DNA from: Ectobacillus antri
GTDB lineage: Bacteria > Bacillota > Bacilli > Bacillales > Bacillaceae_G
Direction: 5' to 3'
DNA length: 64,000 bases
Assembly (NCBI RefSeq): GCF_003852715.1
Contig: NZ_RIAV01000006.1
Coordinates: forward strand, 124,001 to 188,000
Program-made: the position numbers and the translations under genes
The notes under the pieces: generated by a model
Databases searched by the model: none
Seen by the model: only the letters and a program-made list of their open reading frames with translations
What the model was told of the DNA's origin: nothing
Shown here: piece by piece, positions 1-64,000 of the stretch
Numbering within the stretch: the stretch's first letter is position 1
How the letters are laid out: each line of letters begins with the position of its first letter

Positions 1-1477
1 AATTGGTTTGATCCGCAATTCCTTTAATCGCTTCTAGGATTGCTCCGATTTGTTTAGACTTCTCGTTCAACAACCCAATTACGGCATCGGATTCATGAAC
101 GGAACGATGGATGGATTGCATTTGCGTAACCGTTTCTTTCACCATCGTACCACCGCTTTGCGCCTTTTGTTTTGTGTATACAGACGACTCTGAAATAACT
201 GCAGATCCTTCCGATACACGCTGGATGCCGTTTGTTACTTCTTGAAGTAACTCCATACCTGCCGCAACACTCTTTGTTTGATGCTCTACGCCGCTTGAAA
301 CTTGCTCCATTGCATGTGTGATTTGTTGCGTTGTTTCATTAGCTTGTATGACGCTTGCTGTTAGCTCTTCAGAAGATGCAGCTACCATCCCTGCTGATGC
401 ATTAATTTGTGAGATTAAAGTTCGCAAAGACTGTGCCATTTCATTAAAACTTGTTGCAAGCTGTCCAACCTCATCGCTAGATCTTACAACAATTGTTTCA
501 GTAAGATCACCTTCACTAATCTTCTGAGAAGAAGCTAATAAACGTTTCAATGGTCTTGTAACTGTCATGATTAGAAGATAAATACCAACACCGCCAATTA
601 CAACAGAAGCCCCAATCACTATTAAAATTTTAAATAGTGTCGGTCCGGCAGCATCAGAAACCTCCTTATCATACATAGTACCGATAATTTTCCACCCCGT
701 ATTTTCGTCTGTTTGGAATGTCATTTTACGCTCTTGACCTTGATACGTATAAGATAATATCCCTTCCGTTTTCTTATATACCGTGTTCATAAAATCTTCG
801 TCAACTACAGTACCCGGCTTTAACGTAGGATGTACAATAACCTTTTTATCTCCTGTAAAAATAGATACATAGCCTTCCTTACCAACCTTAACTTGAGAAG
901 CTAATTTTTTAATACTCTTCACATTAAAATCTATCGCAACCACTCCGCTACCATCAGTCGTTTTCTTAGCTAAAGTGATAACCGTATCTCCGGTAACTGC
1001 ATCCTTATACGGATCTGTAATAATAATCTCTCCTGGTTTTTCCATTGCTTGTTTATACCAAGGGCGCTCCTTATGATTATAACCGGAAGGAAGTTGTTGC
1101 ATCGGCATCATGGCAAATGTACCATTTTCTCCCCCTGTATATACAGATTGTATTTCTGAGTGAAGCTTAATGTATTTATTAAAGTCCACTTTAATTGCTA
1201 ACATACCTTCCTCTGTTTCATAAGTAGACTTACCAATCGTTGCCGTCATGATGTTCAAATCATTAAACTTATTCTCGATATCTCTACTAATAACGTTCTC
1301 GAGCACATCTACATTCACTTTCGCATTTCTTAAAATCTCTTTCTCAAGACTATCTTTTGTTTCAGTATAAGAAATACCACCTATTGCGACACCAGCTATG
1401 ATAAAAATTGCAAAAAACGGAAATAAGAGTTTTTTTCCAATAGTCTGTTTGGCAAATAGGTTCCTTATAATATTCAT
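1..1477 (-). CDS. Methyl-accepting chemotaxis protein, 3' part beyond left edge
   Basis: Membrane chemoreceptor that would pass ligand signals to CheA/CheW. The 492 codons in the window hold a short cytoplasmic start, a first membrane segment (about residues 14-33), a large extracellular dCache-type sensor containing the RPWYKQA and DPYKDAVTGD motifs (about 35-270), a second membrane segment (about 276-300), HAMP (about 300-353) and the first part of the MCP signalling coiled coil. The highly conserved hairpin tip of the signalling domain lies beyond the edge. The ATG at 1477 follows the ribosome site AGGGTGTGAG. The ligand is unknown; dCache receptors of this layout often sense amino acids or organic acids. 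It stands apart from ccpA, separated by the ccpA terminator. Confidence 0.93.
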   Translation of the reverse strand, partial: MNIIRNLFAKQTIGKKLLFPFFAIFIIAGVAIGGISYTETKDSLEKEILRNAKVNVDVLENVISRDIENKFNDLNIMTATIGKSTYETEEGMLAIKVDFNKYIKLHSEIQSVYTGGENGTFAMMPMQQLPSGYNHKERPWYKQAMEKPGEIIITDPYKDAVTGDTVITLAKKTTDGSGVVAIDFNVKSIKKLASQVKVGKEGYVSIFTGDKKVIVHPTLKPGTVVDEDFMNTVYKKTEGILSYTYQGQERKMTFQTDENTGWKIIGTMYDKEVSDAAGPTLFKILIVIGASVVIGGVGIYLLIMTVTRPLKRLLASSQKISEGDLTETIVVRSSDEVGQLATSFNEMAQSLRTLISQINASAGMVAASSEELTASVIQANETTQQITHAMEQVSSGVEHQTKSVAAGMELLQEVTNGIQRVSEGSAVISESSVYTKQKAQSGGTMVKETVTQMQSIHRSVHESDAVIGLLNEKSKQIGAILEAIKGIADQTN

Positions 1478-1754
1478 AAAACTCACACCCTTCTATATTT
1501 CTTTTCTCGACATATCCATGTAGATTGTGCAGTGTACTCACTTTCTTGTGAAATTAGTTTCATCAGCAGGTTATTTGAAAGTATCTTTATCACAAATAAT
1601 GATTCCTCTATTACACTTTTTGAAATAAAGATATTGTCGCGCGCCATTACTCTAAGTAACAAGTCCACTCTATTGTGAATTCTATATAATACAATTTTAT
1701 TTGTCTATATTATTTTAAAAATAATTAAAAAAACAACATTTCTTCTTTTTAACA
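1478..1754. other. AT-rich intergenic region upstream of the chemoreceptor
   Basis: About 280 bases between the chemoreceptor start and the ccpA terminator. The stretch is strongly AT-rich around 1680-1755. I see no gene, repeat or convincing sigma-A or sigma-D promoter. The chemoreceptor promoter must lie here, because the upstream gene on the same strand ends in a terminator. Confidence 0.5.
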
Positions 1755-1782
1755 ATAAAAAAACGCACAGAAATCTGTGCGC
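1755..1782 (-). terminator. ccpA terminator
   Basis: The inverted repeat at 1764-1781 (CGCACAG arms) is followed on the minus strand by a run of seven T. It lies immediately downstream of the ccpA stop codon. Confidence 0.85.
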
Positions 1783-1787
1783 TTTGC

Positions 1788-2786
1788 TTATTTTGTTGAT
1801 TTACGGAATTGAATGCGGTGTGGTAGGATAACTGTGTGGTTCTCTACTGTTTCTTTGTTCATATATTTTGTTAACAAACGCATCGCAACCGCACCAATAT
1901 CATACATTGGCTGTACCACAGTTGTTAGTTGAGGACGTACCATTGTTGCCAAACGTGTATTATCGTAACCAATTACTTCTACGTCATTCGGAATGTGTAC
2001 ACCTTGGTCTTGTGCACCATGAATGACACCAAGTGCCATTTCATCGGATGCTACAAAAATAGCCGTTGGCTTTTCAGCTAACTCCCATAGCTTATCAAAA
2101 GCTTCTAGTCCAGAGTCGTATGTGAACTCACCTTCTACAACAAGCTCTTCTCGATAAGGAAGACCTGCTTCTTCCAACGCTCTTCGATACCCATTTAGCT
2201 TTTTGCTTTCCGCCGCAGCATGCTCAGCTTGACCAGATACAAACGCAATATGTGTATGGCCCTTATCCGCCAAATATTGTACTGCATCAAATGCACCTTG
2301 CTCATAGTCAATATTAACAGAAGGTGTTGTGCTGCCCTCATCAAAAGAAGCAGCCAATACGATGGGAACAGGTGATTTAGAAAACTCTTCCACATGCTCT
2401 TGTGTAATTTTTTCACTCATGAATACGATACCATCTACTTGCTTGCCAAGCATCGTATTTAATAAGTGCATTTCTTTTTCTTTGTTTTGATCAGAGTTGC
2501 TTAAAATAATATTGTACTTGTACATGGTTGCGATATCCTCAATACCGCGTGCCAGCTCCGCATAAAAGATACTGGATATATCAGGGATAATCACCCCTAC
2601 TGTTGTTGTCTTTTTACTTGCCAAACCGCGTGCAACCGCATTCGGACGATATCCTAATCGCTCAATAGCTTCAGATACTTTTTTACGTGTTGTCGGCTTC
2701 ACATTGGGATTGCCGTTGACTACACGAGAAACCGTTGCCATGGACACATTCGCTTCTCGTGCCACATCATATATTGTTACGTTCAT
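1788..2786 (-). CDS. ccpA: Catabolite control protein A
   Basis: LacI/GalR-family global regulator of carbon catabolite repression and activation; with phosphorylated HPr or Crh it binds cre sites. The 332 residues match the family length. The N-terminus carries the LacI helix-turn-helix ([20 protein letters not shown], residues 4-23), followed by the hinge and a periplasmic-binding-protein-like core with [10 protein letters not shown] and [10 protein letters not shown]. An upstream in-frame extension is possible, but the ATG at 2786 has the ribosome site AGGAGCG and gives the canonical MNVTIYDVA start. In B. subtilis aroA sits between ytxJ and ccpA; here that space is non-coding. Confidence 0.97.
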
Positions 2787-3092
2787 GCTTGTTCGCTCCT
2801 TTGTTATATTTCTATATAAGTTACTTTTCAACTGTTGTTCATTGCTTCGCACAACATGAAAACTCTCACTCGCTTGTATGCCTATTATGCACCAAATTCG
2901 CGCATCTTGAAAAAGATATTCTTCACTTATATATGTACGAGTAAGTGAGCGGCTAACAAAAAGCTTGCTCATCCGTATGTTCATGAATGTACATACTTCT
3001 TTTATCATACGATATAATTGCTTATTCAGACAATATTTTCCCTCAAAAGCGCTGAAAAAATTCCTGCGCTTTTTTATTGCAATTCAAAACAG
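2787..3092. other. Intergenic region between ytxJ and ccpA
   Basis: About 300 non-coding bases occupying the place where B. subtilis carries aroA. It holds the ccpA promoter region and a second hairpin at 3045-3073 (AAAAGCGC arms) followed on the plus strand by a T run, as if terminating a rightward transcript. No plus-strand gene is visible to its left, so that hairpin may be a relic of a rearrangement. I see no aroA coding remnant. Confidence 0.5.
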
Positions 3093-3093
3093 C

Positions 3094-3120
3094 AAAAACC
3101 GGACAAAAGTCCGGTTTTTT
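3094..3120 (-). terminator. ytxJ terminator
   Basis: Eleven-base arms (AAAAACCGGAC / GTCCGGTTTTT, 3094-3104 and 3109-3119) with an AAAA loop. The stem touches the ytxJ stop codon and ends in T residues on the minus strand. Confidence 0.88.
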
Positions 3121-3436
3121 ACTCAATATGCTCCTTTAGAGATGCTTTTGTAATGTTCCAATGAGAGGCATGCCACGTTACTTCATGATTTCGCACATAT
3201 AAAACTTGAGGCGATTCATGACGTATGGCAAACTGCTCGGCGATGTAGTTAGATAGCGCTCTTGCTTCTTGCACGTAGAGATACGCTGCCGGTACATGCG
3301 CGTCTGCCATGTATGCCTGAAACTCTTGAAATGCCGCATGACTCACAGGACAAGTTAAGCTATGCTTAAATAAAATGAGCGTATGATGTTTCGTTAAAAG
3401 AGTATGTAACTGCTCTTGCGTTTCAATCCTCTCCAT
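3119..3436 (-). CDS. ytxJ: YtxJ, bacillithiol-system thioredoxin-like protein
   Basis: Small (105-residue) thioredoxin-fold protein of the YtxJ family, thought to act as a monothiol bacilliredoxin-like partner in bacillithiol metabolism. The active-site region reads FKHSLTCPVSHAA, with a single CPxS cysteine, so a monothiol rather than a dithiol mechanism. The ATG at 3436 has the ribosome site AGAGGTGA; an extension upstream would run into ytxG. It starts one base after the ytxG stop, so the two genes are surely cotranscribed. In B. subtilis ytxH lies between them; it is absent here. Confidence 0.88.
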   Translation of the reverse strand: MERIETQEQLHTLLTKHHTLILFKHSLTCPVSHAAFQEFQAYMADAHVPAAYLYVQEARALSNYIAEQFAIRHESPQVLYVRNHEVTWHASHWNITKASLKEHIE

Positions 3437-3437
3437 C

Positions 3438-3914
3438 TTATTCACCTCTAGAGCGCACCGGAATACGAACCGCATCCGCTTCAATTTCTCGCTCTACTTC
3501 TGTTCGCTTTCGCTTGCGAAGGCGGTCGTACACCTCCATCGCAGCAGTTCCCCACTGCATGACTTGTGCTACTTTATCCGCATTTTGTTCTGCTTGTGTT
3601 GTAACAGTATTTGTAATACCGCGCAGCTTTGTGTTCATCGTACTAATTGTTGTCCCTATACCTTCTACTGATTTTACAACAGAATTCAAAGATTGAGATT
3701 TCTGTTGAATATCTTCTGCAAGCGCATTCGTTTTATGTAGTAATTGTTCCGTTTCTGCAGTAATTCCCTGTAGCTGCTTTTCCAATGAAGCTGTCGTACT
3801 TGCCAAATTTTCTAGCGTTTTACGAAGCGCCATCAGTGTTACGCATAAATAAGCGACCAATACTGCAAACGCCAATGCCGCCAGCGCTATACTTCCTGTT
3901 ACAATCATATCCAT
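3438..3914 (-). CDS. ytxG: YtxG, DUF948 membrane-anchored protein
   Basis: A 158-residue DUF948 protein. In B. subtilis ytxGHJ belongs to the general stress regulon. An N-terminal hydrophobic segment (about residues 4-28) is followed by a long coiled coil (about 30-110) and a basic, arginine-rich tail (RLRKRKR). This matches a membrane-anchored cytoplasmic coiled coil of unknown function. The ATG at 3914 (MDMIVTG) is placed by the upstream GAGGGAG. It is followed at one base by ytxJ. No sigma-B promoter was identified. Confidence 0.87.
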   Translation of the reverse strand: MDMIVTGSIALAALAFAVLVAYLCVTLMALRKTLENLASTTASLEKQLQGITAETEQLLHKTNALAEDIQQKSQSLNSVVKSVEGIGTTISTMNTKLRGITNTVTTQAEQNADKVAQVMQWGTAAMEVYDRLRKRKRTEVEREIEADAVRIPVRSRGE

Positions 3915-4139
3915 ATGTTTCAGCTCCCTCACATGTGATTTGTTATTATTATACAACGATTTGTGCCTACATACTATTTTTCACGGAATACGTAAAGGAA
4001 ATGTAACCGTCTGATTTATTTTCTCATCATAATGATACACAGATACAAAAATACACAAATTAAAAAAAGTCGGTTACAATAAAAATATATAAGTGCAACT
4101 GTCTGTACTTATATTATGAAAAAAGGAGGGTACATAGGT

Positions 4140-5255
4140 ATGAAAGATTCTCGTATTGAAACATTAGCACATAATTTAATTAATTACTCCGTGAAACTGC
4201 AACAGGGTGAAAAAGTTCTCATTGAAAATTTTGGTCTGCAACGCGAACTTGTAACTGCTTTGGTAAAAGAAGCTTATAAAGTGGGGGGACAACCGTTCGT
4301 ATCTTTAAAGGATCATCAAGTGGATCGTGCTTTATTGATGGGTGCAACTGAAGAGCACTTTTCTTTATTAGCGGACTTTGAAGCAAATGTTATGAAAAAC
4401 ATGGATGCTTATATAGGGTTACGCTCTGGTGATAATATTAACGAACTTGCCGATGTACCAAGCGACAAAATGAAAATTCACGGTCAAACAGTAGGACAAA
4501 AGGTACATCGTGATATTCGTGTTCCAAAAACACGTTGGGTTGTATTGCGTTATCCGAACTCTTCTATGGCACAGCTTGCAAAAATGAGCACAGAAGCATT
4601 TGAAGACTTTTATTTCAATGTATGTAACTTAGATTACGGCAAAATGAGCAATGCAATGGATAGCCTTGTGGAATTAATGAACAAAACGGACAAGGTTCGT
4701 ATCACAGGACCAGGTACCGATTTAACATTCTCTATTAAAGATATTCCTGCGGTAAAGTGTGCAGGTGAAATGAATATCCCAGATGGTGAAGTGTTCACAG
4801 CACCAGTAAAGGATTCTGTTAACGGTACCATTACCTACAACACACCTTCTCCATACAATGGTTACACGTTTGAAAATGTTAAACTTACATTCCGTAATGG
4901 TAAAATTGTAGAAGCAACAGCAAATGATACGGAGCGAATTAACAAAATTTTCGATACAGACGAAGGTGCACGTTTTATCGGCGAATTTGCGATTGGTGTG
5001 AACCCTTACATTTTACATCCAATGGGCGATATATTGTTTGACGAAAAAATTGACGGCAGCTTCCACTTTACGCCGGGACAAGCTTATGACGAAGCTTATA
5101 ACGGCAATAACTCTAACATTCATTGGGATTTGGTATCCATTCAACGTCCAGACTACGGCGGCGGCGAAATCTACTTTGATGATGTACTCATTCGTAAGGA
5201 CGGCGTGTTCGTTATCCCTGAATTAAAAGGACTAAACCCTGAGAATTTAAAATAA
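4140..5255 (+). CDS. ampS: Aminopeptidase, M29 family (AmpS-like)
   Basis: Cytoplasmic metallo-aminopeptidase releasing N-terminal amino acids from peptides. Acidic and histidine metal-ligand candidates typical of M29 are present: Glu in GEMNIPDGE (about residue 210), Glu in IGEFAIGVN (about 282), His in GSFHFTPGQ (about 308) and His/Asp in IHWDLV (about 327/329). At 371 residues it is shorter than the roughly 410-residue thermophilic members, so it belongs to a compact subgroup. The ATG at 4140 is 9 bases after AAAGGAGGG; an earlier in-frame ATG at 4116 would overlap that site. It is divergent from ytxG and followed by a DUF1540 gene. Confidence 0.92.
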   Translation: MKDSRIETLAHNLINYSVKLQQGEKVLIENFGLQRELVTALVKEAYKVGGQPFVSLKDHQVDRALLMGATEEHFSLLADFEANVMKNMDAYIGLRSGDNINELADVPSDKMKIHGQTVGQKVHRDIRVPKTRWVVLRYPNSSMAQLAKMSTEAFEDFYFNVCNLDYGKMSNAMDSLVELMNKTDKVRITGPGTDLTFSIKDIPAVKCAGEMNIPDGEVFTAPVKDSVNGTITYNTPSPYNGYTFENVKLTFRNGKIVEATANDTERINKIFDTDEGARFIGEFAIGVNPYILHPMGDILFDEKIDGSFHFTPGQAYDEAYNGNNSNIHWDLVSIQRPDYGGGEIYFDDVLIRKDGVFVIPELKGLNPENLK

Positions 5256-5338
5256 GAGCTTGTATGAGCATCTCTTTTTCCGGAAAAACTAGTGTTGTAT
5301 TCCTTATGGATACTACTACCATAAAAGGGGGCTCTCAT

Positions 5339-5494
5339 ATGGCACAGGATGTATTATGTGAAGTCAATAACTGCGTACATTGGAAACAAGGTAACAATTG
5401 CGGCGCAACGCAAATCTACGTAGTGAGCCATACTGGTAAACAAGCTGATAATTCCAAAGAAACAGATTGCAAAACGTTTGAACCAGCTATTTAA
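5339..5494 (+). CDS. DUF1540 small cysteine-containing protein
   Basis: A 51-residue protein of the DUF1540 family. Four cysteines in the pattern C-x4-C...C...C (CEVNNCVHW, NNCGA, DCKTFE) suggest a small metal-binding knuckle. Family function is unknown; members are common in spore formers. The start at 5339 follows AAAAGGGGG. Its stop codon forms the outer edge of the long palindrome shared with murC. Confidence 0.85.
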   Translation: MAQDVLCEVNNCVHWKQGNNCGATQIYVVSHTGKQADNSKETDCKTFEPAI

Positions 5495-5540
5495 GGTAAA
5501 ATAAAAGATGCGAGCAATGCTCGCATCTTTTATTTTACCT
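5494..5540. terminator. Perfect 23-bp-arm bidirectional terminator overlapping murC
   Basis: Two perfectly complementary 23-base arms (5494-5516 and 5518-5540) around a single unpaired base, AT-rich at the feet and GC-rich at the tip. It terminates the DUF1540 gene rightward and murC leftward. The last codons and stop of murC (5530-5532) lie inside the right arm, and the left arm begins on the last base of the DUF1540 stop. Confidence 0.92.
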
Positions 5541-6834
5541 CTACTTCTTTCTCATATGCTTGCTGGAATTTTTGAATATCGCCTGCTCCCATAAAAATGA
5601 GAACACCATTCGTGTAGCGTTTTAACACTTCTGTTGTCATTACAGTAATTAACTCTGCACCGTCGATGCGCTGCTGTAGATCACGAATAGACAATTCCCC
5701 TTGGTCTTCACGAGCTGAGCCGAAAATATCACATAGATACACTTGGTCCGCTTTTTCTAAACTTTGTGCAAATTCATCTAAAAATGTTTTTGTTCGTGAA
5801 AATGTATGTGGTTGGAAAATAGCAATAATTTCACGATTCGGGTACTTTTGGCGTGCTGCTTCAATCGTTGCTGTAATTTCTGTTGGATGGTGTGCATAAT
5901 CATCAATAATAATTTGTTCACCCAACCTTTTTTGACTAAAACGACGCTTTACGCCTCTAAATGTCATAAGTTGTTGTTTTACAATGTCAACATCAATATT
6001 TTCGTAATGACACAATGCAATAACAGCAAGCGCGTTCATCACACTGTGATTGCCGTACCCTGTAATACGAAACGTGCTGTAAAACGTATTTCGTACAAAC
6101 ACGTCAAATGTCGTGCCATCTGTATCTTTTTGAATATTACGTGCTTGAAAATCATTGTCCTCGCCAAGACCATAGAAAATAACCGGTACTTTTGCTTGGA
6201 TTTTTTGCAATTGCTCATCATCGCCACATGCGATAATCCCTTTCTTTACCTGCAAAGCCATTTCCTGAAATGCACTAAATACATCATCAATATCCCTAAA
6301 GTAATCAGGGTGATCAAAATCAATATTTGTCATAATTGCGTAGTCAGGATGATAAGAAAGAAAGTGTCTACGATATTCACATGACTCAAATACAAAATAC
6401 TTACTATCTGATGCACCGCTTCCTGTTCCGTCGCCAATTAAATACGACGTAGGATGTGCGCCTCTCATCACATGAGCTAATAGCCCTGTTGTCGATGTTT
6501 TACCGTGAGCCCCGGAAACAGCTATGCTCGTATAACGCCCCATCAATTCCCCTAAAAAATGATGATAACGATGAACTGGCACATTCATTTCTTTTGCTGC
6601 CACAATCTCTTCATGCGTATCCGGAAATGCATTGCCCGCGATTACAGTCTGGCCTTCTTCAATATTCCCAGCGTCAAATGGAAAGATAGAGATGTTTCTT
6701 TTTTCCAATTCTGCTTGCGTAAAGAAATATTTCTCCACATCCGAACCTTGCACTTTGTTGTTCATGTCATGCAGGATTTGTGCCAGTGCGCTCATACCCG
6801 TACCTTTAATCCCTACAAAATGGTAAACTGTCAT
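5530..6834 (-). CDS. murC: UDP-N-acetylmuramate--L-alanine ligase
   Basis: Adds the first L-alanine to UDP-MurNAc in the cytoplasmic steps of peptidoglycan synthesis. The 434-residue length is normal. Visible motifs are the N-terminal UDP-binding [11 protein letters not shown], the Mur ligase ATP loop [10 protein letters not shown] (about residue 110), the central [10 protein letters not shown] and the C-terminal [10 protein letters not shown] and FQPHTFSRT. The ATG at 6834 follows GGAGGTTC. In B. subtilis murC follows ytpT (sftA); here a nicotinate phosphoribosyltransferase gene with its own terminator separates them. Confidence 0.98.
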
Positions 6835-6999
6835 TTTAAAGAACCTCCAACATCAATAACTGATCCAGCAGTCTATCTGTTAGACAGTATATGATGGTTT
6901 TTCTAATTTGGGAATATCCCAATCCATACGTACACATGTATCCATATCTTTAGTCACAACAAACTCATTATACCAAAAATCCCATTATGGTACGAGACA

Positions 7000-7033
7000 G
7001 AAAAACATGACAGGAAACATCCCATCATGTTTT
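7000..7033 (-). terminator. Terminator of the nicotinate phosphoribosyltransferase gene
   Basis: Ten-base arms AAAAACATGA / TCATGTTTTT (7000-7009, 7024-7033) just past the stop codon, ending in T residues on the minus strand. Confidence 0.8.
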
Positions 7034-7036
7034 TGC

Positions 7037-8152
7037 TCATTGGTCTTTTTTTCTTAAGATAACGCGCTCAAGACGTGGGTTCGGGCGATACTTACGCCCC
7101 GCTTTGGCCGCAGGTTCACCATCTAATTCCACATTGTCACCTGTAAAGCCAATATTGATTTTTAATAAACTGCCGCCTACACCATACATATCCACAGGTA
7201 CATGTTGCGCTTCAAACTCACGAATACGCTTTTCATCAAAGCCACCGCTTACCACAATTTTTACATGGTGAAAACCTTCTGCATCTAGCGCTTGTCGCAA
7301 CGCAAAAATAAGAGGTGGATTAACACCGCGTGGGTCAAATGTACCAAGCAATTCCGGATGACGGATAAAATGCTGATCAATCATGGTCCTTGATGTATCC
7401 ACTCGTACCCCTTTCAAAACTGTACCAAATTCACGTGCAACTTTTAGAGCATCGGTAATAACATCATTGTTGTAATCAATCAATACAATTAAATCGTCGG
7501 TTGGAAACTTCTTATGATATGCTTTTGCCGCTTGTACAACATCGCCATTAAACATTTGAATGAGGGCATGCGGCATAGTTCCCATGCCGCTTTTACCCCA
7601 CCATTCATTCATAGCATGTGTAGCTTGGGCGCTCGTACCACCAATATGCGCCGCATATCCGTCACCAGCTTGTTGTGTAAAATGGTCATCTCTATCTCCC
7701 ATAAAGATAATCGGCTTTTGTTTACCGGCGCTTCGAGCTGCTTGTACGACGTTGTATACATTCGTTGCGACGGACGTTCTGCGTGCTAAAATACCGTCAA
7801 TCACACCTTCTAAATACCCAAAGTCCTCATAACGACCTCGAATCGTTAAAACCGTTTCAAATGGTGCAATCATATCACCATCTTTCAATGCATAAACCTC
7901 TAATTGTTCAGGATGATCAGCGAATGTTTCTAAAAGCGCTAACACTTCATCAGTCCCACATAGTACTGCATGCTCTTTTTGGAAAAACTGCATGGTTACA
8001 GTTGTTCCTGGACGAAACTCCTTAATGATATCTCGCGTTTTTAAGAAGTACACTGCAGAAAACCAACCTTCCCCCACGCGCTCATCAAACTTGAATGTAT
8101 GATTTGTTAAACGGCTTATATGCCCCTGTAATTTTAACTCAATCTCTTTCAT
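7037..8152 (-). CDS. Nicotinate phosphoribosyltransferase
   Basis: Converts nicotinate and PRPP to nicotinate mononucleotide in NAD salvage (Preiss-Handler route). The 371-residue protein has the type II PRTase layout: an N-terminal substrate-channel domain (FKFDERVGEGWFSAVYF) and an alpha/beta barrel with GTSAQATHAMNEWW, VLIDYNND, GVRVDTSRT and the PRPP-binding region VVSGGFDEKRIREFE and YGVGGSLL. It is the shorter Bacillus form rather than the 490-residue PncB. The ATG at 8152 lies 10 bases after GGGAG. It sits between sftA and murC, which are adjacent in B. subtilis, so this is a lineage-specific insertion. Confidence 0.9.
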   Translation of the reverse strand: MKEIELKLQGHISRLTNHTFKFDERVGEGWFSAVYFLKTRDIIKEFRPGTTVTMQFFQKEHAVLCGTDEVLALLETFADHPEQLEVYALKDGDMIAPFETVLTIRGRYEDFGYLEGVIDGILARRTSVATNVYNVVQAARSAGKQKPIIFMGDRDDHFTQQAGDGYAAHIGGTSAQATHAMNEWWGKSGMGTMPHALIQMFNGDVVQAAKAYHKKFPTDDLIVLIDYNNDVITDALKVAREFGTVLKGVRVDTSRTMIDQHFIRHPELLGTFDPRGVNPPLIFALRQALDAEGFHHVKIVVSGGFDEKRIREFEAQHVPVDMYGVGGSLLKINIGFTGDNVELDGEPAAKAGRKYRPNPRLERVILRKKDQ

Positions 8153-8221
8153 ATCATAAAAACTCCCTGTTGTACTCTTGTCCTTTATAGTATAAAGTAT
8201 CTCCTGTCACTTTATCACATA

Positions 8222-8241
8222 TGAATAGGCGAGCCTATTCA
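8222..8241. repeat. Short inverted repeat between sftA and the NAPRTase gene
   Basis: Nine-base arms TGAATAGGC / GCCTATTCA with a two-base loop. There is no T run on either side, so it is not an obvious terminator. It lies downstream of sftA and upstream of the next gene on the same strand; its role is unknown. Confidence 0.5.
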
Positions 8242-8292
8242 CCTGCACATTCATACACACAAAGGACAGTATATTATTACATGTTTTATAGG

Positions 8293-10773
8293 TTACATAG
8301 AATCTTGCATAGCTACAAGCTCTTCCTCTGTAACAAGAACATCGCGCGGCTTCGTTCCACGCGCCTCAGAGATAATACCTTGCTGCTCCATTTCCTCAAT
8401 TAAGCGCGCTGCTCGGTTATAACCGACGCGAAAACGACGTTGCAAGGAAGATGTAGATGCGCCGCCCTGTTGTAGTACGTAATGACATGCTTCAAAAAAT
8501 AATTCATCTTCCGCTTCATGATGTTCCGCCTTAGCGAGCAGGTCCTCTTGCTGAAACAAGTAATTGGGTTTCATTTCTTGCTTCACATGATATACCGTAC
8601 GCTCAATCTCTTCATCAGATACATATACACCTTGTATACGAACTGGCTTACTTGTGCCATTCTCTAAAAAGAGCATATCACCTCGTCCAAGTAGCTTCTC
8701 GGCTCCGCTTATATCAATAATCGTTCTTGAGTCTACTTGTGATGATACGGTAAACGCGATACGCGTTGGGATATTCGCTTTGATCAACCCTGTAATAACA
8801 TCCACAGAAGGTCTTTGTGTAGCTACAAGTAAATGAATACCGCATGCGCGCGCTTTTTGTGCAATGCGACAGATTGCCTCTTCGACATCAGCAGGAGAAA
8901 CCATCATTAAGTCCGCCAGCTCATCAATGACAATTACAATGTATGGCAGAGCTTTTCCTTTATCATGTTGAGCGGCTAAATCATTATAACGAGTCAAATC
9001 ACGTACACCTGCATGAGCAAACAGCTCATAGCGACGTTCCATCTCATCAACAGCCCATTTTAATGCTGCTGTCGCTGCTTTTACATCTGTAATAACCGGA
9101 GCAACCAGGTGCGGAACAGCATTATAAGGCGCGAGCTCTACCATTTTTGGATCGATGAGAAGCAGCTTTACTTCATGTGGCATCGCTTTGTATAAAATAC
9201 TTGTTAAAATAGCATTGATGCACACACTTTTTCCAGATCCTGTGGAGCCAGCAATGAGACCGTGCGGCATTTTACGAAGATCCGTTACAATAGGCGCACC
9301 TGAAATGTCAAGACCAAGAGCCACAGTCAGCGGTGAGGTTTGTTCTGTAAATACAGAGCTACTTAGTACCTCTCGCAAAAACACAGGCTTACTCGTTGGA
9401 TTTGGTACTTCAATTCCGACCGCATTTTTTCCTGGTATAGGCGCCTCAATGCGAATATCGCGCGCTGCTAGATTGAGCTTAATGTCGTCAGATAAATTTG
9501 TAATTTTATTTACTTTGACACCCGGCTCTGGTTGGACTTCAAATCGCGTTACCGCAGGCCCTTGTGTTACATGAATAACACGGGCACCAACATGGAAGTT
9601 TTCAAAGGTCTTGTCTAGTAACTTGGCTTGTTCGTCTAGCCACATATCATCATTGGCTTGTATCTCTGGAGGCGCCTCAAGTAAATCAAGAGACGGCAAT
9701 GCATATACAGGTAATGCTTCGTCCTGGCTAGACTCAATATTCTCAGGTGCTATATATTCTTGTATCTCTTTCTCAGGAACCCTTTCTACTTCCAACTTCT
9801 CTTCTACAAATTGCACAGGCGGCTGTGTCTGTTGTTTTGCCGCAAGCTTACGCTTATCCTGCTGCAGCATAAAAACATTGTATGGTACAAAACGCTTTTT
9901 CTCACGTTTTGGCTCTTCTTTATTGTGTAAAGAAACAGACTGCTGTTGTACGCTCGCTGCTTCGTTCATATCCAGCTGGTTTTCAGCAATTTGCTGCTCC
10001 TGAGCCATGCTACTTTCTGTTTGCATATGAGCAACCTCACCTTTTAAAGCGGACTCTTCTTGCGAGGGCTCCGCAATTGCTGCGACACGTTCTTCTGCTT
10101 TTGTAGGTTCTTCAATGGATTCCTGTGTTAAAATGCCTTTCATAGTTTCTTCTTGAGGTTCTACATTTTCTTTACGCCCTAGCTCTTTAGGCGACAAAGA
10201 ATCAACGATTTGCTGCTCGAGTACCGCATCTTCATTCAAATCATACGAAGATGTTGGTTCTCCAAATGGATGTTTCTGTTGCACTTCTCGGTGATCTTCG
10301 TCCACGTATGCTTGTCCAAAATTCACTTCTTTTTCGTCTATGAATCCATTTTTAATCAGCCACGCATCGACCACAGATACCTGTTGCTCTGATAAATTGA
10401 ATTCTGGCTCTGCCGGTTTCTTTAAAATATTTTCTTCCGGCCGCTGATAGCCAAACACCGGTGAAATCACTTCTGTTGGTTGAAATGGTTTGTTATCAGG
10501 TACAGTCTCCTTTACCACTATTCGCGGTGCAGTTGGTACCACTCGTACTTTAGCAACCTGTGGAGACACCTTAACTTCAGGCTCCTTTACTGATACCGGC
10601 TGAGAAATTTGACGATGTCCCACCTTGCGAGGTGCTTCATCCGGAATGACAGGAAAACGAAACTTCCCTGCTACTTCCGTTTGTTTTTTTTCATATGTTA
10701 CGGGGGCTTTCATATCGGCGATCTCTGTAACTTGTTCCTCTTTGTTTAGAAGTTTTTTCATCCAATCTAACAT
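8293..10773 (-). CDS. sftA: DNA translocase SftA (YtpT), FtsK/SpoIIIE family
   Basis: Soluble septum-associated DNA pump that clears chromosomal DNA from the vegetative division septum. The 826 residues (952 in B. subtilis) start with a variable, Glu/Gln-rich region with no membrane segments (about 1-370), then the FtsK alpha/beta motor with Walker A GSTGSGKS (about residue 508), Walker B IVIVIDELADLMM and the ATQRPSVDVITG motif. The C-terminal gamma winged helix (FRVGYNRAARLIEEME, about 780-800) reads FtsK-orienting sequences. The lack of N-terminal membrane helices separates it from SpoIIIE. The start at 10773 has only a weak ribosome site (AAAGAGTGG). Confidence 0.95.
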   Translation of the reverse strand: MLDWMKKLLNKEEQVTEIADMKAPVTYEKKQTEVAGKFRFPVIPDEAPRKVGHRQISQPVSVKEPEVKVSPQVAKVRVVPTAPRIVVKETVPDNKPFQPTEVISPVFGYQRPEENILKKPAEPEFNLSEQQVSVVDAWLIKNGFIDEKEVNFGQAYVDEDHREVQQKHPFGEPTSSYDLNEDAVLEQQIVDSLSPKELGRKENVEPQEETMKGILTQESIEEPTKAEERVAAIAEPSQEESALKGEVAHMQTESSMAQEQQIAENQLDMNEAASVQQQSVSLHNKEEPKREKKRFVPYNVFMLQQDKRKLAAKQQTQPPVQFVEEKLEVERVPEKEIQEYIAPENIESSQDEALPVYALPSLDLLEAPPEIQANDDMWLDEQAKLLDKTFENFHVGARVIHVTQGPAVTRFEVQPEPGVKVNKITNLSDDIKLNLAARDIRIEAPIPGKNAVGIEVPNPTSKPVFLREVLSSSVFTEQTSPLTVALGLDISGAPIVTDLRKMPHGLIAGSTGSGKSVCINAILTSILYKAMPHEVKLLLIDPKMVELAPYNAVPHLVAPVITDVKAATAALKWAVDEMERRYELFAHAGVRDLTRYNDLAAQHDKGKALPYIVIVIDELADLMMVSPADVEEAICRIAQKARACGIHLLVATQRPSVDVITGLIKANIPTRIAFTVSSQVDSRTIIDISGAEKLLGRGDMLFLENGTSKPVRIQGVYVSDEEIERTVYHVKQEMKPNYLFQQEDLLAKAEHHEAEDELFFEACHYVLQQGGASTSSLQRRFRVGYNRAARLIEEMEQQGIISEARGTKPRDVLVTEEELVAMQDSM

Positions 10774-10865
10774 ACATGACCACTCTTTCTTCCAATCATA
10801 ACATCCTTTATTGTAACAGCATTCATCAAAAAGTGCAGGAAAACTTGCACATCTCTTTATATATG

Positions 10866-11063
10866 ACAGATTTGCACTCTCTATCGGTCAATTTACACCT
10901 TCTATCGGCCGTTTCAACCTCTCTATCGGCCGATTTACACCTTCTATCGGCCAATTCACACTCTCTATCGGCCGTTTCACACCTTCTATCGGCCAATTCA
11001 CACCTTCTATCGGCCAATTCACACCTTCTATCGGCCAATTCACACTCTCTATCGGCCGATTTC
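10866..11063. repeat. 21-bp tandem repeat array, about 9 units
   Basis: About nine consecutive 21-bp units, each containing the minus-strand core GGCCGATAGA followed by AGGTGTG or GAGTGTG, then a variable triplet AAT/AAA. Because 21 is a multiple of three, several frames stay open on both strands and give low-complexity peptides; these are not genes. The array lies between the ytpQ terminator and the sftA start, where B. subtilis carries ytpR. The same unit occurs three times at 34153-34221. Confidence 0.9.
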
Positions 11064-11090
11064 TTAATGCAACTACCTTACATATTCTAG

Positions 11091-11125
11091 AGAAAAAACA
11101 CCGATACAAGATTTGCATCGGTGTC
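11091..11125 (-). terminator. ytpQ terminator
   Basis: Stem CACCGAT / ATCGGTG followed on the minus strand by six T. It lies just past ytpQ and separates it from the repeat array. Confidence 0.85.
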
Positions 11126-11131
11126 TCATCG

Positions 11132-11941
11132 TTATTCTACGTTAGGTTTTACAGGTGGTACAACACGATTTTTTCCTAAAATAAAAATTGGCTCTAGCTC
11201 GTCTTCATATACAAACGACAGGGAAGTAATCGGAACGCGGCCTTCTGCAAAAAACTTCATGGTCAGATGTGCTATTATATCGTAACCCACTTCATTGCGT
11301 ACATCAGCAATAATGAGTACATCTTGATGTGGAACGGCTACAGCCATGTCACCTGTTACTTGTTGTTTCATATCGTTAAGTAAAGATTCATCTAAAATCC
11401 GGCTTGCATCATATCCATCGTTGGCACGAAAAAAGTAGAAGATATTTCCTGCAACTTCATCTTGCTTTACCTTTTTTGGCAAAGACCGTACATTAAACCG
11501 AGCCATTTCTCTTACTTGCTCCGTTGTCCAGCCTAGCTTTTGTAAGAGAGCCTGATCGATTAAACGGTAGGTTTTTTCCGAGTCTAAAGCATAATAAATA
11601 CGGGTTTCAGCGGTATGCTCCGTTGTTACAAATGGATTGCCTTCCTGGGCTTCGAGCGGAAACGATGTGGAACGAATTACAGGCAACACTTTTGCTTCTG
11701 TGTCTTCGCGGTGCATGGCCAGCAATGCTTGTTCTACATAGTAGACCACTTCTTCAATGGCTTCTTCCTTCTTCATTTCCCACTTTGCAATGATGCCACC
11801 CAGTGTAACTGTAATTCCTTTTTGTGTGTGCTTATCTTCAATGCGAAGCGTTTCTTTCTCCTTATCATAATGAAACACCCACTCGTCGCGCTGCAATCTT
11901 CGAATAAGCTCTTCTTTCATTTTCTTACTGGTCATTTTCAT
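11132..11941 (-). CDS. ytpQ: YtpQ, DUF1444 family protein
   Basis: A 269-residue DUF1444 protein of unknown function. It is soluble, with no signal peptide or membrane segment, alternating charged helices at the N-terminus and a beta-rich C-terminal half ([17 protein letters not shown]). The start at 11941 follows AGAGGAG, 15 bases after the ytpP stop, so ytpP-ytpQ form an operon as in B. subtilis. The third member of that operon, ytpR, is missing; the transcript ends at a strong terminator. Confidence 0.92.
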
Positions 11942-11956
11942 AAAGCTTGACTCCTC

Positions 11957-12268
11957 TTACAAACCGCTCAAAAACGCCTCGATTTGCTCTTGTGTTTTAC
12001 GATCTTTATTTACATAGCGACCTACCTCTTGTCCATCACGGAATGCCACAAAGCTTGGAATACCAAACACATCCATTTCAATACATACATCAATAAATTG
12101 ATCGCGGTCTACATAATAAAACACATATTCATTGTACTTTTCCTCTACTTCCGGCATAAAAGGCTCGATAAAGCGACAGTCCGGGCACCAATCTGCAGAA
12201 AACAAAAGAATTGTATTTCCTGCACTTTTCACCGTTTGTAATTCTTCAAGCGTTTCAATTTTTTTCAT
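11957..12268 (-). CDS. ytpP: YtpP, thioredoxin-like protein
   Basis: A 103-residue cytoplasmic thioredoxin-fold protein with the active-site motif ADWCPDCRFIEP, a CPDC dithiol, and the cis-proline region FGIPSFVAF. Likely a thiol-disulfide reductase; in Bacillus it has been linked to bacillithiol-dependent redox chemistry. The ATG at 12268 follows GGAGGATTTT. First gene of the ytpP-ytpQ operon. Confidence 0.93.
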   Translation of the reverse strand: MKKIETLEELQTVKSAGNTILLFSADWCPDCRFIEPFMPEVEEKYNEYVFYYVDRDQFIDVCIEMDVFGIPSFVAFRDGQEVGRYVNKDRKTQEQIEAFLSGL

Positions 12269-12307
12269 ATAAAAATCCTCCTCTGTAGGAATGTCTTTGG
12301 TTTATTC

Positions 12308-12820
12308 TTATTGTATTATACCAGCCTTATACTGATACTGTCCCACCAACAGCTTCGCAACATGCGTGAACATCGCTTCACGATCCACCTGTCCCGCAGT
12401 AAAAATGCCGATTGCTCCTTCATTCGTACGGATATCCTTTCGCTTTGTATAAGCATTCATCACTTCACTAAGCTCAGCACCTGCCTGCAGCGGCTCTAAA
12501 AATTCATCAGGCAACGGAATGCGGGCGCCCCCGGCAATATATGTTTCCCCTTGTTTTGTATAAAGTGCGCCCCAATTGCATAGGAATAAACCTCTATTTG
12601 TTTCCACAACACCGCCCTCAAGACCAATTGCATAATCAGCACCTGTTTCTGTCAGTGCATATCGTGCACGATTGACAGCACCCTCTATTGTTTCTTCGTC
12701 CGAAAAAGGCTGCGCCGCTACACCCGACGGAGCATCTACCATCATAACTTCTTCTGTCTGTACAGCATTTTTTACAGCTTGTACCTTTGTTTTGTTACAA
12801 GATCCAATTGCGATTTTCAC
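12308..12820 (-). CDS. DUF84 family inosine/xanthosine triphosphatase
   Basis: A 170-residue protein of the YjjX/DUF84 family, which hydrolyses non-canonical purine nucleotides (ITP, XTP) to keep them out of nucleic acids. The N-terminal GSCNKTKVQAVKNA is the nucleotide-binding signature; GLEGGVVE and TNEGAIGIFT are also typical. The start is GTG at 12820 after GAGGAGGGA. It is preceded by ytoP, which carries its own terminator, so it is probably transcribed separately or by readthrough. Confidence 0.88.
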   Translation of the reverse strand: MKIAIGSCNKTKVQAVKNAVQTEEVMMVDAPSGVAAQPFSDEETIEGAVNRARYALTETGADYAIGLEGGVVETNRGLFLCNWGALYTKQGETYIAGGARIPLPDEFLEPLQAGAELSEVMNAYTKRKDIRTNEGAIGIFTAGQVDREAMFTHVAKLLVGQYQYKAGIIQ

Positions 12821-12835
12821 TCTGTTCCCTCCTCA

Positions 12836-12870
12836 TAACAAGAAAAGGCCGCATGGGCCTTTTCTTGTTA
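12836..12870 (-). terminator. ytoP terminator
   Basis: Fifteen-base perfect arms (12836-12850, 12856-12870) with a five-base loop. The stem runs into the ytoP stop codon. It also overlaps the leader of the DUF84 gene just downstream. Confidence 0.85.
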
Positions 12871-13941
12871 TGCGTTATTTTTAATCGTTTCTAGCGTTGT
12901 ACGATCTGTTGCTTTCACAAGTTTTACGATGAGCTCTTTTGCAGCTGCGTAATCGTCTACATGCATGATAGAAGCATGTGTATGAATATAGCGTGCACAT
13001 ACACCGATTACCGCAGAAGGCACACCGGAGTTACTTGTATGGACACGACCTGCATCTGTTCCGCCTTGTGATACAAAATACTGATATGGAATATTATGCG
13101 TTTCTGCCATATCTAAAATGAATTCACGCATACCTCTATGCGTAACCATAGAGCGATCTAAAATACGAAGCAACGTACCTTTACCAAGTTGTCCAAATTC
13201 ATTTTTATCACCGCTCGCATCGTTAGCCGGACTTGCATCCAATGCATAAAAAATATCCGGATTAATCATGTTAGCAGCGGTTTGTGCACCGCGAAGCCCT
13301 ACTTCCTCTTGTACTGTTGCACCGGAATAGAGCATATTTGGAAGCATCTCATTCTTGAGCTCTTTCAGCAATTCAATTGCTAGCCCGCAACCGTATCGAT
13401 TGTCCCAAGCCTTTGCCATAATTTTCTTTTGATTAGCCATTGGTGTAAATGGACAAATCGGTAGAATTTGTTGACCTGGTTTCACACCAAACGACAATGC
13501 TTGTTCACGGGAATCTGCACCAATATCAATCAACATATTTTTTATATCCATCGGTTTTGCTCGTAACTCTTCACTTAAAATATGAGGCGGGATAGACGCA
13601 ATCACACCCGTTACAGGTCCTTTTTCCGTAATAATCTGCACACGCTGTGCTAATAGTACTTGACTCCACCAACCACCAAGCGGCTGAAAGCGAAGCATAC
13701 CGTTATCTGTAATTTGTGTGATCATGAAACCAACTTCATCCATATGACCTGCCACCATGACACGCGGTCCATTTTCATCACCTTTTTTCACACCGAAAAC
13801 GCTTCCTAAACGATCCTGGATGATTTCATCACTATACTTTGCTAGTTCTTGTTTCATAAAGCGGCGTACTTCATGCTCAAACCCTGCAGCACCTGGTAGT
13901 TCCGTTAATGTACGAAACAGTTCCAACGTTTGTTCGTTCAT
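12868..13941 (-). CDS. ytoP: YtoP, M42 family metallo-aminopeptidase
   Basis: Cytoplasmic zinc (or cobalt) aminopeptidase of the glutamyl aminopeptidase/endoglucanase M42 family, 357 residues. Metal and catalytic motifs are complete: GHMDEVGFM (about residue 66), AWDNRYGC (about 180), the catalytic EE in QEEVGLRG (about 213), ALDAS (about 235) and the C-terminal [10 protein letters not shown] (about 323). Such enzymes form tetrahedral dodecamers. The start follows GAGGAGTGTGAAGT. The gene is alone, divergent from ytzB. Confidence 0.95.
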
Positions 13942-14081
13942 ACTTCACACTCCTCTGTATGTATCCACCATATTTTTATTGTATCGAAATTTTGTAAATG
14001 TCGCTAGTTTCTTCTTTTTTCTTGCAAATTCGATTATACTGAGAGTGCTAGGGAATTTTTCGCAATTGAGGTGGAGAATTT

Positions 14082-14390
14082 ATGAAGTGGAAAAGTTTAC
14101 TTATCGGTACAGGTCTCGGATTAGTAGCTGGATATGCGCTTGCACATACATTAAAATCAGAACATGTGACTGCAGAAAAGGCTCTCAAAGCAGCCAAGCG
14201 TATATTTGCAAACAAAGGAGAAGTGACTGGCTCCTGGATTCATATGGTCCCAGAAGTGATGGAACGATTCGACTTAACGTATGAAGTATATAGGGGTGGC
14301 ATTACAATCAATATAGGCGAAGAACAAGAACGCTTCGAATTCCTTCTCGATGCGAAAACAGGTGCGATCTTAGAAGTTCATCCGTCGTGA
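14082..14390 (+). CDS. ytzB: YtzB, PepSY-domain membrane protein
   Basis: A 102-residue protein with an N-terminal hydrophobic segment (SLLIGTGLGLVAGYALA, about residues 4-20) followed by one PepSY-like domain with the closing motif DAKTGAILEVHPS. PepSY domains are thought to inhibit proteases or bind peptides outside the membrane; the role here is unknown. The ATG at 14082 follows GAGGTGGAG. It is convergent with ytnP and shares its terminator. Confidence 0.88.
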   Translation: MKWKSLLIGTGLGLVAGYALAHTLKSEHVTAEKALKAAKRIFANKGEVTGSWIHMVPEVMERFDLTYEVYRGGITINIGEEQERFEFLLDAKTGAILEVHPS

Positions 14391-14452
14391 AAAACGAAGC
14401 TACTGTTTTTATGTGGCGAGAAAAGATTGCGCCACAACAGGATAGTCGTTTT

Positions 14453-14482
14453 AAACAGGGTGCCCCTAAGGACACCCTGTTT
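14453..14482. terminator. Bidirectional terminator between ytzB and ytnP
   Basis: Ten-base arms AAACAGGGTG / CACCCTGTTT (14453-14462, 14473-14482). The right arm ends two bases before the ytnP stop codon. A second, weaker stem GTGGCG / CGCCAC lies at 14413-14435. Confidence 0.85.
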
Positions 14483-14483
14483 C

Positions 14484-15320
14484 TTATACACACTCAACTT
14501 TATGCGTAATATTTCCATACTCATCCCACTTTACCGCTCGTACGTATGCATCGTGGTAAAATGTAAACCACGCTCCGTTTTGCATGCCCCACTGTAGCCA
14601 ATGCTGCTTTTGATGAATAGATGTAATCGGATAATCATCGTATGCCATCACCCAAAGCGGATTTTGATGTGCATGTGTCGGAAGCAAATCCCCCATATGT
14701 AGCATGATGTCATCATGGTGCTTGACAATTACAATCGCATGACCGTCACTATGCCCGCCTGTATGAATGACACGTATCGCTTCGGTCACATATACCTCTT
14801 TTTCAAATGTTACCACCTGCTGTTGCACTGGCTCCCAGTTCTCCTTCCAGTACGTATGTCTGGAACGCATATTCGGACGTCTCATTTCATTCCATTCTAT
14901 TTCTGAAACATATATTTTAGCATTTGGAAATGAAGACACCAATTTCTCATCATACCATTTGGTAAGGCCGCTGGCGTGGTCAAAATGCAGATGAGTCATT
15001 ACGACTATATCAATATCTTCAGGTGTTAAGCCCAGCTCCTTTAGAGAACTCTCTACTTGTGATTCTTCTGTTACTCCTTGGTTGCGCTTCATCTTTTCAT
15101 CCATTTTGTTGTTGCCGATTCCCGTATCAATGAGAATATTTTGTTCACCCTGCAATAGCAGTGGATCTGTGCGTAAATGAATTCTGTTCATTTCATTATG
15201 CTCATACTTGCGCGACCATAATGCTTTTGGTACAACGCCAAACATTGCACCGCCATCCAAATGTGTATTGCCTCCCACTAGCCATGTTACTTGTATATCC
15301 CCAATTTGCAACGTATTCAT
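14484..15320 (-). CDS. ytnP: YtnP, metallo-beta-lactamase-fold lactonase
   Basis: Quorum-quenching lactonase family; YtnP homologues hydrolyse N-acyl homoserine lactones and interfere with Streptomyces signalling. The 278 residues contain the dinuclear-zinc motif [10 protein letters not shown] and downstream histidines in HTGGHSDGH and [10 protein letters not shown]. No signal peptide, so cytoplasmic. The ATG at 15320 follows a GGGGAGA ribosome site. Convergent with ytzB. Confidence 0.92.
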
Positions 15321-15467
15321 ACTATCTCCCCTTTCCTATACAAGTGTACCACAGAAAATCAAAAATGATGATTGGGTGCAGTAGCAGCGTGTTTACTGTA
15401 CATAACCAAGTAGGTTTATCGGCTCATTCTCGCCAGTTAACTGTAGGTTCTCTGCTAAAATAGACAA

Positions 15468-15497
15468 TAAAAAAAGCCTACGCATTACTGCGCAGGC
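15468..15497 (-). terminator. trmB terminator overlapping the stop codon
   Basis: Nine-base stem (one G-U pair) at 15476-15484 and 15489-15497, followed by a T run on the minus strand. The trmB stop at 15485-15487 lies in the loop, so the stem uses the last sense codons. Confidence 0.85.
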
Positions 15498-16138
15498 TCA
15501 TTTTGAAATTTGGCTTCTAGTCGATAAATCCGGTTGCCTTTTTGAGAAAACTTTTCTTCATATTCTGTCATAACATTGCCTTCAAACTCACTATTATGCA
15601 AATCAAGGCTGATATACTTCAACAGCATACCGTATGCCGAGATGCTGCATAAAGAGTACTCAAATAACCCTTGGTTATCAGTTTTAAAGTGAATTTCTCC
15701 ACCTTTGACTAAGACCTGCTCATAATTTTGCAAAAAGGAGTGATAAGTAAGACGGCGTTTTTCATGACGTGTTTTCGGCCAAGGATCTGAGAAATTCAGG
15801 TAAACGCGATCTACTTCACCGTCGGCAAAGAACAATGTTAAATCTTTAGCATCTTTATTAATTAACTTTAAATTTGGCAACTCTTCTTCTAATTGCTTGT
15901 CCAATACGTCAACAATCACGCTAGAAAACTTCTCAATGCCAATGTAATTGATATGTGGATTTGCCTTTGCCATACCATAAATAAAGCGACCACGGCCTGT
16001 TCCTATTTCAATATGAATCGGTTGTTCATTTCTAAATACATCCTTCCATACGCCGCGATAAGCTTGCGGATTGGAAATAACGATGTTTGGATTGTCATTT
16101 AATTTATCGATTGCATATGGCTTATGTCTTAATCTCAT
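15485..16138 (-). CDS. trmB: tRNA (guanine-N7)-methyltransferase
   Basis: Methylates G46 in the variable loop of tRNA using SAM. The 217 residues contain the SAM-binding [23 protein letters not shown], and the conserved [16 protein letters not shown], typical of TrmB. The start at 16138 (MRLRHKPYA) follows AGAAGGGAGA; upstream in-frame codons lack any ribosome site. Divergent from ytzH, ending in an intrinsic terminator built over its stop codon. Confidence 0.97.
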
Positions 16139-16259
16139 GATGGTTCTCCCTTCTATGACAACAAAAAACCAAGTACCTCGCGCAGCACTCGGCTCAAGAA
16201 TAAAATAAACAAAACTCACGGACACTATAAGATGAGTACAGGAAAGGATGTGATATTCG

Positions 16260-16538
16260 ATGCCTCTTACACACGAACACCAGGTAGGTATCTTAAAGGA
16301 TATTTTAACAAATCATCAAAGCGATTGCTGCGGTACAGTTTCCGAGTGTGAACAGGTCGAACGATTGGTTGAATCGCTAATGAATAATCATGCTGTAGAT
16401 GATGAACTAAAAGCGATGCTAGGTGATGTATACCATTATAGTCAAACCGGTAAATCATCAAGCGATCTCGGACAACATATCTCAAATCATCAAGAACAGA
16501 TTACCGGATGGATTTCAGGAATGGACAGCTTTTCATAA
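16260..16538 (+). CDS. ytzH: YtzH-like protein
   Basis: A 92-residue acidic helical protein of the YtzH family, function unknown. It has a CC pair near residues 23-24 and a third Cys near 30 ([10 protein letters not shown]). The start at 16260 follows AAAGGATGTGA. Its last six bases overlap the convergent ytmP, as at this locus in other bacilli. Confidence 0.88.
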
Positions 16539-17315
16539 CAAATTTTCTAGATAGCGAAGCCAATATTCTGTTTCAAAGGATTTGCCTTTGCTTTTGTACC
16601 ACTGCACGGAAATAATGGATTGTGCGACAACATACCATTCCATTCTTCTTAATAAGGAATCGTCTAATGGCATACCATAATTTAAAAGCCACGCTTCCCA
16701 TTCTTCACGCGGAATGTACCAATGAAGAAGCATTCCAATGTCAAGAGCAGGATCTGCAACAACGGCACCATCCCAATCAATCAAATATAATTGGTCGCTA
16801 TCAGACATCAACCAATTATTATGGTTTACATCACAGTGACATACAACCGGCTGGTCGTACCTCACTTCATGCAGCGCTTCCTCTAAGTAGCGAAGCGCTT
16901 TTTGGATAATTGGGATATGGATGACTTCTTCATCTAATGTCTCCATCATTTGCTCCAAAATGTCCGCTGCCCCAATTGGCTCCTTACCCAGCTTTTGAAT
17001 CATTTGCAAAAGCGCATCGGACGTATGAATTTTCTTTAGTAAAAATGCCACTCGTTCCGAGCGCATATCTTCCGGCTCTAGCTTATGACCGTTCAGCCAA
17101 GCTTGTGCAGAAATCACATCGCCACTTGCAATCCGTTTTGTCCACAGCAATTTCGGGACAATTCCTTCGGCGGAAAGCACAGCTAAAAAGGGGGAAGAAT
17201 TCCGTTTTAAAAACAGCCGCCTCTCCCCTTGCTCTGCGAAGTATGCCTCACCCGTGGCGCCACCGGCAGGAATTATATTCCACTCTTCTCCTAATAATTG
17301 CTCCAACCATTCCAT
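16533..17315 (-). CDS. ytmP: YtmP, aminoglycoside phosphotransferase-like kinase
   Basis: A 260-residue member of the choline kinase/APH superfamily. Motifs are GGATGEAYF (nucleotide loop), VVCHCDVNHNNWLM (catalytic HxDxxxxNW) and YLIDWDGAVVADPALDIG (metal-binding DxD). The substrate is unknown. The start at 17315 (MEWLEQLLGEEW) is chosen on the AAAGGA upstream, although the spacing is long; an ATG 39 bases earlier is possible. Two sigma-A promoters at 17442-17498 read into it. Convergent with ytzH, overlapping by six bases. Confidence 0.87.
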   Translation of the reverse strand: MEWLEQLLGEEWNIIPAGGATGEAYFAEQGERRLFLKRNSSPFLAVLSAEGIVPKLLWTKRIASGDVISAQAWLNGHKLEPEDMRSERVAFLLKKIHTSDALLQMIQKLGKEPIGAADILEQMMETLDEEVIHIPIIQKALRYLEEALHEVRYDQPVVCHCDVNHNNWLMSDSDQLYLIDWDGAVVADPALDIGMLLHWYIPREEWEAWLLNYGMPLDDSLLRRMEWYVVAQSIISVQWYKSKGKSFETEYWLRYLENLL

Positions 17316-17441
17316 CCTGTTAACAATTCCTTTTGTTGTTTTTATTGAAAACATCGTTCGTACACAATGCCTCTATATTTACATGTAGAACAAATTTTAC
17401 GATGATATGACTTTTTTACAAAAAAGAGAGCTATCGCGGCA

Positions 17442-17498
17442 ATAATACCATAATAGCTACCTTTGTCAATTCTACCTTTATTCGATTCTTATAGTCAA
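17442..17498 (-). promoter_or_regulatory. Tandem sigma-A promoters for ytmP
   Basis: On the minus strand, TTGACT (17498-17493), 18-base spacer and TAGAAT (17474-17469); then TTGACA (17469-17464), 16-base spacer and TATTAT (17447-17442). The -10 of the upstream promoter ends where the -35 of the second begins. A leader of about 120 bases follows before ytmP. Confidence 0.65.
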
Positions 17499-17506
17499 GT
17501 ATAGAA

Positions 17507-19639
17507 TCATCCGCTTTTGGCGATAATCCATAAACTAATTGGACTTACAACAAGTGTGTTTCCAATTAATGCGGAGGATGCGGCTATGTCTACTGTTTTA
17601 CCATCAACCAATATGTGCCAATCGGCTATACTTGGTAATCGTACTTGTTGTGCGGCCTCAGTTGGATTGAAAATAACACATATCTCACTCCAATCATTAA
17701 AAGAGCCTATGTCATGCAGCTGATAAATAGTTACCCCGTCCGGTGCAGGTGGAAATGATACGTGACGGCGCACTGCCTCGGCATCAGGAAGACGAAAAGC
17801 AGCATTCATCCTGCGGATAGCGATTAACCCTTTTATAAATGCTATATATTTCTCATGTGCATCCTTTCTTGCCCAGTCCAATTGATTAATATAATCAGGA
17901 GCATTATAGCTGTTTTCTATACCTTGCTTTGTGCGAAAGAATTCCTGTCCCGCGTGTATAAACGGAATTCCTTGTGCCAAAATAACCATTCCAGTTGCCA
18001 ACATATGCCTTCTTTTACGAACTTCCTCTGTGTCATCTTTATTGCTTGCCCATAATTTATCCCACATGGTAGCATTGTCGTGACATTCTACATAATTCAC
18101 ACTTTGAGATGGACTAGCAAACAAAGCATGATCTCCATCTTTCAATCCTACACTACCTGTTAACAAATATTGAATCGTTTCTCTGTTATATGAACCCCCA
18201 AAAGCATATCCTCGATTTGTGCTATGAAAAGCACTTCCTTTAATGGTATCACGAAACACATCATTAAACTGGGCAATATTAGGCATGCGATGCGCATTAC
18301 GAAGCGTTGCTTTTTGCTCCTGCGGCAAAGGAGTATTTAAATCCCACCCTTCACCGAGCAGAAGTATATTTGGGTTGATTGTATGCACAGCTTGTTCTAT
18401 CGCATTCATAGTGTCCCAATCTAAAATACCCATTAAATCAAACCGAAAGCCATCGACCTTATATTCACATAGCCAATATAAAATAGAATCAATAATAAAT
18501 TTTCGTACCATACGGCGTTCTGATGCAATATCGTTTCCTACTCCTGTACCATTAGAAGGCATGCCGTTTTGATCATGTCTGAAATAATAACCGGGCACAA
18601 GCTTTTCAAACGATGAAGTTTCCCGTACATACACGTGGTTGTATACAACATCTAAGATAACCCGCAACCCTTGTTCGTGGATAGTCGCAATCATTTGCTT
18701 CAGCTCTCGAATTCTGCTGTACGGGTCACAGGGATTGCTTGCATAACTGCCCTCAGGCGCATTAAAATGAAGTGGATTATAGCCCCAATTATAGGCCGTA
18801 GGGTTTGCTTCATCAATGCCGTAAAAGTCATGAAGCGGCAACAATTCAATATGCGTAATTCCTAAATTACGAAGATACGTCAAACCTGTGTCTCGATTAT
18901 GTGTTGCTGTTTCCATAACGCCCCTATACGTTCCTTTATGCACGATACCGCTATTGGGATGCATCGTTAAATCTCGAATATGTGCCTCATAAATAATTGC
19001 GTCTGTGTAACTTTGCAACGGCGCAACTGGTGGACTTCCTACTTTTGTTTGTTCCAAATCAACTATCACACCATATTCTCCATTTAAAGATACGCTCTTT
19101 GCATAAGGATCTACAGCCTCGTGCCAAACAAGATTGATGCATACTAATATCGTATATCGTACACCATCTTGATCTCCCTCAGCGATTGCTTTCCATATTC
19201 CGTTTTCCTCTCGCTTCATTGGAATATCTGTATACTTGCTTTCTTCATACAAACGCAATTTTGCCGCTGTTGCTGTAGGCGCCCATACTTTACAAACACT
19301 TGCCTGCTTGCTATAAGTGATTCCTAAATCATTGCCATCATAGCTATATAACATATCAAATTCGCTCGTCCGAATAATAGCTCCTACCTGCAAGTCTGTT
19401 GTTTCATTTTGCTCATTTTGCACCGTATACATCACACCCAATATAGGAGCATGAGGTGTACTACATTCATATTTAATAAACTCTGACATTTGTATACGGT
19501 TTGTGACCGTCATATCCCATTCTTGTGCGCCGCATTGCAACTTAAAGTGGCCGGGGCCTTTATACATTGTAGGCATCAGTATTGTTACTTGATTGATTCC
19601 GTCCAAATACGCTTCGAATGCGCGCTCAATTTTCAGCAT
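17507..19639 (-). CDS. amyX: Type I pullulanase AmyX
   Basis: Hydrolyses alpha-1,6 links in pullulan and limit dextrins (GH13). The 710 residues comprise an N-terminal carbohydrate-binding module, then the pullulanase signature YNWGYNP and catalytic blocks VILDVVYNH, GFRFDLMG (nucleophile Asp), LLGEGWD (acid/base Glu) and VECHDN. There is no signal peptide, so the enzyme is intracellular and acts on imported dextrins or glycogen. The start at 19639 (MLKIERAFEAYLDG) lines up with B. subtilis AmyX and follows GAGGATGGTGA; an ATG 12 bases earlier overlaps that site. Confidence 0.94.
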   Translation of the reverse strand: MLKIERAFEAYLDGINQVTILMPTMYKGPGHFKLQCGAQEWDMTVTNRIQMSEFIKYECSTPHAPILGVMYTVQNEQNETTDLQVGAIIRTSEFDMLYSYDGNDLGITYSKQASVCKVWAPTATAAKLRLYEESKYTDIPMKREENGIWKAIAEGDQDGVRYTILVCINLVWHEAVDPYAKSVSLNGEYGVIVDLEQTKVGSPPVAPLQSYTDAIIYEAHIRDLTMHPNSGIVHKGTYRGVMETATHNRDTGLTYLRNLGITHIELLPLHDFYGIDEANPTAYNWGYNPLHFNAPEGSYASNPCDPYSRIRELKQMIATIHEQGLRVILDVVYNHVYVRETSSFEKLVPGYYFRHDQNGMPSNGTGVGNDIASERRMVRKFIIDSILYWLCEYKVDGFRFDLMGILDWDTMNAIEQAVHTINPNILLLGEGWDLNTPLPQEQKATLRNAHRMPNIAQFNDVFRDTIKGSAFHSTNRGYAFGGSYNRETIQYLLTGSVGLKDGDHALFASPSQSVNYVECHDNATMWDKLWASNKDDTEEVRKRRHMLATGMVILAQGIPFIHAGQEFFRTKQGIENSYNAPDYINQLDWARKDAHEKYIAFIKGLIAIRRMNAAFRLPDAEAVRRHVSFPPAPDGVTIYQLHDIGSFNDWSEICVIFNPTEAAQQVRLPSIADWHILVDGKTVDIAASSALIGNTLVVSPISLWIIAKSG

Positions 19640-19797
19640 GCTGTTCACCATCCTCTAGGTCGCATTGGCTTATTCCAACTGTTCCTAATAGTATATTCGC
19701 CATAACAGAAAACGTTTTCAACAAAATCATACTGCCTTTTATACGTGCAATAACATTTGATGCGTACAAAGATTGTTATGATGGTTTTTAGACTTCT

Positions 19798-19887
19798 TTA
19801 TAAATGATAGACAAACAGCTCTTCGTATTTAGGAATGCGCATCATATGCGTTTCATACAATACATCCCTTGTAGCTTCAAATGACAA
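19798..19887 (-). CDS. Possible 29-residue protein or gene remnant after MFS gene
   Basis: Five bases past the stop of the MFS gene, a TTG preceded by GGTTGGAG opens a 30-codon frame reading MSFEATRDVLYETHMMRI then PKYEELFVYHL. The composition (Phe, Tyr, Glu, Arg, no low-complexity) looks like real protein, and the open frame continues upstream, without a start codon, for about eight residues (KGWSIEPL). It is either a very small cotranscribed gene or the tail of a decayed one. I recognise no family. Confidence 0.35.
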   Translation of the reverse strand: MSFEATRDVLYETHMMRIPKYEELFVYHL

Positions 19888-19892
19888 AGGCT

Positions 19893-21059
19893 CTATACTC
19901 CAACCTTTTTATGCAAGGGCCAAACCAGCAAGGCAATCCCTACACATGTTAATATAAAGAAGAAAATATATACATTTTCTACACCGAAGCGGTCCATCAG
20001 AACACCTCCAGTAAACGTACAAAACCAAGTGCCAAACCCGCCCCCTGCCGTTGCATACAATGCCACTGCCGTTGATTGCATCGGGAGCGGTGCAAGTTGT
20101 CTCACATATTGCAGAGCCGCAGGAATAAATAAACCAATCGATAGCCCTTGTGAAATAGTTGTTGCGTACACAAAAAGCAACGGTGGTTCAAAGAAGTAAA
20201 ACAGCCAGCGCAGTGCAGAAATACAGGCAGAAAACAAAAGAATATAGGTAACGCCCCATTTTTGAATCCAGCCCTCCGCCCATTTCATAAATGGTGCCTC
20301 ACTGCCTGCTGCCAATAAAAAAGCAAGGCCTACTCCTGTCAGTGTACCCCCTAAATCTGTGATGAATAACCCGAAATATGTATTATTTGCATAAATCGGA
20401 CCAAATATCAAAAACGTGCACAATAGAAACAAAGCGAATTGCTTATCCCGAAGCAAGTGCTTACTTCCTTCTCTAATATTGCCGCGTGTCGCAGCGTTAT
20501 CCCTAGGAAGCTGTGTGATAAGTAATGCAGCAGTAAATAAAGCACCAGCAAATAAATAAAAAATGGCATACATACTAAAATATTCAGAAGTTTTACCCGC
20601 AACCAACACCGCTACCGCAAAGCCAACGGCACCGTACAACCGAATGCTTCCATAAGCGCCTCCACGCTTTTGTACGTGTGTTAATGTGATGCTATCTGAA
20701 ATAGGGACAATCGCACTTTGCGCAAACGCCAATAAAACTGCAATGAGTAACAATACACCATAGTTCTGCGTAGTTGTATAAATATATCCCATGATGCCTG
20801 TAAGCAGTAACGCAAAAAATAAAATATGACGCGGTTTCTGTGTATAATCTGAGAAAATCCCCCACATAGGCTGTATTAAAATCATCACGACCGGTCCAAC
20901 AGACATAATATTGCCAATTTGCATACCTGAGAGCTTTACTTGCTCTTTTAAATATACGCCAAGAAGCGGAAATAACGCTCCAATCCCGAAAAAGATTAAA
21001 AAATAAAGTATACGAAATGTAATAGATGCTTTTGCTTCTCGTTGTACAGATAGATCCAT
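19893..21059 (-). CDS. MFS transporter, nucleoside:H+ symporter/LacY-like type
   Basis: A 388-residue, 12-segment membrane transporter. After a short cytoplasmic N-terminus comes FRILYFLIFFGIGALFPLLGVYLKEQ, and the loop 2-3 region MSVGPVVMILIQPMWGIFSDYTQKPR resembles the PPP/HsrA-like and YcaD/LacY-like MFS_1 group. The substrate cannot be told. The start at 21059 follows GAGGGAGAG. A perfect 17-bp hairpin lies just upstream of the ribosome site, between this gene and pepV, so expression may depend on readthrough from pepV. Confidence 0.85.
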   Translation of the reverse strand: MDLSVQREAKASITFRILYFLIFFGIGALFPLLGVYLKEQVKLSGMQIGNIMSVGPVVMILIQPMWGIFSDYTQKPRHILFFALLLTGIMGYIYTTTQNYGVLLLIAVLLAFAQSAIVPISDSITLTHVQKRGGAYGSIRLYGAVGFAVAVLVAGKTSEYFSMYAIFYLFAGALFTAALLITQLPRDNAATRGNIREGSKHLLRDKQFALFLLCTFLIFGPIYANNTYFGLFITDLGGTLTGVGLAFLLAAGSEAPFMKWAEGWIQKWGVTYILLFSACISALRWLFYFFEPPLLFVYATTISQGLSIGLFIPAALQYVRQLAPLPMQSTAVALYATAGGGFGTWFCTFTGGVLMDRFGVENVYIFFFILTCVGIALLVWPLHKKVGV

Positions 21060-21074
21060 TTTATTCTCTCCCTC

Positions 21075-21113
21075 ATGGTTGAACCGCCCTTTTAAGAAGG
21101 GCGGTTCAACCAT
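21075..21113 (-). terminator. Perfect 17-bp-arm hairpin between pepV and the MFS gene
   Basis: Arms 21075-21091 and 21097-21113 are perfectly complementary around a five-base loop. No T run follows on the minus strand; the sequence goes straight into the GAGGGAG ribosome site of the MFS gene. It could be an mRNA stabiliser, processing site or factor-dependent terminator rather than a simple intrinsic one. Confidence 0.55.
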
Positions 21114-21126
21114 AGCTATATTTATC

Positions 21127-22506
21127 TTATTTCGCTAATTCATAAATAGCTTGTGCATAAATTGCTGTTGCTTTTACTAAGTCCTCAATTTCAATATATT
21201 CATCTTTTTGATGAGCTAAATCTTCTTTGCCAGGGAAGAGTGGACCGAATGCAACACCTGCTTGCAAAGACCTCGCATACGTGCCTCCTCCGATTGCCAG
21301 CAATTCTGCCCGCTCTCCTGTTTGTTCTTCATATACACGCTGCAGCGTCTGGATGAGCACATGCTCTTTCGCTACGTGATGTGGACTAGAATTAGATATT
21401 TGCTTTGCTTCAAAGCCTCGTTGCTTTGCATACTGTACCATCTTGCTTACCATTTCATCAACATCCGTTGTTACAGGATAACGAATATTAAGTCCAAATG
21501 TCCCGCCTTCTTCGGCTTGATAGGACATCGTCCCTACATTGATGGTTAAATCCCCAGTAATATCATCAGTATACGCTACTCCAAGGCGCGTTCCTCTCGT
21601 ATCATCTTGAAATGCTTCCATTGCAAATGAAACAAATGCAGCACCACCTGTATCAAGCTCTTGCTGTTGTAAAAAGGCGGCCAACAGCACACCTGCATTT
21701 TCTCCTTTTTCAGGTGTAGAACCGTGCGCCGAAACACCCCTCATTTCGAGTGTTACTTGTGATCCTTGCACAACTGCGTTTCCATACGAAGCAAATTGCT
21801 CAGCGATTTCCCCTGCTCGTTCAGACATCAACACAGCTTTGGCATAATCAGGGACCATGTTTAAACGTCTTCCTGATGTGAATTCTTGTAAAACAGTACT
21901 TCCCTTGCTTATATTTGGCTTCATGGTAATATGTACAGTGCTGATTCCTTTTTCCGCGTTGATAATTGGGAAATCCGCATCAGGTGCAAATCCCATGGTC
22001 GGCATTTCTTCTTTCTTAAAATAATGATCTACACAGCGCCATTCGCTTTCTTCGTCTGCACCTAAAATCATACGAACCCGTTTTTGCAAAGGCAATCCGA
22101 GTTCTTTGACAATCTTCATTGCATAATAAGCAGCCATGGTCGGACCTTTGTCATCGATGGCACCTCGCGCGTAAATGTTACCATCTCGAATATCAGCTCC
22201 ATACGGATCGCTCGTCCACCCATCGCCTTCTGGAACCACATCAACATGACATAAAATACCAATCAATTCTTGTCCTTGTCCCATTTCTAAATGTCCGGCA
22301 TAACCATCCACATTTTTAGCCACAAATCCATCAGCTTCACCTTTGTTCAGCATAAAGGATAATGCCTCTGCTACTCCTGTTCCGAACGGTGCACCGACTG
22401 CAGCCTCCTCCATATTCAATACACTTTTAATGCGTAGAAAGTTTTGTGTATCTGCAAGTAGCGCATCCTTTCTTTTCTCTACTTCTTCCATCCAATTGAT
22501 TTTCAT
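21127..22506 (-). CDS. pepV: Dipeptidase PepV, M20 family
   Basis: Cytoplasmic dinuclear zinc dipeptidase (YtjP in B. subtilis), 459 residues. Motifs: CHVDVVPEGDGWTSDPYG (His and Asp ligands, about residues 86-100), ARGAIDDKGPTMAAYYA (bridging Asp), GADEESEW (catalytic and ligand Glu pair) and the C-terminal IGGGTYARSLQAGVAFGPLFPG with the last His ligand in DLAHQKDE. The start follows an AGGTGAAACT site. A perfect Spo0A-like box lies 150 bases upstream. Confidence 0.94.
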   Translation of the reverse strand: MKINWMEEVEKRKDALLADTQNFLRIKSVLNMEEAAVGAPFGTGVAEALSFMLNKGEADGFVAKNVDGYAGHLEMGQGQELIGILCHVDVVPEGDGWTSDPYGADIRDGNIYARGAIDDKGPTMAAYYAMKIVKELGLPLQKRVRMILGADEESEWRCVDHYFKKEEMPTMGFAPDADFPIINAEKGISTVHITMKPNISKGSTVLQEFTSGRRLNMVPDYAKAVLMSERAGEIAEQFASYGNAVVQGSQVTLEMRGVSAHGSTPEKGENAGVLLAAFLQQQELDTGGAAFVSFAMEAFQDDTRGTRLGVAYTDDITGDLTINVGTMSYQAEEGGTFGLNIRYPVTTDVDEMVSKMVQYAKQRGFEAKQISNSSPHHVAKEHVLIQTLQRVYEEQTGERAELLAIGGGTYARSLQAGVAFGPLFPGKEDLAHQKDEYIEIEDLVKATAIYAQAIYELAK

Positions 22507-22870
22507 AGTTTCACCTGCTTTATATCTATTTGTTATACGCTAATTTCTTCCATCATATCAAAACGCTCTTCACTGTGCCAACTGCAACAATTTAGGAATA
22601 ACGAACATTTATAAACTTAACTACTAAAAAAATATGTTTTTAAATAAAAAAATTCGACAAAAAAAAGGATTTTGTTATTTCTTGTAGAAGAATATACGTG
22701 ATTGTACCTATGCAGCTTATGCCATTTCAATTATTTTATACTTGTTAATTTTCTGTTAAAAATAATTAAAAAAAAGCATGAAAATGGCCTTGTAGAGTAC
22801 AATGGAAGTGAAAAGACCTTCTTTTCCTGTTGGGTCAACAAAAAACTCTTGAAGGAGTGGTTTTTTGAAA
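22507..22870. other. AT-rich divergent regulatory region pepV/ytzE
   Basis: About 360 bases between divergent starts. It is very AT-rich at 22620-22700 and 22730-22770. No gene was found. It must hold the promoters for both genes; a candidate Spo0A box is listed separately. Confidence 0.5.
22653..22661 (-). promoter_or_regulatory. Candidate Spo0A box
   Basis: TTCGACAAA on the plus strand, i.e. TTTGTCGAA on the minus strand, is an exact match to the 0A-box core. It lies about 150 bases upstream of pepV and 210 bases upstream of ytzE. A nine-base match in AT-rich DNA can arise by chance. Confidence 0.35.
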
Positions 22871-23086
22871 ATGACAACTTCTCGTATGCTTACACGGATT
22901 AAGTCGATTTATATGTTCATCAACGAAAAAGGCACAGTAACAACGCAGGACCTTGTCGAAGAATTTGGAATCACATCCCGGACCATACAGCGAGATTTGA
23001 ACGTGCTTCAATTCAACGAGCTCGTTTGCAGTCCAAGTCGCGGCAAGTGGACAACAACAGGAAAAAAGGTGCGGCTCACATCGTAA
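22871..23086 (+). CDS. ytzE: YtzE, small DeoR-type HTH regulator
   Basis: A 71-residue protein that is little more than a DeoR-family winged helix: RIKSIYMFINEKGTVTTQDLVEEFGITSRTIQRDLNVL with a short C-terminal wing (SRGKWTTTGKKVR). No effector domain is present. The ATG at 22871 is ten bases after GGAG; a TTG six bases earlier lies too close. Stand-alone DNA-binding protein with unknown targets, as in B. subtilis. Confidence 0.88.
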   Translation: MTTSRMLTRIKSIYMFINEKGTVTTQDLVEEFGITSRTIQRDLNVLQFNELVCSPSRGKWTTTGKKVRLTS

Positions 23087-23102
23087 TACGTTTTCTACAT
23101 AT

Positions 23103-23130
23103 AACCCCTTTCTGGTATCAGAAAGGGGTT
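23103..23130. terminator. Bidirectional hairpin between ytzE and the RsuA-like gene
   Basis: Eleven-base arms AACCCCTTTCT / AGAAAGGGGTT (23103-23113, 23120-23130) with a six-base loop between two convergent genes. Flanking T runs are short. Confidence 0.7.
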
Positions 23131-23138
23131 TCTCGGGT

Positions 23139-23849
23139 TTATTCTTCTTTTAACAGGGCAACTTCTTCTTCCGTCAATTCACGGTATTGGCCTAATTCTA
23201 ATTCCTCATCCAATTTAAGCGACCCCATCTCCGTTCGCTTTAAATACACAACTTTCTTCCCAACCGCTTCAAACATGCGCTTTACCTGATGAAACTTTCC
23301 TTCGGTGATGACAAGCTCAATTTCAGATAACGGGCCGCTGTGCAAAATGGTTAATACTCCCGGCTTTGTTTCATAGCCGTCATCTAATATCACACCTTTT
23401 TGAAACGCCTCTACATCCTCTTCTGTCACTTGTCCTTCTACTTTAGCAAAGTATTTCTTAGGTACATGCTTTTTAGGAGACAGTAGTTGATGTGCGAGCT
23501 GACCGTCATTTGTTAGCAGCAAAAAGCCTTCTGTATCCTTATCCAATCTTCCGACAGGAAATGGCTCAAACACCAGGTCCTCTTCTTCAAGCAAATCAAT
23601 CACCGTTTTATGCATATTATCCTCTGTTGCAGAAATAACGCCCTGTGGCTTGTTCATCATTAAATAGATAAACTCTTTATATTCCACCACTTCACCATAA
23701 ACTGTTACCTCATCTTCTGTAACATTCACATGAAATTTCGCATCTTTTACAGGCATACCGTCAATTTTTACAGCGCCATCTTTTAGTAATTTTTTTACTT
23801 CTTTGCGGCTACCAAATCCCATATTGGCCAATAACTTATCTATCCGCAT
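23139..23849 (-). CDS. ytzG: 16S rRNA pseudouridine synthase, RsuA/RluB family (YtzG)
   Basis: A 236-residue enzyme with an N-terminal S4 RNA-binding domain (MRIDKLLANMGFGSRKEVKKLLKDG region) and a pseudouridine synthase core: YLMMNKPQGVIS, GRLDKDTEGFLLLTNDG (catalytic Asp in GRLDxxTxG) and the RsuA C-terminal EGKFHQVKRMFEAVG. It likely makes the 16S pseudouridine equivalent to position 516. The start follows AAGAAGGTGA. It lies 34 bases downstream of ytgP and is probably cotranscribed with it. Confidence 0.92.
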   Translation of the reverse strand: MRIDKLLANMGFGSRKEVKKLLKDGAVKIDGMPVKDAKFHVNVTEDEVTVYGEVVEYKEFIYLMMNKPQGVISATEDNMHKTVIDLLEEEDLVFEPFPVGRLDKDTEGFLLLTNDGQLAHQLLSPKKHVPKKYFAKVEGQVTEEDVEAFQKGVILDDGYETKPGVLTILHSGPLSEIELVITEGKFHQVKRMFEAVGKKVVYLKRTEMGSLKLDEELELGQYRELTEEEVALLKEE

Positions 23850-23883
23850 ACCTATTCACCTTCTTTGCTAAAATATCGCCCTA

Positions 23884-25530
23884 TTACGCACCTTTTGTAC
23901 CAATTTTTAACTTTCGTCCAAATTTCGCTTTAAATTTTGCTAAAAACTCTTCTCCAAATATCCGTTTCATAACACCTGTTTGAATTGCCAACGTCATATA
24001 AACGGCTGCACCCACAATTGCCGTGAGTCCCACTGTTGCAATTGCCAGCCAACGACTTTCAACATCCCACACAAGCGCTAATACGGAAAGAGTGCCTTTT
24101 GCCGCTACGGCCATCACAAGCGTTAATATTGCCACTTGAAACGTACGCTTGTATACAAGCGTGAAACTAAAGTTTGCATGCTTACGAATTTGCATGTTGG
24201 TATACCATACCGATGCCAAGAAGCCGATACCAGTCGCAAGTACTCCTCCAATTGCACCAAAGTAACGAATCAGTACTAGATTTCCTATCAGCTTTAGTAC
24301 AATTCCAATTCCCAATCCGATAATGGCTTGTCTTTGTTGATTGATTCCTTGTAAGATCGCGCCTGTAATCGAGAATAAAGCAAAAAATAAGGCAACAGGT
24401 GCATACCACATCAAAATTTCTCCACCAAGCTTGTCCGCCCCGTAAAAAGCGGCATATAACGGATAAGACAGAACGGAAATACCTACTACTGCTGGAAGTG
24501 TTAAAAAGATATTTAACTGAAATGTTTGCCCAATTTGACGATGCAAAACAGTTTGATTTTGTTCTGTAAATGACTTTGTAATCGCAGGTACAAGCGTTAA
24601 GCTGAATGCTGTTGCTAAGGACACCGGAATCATAATCAGCTTATGTGTCCACATCGTAAAAATGCCCAGCGCAGATTCAGCGATTTTTGACTGACCTGCG
24701 GCAGCCATCGCTTTATTAAAGGTAAGTGTATCAATTTGTTGATAGAGCGGAATGGTAAGCCCGACAACAACATAAGGCAGAGCATAAGCAAATAGCTCTT
24801 TAAATAACTGCGGCGTGCTCACATTTGCCGGCTGCACAGTTTGATTAACAAGCAAAGTATCAAGATGATGCTTGCGTTTTACCCAATACCAAATTAAAAC
24901 AGCCAGCGCCCCAAGTGCCGATATAAAAGCAGCGAAGGTCGACACCCCGATTGCCATGGCAACTGTTCCATCCAATACCTTAATGACAACATAACTTCCG
25001 CCTAATAATACAGCAATGCGGATAATTTGTTCGATAATTTGTGAAATCGTAGTGGGTCCCATCGATTGATGACCTTGAAAAAAACCGCGAATCAAACTTG
25101 CGGCTGGTACAACTAAAAGCGCAAAGCTAACAAGGCGAATGATTGTCGCAACCTCTTCCACGCTGTTTGGTCCTTCCGCTTTGCTGAGCATGGTTTTTGC
25201 AAAGAGCGGCGCTGTGGTATATAGCGTCACAAACGACAATACGCCCATCACAATCATTAACTTCATACCAGAGCGAAACATACGCCGACTTGTTTCGTAA
25301 TCACCAAGTGCATTATACTTTGAGACAAATTTGGAGACCGCAAGCGGTACGCCGGCAGTTGCGATGCTTAAAAAGATAGTGTAAGGCACATAACCGTACG
25401 TATATAAAGTTCCTCCATTTGTCCCAACCAACTGATAAAACGGAAACACATAAATCATGCCTAGGAATTTAATGAAAAATGTTCCCAACGTCACGATGAG
25501 TGTGCCGCGTATAAATTTAGAATCAGACAT
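23884..25530 (-). CDS. ytgP: Lipid II flippase MurJ (YtgP), MOP superfamily
   Basis: Polytopic membrane protein of 548 residues and about 14 segments, from the MurJ/SpoVB polysaccharide-transport family. B. subtilis YtgP has been shown to act as MurJ, moving lipid II across the membrane. Starts FIRGTLIVTLGTFFIKFLGMIYVFP, has the conserved GVPLAVSKFVSKYNA and SLIRGFFQGHQSMGPTTISQIIEQ regions, and ends in a basic tail. The start at 25530 follows GGAGGATTATAT. SpoVB-type sporulation paralogues exist in bacilli; synteny favours YtgP. Confidence 0.92.
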   Translation of the reverse strand: MSDSKFIRGTLIVTLGTFFIKFLGMIYVFPFYQLVGTNGGTLYTYGYVPYTIFLSIATAGVPLAVSKFVSKYNALGDYETSRRMFRSGMKLMIVMGVLSFVTLYTTAPLFAKTMLSKAEGPNSVEEVATIIRLVSFALLVVPAASLIRGFFQGHQSMGPTTISQIIEQIIRIAVLLGGSYVVIKVLDGTVAMAIGVSTFAAFISALGALAVLIWYWVKRKHHLDTLLVNQTVQPANVSTPQLFKELFAYALPYVVVGLTIPLYQQIDTLTFNKAMAAAGQSKIAESALGIFTMWTHKLIMIPVSLATAFSLTLVPAITKSFTEQNQTVLHRQIGQTFQLNIFLTLPAVVGISVLSYPLYAAFYGADKLGGEILMWYAPVALFFALFSITGAILQGINQQRQAIIGLGIGIVLKLIGNLVLIRYFGAIGGVLATGIGFLASVWYTNMQIRKHANFSFTLVYKRTFQVAILTLVMAVAAKGTLSVLALVWDVESRWLAIATVGLTAIVGAAVYMTLAIQTGVMKRIFGEEFLAKFKAKFGRKLKIGTKGA

Positions 25531-25829
25531 ATATAATCCTCCAAACACTGGGAATCTAACCTTTGTATTGTATCACAAAATGCGATGAAGAAGGAAAAGC
25601 TTGTTGATTTATGTGGAAGAGTTCTCGTACAAGCAACAAGCTTTGTCATATATCTATTTTCTTAGCTACTTATCGCACTGTGATCGGTATTCATTTGTTT
25701 ATGCATTTCTTCTATCAGATTTTTCAATATTCACATAAGCGATTCCAAAAATTAATTGTATCCTAGTCGTTTTCCTTTTTGCCGCATTCGTGCTATTCTG
25801 TTGTACAGTACAAAAACAAGGGTGATAGT
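25531..25829. other. Divergent intergenic region ytgP/ytfP with an inverted repeat
   Basis: Contains an inverted repeat with 11-base arms AAAGCTTGTTG (25596-25606) and CAACAAGCTTT (25634-25644) spaced by 27 bases. No gene was found. It could be a regulatory site or an old terminator; the flanking genes start on either side, so a terminator role is not needed. Confidence 0.5.
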
Positions 25830-27104
25830 ATGCTTTATGATGTAATTGTAATTGGAGGGGGACCTTCAGGGTTGATGGCCGCTATTGGAGCTGCAGAAGG
25901 CGGAGCAAAGGTTCTTCTATTAGATAAAGGAAATAAATTAGGGAGAAAGCTCGCAATATCTGGGGGAGGAAGGTGTAATGTCACCAATCGACTACCTCTA
26001 GATGAAATTGTGAAACATATCCCAGGGAATGGCCGCTTTTTATACAGTGCATTTTCCATTTTTAACAATGAAGATATCATTCGTTTTTTTGAAGGACTAG
26101 GTGTCGCATTGAAAGAAGAAGACCATGGACGTATGTTTCCTGTATCCGACAAAGCGCAATCTGTAGTTGATGCGCTACTGCGCCGTTTACAAGAGCTTGG
26201 CGTTCACACACGTACAGATACACCAGTTCAAACCATTGAATATACGGACGGACAAACCTCAGCAGTGGTTTTACAAAACGGAGAAGTGATTCCAACGCAG
26301 CACGTTATTATTGCGGTTGGAGGTAAATCCGTTCCGCATACAGGTTCAACAGGAGACGGTTATGCATGGGCTGAGAAAGCTGGGCATACCATTACAGAAT
26401 TGTTTCCGACAGAAGTTCCTATTACGTCATCTGAGTCATTTATTAAGAAGAAAACACTACAGGGTCTTGCACTTCGCAACGTAGCATTAAGCGTATTGAA
26501 TCCAAAGGGGAAGACAGTTAAAACACACCGTATGGATATGTTATTTACACACTTTGGCATATCAGGTCCTGCCGCACTCCGCTGTAGTCAATATGTAGTT
26601 CAAACCATGAAAAAATTTAACACACAATCCGTAACCATGCATATTGACGCGCTTCCTGATTGGAAAGAACAGTCGTTATTGCAAGACATTATACAACAAA
26701 TGAAAAATGAACCTAAAAAATCTCTCAAGAATTTGCTGAAGGGGATTGTACCAGAGCGCTATTTTCTATTTTTACTTGAGAAAAATGGAATAGATGGTGC
26801 ACAAGCTGCTGCTCATGTCAGCAATGAACTGATTCGCGCCCTTGTAAAAGATATGAAAGGTTTTACGTTTTCTGTAAATGGTACACAATCCATTGAAAAA
26901 GCGTTCGTTACTGGTGGAGGGGTTTCTGTTAAAGAAATTCATCCGAAGGAAATGTCTTCAAAATTGATGAAGGGCTTATACTTTTGCGGAGAAATTCTCG
27001 ATATTCATGGCTATACAGGTGGCTATAACATCACATCTGCTCTTGTGACCGGACGAGTTGCAGGAATGACAGCTGCTCAGCATGCCTTAGCGCCTTCTTA
27101 TTAA
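25830..27104 (+). CDS. ytfP: HI0933-like FAD-dependent oxidoreductase (YtfP)
   Basis: A 424-residue cytosolic flavoprotein of the HI0933/BaiN family. The N-terminal Rossmann motif [14 protein letters not shown] binds [19 protein letters not shown] is the family signature, and the C-terminal [29 protein letters not shown] closes the FAD site. The reaction is unknown. The start at 25830 follows AAGGGTGATAGT. In B. subtilis ytfP neighbours opuD; no opuD is seen here. Confidence 0.92.
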
Positions 27105-27203
27105 TGATAGGCTGTGCTAATGATGTGACGGGGAGAGGCTCGTGACTGTCTGCAGACGCCCCTGTAACAAATCTACACCAAACTTTAACAGATCCTAATA
27201 ATA

Positions 27204-27231
27204 AGAGCCTAACTCTGTTAGGTTAGGCTCT
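27204..27231 (-). terminator. Terminator of the cse60 operon
   Basis: Ten-base arms AGAGCCTAAC / GTTAGGCTCT (27204-27213, 27222-27231) overlapping the cse60 stop codon; TTATTATT follows on the minus strand. Confidence 0.75.
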
Positions 27232-27402
27232 GTATATAATCATCGCTGAAAAGCAATATATTTGATTTTCATCATTATTGTTTGCAATGGCTACTTGATA
27301 CTTCACATCTACAATTTGCGTATCATCGATCTTCTTTAAAAATGCATTCACACGTTCTTCTAAATCCTTTTCATGCATTTCATCAAATATTTTTACACGC
27401 AT
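27223..27402 (-). CDS. cse60: Sporulation protein Cse60 (YteV)
   Basis: A 59-residue Cse60 family protein. MRVKIFDEMHEKDLEERVN and QIYCFSAMIIYRA are the conserved ends of the family. In B. subtilis cse60 (yteV) is a sigma-E-dependent sporulation gene of unknown function. The start at 27402 is one base after the stop of the upstream 78-residue gene and has AGGGTGG in front. Last gene of a four-gene sporulation operon. Confidence 0.85.
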   Translation of the reverse strand: MRVKIFDEMHEKDLEERVNAFLKKIDDTQIVDVKYQVAIANNNDENQIYCFSAMIIYRA

Positions 27403-27403
27403 A

Positions 27404-27640
27404 TTAGCACCACCCTGAATCACACCCGGAAACTGATGGATCATTGTCGCGACGCATTTGAATTAAGCGATAAAAACGACCATCTTCATAAATATACCCA
27501 TCTTCTAGTTCATACTTTTGTTCCGCCTTATACATATACAGCTTTCCAATCATAAATTTATTCGAATATAATTCCAAATACTTTTCCTTAAACTTCGCTG
27601 TTACTTTTTCTGTAATATCAATTTTTAAAGTTTTCCCCAT
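27404..27640 (-). CDS. Hypothetical 78-residue protein in sporulation operon
   Basis: A 78-residue basic protein I do not recognise. The N-terminal half is helical and lysine-rich (TAKFKEKYLELYSNKF), followed by tyrosine-rich strands (LEDGYIYEDGRFYRLIQM) and a C-terminus with two cysteines (GCDSGWC). The tyrosine and cysteine content, and its place between GerP-family genes and cse60, suggest a spore-layer component. Ribosome site GGGAGGGGG. Confidence 0.75.
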   Translation of the reverse strand: MGKTLKIDITEKVTAKFKEKYLELYSNKFMIGKLYMYKAEQKYELEDGYIYEDGRFYRLIQMRRDNDPSVSGCDSGWC

Positions 27641-27713
27641 TCATGCCCCCTCCCTTCATGAATGTCATTACCTACTCCATTTTATTTCCAGTTTGGTTTA
27701 CTTATGATTAAAA

Positions 27714-27941
27714 TTATAGATTCATTGTACTTGTATCTTGTACAGTTGATTGCGATATGGCTTCGGTCGTATTGGTTTCTTCGTTTGTTGTCCGCAGTAC
27801 ACGGCGCCCATTAATAAAATCCGCACCTGTTACTCCCGTCGCACCATTTATGCTTTTAGATGCCGTCATTGTAATTTCACTGATATTATTACCGCATTGA
27901 ATCGTACCGTAGTTATTCACTACGATAAACTTCTTGATCAT
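27714..27941 (-). CDS. GerPA/GerPF-family spore protein (second copy)
   Basis: A 75-residue protein of the GerPA/GerPF family, inner-coat proteins that let germinants pass to their receptors. Family pattern: short N-terminal strand (IKKFIVVNNYGTIQCGNN) with the Asn/Gly-rich turn, then a Gly/Ala-rich middle (SINGATGVTGADFING). The tail is Thr/Ser/Gln-rich. The start at 27941 is set by AGGAG six bases before it; an ATG six bases earlier touches that site. Paralogue of the gene just upstream. Confidence 0.8.
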   Translation of the reverse strand: MIKKFIVVNNYGTIQCGNNISEITMTASKSINGATGVTGADFINGRRVLRTTNEETNTTEAISQSTVQDTSTMNL

Positions 27942-27965
27942 ACACATCTCCTGTCTCTCCTTCTA

Positions 27966-28193
27966 TTAAAATGTTTCCTCTTCCACAGCTACATCAATAG
28001 CAGGTTCTCTCTCGCTTATAAAACGTCCCTCAAATTCGTTGTTGGCTCGAACACCGTTTAATAGAAATGCCGTACTGTTCCCACCTGCACCATTGCTCAC
28101 TTTAGAGACCATTAAAGGAGATATATTATAGCAGTTCCCTATATTCACATGACCGTTGTTATTGATAATCTTCACGTTTTGAATAAACGCCAT
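27966..28193 (-). CDS. GerPA/GerPF-family spore protein (first copy)
   Basis: Also exactly 75 residues. VKIINNNGHVNIGNCYNISP is the GerP-family N-terminal motif, followed by SNGAGGNSTAFLLNGVRANN and an acidic tail. The start at 28193 follows AGAAGGAC. A CATACAATA element 25 bases upstream fits a sigma-K -10. First gene of the operon; B. subtilis ydgA/ydgB are a comparable stand-alone pair outside the gerP operon. Confidence 0.8.
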   Translation of the reverse strand: MAFIQNVKIINNNGHVNIGNCYNISPLMVSKVSNGAGGNSTAFLLNGVRANNEFEGRFISEREPAIDVAVEEETF

Positions 28194-28217
28194 CTCTGTC
28201 CTTCTCTCATTTTTTAT

Positions 28218-28226
28218 TATTGTATG
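28218..28226 (-). promoter_or_regulatory. Sigma-K-like -10 element for GerP-family operon
   Basis: CATACAATA on the minus strand matches the sigma-K -10 consensus CATAnnnTA and also the sigma-E CATACAMT. No clear -35 for either sigma was seen, because the upstream DNA is a GCGGAAGCGCC-type repeat end. Mother-cell expression would fit spore-coat genes. Confidence 0.45.
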
Positions 28227-28532
28227 CAAACAGCAAAAAAGCGGAAGCGCCCTGCTTAGGCACTAGAGATAGAAAATATCTATAATTTTTATACTTTCTG
28301 ATCTATACCAACATTCTTGTTTGGTGGCTGTCGTTCGCCTATACCATTCAAAAGTCGCAAAAAGAACAAACCGTAAACCAATGGTGACGAAAACCAAGCA
28401 CCAAATCGAAAACAAGACTGCAAGACCATGCGAATTTCGTATCAACCGTAGGGACTACGGGGGTAGCTAACCAAAGGATACTTTGGTGTTCGTAGGAATC
28501 TCGGTATTTCAATGCTGAGTAGTTCAAATAGT
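28227..28532. repeat. Structured non-coding block with GCGGAAGCGCC end
   Basis: About 300 bases with no gene. The left end carries GCGGAAGCGCC (28240-28250), a sequence start seen in Bacillus interspersed repeats, and a related GCGAAAGCGG occurs at 44123. Two adjacent perfect stem-loops lie at 28446-28460 (CCGTAG / CTACGG) and 28470-28487 (ACCAAAG / CTTTGGT), neither at a gene end. Base composition is richer in G+C than the flanks. It may be a small non-autonomous element or a structured RNA. Confidence 0.45.
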
Positions 28533-28562
28533 AAAAAACGCGGAACATCTTGTTCCGCGTTT
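28533..28562 (-). terminator. ytwF terminator
   Basis: Twelve-base perfect arms (28536-28547, 28551-28562) with a three-base loop and a T run on the minus strand, overlapping the ytwF stop codon. Confidence 0.9.
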
Positions 28563-28869
28563 ACTCTGTCTTACCCGTATAATACAACATGCCACCAATC
28601 ATATTGATTGCTTTGTATCCCTGCTCCTGCATGTACATGCACACATGCTCGCTTCGCACACCTGCTTTACAAATAAAGATGTACGTATCCTCTTTATTAA
28701 AATAACTTAATTTATTAGGTATATCTCCCATTTTAATATGAATGGCCTCAGGAATCTTACCGTAACATGCAATTTCTTCATCTTCCCTTACATCAACTAG
28801 ATGCAGTGTTTCTCCTTGCTCTAACCTTGCTTGCACTTCCTCAGGTGTAATGGTTTGAACCTCGTGCAT
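28561..28869 (-). CDS. ytwF: Rhodanese-like protein YtwF
   Basis: Single-domain sulfurtransferase of 102 residues. It has the rhodanese start HLVDVREDEEIACYGKIPEAIHI and the active-site loop FICKAGVRSEH with the catalytic Cys, followed by the closing MIGGMLYYTG. Likely moves sulfane sulfur in the cytoplasm; the acceptor is unknown. The start at 28869 follows AAAGGGG. In B. subtilis ytwF is also close to leuS. Confidence 0.9.
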   Translation of the reverse strand: MHEVQTITPEEVQARLEQGETLHLVDVREDEEIACYGKIPEAIHIKMGDIPNKLSYFNKEDTYIFICKAGVRSEHVCMYMQEQGYKAINMIGGMLYYTGKTE

Positions 28870-29134
28870 TTTTTCAGCCCCTTTCCGTACTGTTATTATT
28901 CTAGCAACGCATCGAATTGAAAGCAAAGTATATACATACACATGTTGTTATTTTAACAAGTAGCTTGTAGTTGCGGTCAGGACGCACCTGCCCACTAAGC
29001 TTGAATGTATATCACATGTGTTTCTATCTCTAATACAATCTCCTTTTGAAAAACATACTAAATTCACACAGAAAACACAAAAAAAGGGCAAACTGTTTAC
29101 AGCAACACCATCTTATCAGTTTAGGAGTGATGAT

Positions 29135-29728
29135 ATGAAGTGGAAATTGGCACTTGCTTCGTTGGTAACAACCGCTGTTGTCGGGGGGACAATGGTATCT
29201 GCTGCTACACCTGAACAACAAGACACATTGCAAAAGCTAGAAGTGCAGGAAAAAGCACTGCACAAGCAGTTGCATGAGCAGCGCGACGCGAAACGCAAAC
29301 AATGGATTGAGCAATCCAATTTAACAACAGAAGAAAAAACAAAACTAAATGCTTTGCATGAAAAAATGCAAGCACTGCATGATAAAAAGCATGCTTTGCG
29401 TGAACAGATTGACAGCACAACGGACGAGGCAAAAAAAGCGGAGTTACAAACACAGCTACAATCTTTGCATAATGAGATGAAAGCGCAGCATGATGAAATG
29501 CGTACCATTATTAAGCCATTGAAAGAAAAAATAAAAGACGAGAAACAAAAGGTGCGCGAGCAAGACAAGTTTGGTGCGCACCACGAACTACGTGATTTAT
29601 ATCGGCAGAAAAAAGAGCTACAGCAGTCTGCTACAGAAGAAGATGCTGCGAAGTTAATTGAAATTGAAAAGCAAATTATTGCGAAGCAGCAAGAGCTGTT
29701 AGAAAAAATGAAAGAAAATACTAACTGA
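29135..29728 (+). CDS. Secreted coiled-coil protein
   Basis: A 197-residue protein with a signal peptide (MKWKLALASLVTTAVVGGT, cleavage expected after MVSAA or MVSA) followed by an almost uninterrupted charged coiled coil rich in Lys, Glu, Gln and His (about residues 28-195). Regular Leu/Ala heptads such as LHEKMQALHDKKHALREQ are visible. No lipobox and no anchor, so it should be released or bound to the wall. I do not recognise the family. The start at 29135 follows TTAGGAGTGA. Confidence 0.82.
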   Translation: MKWKLALASLVTTAVVGGTMVSAATPEQQDTLQKLEVQEKALHKQLHEQRDAKRKQWIEQSNLTTEEKTKLNALHEKMQALHDKKHALREQIDSTTDEAKKAELQTQLQSLHNEMKAQHDEMRTIIKPLKEKIKDEKQKVREQDKFGAHHELRDLYRQKKELQQSATEEDAAKLIEIEKQIIAKQQELLEKMKENTN

Positions 29729-29805
29729 AGAAGAGAGACCGAGACATAACTGCATCATATAACTCTAAAGCCGAAAGAATCCAGAATAGATAACAATAAT
29801 AAAAG

Positions 29806-29864
29806 AAAAATCCGAACTAAATCGAATTCTGTGTAGAGAATTCCGACTAATAGTTCGGATTTTT
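29806..29864 (+). terminator. Nested-stem terminator after the coiled-coil gene
   Basis: Outer 13-base arms AAAAATCCGAACT / AGTTCGGATTTTT (29806-29818, 29852-29864) enclosing an inner stem GAATTCT / AGAATTC (29824-29830, 29837-29843). The outer stem ends in five T on the plus strand. Confidence 0.8.
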
Positions 29865-29900
29865 CGTTGGTTGAAATCCTTTTGTTCCAGCCTCTTTTTC

Positions 29901-30005
29901 TTATTGCTCTTTGTTTTTCTTTTGACCTTGACGCTGCTTCCCTTCAGAAGCTTCATTAAAATTTGGTTGTTTTTGCCCTGCGTTGTTGCTTCTTCCTTTG
30001 CTCAT
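29901..30005 (-). CDS. Small Gln/Asn/Lys-rich protein, SASP-like
   Basis: A 34-residue, strongly hydrophilic basic peptide: MSKGRSNNAGQKQPNFNEAS then EGKQRQGQKKNKEQ. Three ATG codons follow one another; the third (30005) lies six bases after a strong AAGGAGGG, so it is the likely start. The composition is that of minor small acid-soluble spore proteins (SspL/M/N/O/P class), but no specific family can be assigned. Lies downstream of leuS on the same strand. Confidence 0.65.
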   Translation of the reverse strand: MSKGRSNNAGQKQPNFNEASEGKQRQGQKKNKEQ

Positions 30006-30055
30006 CATCATCCCTCCTTATTTGTAATGTTATCTTATTTTGCACCAAGCAAAAG

Positions 30056-30083
30056 AAAAAAATCGGCTCTAAGGCCGATTTTT
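30056..30083 (-). terminator. leuS terminator
   Basis: Ten-base arms AAAAATCGGC / GCCGATTTTT (30058-30067, 30074-30083) with a six-base loop, touching the leuS stop codon and followed by T residues. Confidence 0.88.
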
Positions 30084-32496
30084 AGTTTGCTACGATATTA
30101 ACAAGCTTACCAGGTACAGCAACAATTTTCCGTACTGTTTTCCCTTCAATTTGTGCATTCACTTGTGCATCAGCTAACGCCAATTGCTCCATTTGCTCTT
30201 TTGTTGCGTCTTTTGCGACCAACAATTTTGCTTTCACTTTACCGTTGATTTGGACAACAATTTCAATCTCATCTTCCACAAGCTTAGACTCATCAAATGT
30301 CGGCCATGCTTCATACGTAATGGTCTCACTATGCCCAAGCTTGCTCCATAATTCTTCCGCGAGGTGCGGTGCAATTGGAGACAATAGCTTTACAAATCCT
30401 TCTACATATTCAACTGGAAGAACTTCTGCCTTATAGGCATCATTGATGAATACCATCATTTGTGAAATAGCTGTATTAAAACGAATGCCTTCATAATCTT
30501 CCGTTACCTTTTTCACCGTTTGATGATATACCTTATCTAAGGCTTTATTAGATTCTTGTTTAATTTTGTCGCTTAATTCGCCATTTTCCTGTACAAATAG
30601 GCGCCATACACGGTCTAAGAAACGACGCGCTCCATCAAGACCTGTTTCAGACCAAGCGATAGATGCTTCAAGCGGCCCCATGAACATTTCATATAAACGA
30701 AGCGTATCCGCACCGTGGCTTGCCACAATATCGTCAGGATTTACAACATTTCCTTTGGATTTACTCATTTTCTCATTATTAGAACCTAAAATCATACCTT
30801 GGTTGAACAATTTTTGGAATGGTTCCTTCGTCGGTACCACACCTAAGTCATACAAAAATTTATGCCAGAAGCGCGCGTACAATAAGTGAAGTACCGCATG
30901 CTCAGCGCCGCCGATATAAATATCAACCGGTAGCCACTGCTTCAATTTTTCAGGATCAGCAAGCTTTTCATTGTTATGCGGGTCAATATAACGTAAGTAA
31001 TACCAGCAACTTCCGCCCCATTGCGGCATGGTATTCGTTTCACGGCGACCCTTTTTGCCTGTTACCGGATCTACTACATTCACCCATTCTGCCACGTTCG
31101 CAAGTGGAGATTCACCTGTACCGGAAGGACGAATATCATCTGTTTGCGGCAATACTAGCGGAAGCTCCTCTTCCGGTACAGCAGTCATCGTGCCGTCTTC
31201 CCAATGAATAACAGGGATCGGTTCACCCCAGTAACGCTGACGGCTGAACAACCAGTCGCGCAAACGATACGTTACCTTCTTCTCACCCATTTTATTTGTT
31301 TCCAACCAAGCAATCATGGTTGTGATGGCTTCTTCTTTATTTAAGCCATTTAAGAAATCAGAGTTTACATGTTCACCATCACCTGTGTAAGCTTCTTTTG
31401 TAATGTCGCCACCTGCAACAACCTCTTGAATTGGCAAATCGAACTTTTTCGCAAACTCATAATCGCGCTCATCATGTGCTGGTACTGCCATAATGGCACC
31501 CGTTCCGTAGCTCGCAAGTACATAATCCGCAATCCAAATTGGCATTCTTGCGCCGTTCACTGGATTAATGGCATATGCACCTGTAAATACCCCTGTTTTA
31601 TCCTTTGCCAAGTCTGTACGCTCTAAATCGCTTTTCATTTTTACTTGATCTAAGTAGGCTTCAACAGCCGCCTTTTGCTCTGGTGTTGTAATTTTCTCAA
31701 CAAGCGCGTGCTCAGGTGCCAATACAGAATACGTTGCGCCAAACAAGGTATCAGGACGTGTTGTAAACACTGTATACTTCTCATCTGTGCCATCTACTTG
31801 GAAGTGGATCTCAGCACCTTCTGAACGACCAATCCAATTACGCTGCATTTCCTTCAAGCTTTCCGGCCAATCCAGTTCTTCCAAATCTTCCAATAAACGA
31901 TCCGCGTACGCTGTGATCTTTAATACCCACTGCTTCATCGGACGGCGCTCTACCGGGTGACCGCCGCGCTCACTCTTGCCATCAATAACTTCTTCGTTCG
32001 CCAATACAGTACCAAGTGCTGGACACCAGTTTACCGCTACCTCATCAACGTAAGCTAAGCCTTTTTCGTATAATTTCAAGAAAATCCATTGCGTCCACTT
32101 ATAATAATTTGGATCTGTGGTATTTACTTCACGATCCCAGTCATAGGAAAATCCAAGTGCTTTAATTTGATTGCGGAATGTATTGATGTTTTTCTCTGTA
32201 AATTCCGCAGGGTCGTTTCCTGTATCAAGTGCATATTGTTCTGCTGGAAGACCAAATGCGTCCCATCCCATTGGATGAAGCACATTATAGCCTTGCATAC
32301 GTTTCATACGAGATAGAATATCAGTAGCCGTATATCCTTCCGGGTGCCCTACATGAAGACCAGCGCCGGACGGATATGGGAACATATCCAACGCGTAAAA
32401 CTTAGGTTTGTCAGTATCTTCAGTCGTACGGAAGGTTTTATTCTCTTCCCAATACGCCTGCCATTTCTTTTCAATTTCCTTATGATTGTAGCTCAC
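30082..32496 (-). CDS. leuS: Leucyl-tRNA synthetase
   Basis: Class Ia synthetase charging tRNA-Leu, 804 residues, normal for Bacillus. Shows the HIGH-type motif [16 protein letters not shown] (about residue 40), the CP1 editing domain ([22 protein letters not shown]), the KMSKS loop [11 protein letters not shown] (about 575) and a C-terminal tRNA-binding domain. The start is GTG at 32496 after GGAGGGT. Expression is controlled by a T-box leader. Confidence 0.98.
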
Positions 32497-32520
32497 AAAA
32501 TACCCTCCAATTCATCTATG

Positions 32521-32786
32521 TCTCCGCAAAAATACAAAAAACCCCTCATCCCTAAAAGGGACGAGAGGTTATAAATTCCCGCGGTACCACCCTAGTTAGT
32601 GCCCGTAGACACTCGCTCAAATCCGTAACGTGGATGAAACGGCAACCGCTACTGTTGTTCACGATTGCAACTCTAAGGCGAGTTCACAACGATATCCGGA
32701 TTGACTTTCACCACACGTCAACTCTCTGAGCCGGTTCTATTTGCTACTACTCCTTGTCACTGTTATTGCTTATTTGCTTACAGTCT
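32521..32786 (-). promoter_or_regulatory. T-box leader of leuS
   Basis: Minus-strand leader with the T-box sequence AGGGTGGTACCGCG (32580-32593), an upstream stem I region (about 32640-32780) whose specifier position appears to be CUC (Leu) within GUGAACUCGCC, and a terminator stem at 32540-32570 followed by a T run. Uncharged tRNA-Leu should stabilise the antiterminator and allow leuS transcription. Confidence 0.93.
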
Positions 32787-32815
32787 ATTCTAAAACATGT
32801 TGTTCGCTACGTCAA
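32787..32815 (-). promoter_or_regulatory. leuS sigma-A promoter
   Basis: TTGACG (32815-32810), 17-base spacer and TAGAAT (32792-32787) on the minus strand, correctly placed upstream of the T-box leader. The -35 overlaps the stop codon of yttB. Confidence 0.8.
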
Positions 32816-33996
32816 ACCGCTATTTTTTCTTTTGTTTGCTTTTCTTTTAGCTTATAATCATATAGACTTGTCGCAACCATTGCTATCAACAGCATTGCCA
32901 TTAGCACCATAAACAATACTTGAATATTGTATAAATCGACAATTAAGCCACCCATCCACGGACCAAGCATCCGTCCCCCCGTTGCCGCACTGTTTACGAC
33001 ACCTTGATAAAAGCCAATTTTCCCTTCAGGCGCTAATTCATTGGCAATCGTCGGAACAGCCGGCCATACAAACATTTCACCAATCGTTAAAATGAGCATA
33101 CCTGTCATAAACATGCTAAATTGTTCTGCCTGTCCAACAACGAGAAATGAAACAATAAAAATAGACGTACCAATTAAAATTTGTTGTTTTAAAGAACGAT
33201 TAAATCTTCGGATAAATGCTGTGACAACTGGTTGTGCTAATACAATTAGTGCTCCGTTCACCGTCCACAATAAACTGTATGCACGTAAACTAATATCTAA
33301 ATCCTGCATATGAGCAGAAATTGTAACCTGCCATTGTACATACGCAATCCAGCAAATCGCATATGCAATGCACATCACCAATAGCGCCTGCAAGGAAGGC
33401 GTCAGCTTCCAGGATGCTTTTTCTACTTTTGTCTCAACCTTATCTACGTTGATCTGCATATCTTTAAAACTGATCAAAGCAATCATAAAGAATACAAAAT
33501 ACAGTGTTAGATTGGCTAAAAAGATATAGTCAATGCGGAAGGAAGCAACTAAGCCTCCTAATGCAGACCCAACCGCAACACCCACGTTTTGCCCGATATA
33601 CATCGCATTAAATGCTCTTCGGCCACCTTCTGGCCAAACAGCACCCACCATCGCATACATCGATGGAAACACCATGCCGGCCCCTAATCCAATAATACCG
33701 AGCCATACCACATACAGCGGCCAATCGTGGAAAAAAACAAGACCCGTCACTGCTGATAAAGTAATTAGAATACCGCTCAAAATTGATGTATAGCCGCCCA
33801 TTTTATCAAACATAATGCCGCCAACAAGGTTCCCGACCACACCTGCAAGCGAGTTAATCAACAAGGCCATTCCCGCCACTGATAAAGATTTACCAAGGTG
33901 ATTGTGAATATAGATGGTGTTAAAAGGCCATAAAAAAGAAGCCCCTGTCACATTAATAACCATAGCAATGACCAATAGCCATACTTTTCGAGGCAT
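32812..33996 (-). CDS. yttB: MFS efflux transporter YttB
   Basis: A 394-residue major facilitator with 12 predicted segments and the motif-A loop GNLVGGIMFDKMGG between segments 2 and 3, typical of DHA1 drug exporters. The substrate is unknown. The position next to leuS matches B. subtilis yttB. The ATG at 33996 follows AAAGGAGGGAG. No terminator before leuS is visible; the leuS promoter sits over its stop. Confidence 0.85.
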   Translation of the reverse strand: MPRKVWLLVIAMVINVTGASFLWPFNTIYIHNHLGKSLSVAGMALLINSLAGVVGNLVGGIMFDKMGGYTSILSGILITLSAVTGLVFFHDWPLYVVWLGIIGLGAGMVFPSMYAMVGAVWPEGGRRAFNAMYIGQNVGVAVGSALGGLVASFRIDYIFLANLTLYFVFFMIALISFKDMQINVDKVETKVEKASWKLTPSLQALLVMCIAYAICWIAYVQWQVTISAHMQDLDISLRAYSLLWTVNGALIVLAQPVVTAFIRRFNRSLKQQILIGTSIFIVSFLVVGQAEQFSMFMTGMLILTIGEMFVWPAVPTIANELAPEGKIGFYQGVVNSAATGGRMLGPWMGGLIVDLYNIQVLFMVLMAMLLIAMVATSLYDYKLKEKQTKEKIAV

Positions 33997-34152
33997 GCTT
34001 CTCCCTCCTTTTTCATAGAATCGTCCGAATGCAACATTACGATTGTATGCCTTTTACAGAAGGTTGACAACAGATTTGCCCTTTAAAAAACAATTGTGAA
34101 TTTCAGTATATTGCGGGCTTTTAATTCCTTTAAAACCTATGTAATTACAGCG

Positions 34153-34221
34153 TTTTATACTCTTTGTTAGCCAATTCCACTCTTCTATCGGCCAATTCTT
34201 CTCTTCTATCGGCCGAAGCTG
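34153..34221. repeat. Second locus of the 21-bp repeat, three units
   Basis: Three 21-bp units with the same minus-strand core as the array at 10866-11063: two good copies of GGCCGATAGAAGA and one degenerate copy (GGCTAACAAAGA). The flanks 33997-34152 have no gene. The units again lie next to a strong terminator, in an intergenic region. Confidence 0.8.
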
Positions 34222-34226
34222 TTTTC

Positions 34227-34270
34227 CAAGCAATAAAAAAACTCGCATACGCGAGTTTTTTATTGCTTGG
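34227..34270 (-). terminator. Long palindromic terminator of the ytzC operon
   Basis: Near-perfect 20/21-base arms around an ATAC loop (CTCGC / GCGAG at the tip, A/T runs, then CCAAGCAAT / ATTGCTTGG at the foot). The right arm contains the last codons and stop of the 47-residue gene. Confidence 0.88.
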
Positions 34271-34403
34271 ATTTTTGTGGTTGTCCTTTTTTACGGTTTT
34301 TTTGCTTTGCTTGTACAACCGGATCTAATTCGTTAGAGAATTCCTGGTTATGACCATTTTGTGTTTTTTGCTCGGGATTATTCATATCAGAACGCTTTGC
34401 CAT
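34260..34403 (-). CDS. Small hydrophilic protein, possibly SASP or YfhD-like
   Basis: A 47-residue protein MAKRSDMNNPEQKTQNGHNQ then EFSNELDPVVQAKQKNRKKGQPQKSKQ. Hydrophilic, no Cys, basic C-terminus; the NQEFSNEL...KNRKK arrangement resembles small spore proteins (SspO-like) and YfhD-like proteins. Excellent ribosome site AAGGAG, which begins on the stop codon of ytzC 12 bases upstream, so the two are cotranscribed. Family assignment is tentative. Confidence 0.72.
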   Translation of the reverse strand: MAKRSDMNNPEQKTQNGHNQEFSNELDPVVQAKQKNRKKGQPQKSKQ

Positions 34404-34415
34404 AGTATCAGCTCC

Positions 34416-34679
34416 TTAGTGTGGTGTTGTAATCATTTGATGCTGTAAATGACGCATTTGCGCAAGTGTGCGGTCAATGCGTTCACGCTGCTCCGCGTTA
34501 GCATTGTCCATCATTTTTTCCAGCGCAATTACAGCTTGCTCAAGCTGAAGCTGCGCGTCAGAATACTCCATGTCATTGTAATGCTCTTGTCTCATACCGA
34601 GCTCTAACTGCTCGTGTCCGTATTTCATAGCTTCCTCAGCCTCATGGATACATTGGTCTAATGAGTATCGATCTGTCAT
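34416..34679 (-). CDS. ytzC: YtzC, DUF2524 family protein
   Basis: An 87-residue, highly charged helical protein of the YtzC/DUF2524 family. Two long helices (SLDQCIHEAEEAMKYGHEQL and AQLQLEQAVIALEKMMDNAN regions) suggest a helical hairpin or dimer. Function unknown. The start follows GAGGAGGGTGA. Divergent from ytqA as in B. subtilis. Confidence 0.88.
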   Translation of the reverse strand: MTDRYSLDQCIHEAEEAMKYGHEQLELGMRQEHYNDMEYSDAQLQLEQAVIALEKMMDNANAEQRERIDRTLAQMRHLQHQMITTPH

Positions 34680-34797
34680 CTTTCACCCTCCTCACTATTG
34701 TTGCTTCACTTTATTTTCCCCAACAATGCAAACTCTATGAGCGAATGCTATAATGAAATGTATTTTTGCTTTCCATACAGAATAGGGAGGGAAACCA

Positions 34798-35751
34798 ATG
34801 GAAAATCCATTTCCGTTTTCGACCGACAATAAGCGTTATCATACATGGAATTATCATCTGCGCAAGCAGTTCGGCACAAAGGTGTTTAAGGTCTCTCTCG
34901 ATGCAGGGTTTGATTGTCCGAATCGCGACGGCACGGTGGCATTTGGTGGCTGTACCTTTTGCAGCGCCGCTGGATCTGGGGACTTTGCGGGAAGCCGGAC
35001 GGAGGACGTTATCACACAATTTCATAACATTAAAACAAAAATGCATACCAAATGGAAAAATGGCAAGTACATGGCGTACTTTCAAGCATTCACCAACACC
35101 CATGCGCCTGTTGAAGTATTAAAACAAACCTTTGAACCCGTTTTAACGCAAGAAGGCGTTGTTGGTATTTCTATCGCGACCCGTCCTGATTGCTTGCCTG
35201 ACGATGTGGTGGAATACTTGGCCGATTTAAACAAACGAACATACTTGTGGGTAGAGCTCGGATTACAAACTGTTCATGAACGCACCGCACTTTTAGTTAA
35301 TCGTGCTCATGACTACCAAACATATATAGCAGGTGTAGATAAGCTCCGCAAACACAACATTCGCATATGCTCTCACATTATCAACGGTCTTCCGCTTGAG
35401 ACATATGACATGATGATGGAAACAGCACGTGAAGTTGCAAAGCTGGATATTCAAGGAATTAAAATTCATCTGTTACACCTACTAAAAGGAACACCGATGG
35501 TAAAGCAGTATGAAAAAGGCTTGCTTAGCTTTTTATCGCTAGAAGAGTATGTTTCTCTTGTTGTAGATCAGCTTGAAGTCATGCCGCCTGATGTGATTGT
35601 ACATCGCATTACTGGTGACGGCCCACCCGAGTTAATGATTGGTCCCATGTGGAGCATGAACAAATGGCATGTATTAAACAGCATTGATGCGGAGTTTGCG
35701 CGCCGCAATAGCTGGCAAGGTAAGTTTGTAGAAGAGGTGATGAAGAAATGA
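34798..35751 (+). CDS. ytqA: YtqA radical SAM protein (MnmL, tRNA U34 modification)
   Basis: Radical SAM enzyme of the TIGR01212 family, 317 residues. The N-terminal cluster motif FDCPNRDGTVAFGGCTFCS supplies the cysteines for the 4Fe-4S centre. Recent work on Gram-positive wobble-uridine modification assigns YtqA (MnmL) to the step preceding methylation in mnm5s2U synthesis; I rely on that for the role. The start at 34798 follows GGGAGGGAAACC. It overlaps ytqB by four bases (ATGA), implying translational coupling. Confidence 0.92.
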   Translation: MENPFPFSTDNKRYHTWNYHLRKQFGTKVFKVSLDAGFDCPNRDGTVAFGGCTFCSAAGSGDFAGSRTEDVITQFHNIKTKMHTKWKNGKYMAYFQAFTNTHAPVEVLKQTFEPVLTQEGVVGISIATRPDCLPDDVVEYLADLNKRTYLWVELGLQTVHERTALLVNRAHDYQTYIAGVDKLRKHNIRICSHIINGLPLETYDMMMETAREVAKLDIQGIKIHLLHLLKGTPMVKQYEKGLLSFLSLEEYVSLVVDQLEVMPPDVIVHRITGDGPPELMIGPMWSMNKWHVLNSIDAEFARRNSWQGKFVEEVMKK

Positions 35752-36320
35752 AGCTAGATCGTGTTTTGCCGTTCGCGCGACTACTGCTTGAAAAAGCGGT
35801 GCGCCCAGGTGATTATGCAGTGGATGCCACAATGGGAAACGGCCATGACACCTGTTTTTTAGCAAGTATAGTAGGACCTACCGGAAAAGTATTTGCATTT
35901 GATATTCAAGAAGAGGCATTAAAACAAACAAAAAAGCGCTTATCAGAGCAGAATATGATGGATCGTGCCGTTTTATTTCACAGCAGTCATGATCAGTTGC
36001 TTGATGCATTACCTGCCGATGCGAACGGTCATGTAACTGGTGCCGTTTTTAATCTTGGCTACTTGCCAGGCGGCGATAAACGTATTGTAACAAAGCCGAA
36101 TTCTACAATCGCTGCCATTCAACAATTACTACAAGTAATGGCGCCGGAAGGAATCATTGTTCTTGTCATTTATCACGGCCATCCGGAAGGACAAATTGAA
36201 CGAGATGAAGTGATTCAATTTGCAATGTCTCTTGACCAAAAAGAAGCGCATGTGCTTCGTTACGAATTTATTAACCAGGCAAACAATCCACCTTTTATCA
36301 TTGCTATAGAAAAACGATAA
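35748..36320 (+). CDS. ytqB: YtqB SAM methyltransferase (MnmM)
   Basis: A 190-residue class I methyltransferase. Motif I VDATMGNGHDTCFLAS, then FAFDIQEEALKQT, and the catalytic region VFNLGYLPGGDK (NLGYLPG) of the YtqB family. YtqB/MnmM is established as the enzyme that methylates nm5s2U34 to mnm5s2U34 in tRNA. Overlaps ytqA by four bases; the pair works in one pathway. The stop codon starts the palindromic terminator shared with ytpB. Confidence 0.94.
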   Translation: MKLDRVLPFARLLLEKAVRPGDYAVDATMGNGHDTCFLASIVGPTGKVFAFDIQEEALKQTKKRLSEQNMMDRAVLFHSSHDQLLDALPADANGHVTGAVFNLGYLPGGDKRIVTKPNSTIAAIQQLLQVMAPEGIIVLVIYHGHPEGQIERDEVIQFAMSLDQKEAHVLRYEFINQANNPPFIIAIEKR

Positions 36321-36342
36321 GGTCCGGAATATCCGGACCTTA
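36318..36342. terminator. 25-base palindromic terminator spanning both stop codons
   Basis: Eleven-base arms TAAGGTCCGGA / TCCGGACCTTA around ATA. The first three bases are the ytqB stop and the last three are the complement of the ytpB stop, so the convergent genes and the terminator are fused with no spare bases. Confidence 0.9.
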
Positions 36343-37395
36343 TGCGCGTTTTCGATACATTTTTCCGTTCATGTAAAAGAAATACGAAGTAAGACCACCA
36401 TATTTTACAATTTGCTTTGCCATTCTCTTCATATCCTTTTGTTCATGTACCTTTTGATCGGAGAGATATACACCAAGAAGACCGCGGGCAATGAGGCGAT
36501 GAAACTTCGCATGCGGCAATTGCTTCGTACTGCGATCGGTCTCCGTTACAAAATGCTTAAGCCTCTTCAATAGCTCTTCCCTATTCTCATAATAGCTACA
36601 AAAATTTAGATCTCCGCCCTGTTTGTCTTCTTCTTGATCGATAAAGTAGTCAAGCAAGATATGCAGCCCTTGCAGATACGGAAAATATCCTTTTTTAATT
36701 GCACAGATATCTTCATCACTTAAGTGTTCATGAAACGCATACGCCACTAGACAAAAAATACCAAGTGTAGATCCGGCGCAAGCTGAAAATTCGTACCACT
36801 GCATGTCAGGTAATTGCTCCTTATACAAAGCAAACCAATTCTGAAGCCGTTCCTCCCGTTCATGCACTGCCACATGCTTATGTACCTGCAAATCACAATA
36901 ATAAGAAGCAAGCTCCTGCAAATCTGTTGCAATCCTATCATAATGCTTCGTCTTTTGCAGGATACGTTGACACGTAATAACTAAATCATGCAAATATTCT
37001 CCATCATTTTGATCCTCACGGTAACGATAATAATTGCTTTTTGGAGCTGAAGGGGTTAGCGCATGCGCCATAGATTCATGTAACGCGGCAAAATCATCCG
37101 GATCTAGAGATGTACTCCTATCACATAAATTATCCAAATAATCGCTAATTGTTTGATATGCCACCACAAACGTAATTACATCACGGCGATGGGGTCCGGC
37201 CAAGAGCGCTAGAATACCACCTCCCTCACAGTGAAAGGTTTTGTGCTGGATACTCGCGAGCGCTTGCTTACGAAGTTCCGAATTTGGAATAGCCTGCGCA
37301 CGTTCACGCCAATATGATAGTTCCTCATGCACGGCAGGCATCACTCGTTTATAAATACGAGCCATTAACGTCACAGAATTTTGTGGTACTTTCAC
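36340..37395 (-). CDS. ytpB: YtpB, tetraprenyl-beta-curcumene synthase
   Basis: DUF2600 terpene synthase that makes sesquarterpene precursors (tetraprenyl-beta-curcumene) from C35 prenyl diphosphate; the products appear in spores. The 351 residues include FHCEGGGILALL, YQTISDYLDNLCDRST (an acidic DxxxD-type metal-binding region), YYCDLQVHKHV and HILLDYFIDQEEDK. The start is a GTG at 37395, which aligns with the B. subtilis start and lies 11 bases after AAGGAG; a GTG nine bases earlier overlaps the ytpA stop but is too close to the ribosome site. Confidence 0.93.
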   Translation of the reverse strand: MKVPQNSVTLMARIYKRVMPAVHEELSYWRERAQAIPNSELRKQALASIQHKTFHCEGGGILALLAGPHRRDVITFVVAYQTISDYLDNLCDRSTSLDPDDFAALHESMAHALTPSAPKSNYYRYREDQNDGEYLHDLVITCQRILQKTKHYDRIATDLQELASYYCDLQVHKHVAVHEREERLQNWFALYKEQLPDMQWYEFSACAGSTLGIFCLVAYAFHEHLSDEDICAIKKGYFPYLQGLHILLDYFIDQEEDKQGGDLNFCSYYENREELLKRLKHFVTETDRSTKQLPHAKFHRLIARGLLGVYLSDQKVHEQKDMKRMAKQIVKYGGLTSYFFYMNGKMYRKRA

Positions 37396-37400
37396 CTTTA

Positions 37401-38186
37401 TCACTTCTCCTTAATATGCGCTTCTGTAAAGCGATAAGCCATCGCAAAAATTTCGTCTCGCTCATACTCATTAAATAATTCATGATAACACTTATCCCAT
37501 TCTTTATACGTTTTTTCATTGATTTTCAATGTGTCAAACCAAGTGCGTACTGTAGATTTATCTACAATTTTATCTTCACATGCTTGCATTAAAAGAAGCG
37601 GTACATTTGGAAAACGGTGCTGTTTTGTATGAGCCAAAGCGATTCCTTTTACAAGCTCACTATACCAGCGTACAGACACTTTTCGTAAATATAAAGAATC
37701 GTTCTCCATTTGATCGCGGATTTCTTTATTTCTTGTTGCCATTTCAACTGTTAGATTAGAAGCAACACGCAGACGTGGCATCACACGGTTTAAAATACGG
37801 GAAGCGGCGCGTAAATAAGCGGGTGGCTGCGCAACAACTCCTAAACAAGGAGAGCTTAAAATAACCCCGGCCACCGGTATGTGAGTCTCTTGCAATGTTC
37901 GAATAACAATTAATCCACCCATGCTATGTCCAAGAAGAAAAACCGGCAGCCTCTCTCTTTGCGCTTCTTCTATCCAATGCAAAACCTCATCTATATATTC
38001 TTGAAAGCTGTCAATATGTCCTCTGTTGCGCGAACTTGTTCCGTGTCCAGGCAAATCTCCCATAACAACATGATAGCCATTCGCAGTCCACTTATCTCCA
38101 AGCTCCGCATATCGACCATGATGCTCCATCGCACCATGTACTATTACAACGACTGCCTTCGGCTGCTCTGCACGCCATTTCCACAT
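37401..38186 (-). CDS. ytpA: YtpA, alpha/beta-hydrolase lysophospholipase
   Basis: A 261-residue serine hydrolase of the monoacylglycerol lipase type, linked in B. subtilis to synthesis of the lysophospholipid antibiotic bacilysocin. Motifs: VVIVHGAMEHHGRY (oxyanion hole), the nucleophile elbow LLGHSMGGLI (Ser), late Asp in MQACEDKIVD and His in CYHELFNE. The start at 38186 (MWKWRAEQ) lines up with B. subtilis; an ATG six bases earlier touches the GGGGGA site. Operon with ytpB, spaced by five bases. Confidence 0.92.
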   Translation of the reverse strand: MWKWRAEQPKAVVVIVHGAMEHHGRYAELGDKWTANGYHVVMGDLPGHGTSSRNRGHIDSFQEYIDEVLHWIEEAQRERLPVFLLGHSMGGLIVIRTLQETHIPVAGVILSSPCLGVVAQPPAYLRAASRILNRVMPRLRVASNLTVEMATRNKEIRDQMENDSLYLRKVSVRWYSELVKGIALAHTKQHRFPNVPLLLMQACEDKIVDKSTVRTWFDTLKINEKTYKEWDKCYHELFNEYERDEIFAMAYRFTEAHIKEK

Positions 38187-38275
38187 AATCATTCCCCCGT
38201 TCTCTCGTATGTGCTACACTAGCATCAAGTATTGTTTTCGCTTTCATTTATCTCAATAGAAAAGGTGGTTTCTCT

Positions 38276-38794
38276 ATGATTTATCCGTATAAAGATAAAC
38301 AACCCCGCATTGCCAAGAGTGCTTTCATCGCTGATTTTGTGACCATTACCGGCGATGTAAAAATTGGCGAAGAGTCGAGCATTTGGTTTAACACTGTCAT
38401 CCGCGGCGACGTGTCTCCCACTATGATCGGAAATCGTGTAAATATTCAAGATCAATGCACATTGCACCAAAGCCCCAAATATCCACTGATTTTAGAAGAT
38501 GACGTTACGGTCGGACATCAGGTTATTTTACATAGCTGCACCATCCGAAAAGATGCGCTTATTGGCATGGGATCGATTGTCCTTGATGGAGCTGAAATTG
38601 GCGAAGGGGCATTTATCGGTGCTGGAAGTTTAGTACCACAAGGCAAGAAAATTCCGCCAAACACATTGGCATTTGGGCGTCCAGCTAAAGTCGTACGTGA
38701 ATTAACAGAAGAAGACCGACTTGATATGGCTCGTATTCGCCGTGAATATGTAGAAAAAGGACAATTTTATAAGAGCCTGCAAAACGGTAGGTGA
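38276..38794 (+). CDS. ytoA: YtoA, gamma-carbonic anhydrase family protein
   Basis: A 172-residue left-handed beta-helix protein with hexapeptide repeats (ITGDVKIGEESSIWFNTVIRGD, VNIQDQCTLHQ, VTVGHQVILHSCTI) and the three histidines of the gamma-class zinc site (in LHQ and GHQVILH). Enzymatic activity in this branch is uncertain. The start follows AAAAGGTGG. Divergent from ytpA. Confidence 0.92.
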   Translation: MIYPYKDKQPRIAKSAFIADFVTITGDVKIGEESSIWFNTVIRGDVSPTMIGNRVNIQDQCTLHQSPKYPLILEDDVTVGHQVILHSCTIRKDALIGMGSIVLDGAEIGEGAFIGAGSLVPQGKKIPPNTLAFGRPAKVVRELTEEDRLDMARIRREYVEKGQFYKSLQNGR

Positions 38795-38795
38795 G

Positions 38796-38829
38796 ACGGG
38801 GAGAAAATCTCTGTTTCTCTGCCGTTTTT
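38796..38829 (+). terminator. ytoA terminator
   Basis: Imperfect stem ACGGGGAGAAA / TTTCTCTGCCGT (38796-38806, 38814-38825) followed by five T on the plus strand. Confidence 0.75.
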
Positions 38830-38933
38830 ACATTTTCAAAAGCTCTCTTTACAATTTCTTAGCACCGGCTCAACAAACTCTTATTAAAATAAAATCATGA
38901 AAGAAAATATATTTCTAATAGGAGGTGTCGCGC

Positions 38934-39467
38934 ATGATGTCCAAATCTATCCATACCTTATATGAGATAGAATGTTACATTTTAAAAGCAATTAACCGTC
39001 ATTTCGATCGAAAAGCGTTAAATGCCTATTTTAACAGCATCACTCATCTTGGCGGTGCAACACTTACCATCTCTTTCGTTCTTGTTTTGCTGCTTTTCTT
39101 TCAAGGTAGCGTGCGAGAAACGGCCATAATTGCTGGTGTTTCTCTTGCCGTCAGTCACCTCCCTGTGCAAATTTGTAAAAAACTCTATCCTCGAAAACGA
39201 CCGTATTTGCGCGTGCACGGAACAAGATATCATACAAATCCATTACAAGATCATTCTTTTCCTTCCGGTCATACAACTGCCATTTTTTCTGTTATCATCC
39301 CTTTCATCATATATATGCCAATTCTTTCTGTTTTTTTATTACCCATCGGCTTATCCGTTGGTATATCTCGTATCTATCTTGGTCTTCACTACCCGTCTGA
39401 TGTGCTTGTCGGCTTATGTTTAGGAACGCTTACAGGTGTAATATCGTCTTATCTCATCTCGTTTTAA
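38934..39467 (+). CDS. PAP2-family membrane phosphatase
   Basis: A 177-residue integral membrane phosphatase with about five segments. All three PAP2 motifs are present: KKLYPRKRP, PSGHT and SRIYLGLHYPSDVLVG (catalytic His). Possible substrates are undecaprenyl diphosphate or phosphatidylglycerol phosphate. The start at 38934 lies eight bases after AGGAGG; a GTG nine bases earlier overlaps it. It is 14 bases from the glycosyltransferase gene, so the two form an operon and may act on the same lipid pathway. Confidence 0.9.
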   Translation: MMSKSIHTLYEIECYILKAINRHFDRKALNAYFNSITHLGGATLTISFVLVLLLFFQGSVRETAIIAGVSLAVSHLPVQICKKLYPRKRPYLRVHGTRYHTNPLQDHSFPSGHTTAIFSVIIPFIIYMPILSVFLLPIGLSVGISRIYLGLHYPSDVLVGLCLGTLTGVISSYLISF

Positions 39468-39481
39468 AGGGAGGCTTCCGG

Positions 39482-40624
39482 ATGAAGATTGCCATCTTTA
39501 CCGATACGTTTACACCGCAGGTCAATGGTGTTGCTAAAACGCTTGAACGCTTTACCCGCTACTTAGCGCAACAAAACATAGAATATTACGTGTTCGCACC
39601 AGAAAATCCTGCGGAAGAACACGTGATGACGAACGTAAAAAAGCTAAAAAGCATTCCTCTAGCCTTGTATCCAGAATGCCGGCTTGCCATCCCGAATCCT
39701 ATACGTTTAAAACGTGAATTATTGCAATTTAAGCCGGATATTATTCATGTGGCAACACCCTTTAACATGGGCCTTTGTGGTATGTATTACGCGAAAAAAT
39801 TAAATATTCCTCTTGTCGGCTCATATCATACTGATTTTGACGCTTACTTACAGTATTATAAAATGGAGTTTTTCTCAAATATGTTGTGGAACTATCTAAA
39901 GTGGTTTCATAGTTCACTTCAAAAAACATTTGTCCCTTCTTTAGAGACATTAAAACAACTGAAACGAAAAGGGTTTTGTGACCTTCATATTTGGAGTCGC
40001 GGTGTGGACTGTAACCTATATCATCCACATTACGATTCAAATATTGTACGTGAGCGCTATGATATTAAAGAAGAACATATCATATGTTGGGTTGGACGAA
40101 TCGCACCAGAAAAAGATATCGAGACACTTACGCATATTATAAATAAACTGCACATAAAACGAGCTAACTCGATTCATTGGTTACTCGTAGGAGATGGTCC
40201 TGCATCAGCTGATTTAAAAGAAGCTTGTACGGAAAATGTCACTTTTACTGGCTATCTAAAAGGAGAAGACCTCGCTGCCATATATGCCACCTCTTCATTA
40301 ATGGTCTTTCCATCTTCTACAGAAACATTTGGAAACGTTGTACTAGAATCGTTAGCCTGCGGCACTCCGGTGATCGGTGCAGATGCAGGTGGTGTGAAAA
40401 ATATTATTACACATGGAAAAAACGGCATGCTATGCTTTCCTAAGCAAGCTGACTTATTTATAAACGCGATAGAAACCCTACTAGATGATTACAATTTACG
40501 ACAGGAAATGAGACAGCATGCGCAAGAATACGCACTCTCTCAAAGCTGGGATTCTATATTTGCAAACCTTCTTAAGCATTATGAAGATGCCATTGAAGCT
40601 CCGCAAGAAGAGCTATTGGCATAA
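39482..40624 (+). CDS. GT4-family glycosyltransferase
   Basis: A 380-residue cytoplasmic glycosyltransferase of the GT-B fold. The N-terminal acceptor domain begins IFTDTFTPQVNGVAKTLERF, typical of lipid-mannosyl/glucosyltransferases of the MgtA/PimB type; the C-terminal donor domain has WVGRIAPEKDIETL and the signature FPSSTETFGNVVLESLACGTPVIG, with the E-x7-E. Sugar and acceptor are unknown; a diacylglycerol or lipid acceptor is likely given the PAP2 partner. Ends at a strong terminator. Confidence 0.9.
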   Translation: MKIAIFTDTFTPQVNGVAKTLERFTRYLAQQNIEYYVFAPENPAEEHVMTNVKKLKSIPLALYPECRLAIPNPIRLKRELLQFKPDIIHVATPFNMGLCGMYYAKKLNIPLVGSYHTDFDAYLQYYKMEFFSNMLWNYLKWFHSSLQKTFVPSLETLKQLKRKGFCDLHIWSRGVDCNLYHPHYDSNIVRERYDIKEEHIICWVGRIAPEKDIETLTHIINKLHIKRANSIHWLLVGDGPASADLKEACTENVTFTGYLKGEDLAAIYATSSLMVFPSSTETFGNVVLESLACGTPVIGADAGGVKNIITHGKNGMLCFPKQADLFINAIETLLDDYNLRQEMRQHAQEYALSQSWDSIFANLLKHYEDAIEAPQEELLA

Positions 40625-40629
40625 GTATG

Positions 40630-40655
40630 CCCCGTTCAAACGAACGGGGATTTTT
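40630..40655 (+). terminator. Terminator of the PAP2-glycosyltransferase operon
   Basis: Eight-base arms CCCCGTTC / GAACGGGG (40630-40637, 40642-40649), then ATTTTT. Confidence 0.9.
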
Positions 40656-40711
40656 ACTTGACAAAGGGGTTTATTATTTTGCGAAAAAAGGCGGAAAGAT
40701 TATCTATACAA

Positions 40712-40758
40712 ATAGTTTGATTAGACTATAATAAATACATATGGTTTAATTAAACTAT
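40712..40758 (+). promoter_or_regulatory. Paired palindromic operators and -10 for MFS-padR operon
   Basis: Two related 18-base imperfect palindromes, ATAGTTTGATTAGACTAT (40712-40729) and ATGGTTTAATTAAACTAT (40741-40758), lie 29 bases apart between the previous terminator and the MFS start. TATAAT at 40727-40732 overlaps the end of the first. The arrangement suits autorepression by the PadR protein encoded in the same operon. Confidence 0.65.
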
Positions 40759-40788
40759 ATACACCTATATAAAGAAAGGAGCTTAACC

Positions 40789-42315
40789 ATGGTTTCAAAA
40801 GAAAGTAATATTCGCCTTGTTATAATAGGTTTGTTACTGGGAATCTTGATGGCGGCTATGGATAACACGATTGTAGCAACAGCTATCGGAACAATTGTTT
40901 CCGATTTAGGCGGACTCGATAAGTTTGTGTGGGTCACATCAGCGTACATGGTCGCTGTAATGGCTGGTATGCCCATTTTCGGGAAGTTATCCGATATGTA
41001 TGGCAGAAAACGATTTTATATATTTGGCTTATTAGTATTTCTACTTGGTTCTGTGCTATGCGGAATGGCCCAAAACATCGTGCAGCTCAGTATTTTTCGT
41101 GCTATTCAAGGCATCGGTGGCGGGGCGTTAATGCCGATCGCCTTTACAATTGTTTTTGATATTTTTCCTGTTGAAAAGCGCGGCAAAATGACTGGCTTGC
41201 TAGGAGCCGTATTCGGGATGTCTAGTGTATTTGGTCCCCTTCTGGGTGCCTATATTACAGAAAATATTAGTTGGCACTGGGTTTTCTATGTAAACATTCC
41301 AATTGGTTTAATCTCTTTATTCTGTATCGTCAAAGCTTATAAGGAAACAGCTCCTACCACCAAGCAGTATATTGATTGGGGCGGTGCTATTACTTTAATT
41401 GTAGCCGTGGTCAGCATTATGTTTGCGCTAGAGCTTGGCGGAAAAGAATACGCATGGAGCTCTGCACAAATTCTTGGCTTGTTCAGCGTGTTTGTTATTT
41501 TCTTTATTTCCTTCTTAGTTATTGAAACAAAGGCGAAGGATCCTATTATTTCATTTTGGATGTTTAAACAACGCGTGTTTGCAACTTCACAAATTATCGC
41601 ATTCTTGTATGGTGCAACGTTTGTCATTTCAACAGTGTTTATTCCCATCTTCGTGCAGGCTGTTTACGGTGGTTCTGCGACAAGCGCAGGCTTTGTATTA
41701 ATGCCGATGATGCTCGGTTCTGTTGCAGGTAGCGCGATTGCGGGTATTTTTCAAACGAAAACCACCTATCGCAATCTCATGTTATTATCCATTGCCTCCT
41801 TCCTGGTGGGCACAATCTTTTTAAGTACGATGACACCAGAAACAACACGCATGATGGTAACTTTATATATGATATTGGTAGGGTTTGGTGTAGGATTCTC
41901 CTTCTCACTGTTACCAACATCATCTGTTCATAATATAGATCCGCGTTTTCGTGGTTCTGCAACTTCAACGAATTCCTTTTTCCGTTCACTCGGTATGACG
42001 TTAGGTGTTACCATCTTTGGAACCATCCAAAACACTGCATTTACAGAGAATTTAAAGAATGCTTTTGCTGGAATGAATGAGGGGGCAAATGCACTAGGCA
42101 ATATGGGGGATTTAAAGTCCATTTTTGAACCTGCCACACGTGCAAAGATTCCGGCTCCCATTTTAGATAAAATTGTAGATGCTATGTCATCTTCTATCAC
42201 ACATATCTTTGCCCTTTCCCTAATCCCACTTGTACTATCAGCTATTGCGATTGTATGGATGGGAAATGCACGGGTTTCCGTGAAGAAAGATGAAAATGTA
42301 AATATTGAGGCATAG
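40789..42315 (+). CDS. DHA2-family multidrug MFS exporter (EmrB/QacA type)
   Basis: A 508-residue, 14-segment drug:H+ antiporter. Diagnostic parts: MAAMDNTIVATAIGTI in segment 1, GKLSDMYGRKRFYIFG (motif A), FRAIQGIGGGALMPIA (motif B) and GLLGAVFGMSSVFGPLLGAYI (motif C, antiporter). The start follows AAAGGAGCTTAACC. The PadR regulator begins three bases after its stop. Probably exports a toxic organic compound that is also the PadR inducer. Confidence 0.93.
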   Translation: MVSKESNIRLVIIGLLLGILMAAMDNTIVATAIGTIVSDLGGLDKFVWVTSAYMVAVMAGMPIFGKLSDMYGRKRFYIFGLLVFLLGSVLCGMAQNIVQLSIFRAIQGIGGGALMPIAFTIVFDIFPVEKRGKMTGLLGAVFGMSSVFGPLLGAYITENISWHWVFYVNIPIGLISLFCIVKAYKETAPTTKQYIDWGGAITLIVAVVSIMFALELGGKEYAWSSAQILGLFSVFVIFFISFLVIETKAKDPIISFWMFKQRVFATSQIIAFLYGATFVISTVFIPIFVQAVYGGSATSAGFVLMPMMLGSVAGSAIAGIFQTKTTYRNLMLLSIASFLVGTIFLSTMTPETTRMMVTLYMILVGFGVGFSFSLLPTSSVHNIDPRFRGSATSTNSFFRSLGMTLGVTIFGTIQNTAFTENLKNAFAGMNEGANALGNMGDLKSIFEPATRAKIPAPILDKIVDAMSSSITHIFALSLIPLVLSAIAIVWMGNARVSVKKDENVNIEA

Positions 42316-42318
42316 CCG

Positions 42319-42897
42319 ATGAATGTAAAACTAGTGGTACTCGGTCTTCTTATGGAAAAGAATAGACACCCTTATGAAATTCAGCAAATCCTACAGCAAA
42401 GTCATATGAAATACTATATGAAAATCACAAAGGGTTCTTTATATTACAACTTTGAGAAGCTAGAGGAACAGGGTTTCATAGCCGTCACAGATATTATTTC
42501 GGATACACCAAGACCTGAAAAAACAGTGTATGGGGTAACGGAGAATGGCGTGAAAGAATTTAATCAATTGTTATTAGAACAAATCGGAAAACAGGAAAAT
42601 ATGCAGCGCGCTATCCATGAAGCATTGTTATTCGCTCAATATGGAGATATTGAGCCGATGATTGCCAAGCTTGAAGAAAAGGTTGCTGAAACGAAATTGT
42701 ATTTGACAACAATGGAAACGGTATACGAGAAGAAATACCGACAGGAAAATCTAGCCATTGGTTATATTCTCACCAGCGTCATTTTACACTTACGCACTGA
42801 ATTGCTTGTTCTTACGAATTTGTGTCATGATATGAAAACGAAAAAATTGCCTGAAAAAGGCATAGATGTATTACGAATAATTGACCCTTCCCAGTAA
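42319..42897 (+). CDS. PadR-family transcriptional regulator
   Basis: A 192-residue PadR/Vir-family regulator: N-terminal winged helix (LVVLGLLMEKNRHPYEIQQIL, ITKGSLYYNFEKLEEQGFI) and a C-terminal dimerising helical domain (about 100-190). It ends the exporter operon and very likely represses it through the two palindromes at 40712-40758. Ribosome site GAGG within the end of the exporter gene. Confidence 0.92.
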   Translation: MNVKLVVLGLLMEKNRHPYEIQQILQQSHMKYYMKITKGSLYYNFEKLEEQGFIAVTDIISDTPRPEKTVYGVTENGVKEFNQLLLEQIGKQENMQRAIHEALLFAQYGDIEPMIAKLEEKVAETKLYLTTMETVYEKKYRQENLAIGYILTSVILHLRTELLVLTNLCHDMKTKKLPEKGIDVLRIIDPSQ

Positions 42898-42928
42898 GGC
42901 GAAGACTATTTTAGTCCTCGCCTTTTTT
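42896..42928. terminator. Bidirectional terminator between padR and the VanZ-like gene
   Basis: Stem AAGGCGA...GACT / AGTC...TCGCCTT at 42896-42924 with T residues on the right. It overlaps the padR stop and the VanZ-like gene end. Confidence 0.82.
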
Positions 42929-43534
42929 CAAGCTTAAATTACAGAATAGCACCCCTGCCCATGCGCCGATAAAATTCAGCAAGATATCATCCACATCAAA
43001 GCTACCAATCGTATAATGTTTTTGTGCCATTTCAATTCCGATGGTTGTAAGTAATGATAAACATGATGCAGCATAACGGTTGCGTACGACATAACATAAA
43101 AATACCCCAACAGGAATGAATAAAATAATATTGCCTAGCAAGTTGGTTGCGATATAAATTGATGCAACATTGTTATTGAGGTATAAATCAATTGTATGAA
43201 ACGGAATATAATTGTCTTTTACGTTTCCTGCCTCTGGTTCTCGAGCGAACAACATGAATCCAAGCAACAGCAAATATAACAAACTAAAATACACCTTAAA
43301 CCATCTAAACAAGCGAATTCGTCGGTATCGCATAATGGAATACATGCATACATAAACAAAATATAACAAAGACGCTCCTATAAAACGAATGAGCAGAAAT
43401 ACTGCAATTGATGCATAAGGAATCATTTTACTTATTGCATCATCCACATAACGTTCCATTATAATAAACGATGTTAATACACATATGAAAAACACCACCA
43501 TGTGATGTATTACTCTACGAAATGAAAACTTCAT
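42911..43534 (-). CDS. VanZ-like family membrane protein
   Basis: A 207-residue membrane protein with about five segments. The central FRWFKVYFSLLYLLLLGFMLFAREP and NLLGNIILFIPVGVFLCYVV regions, plus IDVDDILLNFIGAWAG-like FDVDDILLNFIGAWAG, are the VanZ domain signatures. The founding member gives low-level teicoplanin resistance; the function of stand-alone homologues is unknown. The start at 43534 follows AGGTGTGG. Confidence 0.88.
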   Translation of the reverse strand: MKFSFRRVIHHMVVFFICVLTSFIIMERYVDDAISKMIPYASIAVFLLIRFIGASLLYFVYVCMYSIMRYRRIRLFRWFKVYFSLLYLLLLGFMLFAREPEAGNVKDNYIPFHTIDLYLNNNVASIYIATNLLGNIILFIPVGVFLCYVVRNRYAASCLSLLTTIGIEMAQKHYTIGSFDVDDILLNFIGAWAGVLFCNLSLKKGED

Positions 43535-43680
43535 ACCACACCTGCTTTTATGTAATATCATGACTTATACATATGCATAAGCCAGTACCATATTACCATG
43601 ATTGTCACAGAAGTCAGGCGAATTTTGTACATTTGTCACATGAACGTTTTACTATTGTAATGAGATGTCATTAGACTTCA

Positions 43681-43775
43681 AAGTAGCCGATTTATTTTGT
43701 ATCTGGCTAAAAGTGACCGATTTATTTTAAATCTGACCGATATCTGGCTAAAAGTGACCGATTTATCTTGCATAT
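43681..43775. repeat. Short direct repeats with GACCGATTTAT cores
   Basis: A 25-base block ATCTGGCTAAAAGTGACCG plus ATTTAT occurs twice (about 43701-43725 and 43743-43767), flanked by further copies of the CCGATTTAT and CTGACCGATAT pieces. No gene is present between 43535 and 43790. The cores share CCGAT with the 21-bp repeat family but differ elsewhere. Confidence 0.7.
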
Positions 43776-43790
43776 CATAAAAGAGCATGG

Positions 43791-43814
43791 AAAAACCGCT
43801 GATTATATCAGCGG
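43791..43814 (-). terminator. Terminator of the 59-residue gene
   Basis: Stem CCGCTGATTA / TATCAGCGG (43796-43814) followed on the minus strand by five T; it begins three bases after the stop codon. Confidence 0.88.
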
Positions 43815-43817
43815 CCA

Positions 43818-43997
43818 TCATCCCGTCATACCTTTTCCAGAGAATCCTTGAATAAGCTTTTGTAAGTTTTTATGACCTTCTCTAAGCTTTAACGCCTCCT
43901 GTAAGATTTTTTGCAGTTCCTCCAATTCCTTATCAGAAGCATGAATAATACCGTCGGGAATATCCTGTACAATTTGATGCAATGTATCTCGATTCAT
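43818..43997 (-). CDS. Hypothetical 59-residue helical protein
   Basis: Reads MNRDTLHQIVQDIPDGIIHA then SDKELEELQKILQEALKLRE and a Gly-rich tail GFSGKGMTG. The middle is a clear amphipathic helix. The start at 43997 has AAAGGGGGC about 11 bases ahead, and the gene has its own terminator, so it is a real unit. It resembles small DNA-binding-regulator partners in size and layout, but no family was recognised. Confidence 0.75.
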   Translation of the reverse strand: MNRDTLHQIVQDIPDGIIHASDKELEELQKILQEALKLREGHKNLQKLIQGFSGKGMTG

Positions 43998-44119
43998 ATA
44001 CTAACGCCCCCTTTCCCTTTTGTGTGATGAAGGTTATATTGGCTTTTCTTGTTGTACATATTATCCCGATTCCTCTCTGTTTCCTGCATGCCGTCAAAGG
44101 TTCTTATAAAACGACAAGA

Positions 44120-44190
44120 AAAGCGAAAGCGGCTTGTTCAGCTCCATAGGGCTGGGATTCTCAGACCTGAGAAGCTAGCCGCTGTAGCTC
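44120..44190. repeat. Structured interspersed element (GCGAAAGCGG type)
   Basis: Begins GCGAAAGCGGCT and contains AGCGGCT (44128-44134) complementary to AGCCGCT (44177-44183) with an inner perfect stem TCTCAG / CTGAGA (44159-44172). This start and fold resemble interspersed, palindrome-rich repeats common between Bacillus genes. It lies in the 270-base gap between the 59-residue gene and hxlR; no gene overlaps it. Confidence 0.5.
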
Positions 44191-44237
44191 GATCAAAGAA
44201 AAGCAAAGACAGTAGAATGCAAATATCTCTGCTTGAC

Positions 44238-44267
44238 AAAAAAGAAAGCCAATAATGCTTCCTTTTT
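44238..44267 (-). terminator. Terminator of the HxlR gene
   Basis: Imperfect stem AAAAAGGAAGC / GCTTTCTTTTT read on the minus strand, ending in T residues, just past the hxlR-family stop codon. Confidence 0.75.
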
Positions 44268-44268
44268 A

Positions 44269-44640
44269 TTAGACGTCAGCTTGTTCTCGATGCTGGATAA
44301 TCTTATCCGTATTTTCAACGCCCCACTTCAACATAAGGTGAATAATAGGTGTAAGCGTTTGGCCAAATTCTGTTAGCCAATATTCTACTTTCGGTGGAAC
44401 TTCCTTATATACTTCACGATGAACAATGCCGTCTCTTTCTAATTCCCGTAGCTGCAACGTTAACATCCGCTGCGTAATATCAGGAATAAGCCGTTTTAGC
44501 TCATTAAAGCGCAATGTTTGATCTGATAAATGATATAGAATCACACTTTTCCATTTACCACCGATAATGTCGAGCGTTGCTTCAACAGGGCATGCATATC
44601 CGTGAGATTCCCAATTAGAAATATCAATTTTGGCTGTCAT
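44269..44640 (-). CDS. HxlR-family redox or quinone-responsive regulator
   Basis: A 123-residue winged-helix protein of the HxlR/YodB family. The conserved N-terminal Cys ([22 protein letters not shown]) is at the position that senses quinones, diamide or electrophiles in YodB and CatR. The DNA-recognition part is [30 protein letters not shown]. The start at 44640 follows AAAGGGGATG. Divergent from a nitroreductase gene that it probably represses. Confidence 0.92.
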
Positions 44641-44655
44641 ATTAACATCCCCTTT

Positions 44656-44722
44656 AGTATAAAAAATGATACTATAACACAAAAATGTGCGTACTTTTAT
44701 TTTAATTGGTTACTTTTATAAT
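44656..44722. promoter_or_regulatory. Operator/promoter region of HxlR and nitroreductase genes
   Basis: Inverted repeat AGTAT / ATACT at 44656-44673 (spacer eight bases) immediately upstream of hxlR, and two direct copies of TACTTTTAT (44692-44700, 44711-44719) before a TATAAT at 44717-44722 for the nitroreductase. TACT/AGTA half-sites are typical of YodB-type operators. Confidence 0.5.
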
Positions 44723-44787
44723 AGAGCTTGCAGGAGCAAAAAACCAATATTTCACTTTATAGAAACACCCTTAAAGGAGAGAGCCAT

Positions 44788-45462
44788 ATGAATAAAGAAG
44801 CCAAAAAACAAGAGATTTTAGAGGCATATCAATTCAGACATGCCACAAAAGAATTTGATCCAGAGAAAAAAATTTCTGAAGAAGATTTTGCATTTATTTT
44901 AGAAACCGCGCGATTATCTCCAAGCTCATTTGGATTTGAGCCTTGGCGCTTTGTCGTTATCCAAAATCCAGCGCTTCGCGAACAATTACGATCCGTTTCA
45001 TGGGGAGCGCAAAAACAGCTGCCAACTGCAAGTCACTTTGTTGTACTACTGGCACGCACAGCAGAAGATATGATATATAACTCTGATTACATTGCGCATA
45101 TGAAAAAAGATATCAAACAGCTGCCAAAAGAAGCATACGATGCGATTAGCGGCTTCTACAAAACATTTTTAGAATCTGATTTTAAGCTTCTTGGGAATGA
45201 CCGTGCGATGTTTGACTGGGCTGCAAAGCAAGTATATATTGCACTAGGCAATATGATGACAGCTGCTGCTCAGATCGGCATTGATTCCTGCCCAATTGAA
45301 GGATTTGATCAAGAAAAAGTGCACGATATTTTAGAAAAAGCAGGTGCTCTAGAGGGTGGAAGCTTTGATGTAGCAGTTATGGTTGCATTCGGTTATCGCG
45401 TTCGCGATCCACGCCCCAAAATACGTCAAGATATGAACGATGTCGTAAAATGGATTAGCTAA
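44788..45462 (+). CDS. NAD(P)H nitroreductase
   Basis: A 224-residue FMN-dependent nitroreductase/quinone reductase of the NfsB/YdgI type. FMN contacts are in YQFRHATKEFDPEKKI (start), ARLSPSSFGFEPWRFVVI, and IDSCPIEGFD; the C-terminus FGYRVRDPRPKIR closes the site. It would detoxify quinones or nitro compounds. The start at 44788 follows AAAGGAGAG. Divergent from the HxlR regulator; this arrangement parallels other HxlR-controlled oxidoreductases. Confidence 0.93.
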   Translation: MNKEAKKQEILEAYQFRHATKEFDPEKKISEEDFAFILETARLSPSSFGFEPWRFVVIQNPALREQLRSVSWGAQKQLPTASHFVVLLARTAEDMIYNSDYIAHMKKDIKQLPKEAYDAISGFYKTFLESDFKLLGNDRAMFDWAAKQVYIALGNMMTAAAQIGIDSCPIEGFDQEKVHDILEKAGALEGGSFDVAVMVAFGYRVRDPRPKIRQDMNDVVKWIS

Positions 45463-45569
45463 TTCCGTGAATAACTTTATGCAAGCAAACACAATGGTAT
45501 GTAAAAAATACTTTTGTAGAAGCCACGCTCAAAGATTAAAAGGTAGTTAAGAAAATTTTATCAACAACA

Positions 45570-45597
45570 AAAAAACCCGCACATGTGCGGGTTTTTT
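45570..45597. terminator. Perfect 28-base palindromic terminator before metK end
   Basis: Fourteen-base arms AAAAAACCCGCACA / TGTGCGGGTTTTTT (45570-45583, 45584-45597) with no loop. It can act for metK and the convergent nitroreductase gene. Confidence 0.92.
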
Positions 45598-45598
45598 C

Positions 45599-46798
45599 TT
45601 ATAGACCAGCTTGCTCTTTCAAAGTCGCAGCTTTGTCAGTACGCTCCCAAGTCAAATCAAGGTCGTTGCGACCGAAGTGACCGTAAGCAGCCGTTTTCTT
45701 GTAGATTGGGCGACGAAGGTCTAGCATTTTGATGATGCCTGCAGGGCGAAGGTCGAAGTTTTTACGTACTAGTTCAACCAATACATCTTCAGATACAGCG
45801 CCTGTTCCGAATGTGTCAACAGCGATAGATACTGGCTGTGCTACACCGATTGCGTATGCAAGTTGTACTTCCGCTTTGTCAGCAAGACCAGCAGCTACGA
45901 TGTTTTTCGCAACGTAACGCGCTGCATATGCCGCAGAGCGGTCAACCTTTGTAGGATCTTTACCAGAGAATGCACCGCCGCCGTGACGAGCGTAACCACC
46001 GTACGTATCAACAATGATCTTACGTCCAGTCAAACCAGCATCACCTTGTGGTCCGCCGATTACGAAACGACCTGTTGGGTTGATGAAGTATTTTGTGTTT
46101 TCATCAATCAATTCAGCAGGAACGATTGGATTGATTACATGCTCTTTCAAGTCGCGCTCGATTTGCTCGTGCGTCACTTCTGGTGCATGTTGTGTAGAGA
46201 TAACGATTGTGTCGATGCGTACAGGTTGATTATTCTCATCGTACTCAACTGTTACTTGCGTTTTTCCGTCCGGACGCAAATACTCTAATGTATCGTTTTT
46301 GCGCACTTCTGCCAAGCGGCGAGATAATTTATGCGCAAGAGAGATTGGAAGAGGCATTAACTCTTCTGTTTCGTTACATGCATAACCGAACATTAAGCCT
46401 TGGTCACCAGCACCAATTGCTTCAATTTCAGCATCCGTCATAGAACCTTCACGTGCTTCCAATGCTTGGTCAACACCCATAGCGATGTCAGCAGATTGCT
46501 CGTCAATGGATGTTAATACAGCACAAGTCTCTGCATCAAATCCGTATTTCGCACGTGTATAGCCAATTTCACGAACTGTTTCACGAACGATTTTTGGGAT
46601 ATCTACATACGTAGAAGTTGTAATCTCTCCCGCTACTAATACCAAACCTGTTGTTACTGTTGTTTCACAAGCTACACGTGCATTTGGATCATTTTCCAAA
46701 ATTGCATCTAGAATGGAATCGGAAATCTGATCTGAAATCTTATCTGGATGTCCTTCAGTTACGGACTCAGACGTAAATAAACGACGCTTCGTTGTCAT
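45599..46798 (-). CDS. metK: S-adenosylmethionine synthetase
   Basis: Makes SAM from methionine and ATP; 399 residues. Motifs: [16 protein letters not shown] (methionine and ATP binding), [12 protein letters not shown], and [23 protein letters not shown] (P-loop-like GGGAFSGKD). The start follows AGGGAGGTTTACC. Expression is controlled by an S-box riboswitch, with a sigma-A promoter upstream of it. Confidence 0.98.
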
Positions 46799-46882
46799 TG
46801 GTAAACCTCCCTGTTCATTTATGTACGGAACTCATCTCTCTGGATGTCATACGACATTTTTAAAATTCCCAATATGTCAAAA

Positions 46883-47042
46883 TAAAAAACCTTCCCTTTT
46901 GAGGAAAGGTTGAATTTGCTCTTAATTGCCTTTCACTCTTATCGTTCAAGGCTTGAGCGCCTTGCACAGGTTGAGCACCTTTCACGTATGTGAGGTTGCT
47001 GGGCTTCATAGGGCCTGTCCCTCCGCCAGCTCGGGATAAGAG
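46883..47042 (-). promoter_or_regulatory. S-box (SAM-I) riboswitch of metK
   Basis: The minus-strand leader begins CTCTTATCCCGAGCTGGCGG and continues with the conserved AGGGACAGGCCC and GAAGCCCAGCAACC, which form the SAM-I core. It ends in a terminator AACCTTTCC / GGGAAGGTT (46888-46911) and T run. High SAM should stop metK transcription. Confidence 0.96.
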
Positions 47043-47060
47043 AGTATCCGTCCAACAGAT

Positions 47061-47089
47061 ATACTATCGAAATACTATGGTTTTGTCAA
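47061..47089 (-). promoter_or_regulatory. metK sigma-A promoter
   Basis: TTGACA (47089-47084), 17-base spacer and TAGTAT (47066-47061) on the minus strand, about 20 bases upstream of the S-box. Confidence 0.88.
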
Positions 47090-47337
47090 CGGATAATCCT
47101 TACCATACCTGCTGTTTTTTTACTTTCTTTAAATGTTACAACTTTCTTTTCTTATCATGTATAATCACTATAGTATTGTTTACCTGTACAAATAATGCAA
47201 ATATAAAAAAGAAAGCCTATTCATTACAATGACACAAACAATTCATAACAATTAGTATACATTATTTATATGAATGTGTTATACTTTTATTGGGTATATG
47301 AGAAATTTTCATAAAATAAACAAAGGATGGTATGTAT

Positions 47338-48924
47338 ATGAGTACTGTGAATGTCCAAATCGAATTAGATGAGCTATTGAACGGAAGCAATGCACACGTG
47401 CAATTAAGCGTTCCACAGCTAGTTGAGAGAGTGCTGATGCGCGGCGAAGGCACGCTAACCTCAACAGGAGCAGTTTCTGTTTCAACAGGTAAATATACAG
47501 GACGTTCCCCTAAAGATAAATTTATTGTAAAAGAAGCATCGGTTGCAGATAAGATTGATTGGGGTTCTGTCAATCGCCCGATTTCTGAAGAACATTTTAA
47601 TCATTTATATACAAAAGTGTTAGAGCACCTAAAAGAAAAAGAAGAACTTTTTGTATTCAAGGGGTTTGCAGGAGCTGATCATAGCTATCGCCTACCGCTT
47701 CAAGTTGTTAACGAATATGCATGGCACAATCTATTTGCGCACCAGTTGTTCATTCGTCCAACTCAAGCCGATCTTGCTAATCATGAGGCACAGTTTACGA
47801 TTGTATCGGCTCCAACATTTAAAGCAGATCCAGCGATAGATGGCACAAACTCCGAAACATTTATTATTATTTCTTTTGAAAAACGCATTGTCCTTATTGG
47901 TGGTACAGAGTATGCCGGGGAAATGAAGAAATCAATTTTCTCTATTATGAACTTCTTGTTGCCAGAACAAGATATTTTATCTATGCATTGCTCTGCAAAT
48001 GTGGGAGAAGAGGGCGATGTAGCTTTATTCTTCGGTTTGTCCGGTACAGGCAAAACAACATTGTCCGCAGACCCAACTCGTAAATTAATTGGCGATGACG
48101 AGCACGGCTGGTCTGAAAATGGTGTATTTAATATTGAAGGTGGTTGCTACGCAAAATGTGTAAGCCTTTCTCGTGAGAAAGAACCACAAATTTTTGACGC
48201 AATTACATTTGGTGCTGTTTTAGAAAATGTTGTAGTAAACGAAAATACGAGAATTGCAGACTATAACGATGTCTCTTTAACGGAGAATACAAGGGCCGCT
48301 TATCCTATAGAAGCAATTGACAACATTATTCTTCCAAGTGTTGCTGGTCATCCTAATACAATTATCTTTTTAACGGCTGATGCATTTGGTGTATTACCTC
48401 CTATCAGCAAGCTATCAAAAGAGCAAGCAATGTACCATTTCCTAAGCGGCTATACAAGTAAACTGGCTGGTACAGAGCGCGGTATTACATCACCGCAAGC
48501 AACATTCTCTACATGCTTCGGATCGCCGTTTCTGCCTCTACACGCATCTCGCTATGCAGAAATGCTCGGTGAAAAAATTGATAAGTACAATGCACAAGTA
48601 TTCCTTGTCAACACCGGTTGGACGGGTGGTGAATATGGCGTTGGAAAACGTATGAATCTCGCCTATACACGTGCAATGGTGCAAGCTGCCTTGAACGGCG
48701 AGCTAAAGCTTACAGAAACAGTGAAAGATGATATTTTCGGCTTGGAAATTCCTCTTCATGTGCCTGGTGTCCCTGACGAAGTGCTAACACCGATAAAAAC
48801 ATGGGCAGATCAAGATGCTTATAAAGAAAAAGCATTAGAGCTAGCAAATCAATTTAAAGAAAACTTTAAGAAATTTGACGGTATCGCAGACAGTATTATT
48901 AAATACGGCGGTCCGACTGTTTAA
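47338..48924 (+). CDS. pckA: Phosphoenolpyruvate carboxykinase (ATP)
   Basis: Gluconeogenic enzyme converting oxaloacetate and ATP to PEP; 528 residues. Motifs: [15 protein letters not shown], the kinase-1a loop [14 protein letters not shown], kinase-2 LIGDDEHGW, and the C-terminal adenine-binding [15 protein letters not shown]. The start at 47338 (MSTVNVQIE) follows AAAGGATGG; an ATG six bases earlier is too close to it. Divergent from metK, as in B. subtilis. The pckA promoter should lie in 47100-47330; CcpN and CcpA sites were not resolved. Confidence 0.97.
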
Positions 48925-48933
48925 AAAAGCACC

Positions 48934-48967
48934 AAAAAACCTTGTACCGACTGGTACAAGGTTTTTT
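48934..48967 (+). terminator. pckA terminator
   Basis: Fifteen-base perfect arms AAAAAACCTTGTACC / GGTACAAGGTTTTTT (48934-48948, 48953-48967) with a four-base loop. Confidence 0.92.
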
Positions 48968-49037
48968 AGGGATTAAAAAGGCAGTCATATCCACCGCCAA
49001 TCTTATCGGATATTCAGTTTTATTTGCGCTTTCATTT

Positions 49038-49175
49038 CTATATAGAGGGGTTACGTAAAAACTTTCGGACTTCTTCTGCAGAAATTCCCATATCAATCGC
49101 CTCTATTATCAAATCCAGCCATTCCTGATCTAAATTGTTTTCTTGTTGTACCGCAGTTGGTTGTGCTTGCTTCAT
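49038..49175 (-). CDS. SinI-like anti-repressor
   Basis: A 45-residue protein with a short variable start (MKQAQPTAVQQENN) and the SinI domain LDQEWLDLIIEAIDMGISAE then EVRKFLRNPSI. The pattern EWxxLIxEAxxxGxSxEEVRxFL is the helix-turn-helix hook with which SinI displaces SinR from DNA in B. subtilis. There is no SinR-type DNA-binding domain and no sinR next to it, so it is a stand-alone antagonist of SinR or a SinR/SlrR paralogue. The ATG at 49175 follows CGGAGGT. It is preceded by a c-di-GMP riboswitch. Confidence 0.85.
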   Translation of the reverse strand: MKQAQPTAVQQENNLDQEWLDLIIEAIDMGISAEEVRKFLRNPSI

Positions 49176-49189
49176 AGTTAGCTACCTCC

Positions 49190-49280
49190 GTTAGCGGCAG
49201 CCCAGCCATCATAGTATTTCTACCTTAGACCCGTGACTTTGCGTCCTTGCTTTTCAACAAGTTTGCCTTTCACAATTTCC
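49190..49280 (-). promoter_or_regulatory. c-di-GMP-I (GEMM) riboswitch upstream of the sinI-like gene
   Basis: The minus strand reads AAAGGCAAAC, a GAAA-capped hairpin (CTTG/CAAG), GGACGCAAAGTCACGGGTCT, AAGG, a short variable stem and GATGGCTGGGCTGCC. These are the conserved GEMM-I blocks in order and spacing, with GGCA/TGCC closing the aptamer. The GGAGGT ribosome site of the sinI-like gene starts six to seven bases after the closing stem, and no T-run terminator lies between, so translational control is likelier than termination. Confidence 0.9.
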
Positions 49281-49468
49281 GATTTTTTATTTGATAAAAT
49301 AATCCCATGAATAGATTACCATATTTCTAGTCCCTTAGATATATACATAAAAATAAATATTCCGACATTTTTCTACAATTTAGCGCATTCGACTTCTTTA
49401 ATCTAGGCATTCACACTATATAGGATTATCACATATAGTATACCAAATCATTTTTGGAGGTGGGAGCT

Positions 49469-50461
49469 TTGCGTAAAAGTCTTATTTTACTAACTATTTT
49501 CTTAATTGCATTTTTCTCTTTTGCAGGTTGTACACAAAAAGAAAAATTGGAGAAAGTGCGCGTTGGTGAAGTAACACATTCTTTATTCTATGCCCCTCTA
49601 TATGTGGCCATTGGAAAAGGCTATTTTAAAGAAGCTGGTTTAGATGTTGATTTACAAACGACTGCCGGCGGTGACAAAACGATGACCGCTCTATTGTCAA
49701 ACGGGATTGATATTGCACTGGTTGGCTCTGAGACAACAATTTACGTACACAGTCAAGGTGCTAAAGACCCTGTTATCAACTTTGCACAGCTTACGCAAAC
49801 AGACGGTACATTCTTAGTCTCTCGTAAAAAGGTTGATTCTTTCAGTTGGCGCGACCTTGAGGGTACTACGTTTTTAGGGCAGCGTAAAGGCGGTATGCCG
49901 CAGATGGCAGGCGAGTTTGTATTAAAAAAGCACGGGATTGATCCGCAGAAGGATTTAAATTTAATTCAGAGCATTGAGTTTGCCAATATCGCTAACGCCT
50001 TCGCATCCGGAACAGGCGATTATGTACAACTATTCGAGCCAACTGCCAGCATCTTTGAGAAAGAAGGAAGAGGGCACATTGTTGCTTCCTTCGGTGCCGA
50101 ACTAGGTAAAGTACCATACACAACATTTATGGCAAAAGAAAGCTTCTTAAAGAAAGACGCAAAAACGGCAGAGGCTTTTACAAAAGCGATTTATAAAGCG
50201 CAGCAATGGGTTGACACACACAGTCCCGCAGAGATTGCCAAGGTCACTGCCCCGTTTTTTAAGGATACGCCATCCGATATTATGGTAAAAGTCATCGAGC
50301 GCTATAAAAATCAAAACTCCTATGCGACAAACCCGATTTTAGATGAAGAAGAGTGGAATAACTTGCAAAGCATTATGAAGGAAGCTGGGGAGTTGCCAAA
50401 GCAAGTGCCACATGCTGAGCTCGTTAACACCAAAATTGCTGAAAAAGCCATTGGACAGTAA
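49469..50461 (+). CDS. ytlA: YtlA, ABC transporter substrate-binding lipoprotein
   Basis: Solute-binding component of a SsuABC/NitT-type importer; 330 residues with a lipoprotein signal (basic MRKS, hydrophobic core, lipobox SFAGC at about residue 19-23). The mature NMT1-like domain contains APLYVAIGKGYFKEAGLDVDL. The start is probably TTG at 49469 after GGAGGTGGGAG. The solute may be a sulfonate, nitrate-like anion or thiamine precursor; the sequence does not decide. First gene of ytlA-ytlC-ytlD. Confidence 0.9.
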   Translation: MRKSLILLTIFLIAFFSFAGCTQKEKLEKVRVGEVTHSLFYAPLYVAIGKGYFKEAGLDVDLQTTAGGDKTMTALLSNGIDIALVGSETTIYVHSQGAKDPVINFAQLTQTDGTFLVSRKKVDSFSWRDLEGTTFLGQRKGGMPQMAGEFVLKKHGIDPQKDLNLIQSIEFANIANAFASGTGDYVQLFEPTASIFEKEGRGHIVASFGAELGKVPYTTFMAKESFLKKDAKTAEAFTKAIYKAQQWVDTHSPAEIAKVTAPFFKDTPSDIMVKVIERYKNQNSYATNPILDEEEWNNLQSIMKEAGELPKQVPHAELVNTKIAEKAIGQ

Positions 50462-50464
50462 ATC

Positions 50465-51232
50465 ATGGGGACTGGATTTTTAACCATTCAGGAAGTTTCT
50501 CATTGTTTTTTTTCGGCACAAGAAGCATCTCTTGTGCTCTCTGATATTGATTTGGAGGTACAAGAAGGAGAATTTATTTCGTTTCTTGGACCGAGCGGCT
50601 GCGGAAAGACTACGTTGCTGTCTATCATTTCCGGTATTTTAACGCCGCTGCAAGGTAAGGTATTGCTTGCTGGCAAACCACCAAGTCGCGACATTGGCTA
50701 TATGCTGCAGCAAGATTATCTGTTTCCCTGGAAAACAATTGAAGAAAATATTATGACAGGACTCCGCATCACAAACACGTATGATGCAGCTACGCGCAGC
50801 AATGCACTGCATCTTTTATCACAGGTAGGACTTGAGGGAACTGAATCCTTATATCCAAGACAGCTGTCAGGTGGCATGCGGCAACGTGCCGCGCTCGTTC
50901 GTACATTGGCTGCAAATCCAAAGCTTTTACTGCTGGATGAGCCATTCTCTGCGCTTGATTATCAAACGAAACTAAAGCTCGAGGAACTTGTATTTTCGCT
51001 GTTGCAGGAATTTGGAAAAACATCCGTCCTCGTCACACATGATATAGAGGAAGCAATTGCAATGAGCGATCGAATTGTGCTGCTGCGGGCAAAGCCAGGG
51101 CGGATTGCTAAGGTTGTACATGTACCAGAGGAAATACGGCGCTTATCACCGTTTGCAGCGCGCCGTCACCCCGCTTTTACTGCACTATTTCAATCTGTAT
51201 GGAAGGAGCTGGAGCAGCTTGAGCAGTCTTGA
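50465..51232 (+). CDS. ytlC: YtlC, ABC transporter ATP-binding protein
   Basis: A 255-residue nucleotide-binding subunit of the SsuB/TauB type. Walker [15 protein letters not shown]-loop [12 protein letters not shown], signature [13 protein letters not shown], Walker [13 protein letters not shown] and H-loop VTHDIEEA are all intact. It starts three bases after the ytlA stop and lacks a strong own ribosome site, so translation is probably coupled. Confidence 0.95.
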
Positions 51233-52025
51233 TTTGAAGCACTTGCATGATGTTCATAAGCAACAAGAGCGGCGAAACAAGCAAACTGTACGCTTGCTGC
51301 AGACTTTTATTTTAATAAGCTTCTTCGGCCTTTGGGAAGTTGCGAGTCGCTTTCTTTGGATTGATCCATTGTTGTTTAGTGCTCCTTCTTCTATCTTTCA
51401 GCTCTTGTTTACAAAGGTAAGTGACGGAAGTTTATTTCCACATCTATCTGTTACCGTATTTGAAACATTTCTCGGGTTCTTACTAGGCACCTTGCTTGGT
51501 ACGCTAATTGCCACGCTGCTGTGGTGGATACCTGTTCTTGCAAGAACACTTGACCCCTATCTAGTTGTACTAAACGCGATGCCAAAAGTAGCGCTCGGGC
51601 CCATTATCATTGTTATTTTTGGACCAAATATTACATCTTCTATTGCAATGGGTGTGATTATTTCTGTTATCATTACCATCTTGGTCATTTACGCAGCCTT
51701 TTTAGAAACAGACCCAAATTATCTCAAGGTAATGCAAACCTTTGGAGCAACGAAATGGCAAAGCTATAAAGAGGTGATTTTGCCCGCTTCCCTGCCGGCT
51801 ATTGTCTCCACACTAAAGGTCAACGTAGGATTGGCATGGGTTGGGGTTATTTTTGGAGAGCTGCTCGTTTCCAAGCAAGGCCTTGGCTATTTGATTAGCT
51901 ACGGCTTTCAAGTATTTAATTTTACCCTGGTACTAATGAGTGTGTTGCTCACTTGCATATGCGCTACGGTGATGTACGTGTTTGTCGAATGGTTTGAACG
52001 ATTTGTCACACGCAAACGCGTTTAA
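51219..52025 (+). CDS. ytlD: YtlD, ABC transporter permease
   Basis: A 268-residue BPD_transp_1 permease with about six membrane segments and the EAA loop [24 protein letters not shown]. No ATG is available near the expected start; the TTG at 51219, ten bases after GGAAGGAG, gives the normal family length (B. subtilis 272). The gene overlaps the end of ytlC by 14 bases. The frame stays open further upstream inside ytlC, but that part is not permease-like. Confidence 0.9.
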
Positions 52026-52075
52026 CGCATAGAGCAAGTTTAGACTATATCTGTTTTTTCCTTTCAAAAAAATAC

Positions 52076-52111
52076 AAATAAAACCAAACCGTCGACGGTT
52101 TGGTTTTATTT
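52076..52111. terminator. Perfect 36-base loopless palindrome between ytlD and ytkD
   Basis: Eighteen-base perfect arms meeting at GTCGAC (52091-52096), A/T-rich at both feet. It serves both convergent genes; the ytkD stop (52106-52108) lies inside the right arm. Confidence 0.92.
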
Positions 52112-52582
52112 GATATCCTGCAAGCTTCGCACCTGTGCCAAGCTGTGCACGAGCACATCATCGCGCATAATGAAGCTGAACTTGCGATTTTCTTTTATAT
52201 TCTCCGGAAGCTCCTCAAGCAGCACATGCCCTTTTGTTTCATCAGGATGCGTATGCTCGTGCACATCGCTAATTTCGGCGAAGTAAATATTTTTAATAAT
52301 AATCTTATCCTTACCTGACACTTTATACTGTCCAATATATTGTAAAGAAGAAACAATGCCTCCTGTTTCCTCCTTTACTTCGCGGACTGCCGCTTCGTCA
52401 GGTGTTTCCCCGTCCTCTACTTTACCTCCTGGAAATTCAAGACCGCGTCGTAGATGATGAGTCAACAACCACTGATTTTGATAGCGACAGATTACCCAAA
52501 CATGCTTAGGTGTGGGTGAGAAAGGATGATTATCAAATGACAACTCCACCTTATTTTGATAGTAATCTGTAAATGTGTACAT
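52106..52582 (-). CDS. ytkD: YtkD, Nudix hydrolase
   Basis: A 158-residue Nudix enzyme. The box GGKVEDGETPDEAAVREVKEETGG is complete. In B. subtilis YtkD removes 8-oxo-dGTP and other nucleoside triphosphates and has RNA pyrophosphohydrolase activity in spores and stress. The start at 52582 (MYTFTDYYQNKVELSF) follows GGGAGCAGG; upstream in-frame codons overlap the neighbouring gene. Confidence 0.93.
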   Translation of the reverse strand: MYTFTDYYQNKVELSFDNHPFSPTPKHVWVICRYQNQWLLTHHLRRGLEFPGGKVEDGETPDEAAVREVKEETGGIVSSLQYIGQYKVSGKDKIIIKNIYFAEISDVHEHTHPDETKGHVLLEELPENIKENRKFSFIMRDDVLVHSLAQVRSLQDIK

Positions 52583-52649
52583 GAACCTGCTCCCAACTGA
52601 CCATTTCTTACTCCAAATTGTAGCATATTCTGCGAAAGCTTGCCTACTT

Positions 52650-52964
52650 TTACAGACCGTCAATAATCCCCATTTGTGCAATTAACTCCTTTGCCTCACC
52701 GTCACCAAGCTCATAAATCATGCGATAGGCCTCCTGCAGACGCGCATCATATTTATCATTCGCATGATCATGGTGATACTCTAAAAATGGAATATGCGAA
52801 CGCCAAAACGAGCGAATATCTTCTACATATGCACTATCGAATAATTGACGAAGTCTAATAATTTCTTCATCCGTTGCTTGAATTTCAAAGCTGTACGTAT
52901 TGGCAGTTTTACTTCTTGAAATACTGCCTTCTCCTACTGAAATGTAGTATGTTTGCTTTTCCAT
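52650..52964 (-). CDS. Conserved hypothetical protein, 104 residues
   Basis: A 104-residue acidic soluble protein I cannot place with certainty. It starts with a beta hairpin (TYYISVGEGSISRS), then charged helices and a His-rich segment (EYHHDHANDKYDARLQEAYRMIYELG). It occupies the position of ytkC in the B. subtilis order but is not clearly its homologue. The start follows AAGGGGGATTTATC. Upstream of ytkD and on the same strand. Confidence 0.78.
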   Translation of the reverse strand: MEKQTYYISVGEGSISRSKTANTYSFEIQATDEEIIRLRQLFDSAYVEDIRSFWRSHIPFLEYHHDHANDKYDARLQEAYRMIYELGDGEAKELIAQMGIIDGL

Positions 52965-53061
52965 GATAAATCCCCCTTAACGCATTCTTTATGTTCATTT
53001 TGCGCCGGAAGGTTAGAAATATACCAAACGATGTGATACGATGCCGATAGGAGGGACAAAT

Positions 53062-53202
53062 ATGATAATTATATTGATTGTAGCTGTACTAGTGGTACTT
53101 GTCGTTTTATTACTTTCTGTATTTACAGTAAATAAGGGCTACTCTTACAAGCACACCATAGATCGTGCCGAAGATAGCCCTTATCAACAACCTAAAGATT
53201 AG
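53062..53202 (+). CDS. ytzI: YtzI-like small membrane protein
   Basis: A 46-residue protein: one very hydrophobic membrane segment ([20 protein letters not shown], residues 2-21) followed by a polar tail with [19 protein letters not shown]. The size and tail fit YtzI, found near luxS in bacilli. Ribosome site AGGAGGGAC. Its stop overlaps the luxS stop by four bases on the opposite strand. Confidence 0.8.
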
Positions 53203-53672
53203 CCGAACACTTTTTCAAGCTCTGCATGGTCTTGAGACAACCAAAAATTCATCAAGCGCTTCGCACCTTCAAGATCATGTAACTTCGCTTGTCCGCACTG
53301 CGTTTCGTTCGCAGCTGGCACCTCTGTAATCTGTACAGCGTCTCTCATTGTATCATCTAATAGCTCAATGATCTCACGAACAGTTGGTGTACCGCTCACA
53401 ACAAGATAAAAGCCTGTTTGGCAACCCATAGGGGAAATATCAATAATATCAAAATGACTGTGCTTTTCTACATATTTACGTAAATTAAACGCAAGCAAAT
53501 GCTCTAACGTATGAATTACATCCGGCTTCATCGCTTGCTTGTTTGGCTGACAAAAACGGATATCGTATTTATTTACAACACCGTCGCTACCTACTTTATG
53601 AACACCGCAATGTCTTACATACGGAGCTTTTACAATATTATGATCAAGTTCAAAACTTTCTACTGATGGCAT
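53199..53672 (-). CDS. luxS: S-ribosylhomocysteine lyase
   Basis: Cleaves S-ribosylhomocysteine to homocysteine and the AI-2 precursor DPD in the activated methyl cycle. The 157 residues are canonical from [12 protein letters not shown]. The metal site is intact (HTLEHLLAF with two His, and the Cys of [11 protein letters not shown]), as is the catalytic Cys in RFCQP region with GCQTGFY. The start at 53672 is set by GGGAG eight bases upstream; an ATG six bases earlier is in frame. Works downstream of SAM use, thus linked to metK. Confidence 0.98.
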
Positions 53673-53835
53673 GTTCATCTCTCCCTTTGCCCTTAATAAG
53701 GGGTAATTCCGATATATTTAATATGATATACCGAACCATTCCAATAGTAAAGCAATATGTTACGTGATTTTGCACACCAAATTATGTTAGGATAGAGGCA
53801 CTATTACTATTCATATGTGAGCGAGGATATCATTC

Positions 53836-54066
53836 ATGAAAAAAATCTTAATGCTTCTCATTATCTTTTATCAGCGTTTTCTTTCGCCGCTTAAGCCACC
53901 TTCCTGCCGCTTTCATCCCACATGCTCTCATTATGGCTTAGAAGCGATACGTGTGCACGGTGCATGGAAGGGAACGTATTTGACGGTTATGCGCATTTTA
54001 AAATGCCACCCGTTTCACCCGGGTGGCTTTGATCCTGTGCCTGAAAAGAAAAATCAGTCTTCATAG
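53836..54066 (+). CDS. yidD: YidD, membrane protein insertion factor
   Basis: A 76-residue YidD family protein thought to help membrane protein insertion. Conserved region: [35 protein letters not shown] and the C-terminal [13 protein letters not shown]. The amphipathic N-terminus should lie on the membrane. The ribosome site GAGGAT is modest. Its end overlaps the convergent ytiB by 13 bases. Confidence 0.93.
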
Positions 54067-54617
54067 CCATCCACAACTACATCTAAGCGACCCGTTTTCG
54101 GATCAATAACCAGACCATGTACCGGCACTTCCGGTAGCATGAGCGGATGATTGCGGATAATATTAACACTGTGCTTCACACTTTCTTCTACGCTTGAAAA
54201 GCCACGCAAAAACTTTTCAAGATCCAGCCCAGAATACTTGAGCGTGTCCAGCTTTTCTTCAGAAATGCCGCGCTCTTTCATTTTTTCAATCGTGCTTGTC
54301 GCCTGTAAACTTGCCATGCCGCAATCATAGTGACCGATTACACAAACCTCATCTGCCCCCAGTTCATAAATGGCTACTAGAACACTTCTCATGATACTAC
54401 CAAAAGGATGAGCAATAACCGCACCAGCTACCTTAATGATTTTTACATCACCGTTGCGAATATCCATTGCCTTTGGCAGCAACTCTACAAGACGTGTATC
54501 CATACAAGAAACAATAACCAAACGCTTGTCTGGAAACTTATTTGTCGCAAACAATTCATACTCTTTCTTTTCTACAAACTGCTTGTTATACGTTAAAATT
54601 TCATCCATAATACGCAT
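54054..54617 (-). CDS. ytiB: YtiB, beta-class carbonic anhydrase
   Basis: A 187-residue beta-carbonic anhydrase-like protein. Zinc ligands: Cys and Asp in [10 protein letters not shown], and His/Cys in GHYDCGM; the [15 protein letters not shown] segment lines the site. The start at 54617 ([10 protein letters not shown]) is nine bases after GGGGGA. Separate from menC, which follows upstream on the same strand and may read into it. Confidence 0.93.
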
Positions 54618-54640
54618 GCTTCGCTTCCCCCTATACATGT

Positions 54641-55741
54641 TTACATATGTTCTGATTGAATCGTTATATAATTAAGATACTCTCTATCAATCTGAAAACC
54701 GAGGCCGATTTGCTTTGGAACTTGAATCTTACCATGGTGCAGACGTACGGACGGGATAATTACATCCCTTTCCCAATGTCGCTCTGACGCCGAAATGTCG
54801 CCTGGAATGGTAAAGTGATTGAGTGAAGCAAGTGCGATATTTTGCGCTCTTGATATACCTGTTTCAATCATGCCTCCGCACCATACTGCAATGTTATGTT
54901 GTTTGCAGTAATCATGAATGCGAACAGATTCTGTTAGTCCCCCAACACGGCCAGCTTTAATATTCACAATACGGCAGCTGCCAAGCGTCACAGCAACACG
55001 AGCATCCTCTAGCGAATGAATGCTTTCATCTAAACAAATTGGCGTTTTCAGCTCATTTTGCAAACGTGCATGGTCCAAAAAGTCATGATCGGCAAGAGGC
55101 TGTTCAATCATCATAAGATCGAGATCATCCAATCGCTGCAGCAACTTTATATCCTGCAGGGTATATGCAGAGTTTGCGTCCGCCATAAGAGGGATATCCG
55201 GAAAGACATCACGAATTGACACCAACATATCATAATCTTGACCGGGTTTTATTTTTACTTTAAAGCGTGCATAGCCCTGCTCCCGATAAGCTGCAATTTG
55301 TTCTAGCATATAAGGAAGAGGATTGATGCCAATGACAACCCCCACTTCAATCTCACTGCGTGTACCGCCTAGGGCTTTCGCAAGCGATATGCCGCACTGC
55401 TGCGCATATAAATCCCAAACTGCACCCTCAAGCCCCGCCTTTGCCATATGATTGCGTTTAACATGCGCAAAAAGCGCTGGCACTTCACTCGGATGTGTAA
55501 GTTCTTGATCTTTGAGCGCAGGAATAAGGAAATCTTTTAGGATATGCCATGCCGTTTGAATGGTTTCTTCTGTATACCACGGCTCTGAGAAAGCTACTAC
55601 CTCTCCCCATCCTGTGCGGCCGTCATCATCTTGTACTTCTAGCAAAATACTTTGCCGCTTTTCATACGTACCATAGCTGGTCGCAAACGGATAACGCAGC
55701 TTCATTTCTGTTATATACAAGTATACGTGCTTTATTCGCAT
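54641..55741 (-). CDS. menC: o-Succinylbenzoate synthase
   Basis: Enolase-superfamily enzyme dehydrating SHCHC to o-succinylbenzoate in menaquinone synthesis; 366 residues. It has the N-terminal capping domain ([15 protein letters not shown]) and barrel ligands [10 protein letters not shown] (catalytic Lys), MADANSAYT (Asp), MIEQPL (Glu), CLDESIHS (Asp) and NIKAGRVGG (Lys). It overlaps menE by ten bases; last gene of the men operon. Confidence 0.95.
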
Positions 55742-57132
55742 AGCTTCTTTAGTTCCCTTCGCAGTAGCTTATTGGAGGCACCGCGCGGTAAGCTGTCTTG
55801 AAAAATAATGCGACGCGGCACTTTATAGCGCGCAAGCTTATTTGCGCAAAACTGAAGCAATTCGGTCTCTGTTACTGCATGAGCTTTTACAAATGCAACA
55901 GGAACTTGCCCCCAATTTTCATCTATCTGTCCGACCACACCCGCTTCTAAAACAGCGGGATGAGACAATAACACTTCTTCAATTTGCGCCGGATAAATAT
56001 TTTCACCACCTGAAATAATTAAATCACTGCGGCGATCGAGCACATACAAAAAGCCATCATCATCTAAATAACCAATATCACCGGTACGCAGCCAGCCGTC
56101 TTTTAAAGTGTGCGGCCGCTTATAATAACCAGCTGCCACGTTAGGACCCTTAACTAAAATCTCACCCTCGCTATCTCCATCAATGCGAAGCTGACAAGGA
56201 TATAACGGTTTTCCTGCTGACCCGATCTTTTCAAGCATATAATCCTTTGTGAGCGTACAAATTTGCGAACTTGTTTCTGTCATACCGTACGTTTGATACA
56301 CTGGAATTTGCTTTTGCACGCATTGCTCAAGCAATGGCCTTGGCGCCGGTCCACCTCCAAGCAACACACAGCGTAGTGTATCTGGATAGATGCTATCTCC
56401 TAGCTCACGCACCATATCAGCCAGCACCTTCGTAACAACAGAAATTATCGTCACTTCATGCCTACGGATTGCTTCATTGAGCTGCGTAGCATTTGCATTT
56501 TCTTGTAATACCACTTTCATGCCATATATCACACTTTTCATTAATGTCGACAACCCACCCACGTGAAAAAAAGGCAAACAAACAAGCCAGCAATCCTGTT
56601 CCTGCAAACCTAAGTTCAAAGCAGAACCTACGGCACTCCACCAATGGTTCCCATATGTTAAAAGCACCCCTTTTGGGTTTCCTGTCGTACCGGATGTATA
56701 AATGATTGTCATTGTCTCATTCAACGAGAATTCCGTTCGCGACACATACAATTCTGAAGGCGCTTGTTTCACTTGCTCCAGTGTATATGTGGGGATATTT
56801 GTAAGGAATGGTATATCAGCAATTAAAAGCCGCACATCCGCATCTTGTAGCTGCCACTCCAATTCTTCAACTGCCAATCTCGTATTAAGCAATACTGCTA
56901 CAGCACCGATGTCAGCCAAGGCATGAATCACTCGAACCATATCGGGACTATTTTTCATCAGTACACCAATATGATCTCCGTGTTTTACACCCAGCGCTGT
57001 TAGCTTAGAAGCTATATCTACAACCTGCTCATACAACTGCAAAAATGACAAAGAATTATCTCCCCATGCGAGAGCAGTACGATTTGGCGTTAGGAAAGCG
57101 CGTTGACGAAGCCAGTTTGGCATGCTATTCAT
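55732..57132 (-). CDS. menE: o-Succinylbenzoate--CoA ligase
   Basis: ANL-superfamily acyl-CoA synthetase, 466 residues. AMP-binding motif [51 protein letters not shown] and the C-terminal domain hinge are present; the conserved lysine lies in [13 protein letters not shown]. The ATG at 57132 is set by AAGGAG; an internal ATG nine bases later is less well placed. Separated from menB by a hairpin, then overlaps menC. Confidence 0.95.
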
Positions 57133-57170
57133 TGGTTTTTTCTCCTTCCATTACCTGAACATACACCAAA

Positions 57171-57194
57171 ACCGGCACCCTCATGAGTGCCGGT
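57171..57194 (-). terminator. Hairpin between menB and menE
   Basis: Eight-base arms ACCGGCAC / GTGCCGGT (57171-57178, 57187-57194) followed on the minus strand by TTTTGG. The short T run suggests partial termination or mRNA processing inside the men operon. Confidence 0.65.
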
Positions 57195-57205
57195 CGAAAC
57201 ATATA

Positions 57206-58024
57206 TTAAGGGAAACGCGGGAATTGACCGAAGTCAGGCGTGCGCTTCTCTTTAAATGCATCGCGACCTTCTTTCGCCTCATCCGTTGTATAGTATAGAA
57301 GTGTAGCGTCTCCGGCCAATTGTTGAATACCAGCAAGGCCGTCTGTATCCGCATTAAATGCTGCTTTCAAGAAACGAATTGCCATCGGGCTCTTCTCCAA
57401 AATTTCTTCTGCCCATTTCACAGCTTCGTCTTCAAGTTGCTCAAGCGGTACCACTGTGTTAACTAATCCCATATCAAGCGCTTCTTGGGCACCGTACTGA
57501 CGACATAGATACCAAATTTCGCGCGCTTTTTTATGGCCAATAATGCGCGATAAATAACCAGCACCATACCCGCCATCAAAGCTTCCTACTTTCGGACCTG
57601 TTTGGCCGAACACTGCGTTTTCCGCTGCAATTGTTAAGTCACATACAACATGCAATACGTGACCGCCGCCAATTGCATAGCCTGCTACAGCTGCAATAAC
57701 CGGCTTTGGAATAACGCGAATTAAACGCTGTAAATCCAATACGTTTAAGCGAGGCACTTCATCTTCACCCACATAGCCACCGTGGCCGCGAACCTTTTGG
57801 TCGCCGCCAGAGCAGAATGCACGGCCGCCTTCACCTGTTAAAATAATAACACCAATATCTTTGTCGTCGCGCGCACGCGCAAATGCATCAATCAACTCCA
57901 TAACTGTTTTCGGACGGAACGCATTATGTACTTCCGGACGATTGATGGAGATTTTCGCAATGCCGTTGTATGTAGAATATAAAATATCTTCGTAGTTTCC
58001 TACTTGAACCCATTCTCTTGTCAT
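57206..58024 (-). CDS. menB: 1,4-Dihydroxy-2-naphthoyl-CoA synthase
   Basis: Crotonase-fold enzyme closing the second ring of menaquinone; 272 residues. Conserved [20 protein letters not shown] (oxyanion hole and active loop), [37 protein letters not shown] and the C-terminal [13 protein letters not shown]. Overlaps menH by four bases (ATGA), so translationally coupled. Confidence 0.98.
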
Positions 58025-58839
58025 GATATACCCTCCTTATGTGATTGTAGAAACTCCCTTACTATTGTATCAAACTTTTCCGGTTGTTCCACATGAATTG
58101 CATGACCAGCATCAGAAATTTGTACAAATTGTGCATCAGGTAGCTTTTCTTTCATACGAGATAGGATGTGAAAAAACTTTTCATCGTATGCGCCGCTCAA
58201 CAACAGCACCGGCATGCACAGGTGTTTTAGTTCTTCCCAAAAAGAAGGCTGCGCGCCTGTTCCCATTCCGCGCAGACTACCCGCAAGACCAACGGGGCTG
58301 TTGCGCAAGCGCTGCTGCCGCAGTTGCTCCTTGCGCTCTTTTGGTAGAGAATCTTGCGAGGCAAATAACGGTATGCGTTCCCACTTTTCAATAAACGTCG
58401 CTACACCATCTTGTAACAGCGTTTTGGCCAGCTCTTCATCTTGTCGTATACGCGCTTCTCGCTCAACTTCTGTTTCCAGACCGGCCGTACAATTTTCAAG
58501 TACAAGTGTACGGACGCGTTCTGGATACAAACATGCAAAGGCAATTGCCAGCCGCCCCCCCATGGAATATCCGAGCACATGCGCTTTATCAACATTGAGA
58601 ATTGTTAAAAGTTCCGCAAGATCAGCTGCAACTTGTTCCATCTTGTACCGCTCTTTATAGGAAGGCGCGTCTGTTTCGCCGTGCCCTGGTAAATCCACGG
58701 CGATGATGTGGTAATCTGTTTGCCAAGAAAACGGACGCCACGATTCTTTACATCCAGTAAATCCGTGCAGAACGAGAAGAGGCTCTCCTTCACCGTACGT
58801 TTCATATGCATAGACGAGCCCATTTATTTCAATTTTCAT
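58021..58839 (-). CDS. menH: 2-Succinyl-6-hydroxy-2,4-cyclohexadiene-1-carboxylate synthase
   Basis: Alpha/beta-hydrolase-fold lyase removing pyruvate from SEPHCHC; 272 residues. Catalytic triad: Ser in [11 protein letters not shown], Asp in LSGAYDEKF, His in [24 protein letters not shown] provides the oxyanion region. The start at 58839 ([12 protein letters not shown]) is seven bases after GGAG; it overlaps menD by 11 bases. Confidence 0.95.
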
Positions 58840-60556
58840 GGCCATACTCCGCTTCAATTGCTTCTGAAATCGTGTGCCACAGTGAACGGTGCATACGCAG
58901 GTTCTCCTCACGATCCGTTCGTACCTCTACAATATGAAGACCTTCATTCGCCAAACCTTTGTGTATGGCTGCAGCAAATTCCTTCCATGAAGATGGTCGT
59001 TCAAATGTGGCGCCGTACATTGCTGCCGCATGCGCATAATCAAGACCAATCGGTGTTCCAAACAAAGCTTCAAAATGCTTTTTCTCTCCGTATTGCGGCA
59101 AGAAAGAGAAAATACCGCCGCCATCATTATTCACAACAACAATTATCGCATGAAGACCGTACAGCTTGGCCGCAAGCAAACCATTCATATCATGATAGAA
59201 TGCCAAATCTCCTGTGATAAGGACAAGCGGCTTTTGTACAGTACTCATACCAAGCGCAGTTGAAATAATTCCATCTATGCCGTTAATTCCTCTGTTGGCA
59301 GCAATGGTGATGTTCTTTTCATTTGTAAATGCAAACGTATCTGCATCACGCACTGGCATACTGTTGCTAACGAACAGAGTGGCATGCTCTGGCAATACTT
59401 TCATCATGTCGGTAATCACACGACCTTCAAACATCTCGTCATACGTCTGTACGGTTTGCAGATGTTTTTTCGTAAAAGCATTAATATGACGCCATGTTTG
59501 CATCCATACCGTTTCTGTTCTTTTCGTTTCCGTGAGCGCACGGCAGAATGCTACTTCGTCCATATACACCATTTGAGCTGCTGTGAGCACTGGGTCACGC
59601 CAGCCGGCACCAGGATCAACAACGATTTGCCAAGCATCATCATGCTTCTTTAAATATTGTGTTAACGCCTTAGAAACTGGCATCGCACCTAAACGAATGA
59701 CCACATCAGGCTTTTTCCCCCATGTGCGTAAAAACGTGTCATAACAATCCAATACATAGGATGTATCATGAGAACCACTGCGCAGACCAGATAATGGATC
59801 GGCGAGCACAGGATACTGTAACCTCTCAGCAAGCATCGTTACAGCCCACGCAAGCTCATCATTGTTGTTATCTCCAACAACAATGAGCCCCTTTTCTGTT
59901 TCAAGCAATTTTCCATACAGCCGTGCCAATGCAATTTCATCAGCATGACGTACGCCTTCCTCAACAATTGTATAGGCAAACGAACGACTTCCCCTGTCCC
60001 ACAAGTCCGACAACGTTAAGTCCGGCAACAGTGGTTCACGAAGCGGAAAGTTTACATGTACAGGTCCGGCAGGCGCATGTGCGGCGGCAGCGATGGCTCT
60101 TGTCGCCGTAGCGCGCGCATAAGAGCAAAGCGTTTCCTCTGGCAAAGCCATTTCAATGAACGTTTTTGCAAACGAGCCAAACAAGTTCATTTGATTCATG
60201 GCCTGCGGCGCCCCCACATCTCGTAGCTCATGCGGGCGGTCTGCCGTTAATACAAGCAACGGCACACGAGAATGATAAGCTTCGGTCACAGCCGGAAAAT
60301 AGTTGGCTGCTGCAGTACCAGATGTACATAATAAAGCAACGGGGCGCTTCTTTGCCTTTGCAATGCCTAGCGCAAAAAAAGCTGCTGATCGCTCATCCAC
60401 ATGTAAATAGCTTTGAATACTCGTATGCTCCGCAAACAACAAAGCTAGCGGTGTGGAACGAGAACCAGGGCTGATGACAACATCTTGCACACCGCCGCGT
60501 GCAAGCTCGTCAACAAATGCCCCTAAATAGTAAGACATTGCATGTATATGGCTCAT
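58829..60556 (-). CDS. menD: SEPHCHC synthase (MenD)
   Basis: ThDP-dependent enzyme joining 2-oxoglutarate to isochorismate; 575 residues. [18 protein letters not shown] (N-terminal domain with substrate Arg), [15 protein letters not shown] (catalytic Glu), [16 protein letters not shown], and the C-terminal ThDP motif [16 protein letters not shown]...[16 protein letters not shown] are visible. Overlaps menF by four bases and menH by 11. Confidence 0.97.
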
Positions 60557-61941
60557 AATTTGTATCCTCCCAATGCTGTTAGCATAGGTTTAAACTTCAT
60601 CTTCGTTTCTTCGTATTCTAGGCTTGGATCGGATTCACTTACAATTCCGCAACCGGCAAATAAGGAAACGTCCGCACCTTTAATGAGACCTGAGCGCAAT
60701 CCAACCGCAAATTCCCCATTTCCTTCATAATCAAGCCAACCAATAGGCGCGCCGTAAAAGCCGCGATCAAGCACCTCATGCTCTCGAATCAGCGCCAATG
60801 CCTCATCACGTGGTGTACCCCCAAGTGCTGGTGTAGGATGCAAACGCTCTACCATTTCAAGCAAATGTGTGTCTCCTTTTCCTTGCACAGGTGTATGCAA
60901 ATGAATTAAATGCTTTGTTTTCATAAGTCCCGGCTCATACGGAATCTGCACTTCATCACATAATGCATTCATTACACTCCGAATCATATCAACGACATAC
61001 GCGTGCTCCGTACGATTTTTTTCATCATGAAGCAGTGCTTCTTCGTTTTCATAATCTTCCTGTTCCGTTTTCCCTCTGCCAATAGAACCCGCTAGGCACA
61101 TAGAAGTGAATACATCGGCTTCCTTACGAATCAATCGCTCCGGCGTTGCACCAAGGAAACAAGAACCCTTATAATCCAAGGCAAAGATATAACAGTCCGG
61201 TTGTCCGATGCGCAGCGCCTGTAAGACAGCCGCGGAATCAATGTGATTCTTGGCACGTAGCCGCATTTCACGTGCTAACACCACTTTGCTAACATCTCGG
61301 ACGTTCATTGCTTCCTGCACAATCGGAATGGACTGTATCCATTCTTGTGGCTTCACTTCTTCCTCCCAGACAAAGGAAAGACCTGCGTCCACAAGAGGGT
61401 GCTTACTTTGCTGTAATAATTTTCTTTCCATTTCTTCCGTTTTTTCTTGCAAATCGATTGCATTTTCAGTAGTATGAACGACATAATTAGTTGTTAGCCA
61501 CACTTCTCCATCTTTCAATGTGACCATGTATGACGGCACCCACATTACACCATCGTCATACTCTGCCCACAGCTGTGTACGAGGCTTTAACGGATCAAAC
61601 GCAAAGCCACCGAACAATAATGGTCCTGTTCCAAATTCGTAGCTAGAACGATGGACAATCATATTTTGTAAACATTTATCCCAAACGGCACGAATATTTT
61701 GAAAGCGCTGTTTTGATGAGTCAGCTATAGTAAAAGCGGTACCTACCCCCGCAATTGTCACACGCTGTGTTGTGTCCGACCAATAAAAGCGCTCTGTAAA
61801 GCCGAGCCTTTTTCCAGCTGCATAAAAAAACAACGGATCGATCCACTCCACTTTTTTTACAACACTTATAATGGTTTCCATGCGAGCTTCCAAAGCCGTA
61901 AGGAGCGATTGATGTAAGCCTTGTTGTTCTGTTCGAATCAT
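60553..61941 (-). CDS. menF: Isochorismate synthase
   Basis: Chorismate-utilising enzyme, first committed step of menaquinone synthesis; 462 residues. C-terminal catalytic region: [45 protein letters not shown] and [26 protein letters not shown]. The start at 61941 follows GGGGGAGA. First gene of the menFDHBEC operon, with a sigma-A promoter at 61993-62022. Confidence 0.96.
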
Positions 61942-61992
61942 CGGTATCTCCCCCTTACTTAGGCGAAAATAGTCAAAATTACCCTTGAGTTT

Positions 61993-62022
61993 AAGATACA
62001 CCCCAAATGAAAGCTGTGTCAA
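61993..62022 (-). promoter_or_regulatory. menF operon sigma-A promoter
   Basis: TTGACA (62022-62017), 18-base spacer and TATCTT (61998-61993) on the minus strand. Confidence 0.75.
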
Positions 62023-62071
62023 TCTTTAGCATTTCTGAGAAAATCGCTGTAAAACTTCTAGAAAATAAGCA

Positions 62072-62100
62072 TTGACACTAAACCATGCTTTTTCTACACT
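62072..62100 (+). promoter_or_regulatory. menA sigma-A promoter
   Basis: TTGACA (62072-62077), 17-base spacer and TACACT (62095-62100); the menA start is 35 bases further. It is back to back with the menF promoter, about 50 bases away. Confidence 0.85.
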
Positions 62101-62134
62101 TAGTTGTGTACGTTATGTGAACAGGAGGATTACA

Positions 62135-63079
62135 ATGGAAGTTAAAATAGAGCACGCTCCTTCTGCCAGTCCTAAAAAACAGCCTGGTTGGCGCGTCTGG
62201 TGGAATCTACTTCGACCACATACGCTTACGGCTGCCTTTGTGCCTGTCTTTATCGGGACAGCTTACGCAATGCAAACCGAAGGCGCCAAAAATATAGATC
62301 TTCCCCTTTTCTTTATCATGCTTCTTGCCTGCATTCTCATACAAGCAGCCACGAACATGTTTAACGAATACTTTGATTATAAGCGCGGCCTGGATCATGA
62401 AGGTTCCGTTGGTATCGGCGGTACCATTGTGCGCGAAGGCGTCGCACCAAAAACAGTGCTTCACATCGGCTACAGCTTCTTTGTCGTGGCCATGTTACTT
62501 GGTGTGTACATTTGTATGAACTCCAGCTGGTGGATTGCCTTAATTGGTATCATTTCTATGACAGCTGGCTATTTGTACACAGGTGGTCCTGTTCCAATTG
62601 CCTATACACCATTTGGGGAATTGACAGCCGGCTTTTTTATGGGATATGTGATTATCGCTATTTCGTACTTTATTCAAACCGGATATGTGTCAGCAGATAT
62701 CGCCTACTTATCTGTGCCCGCTTCTCTTCTTATCGGTGCCATTTTGCTTGCCAATAACATCCGGGACTTGGATGGTGACAAAGAAAATGGCCGCAAAACC
62801 TTAGCCATCTTAGTTGGAAAACGTGGTGCAGTAGGCGTATTAGCTGCTATGTTCTTCCTCGCTTACGTGTGGACCATTGCTTTAATTTGGACAGACATTG
62901 CCTCCATTTGGATGCTCGTTGTACTCGTCAGCCTACCAAAACCGATTAGCGCCTTAAAAGGTTTTTTGCAAAACAACACACCATTAACCATGATGCCTTC
63001 TATGGTCGCAACAGCAAAAACCAACACCATCTTCGGCTTCCTATTCGCAATCGGCTTACTGCTGAATTATTTCCTATAA
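62135..63079 (+). CDS. menA: 1,4-Dihydroxy-2-naphthoate polyprenyltransferase
   Basis: UbiA-family membrane prenyltransferase that attaches the isoprenoid tail; 314 residues and about eight or nine segments. Both Asp-rich motifs are present: NMFNEYFDYKRGLD and NNIRDLDGDKENGR. The start at 62135 follows AGGAGGATTACA. Divergent from menF, so the entire pathway from chorismate to demethylmenaquinone is in one place; hydrolysis of DHNA-CoA would need a thioesterase encoded elsewhere. Confidence 0.97.
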   Translation: MEVKIEHAPSASPKKQPGWRVWWNLLRPHTLTAAFVPVFIGTAYAMQTEGAKNIDLPLFFIMLLACILIQAATNMFNEYFDYKRGLDHEGSVGIGGTIVREGVAPKTVLHIGYSFFVVAMLLGVYICMNSSWWIALIGIISMTAGYLYTGGPVPIAYTPFGELTAGFFMGYVIIAISYFIQTGYVSADIAYLSVPASLLIGAILLANNIRDLDGDKENGRKTLAILVGKRGAVGVLAAMFFLAYVWTIALIWTDIASIWMLVVLVSLPKPISALKGFLQNNTPLTMMPSMVATAKTNTIFGFLFAIGLLLNYFL

Positions 63080-63087
63080 AAAAGAAG

Positions 63088-63121
63088 CCCCTGCGCAAAC
63101 AAAATGCAGCAGGGGTTTTTC
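63088..63121 (+). terminator. menA terminator
   Basis: Stem CCCCTGC / GCAGGGG (63088-63094, 63109-63115) followed by five T. Confidence 0.88.
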
Positions 63122-63150
63122 TTCACATATCTACCTTCTGTCTGATTAGG

Positions 63151-63400
63151 CCGCTACCACTCACCCAACTCTCTAAGCGTAGCAACACAACGCCTGAACC
63201 TTCCTTTCCTTTTATAACCTACATCCATCAGAACACGTGTCACGCTCCGACCACTCTCTATCCAGTTTAGACCACTACACCCATCTCTCTAAGCGTAGCG
63301 ACACAACGCCTCAACCTCTCTCCATCTATAACATACATCAATAAGAACACGTGTCACGCTCCGACCGCTCTCTATCCGGTTTAAACCGCTACTCCGCACC
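63151..63400. repeat. 116-bp tandem direct repeat downstream of menA
   Basis: Two copies with a period of 116 bases: the block starting CTCTCTAAGCGTAGC at 63169 recurs at 63285. Inside each copy GAACACGTGTCACGCTCCGACC and CTCTCTATCC are almost identical, including the ACACGTGT palindrome; a third partial copy of the start (CCGCTACTCC) lies near 63390. No coding frame and no terminator shape. After it, TTTTCGG is repeated three times (63433-63453). Confidence 0.85.
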
Positions 63401-63534
63401 GCACGACCACCTCTCCCCTACAAAATAAAAAGGTTTTCGGTTTTCGGTTTTCCCTTCTCCCCTCTTCCATCTTATAATTTCACCCAACTTGCTCATACTA
63501 CAAAAGATAAACTTCAAAACAAGAGGTGAACAAC

Positions 63535-64000
63535 ATGCTTACCCCACAGCAAACCGCAAAATTTAAAGAGCTTCTCTTACAACAAAAACAAGAGCTGGAA
63601 GAAACCCTGTCCAACCGTGAAGAATATGAACGCGCATCACAGCGTGAAGCATCTGGCGAGCTTTCGTTATACGATAACCATCCGGGCGATATGGCGACTG
63701 AGCTGTATGAGCGTGAAAAAGATTTAGGTTTAATGGAATTTTGGCACAAACAATTGGATGACGTGAATCACGCTCTTGAAAAAATAGAAAATGGTCAGTA
63801 CGGTATTTGTGAAGTATCTGGAGAAGAAATTCCGCTAGAGCGATTAGAAGCAATGCCAACGGCGACAACATGTATAGAGCATACGCACAACAAGTTAATG
63901 ATGGGTGCGCGCCCCATTGAAGAGGAGTTACTTGACCCGCCGTTTGGTAAATACGATATAGACAGTGCAGTTGGGTACGACGCCGAAGATTCTTGGCAAG
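63535..64000 (+). CDS. yteA: YteA family sporulation protein, cut by right edge
   Basis: TraR/DksA-like protein of the YteA type; 155 codons are in the window. It starts MLTPQQTAKFKELLLQQKQE with a coiled coil, then LYDNHPGDMATELYEREKDLG, the DksA-like core IENGQYGICEVSGEEIPLERLEAMPTATTC with only partial zinc cysteines (two Cys visible), and an acidic C-terminal part. YteA is a sigma-K-dependent protein in B. subtilis. The ATG at 63535 follows AAGAGGTGA. Position after menA matches B. subtilis. Confidence 0.92.
   Translation, partial: MLTPQQTAKFKELLLQQKQELEETLSNREEYERASQREASGELSLYDNHPGDMATELYEREKDLGLMEFWHKQLDDVNHALEKIENGQYGICEVSGEEIPLERLEAMPTATTCIEHTHNKLMMGARPIEEELLDPPFGKYDIDSAVGYDAEDSWQ

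Follow-up and report, generated by a model that had tools for sequence, protein, structure and literature searches.

A c-di-GMP-I riboswitch in front of a stand-alone sinI gene in Ectobacillus antri, and the distribution of this pair among related bacteria

The aptamer and the SinI gene

We analysed a stretch of 64,000 nucleotides from Ectobacillus antri (the window), the minus strand of which carries a c-di-GMP-I (GEMM-I) riboswitch aptamer at 49193-49277, followed by a small gene for a SinI-domain anti-repressor at 49038-49175. The aptamer matches the Rfam covariance model RF01051 with 79.4 bits (cmscan, cut-off 35, E = 5.9e-14, model positions 1-87 of 87), which places it among the class-I c-di-GMP aptamers, and all five sequence blocks that the earlier note had named were found on this strand, in the order and at the coordinates claimed there. 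In the Vc2 class-I aptamer the bases that contact the ligand are G20, A47 and C92, of which G20 discriminates c-di-GMP from 3',3'-cGAMP. Mapped on the alignments, the corresponding three bases of the window aptamer are G, A and C. The aptamer core and the Shine-Dalgarno region are identical in the window and in genome G003. In a consensus scan of positions 48900-49560, no sigma-70-like promoter was recognised ahead of the aptamer on the same strand; two sigma-70-like sites were found elsewhere in this region, where shuffled sequences gave a mean of 2.2.

The end of the aptamer and the start of the SinI open reading frame (ORF) are separated by 17 nt, and the Shine-Dalgarno sequence of the gene (GGAGG, 49185-49189, minus strand) lies nine bases before its ATG start codon. 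The encoded 45-residue protein is a member of the SinI family PF08671, as the earlier note had proposed, with a profile score of 48.4 bits (cut-off 31.4), and it also matches the SinI chains 5tmx_A (E = 1.6e-6) and 1b0n_B (E = 2.1e-6) of the PDB. This is the single Pfam match in the protein, and the DNA-binding domain of SinR is absent. Against the much narrower NCBIfam equivalog NF046031, which describes SinI of the B. subtilis type, the protein scores 37.5, below the cut-off of 80.

The description of the gene as one with no sinR beside it also stands, since its neighbours are a gene for a substrate-binding protein before it and pckA, on the opposite strand, after it, and neither is SinR-like. 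The gene is not part of a sinI-sinR operon, being followed by a terminator-like stem-loop of 17 pairs with a T-tract (48932-48969, minus strand) and then by the opposite-strand pckA. The consensus scan found two terminator-like sites in the region, against 0.3 in shuffles. The window contains other RNA elements of ordinary kinds, a SAM riboswitch upstream of metK (46936-47042, minus strand) and a T-box leader (32554-32769, minus strand).

Distribution of the riboswitch-SinI pair

The earlier note knew of no described case of a c-di-GMP riboswitch with sinI. One is in print: a 2015 RNA-seq study (PMC4342826) lists, in the part of the paper available, a putative riboswitch "(c-di-GMP)-sinI" at BMMGA3_08510 of Bacillus methanolicus MGA3. 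That leader resembles the one in the window: its mapped 5'-UTR, ahead of sinI, contains a putative c-di-GMP riboswitch, assigned from RNA-seq start sites and Rfam comparison; unlike the present analysis, the record as available consists of an entry in Table 4 and one sentence, with no test, mechanism, distribution or position of sinR. We found no further record of the pair or of its generality in a search that covered mostly non-subscription literature, and the pair may have been mentioned earlier, for example in the original GEMM surveys. In the excerpts available, no riboswitch on a Bacillus sinI is described in PMC7793685, PMC8876208, PMC10240345, PMC6143707, PMC8470499, PMC2885750 or PMC4879592, and the sin genes are not mentioned in the related PMC5816809 and PMC12452182. 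The pairing is real but not unique, with one earlier prediction in print, and it is much wider than the texts found state.

Within the family of the source genome, a riboswitch lies directly upstream of a sinI in 16 of 19 genomes. Three of the four genomes of its own genus carry the pair with a stand-alone sinI, which in both relatives has the same neighbours, namely metK, pckA and genes for a transporter and a NUDIX protein; the fourth contains seven riboswitches and gave no match to SinI. All 13 genomes of genus g2 have the riboswitch before the sinI of a sinI-sinR operon, a count that includes G007, in which the aptamer is matched in part and sinI was identified by eye. The remaining two genera of the family, with one genome each, have ORFs of sinI-sinR size and a riboswitch match in neither genome. 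One of the own-genus relatives carries, near a contig end, another riboswitch-SinI pair with a weaker score (43.6 bits; L014, G002:C63:205-442, minus strand).

At the level of the order, we drew an even sample of 41 genomes from 41 genera, which contains 46 short (<100 aa) and 34 longer, SinR-sized PF08671 ORFs. At least 22 of the 46 short ORFs, in 19 genomes, are preceded on their own strand by an RF01051 match that lies 42-75 nt before the SinI domain; this is a lower bound, as it was counted on 150 of the 172 RF01051 matches of the draw. Among the matches listed, none lies upstream of the 34 SinR-sized ORFs (Fisher p = 3.5e-7 against the short ORFs), and none belongs to the other 24 short SinI ORFs, the operon SinI of the source genome included. 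Short SinI ORFs are present in 26 of the 41 genomes, and each of the 19 genomes with a riboswitch-SinI pair also has a SinR-sized ORF.

An independent, strict sequence pattern, made of the aptamer core, the Shine-Dalgarno sequence and the D-x-E-W of SinI, matched in 68 of 397 genomes, which represent 31 of the 135 genera; these are again lower bounds, as the pattern misses aptamers with long insertions and left the scanned genomes of genus g2 unmatched although the pair is present there. The control pattern with a scrambled core matched in none of the 397 genomes. The linkage between riboswitch and SinI is far above chance.

Applied to named genomes, the strict pattern gave at least 119 stretches, with 80 loci among the matches listed, a set that is not a census. 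Rfam assigns a class-I aptamer to 74 of these 80 loci (RF01051 in 51, RF03167 in 23), and the same 74 have a SinI ORF (73 found by script, that of L122 by eye). The 73 script-found ORFs and the window protein all belong to PF08671 with E values of 0.01 or better. The other six loci have neither aptamer nor SinI, and the pattern matches them by chance; one is from Streptomyces, one from an uncultured bacterium, and four are records of other phyla that are metagenome-assembled or uncultured. The 74 loci come from 25 named genera, nearly all of Bacillaceae; outside this family they include Paenibacillus and Gorillibacterium (Paenibacillaceae) and Alicyclobacillus (Alicyclobacillaceae). Among the matches listed, the ligand-selecting base of the SinI-linked aptamers is G except in two, at L109:4605-4687 (Alicyclobacillus acidiphilus) and L122:7525-7609 (Oceanobacillus halophilus), where A takes its place.

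The position of sinR varies among the 73 listed loci: 20 have it downstream on the same strand, 10 in convergent orientation and two in another arrangement, and 41 lack it in the available flank. For 29 of these 41, at least 1.5 kb of sequence is available downstream. The neighbours of these 29 stand-alone units do not share a function, no family being found in more than four of the 51 neighbour ORFs scanned (of 56; two apparent duplicates of those at L129 and three short ORFs were left out). Because SinI keeps its riboswitch in changing neighbourhoods, the two look like a portable unit. That the linkage is maintained in many genera and in several kinds of genomic setting argues for control of SinI by the riboswitch.

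Single genomes can contain two units, as in G035 (C16, about 0.7 kb apart), G037 (C12) and G056 (C12 and C17), and it is possible that such doubled units are sensors of different threshold. In the 5.7-Mb genome G180, PF08671 matches 12 times and the strict pattern three times, the latter with identical sequence, as if the unit had been copied. At two loci an epsC/EAR RNA element (L092:3524-3635 and L121:116-226) lies less than 8 kb from the riboswitch-SinI unit, which fits an exopolysaccharide cluster nearby.

Leader folding and the predicted sign of the switch

The distance from the aptamer core to the start codon is 71-94 nt in the 73 listed named leaders, and a run of six T occurs in one of them. 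This short distance and the scarcity of T runs leave no room for a terminator, and therefore point to regulation at the level of translation. In the window, the minimum-energy fold of the ligand-free leader contains a predicted helix between GCTGCC at the 3' end of the aptamer (49196-49201, minus strand), the putative anti-Shine-Dalgarno arm, and GGTAGC (49181-49186, minus strand), which includes the final two bases of the Shine-Dalgarno sequence. The two strings can form six pairs, one of them G-U. In many relatives the matched strings follow the same pairing logic with other letters, for example as CCTGAAATAC...GTATTTTAGGAGG or as TCCTCC in the 3' strand of the aptamer facing GGAGGA.

The accessibility of the Shine-Dalgarno sequence was computed for 44 leaders, comprising 41 of the 74 listed named leaders, that of the window and those of two own-genus relatives, with the leaders of genus g2 left out. 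Its mean is 0.37 for the free ensemble and reaches 0.66 with the aptamer imposed as a constraint; the change exceeds 0.1 upwards in 36 of the 44 leaders, is downwards in three and is hardly any in five. Since the mere enforcement of a structure raises accessibility, shuffled spacers were used as control, and these gave a gain of 0.126 (sd 0.029) against the observed 0.292, with none of 40 replicates as high. Taken alone, the window leader shows a gain that is not significant (9 of 40 shuffled-spacer replicates as high), and the same is true of the two own-genus relatives (13 of 40 and 14 of 40). In the folding model, the formation of the window aptamer without ligand costs 11.3 kcal/mol. The modelled leader set thus supports a translational ON switch, for which the window leader is individually no proof.

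We consider two further possibilities for the leader itself. The first is an OFF switch, in which the ligand would lower SinI and c-di-GMP would keep SinR active. Class-I riboswitches of either sign are known, according to the part of PMC6366702 that was available, and three of the 44 leaders do fold in the OFF direction, but the 36 that fold in the ON direction go beyond the shuffled controls, and the OFF sign would be contrary to the sense in which c-di-GMP usually acts in biofilms, so that we regard it as quite unlikely. The second is a riboswitch that binds its ligand with little regulatory effect, or a degenerate leftover of one. A precedent is Bc1 of B. thuringiensis, a conserved class-I riboswitch that is described, in the accessible portion of PMC11218506, as binding c-di-GMP while expression is unchanged, and the weak result of the window leader in the fold test would agree with it. 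The identity of aptamer core and Shine-Dalgarno region between the window and G003, together with the maintenance of the linkage across genera, speaks against such a loss of function, which appears very improbable.

The reading that we favour, and hold to be likely, is the translational ON switch, by which high c-di-GMP would lead to SinI, to antagonism of SinR and to expression of matrix genes. The leader of a single-gene mRNA would then be a class-I c-di-GMP riboswitch that sets the translation of the small SinI anti-repressor. At low c-di-GMP, the 3' end of the aptamer would pair over the Shine-Dalgarno sequence and SinI would not be made, while at high c-di-GMP the ligand would keep the 3' strand inside the aptamer, leaving the ribosome site open for synthesis of SinI, which would in turn remove SinR from its targets and allow the matrix genes to be expressed. 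Sequestration of the Shine-Dalgarno sequence and the ON polarity are predictions of the folding model; the identity of the ligand, the antagonism of SinR and the effect on matrix genes we infer from the families to which the components belong.

SinR, known systems and other c-di-GMP riboswitches

The source genome has a SinR of 108 aa on contig C1 (E = 2.4e-40 to 1b0n_A), with a second SinI at about 0.4 kb that has no riboswitch in front of it among the matches listed. These two SinI and one SinR account for the three PF08671 places of the genome. The SinR gene adjoins a PF12389 gene (E = 9e-81), a family that comprises the camelysin/TasA-type matrix proteins.

In B. subtilis, SinI and SlrA are paralogues with different targets. 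The window riboswitch could likewise be a working one while its stand-alone SinI targets mainly another SinR-like protein, such as a paralogue of the SlrR type or another SinI-domain regulator, with an output other than matrix genes. The presence of a SinI beside SinR in the same genome fits this possibility, as does the score of the window protein below the equivalog cut-off. On the other hand, no second partner of the family is evident at the three PF08671 places, although a distant one could be missed, and in other genomes the riboswitch-SinI unit is directly upstream of sinR (20 of the 73 listed loci) or convergent with it (10 of 73). We consider a different target unlikely and retain SinR as the probable partner of the riboswitch-linked SinI, through which c-di-GMP probably acts directly on the biofilm decision.

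B. subtilis resembles the source genome in having a SinI-domain peptide and a SinR partner, to which the matches with chains A and B of 1b0n refer. It differs from the window in that its sinI is activated by Spo0A (PMC8876208 and PMC8470499, in the parts available). RF01051 has no match in the B. subtilis control genome, and excerpts of PMC4879592 state that c-di-GMP is not involved in biofilm control in this species. The class-I riboswitch Bc2, upstream of cap/cbpA in B. thuringiensis, shares the ON sign and the sessile function with our proposal (PMC7423583 and PMC6366702, again in part); there, transcription read-through controls a structural adhesin, whereas a compact translational leader on a regulator is proposed here. 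In B. thuringiensis 407, sinI is up on overexpression of a diguanylate cyclase, as mentioned from unpublished array data in the available text of PMC7793685, which concerns the level of sinI only.

The route by which c-di-GMP would reach biofilm genes in relatives of Bacillus has been puzzling because the model species is reported to be without such control (PMC4879592, in the excerpts available). With a riboswitch on the anti-repressor gene, the second messenger would reach the sessile programme in a single step in many genera, and this arrangement yields the prediction that B. subtilis lacks a c-di-GMP input to sinI because it lacks the riboswitch. The component parts are already known; the breadth of the riboswitch-SinI link and its absence in the model species raise a question that is open to simple leader-fusion reporters in any carrier genus. 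More tentatively, and with somewhat less than an even chance in our estimate, c-di-GMP may be a direct and putatively old input to SinI/SinR in most SinI-bearing lineages of the order, carried by a portable and sometimes duplicated unit of aptamer and SinI, with B. subtilis as a derived exception. If this is true, duplicated units would place several c-di-GMP sensors on one repressor.

The source genome has three RF01051 matches, in the window sinI leader, in a GGDEF leader and at a pel-type locus, and from these we infer a circuit in which c-di-GMP, sensed by riboswitches, would control its own synthesis, a Pel-type polysaccharide cluster and SinI, and through SinI the targets of SinR. The match in the GGDEF leader (L001, C3:42211-42295, minus strand, 81 bits) is upstream of a 271-aa GGDEF gene, so that c-di-GMP may regulate its own synthesis there; the genome has 15 GGDEF matches. 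The third match (L003, C8:31893-31984, minus strand, 43 bits) lies between a gene for a PelG-family exporter (PF16933, E = 4.4e-98) and one for a GH114 hydrolase (E = 6e-16), a locus that, judged from its genes, appears to be a Gram-positive pel-type cluster with an internal riboswitch.
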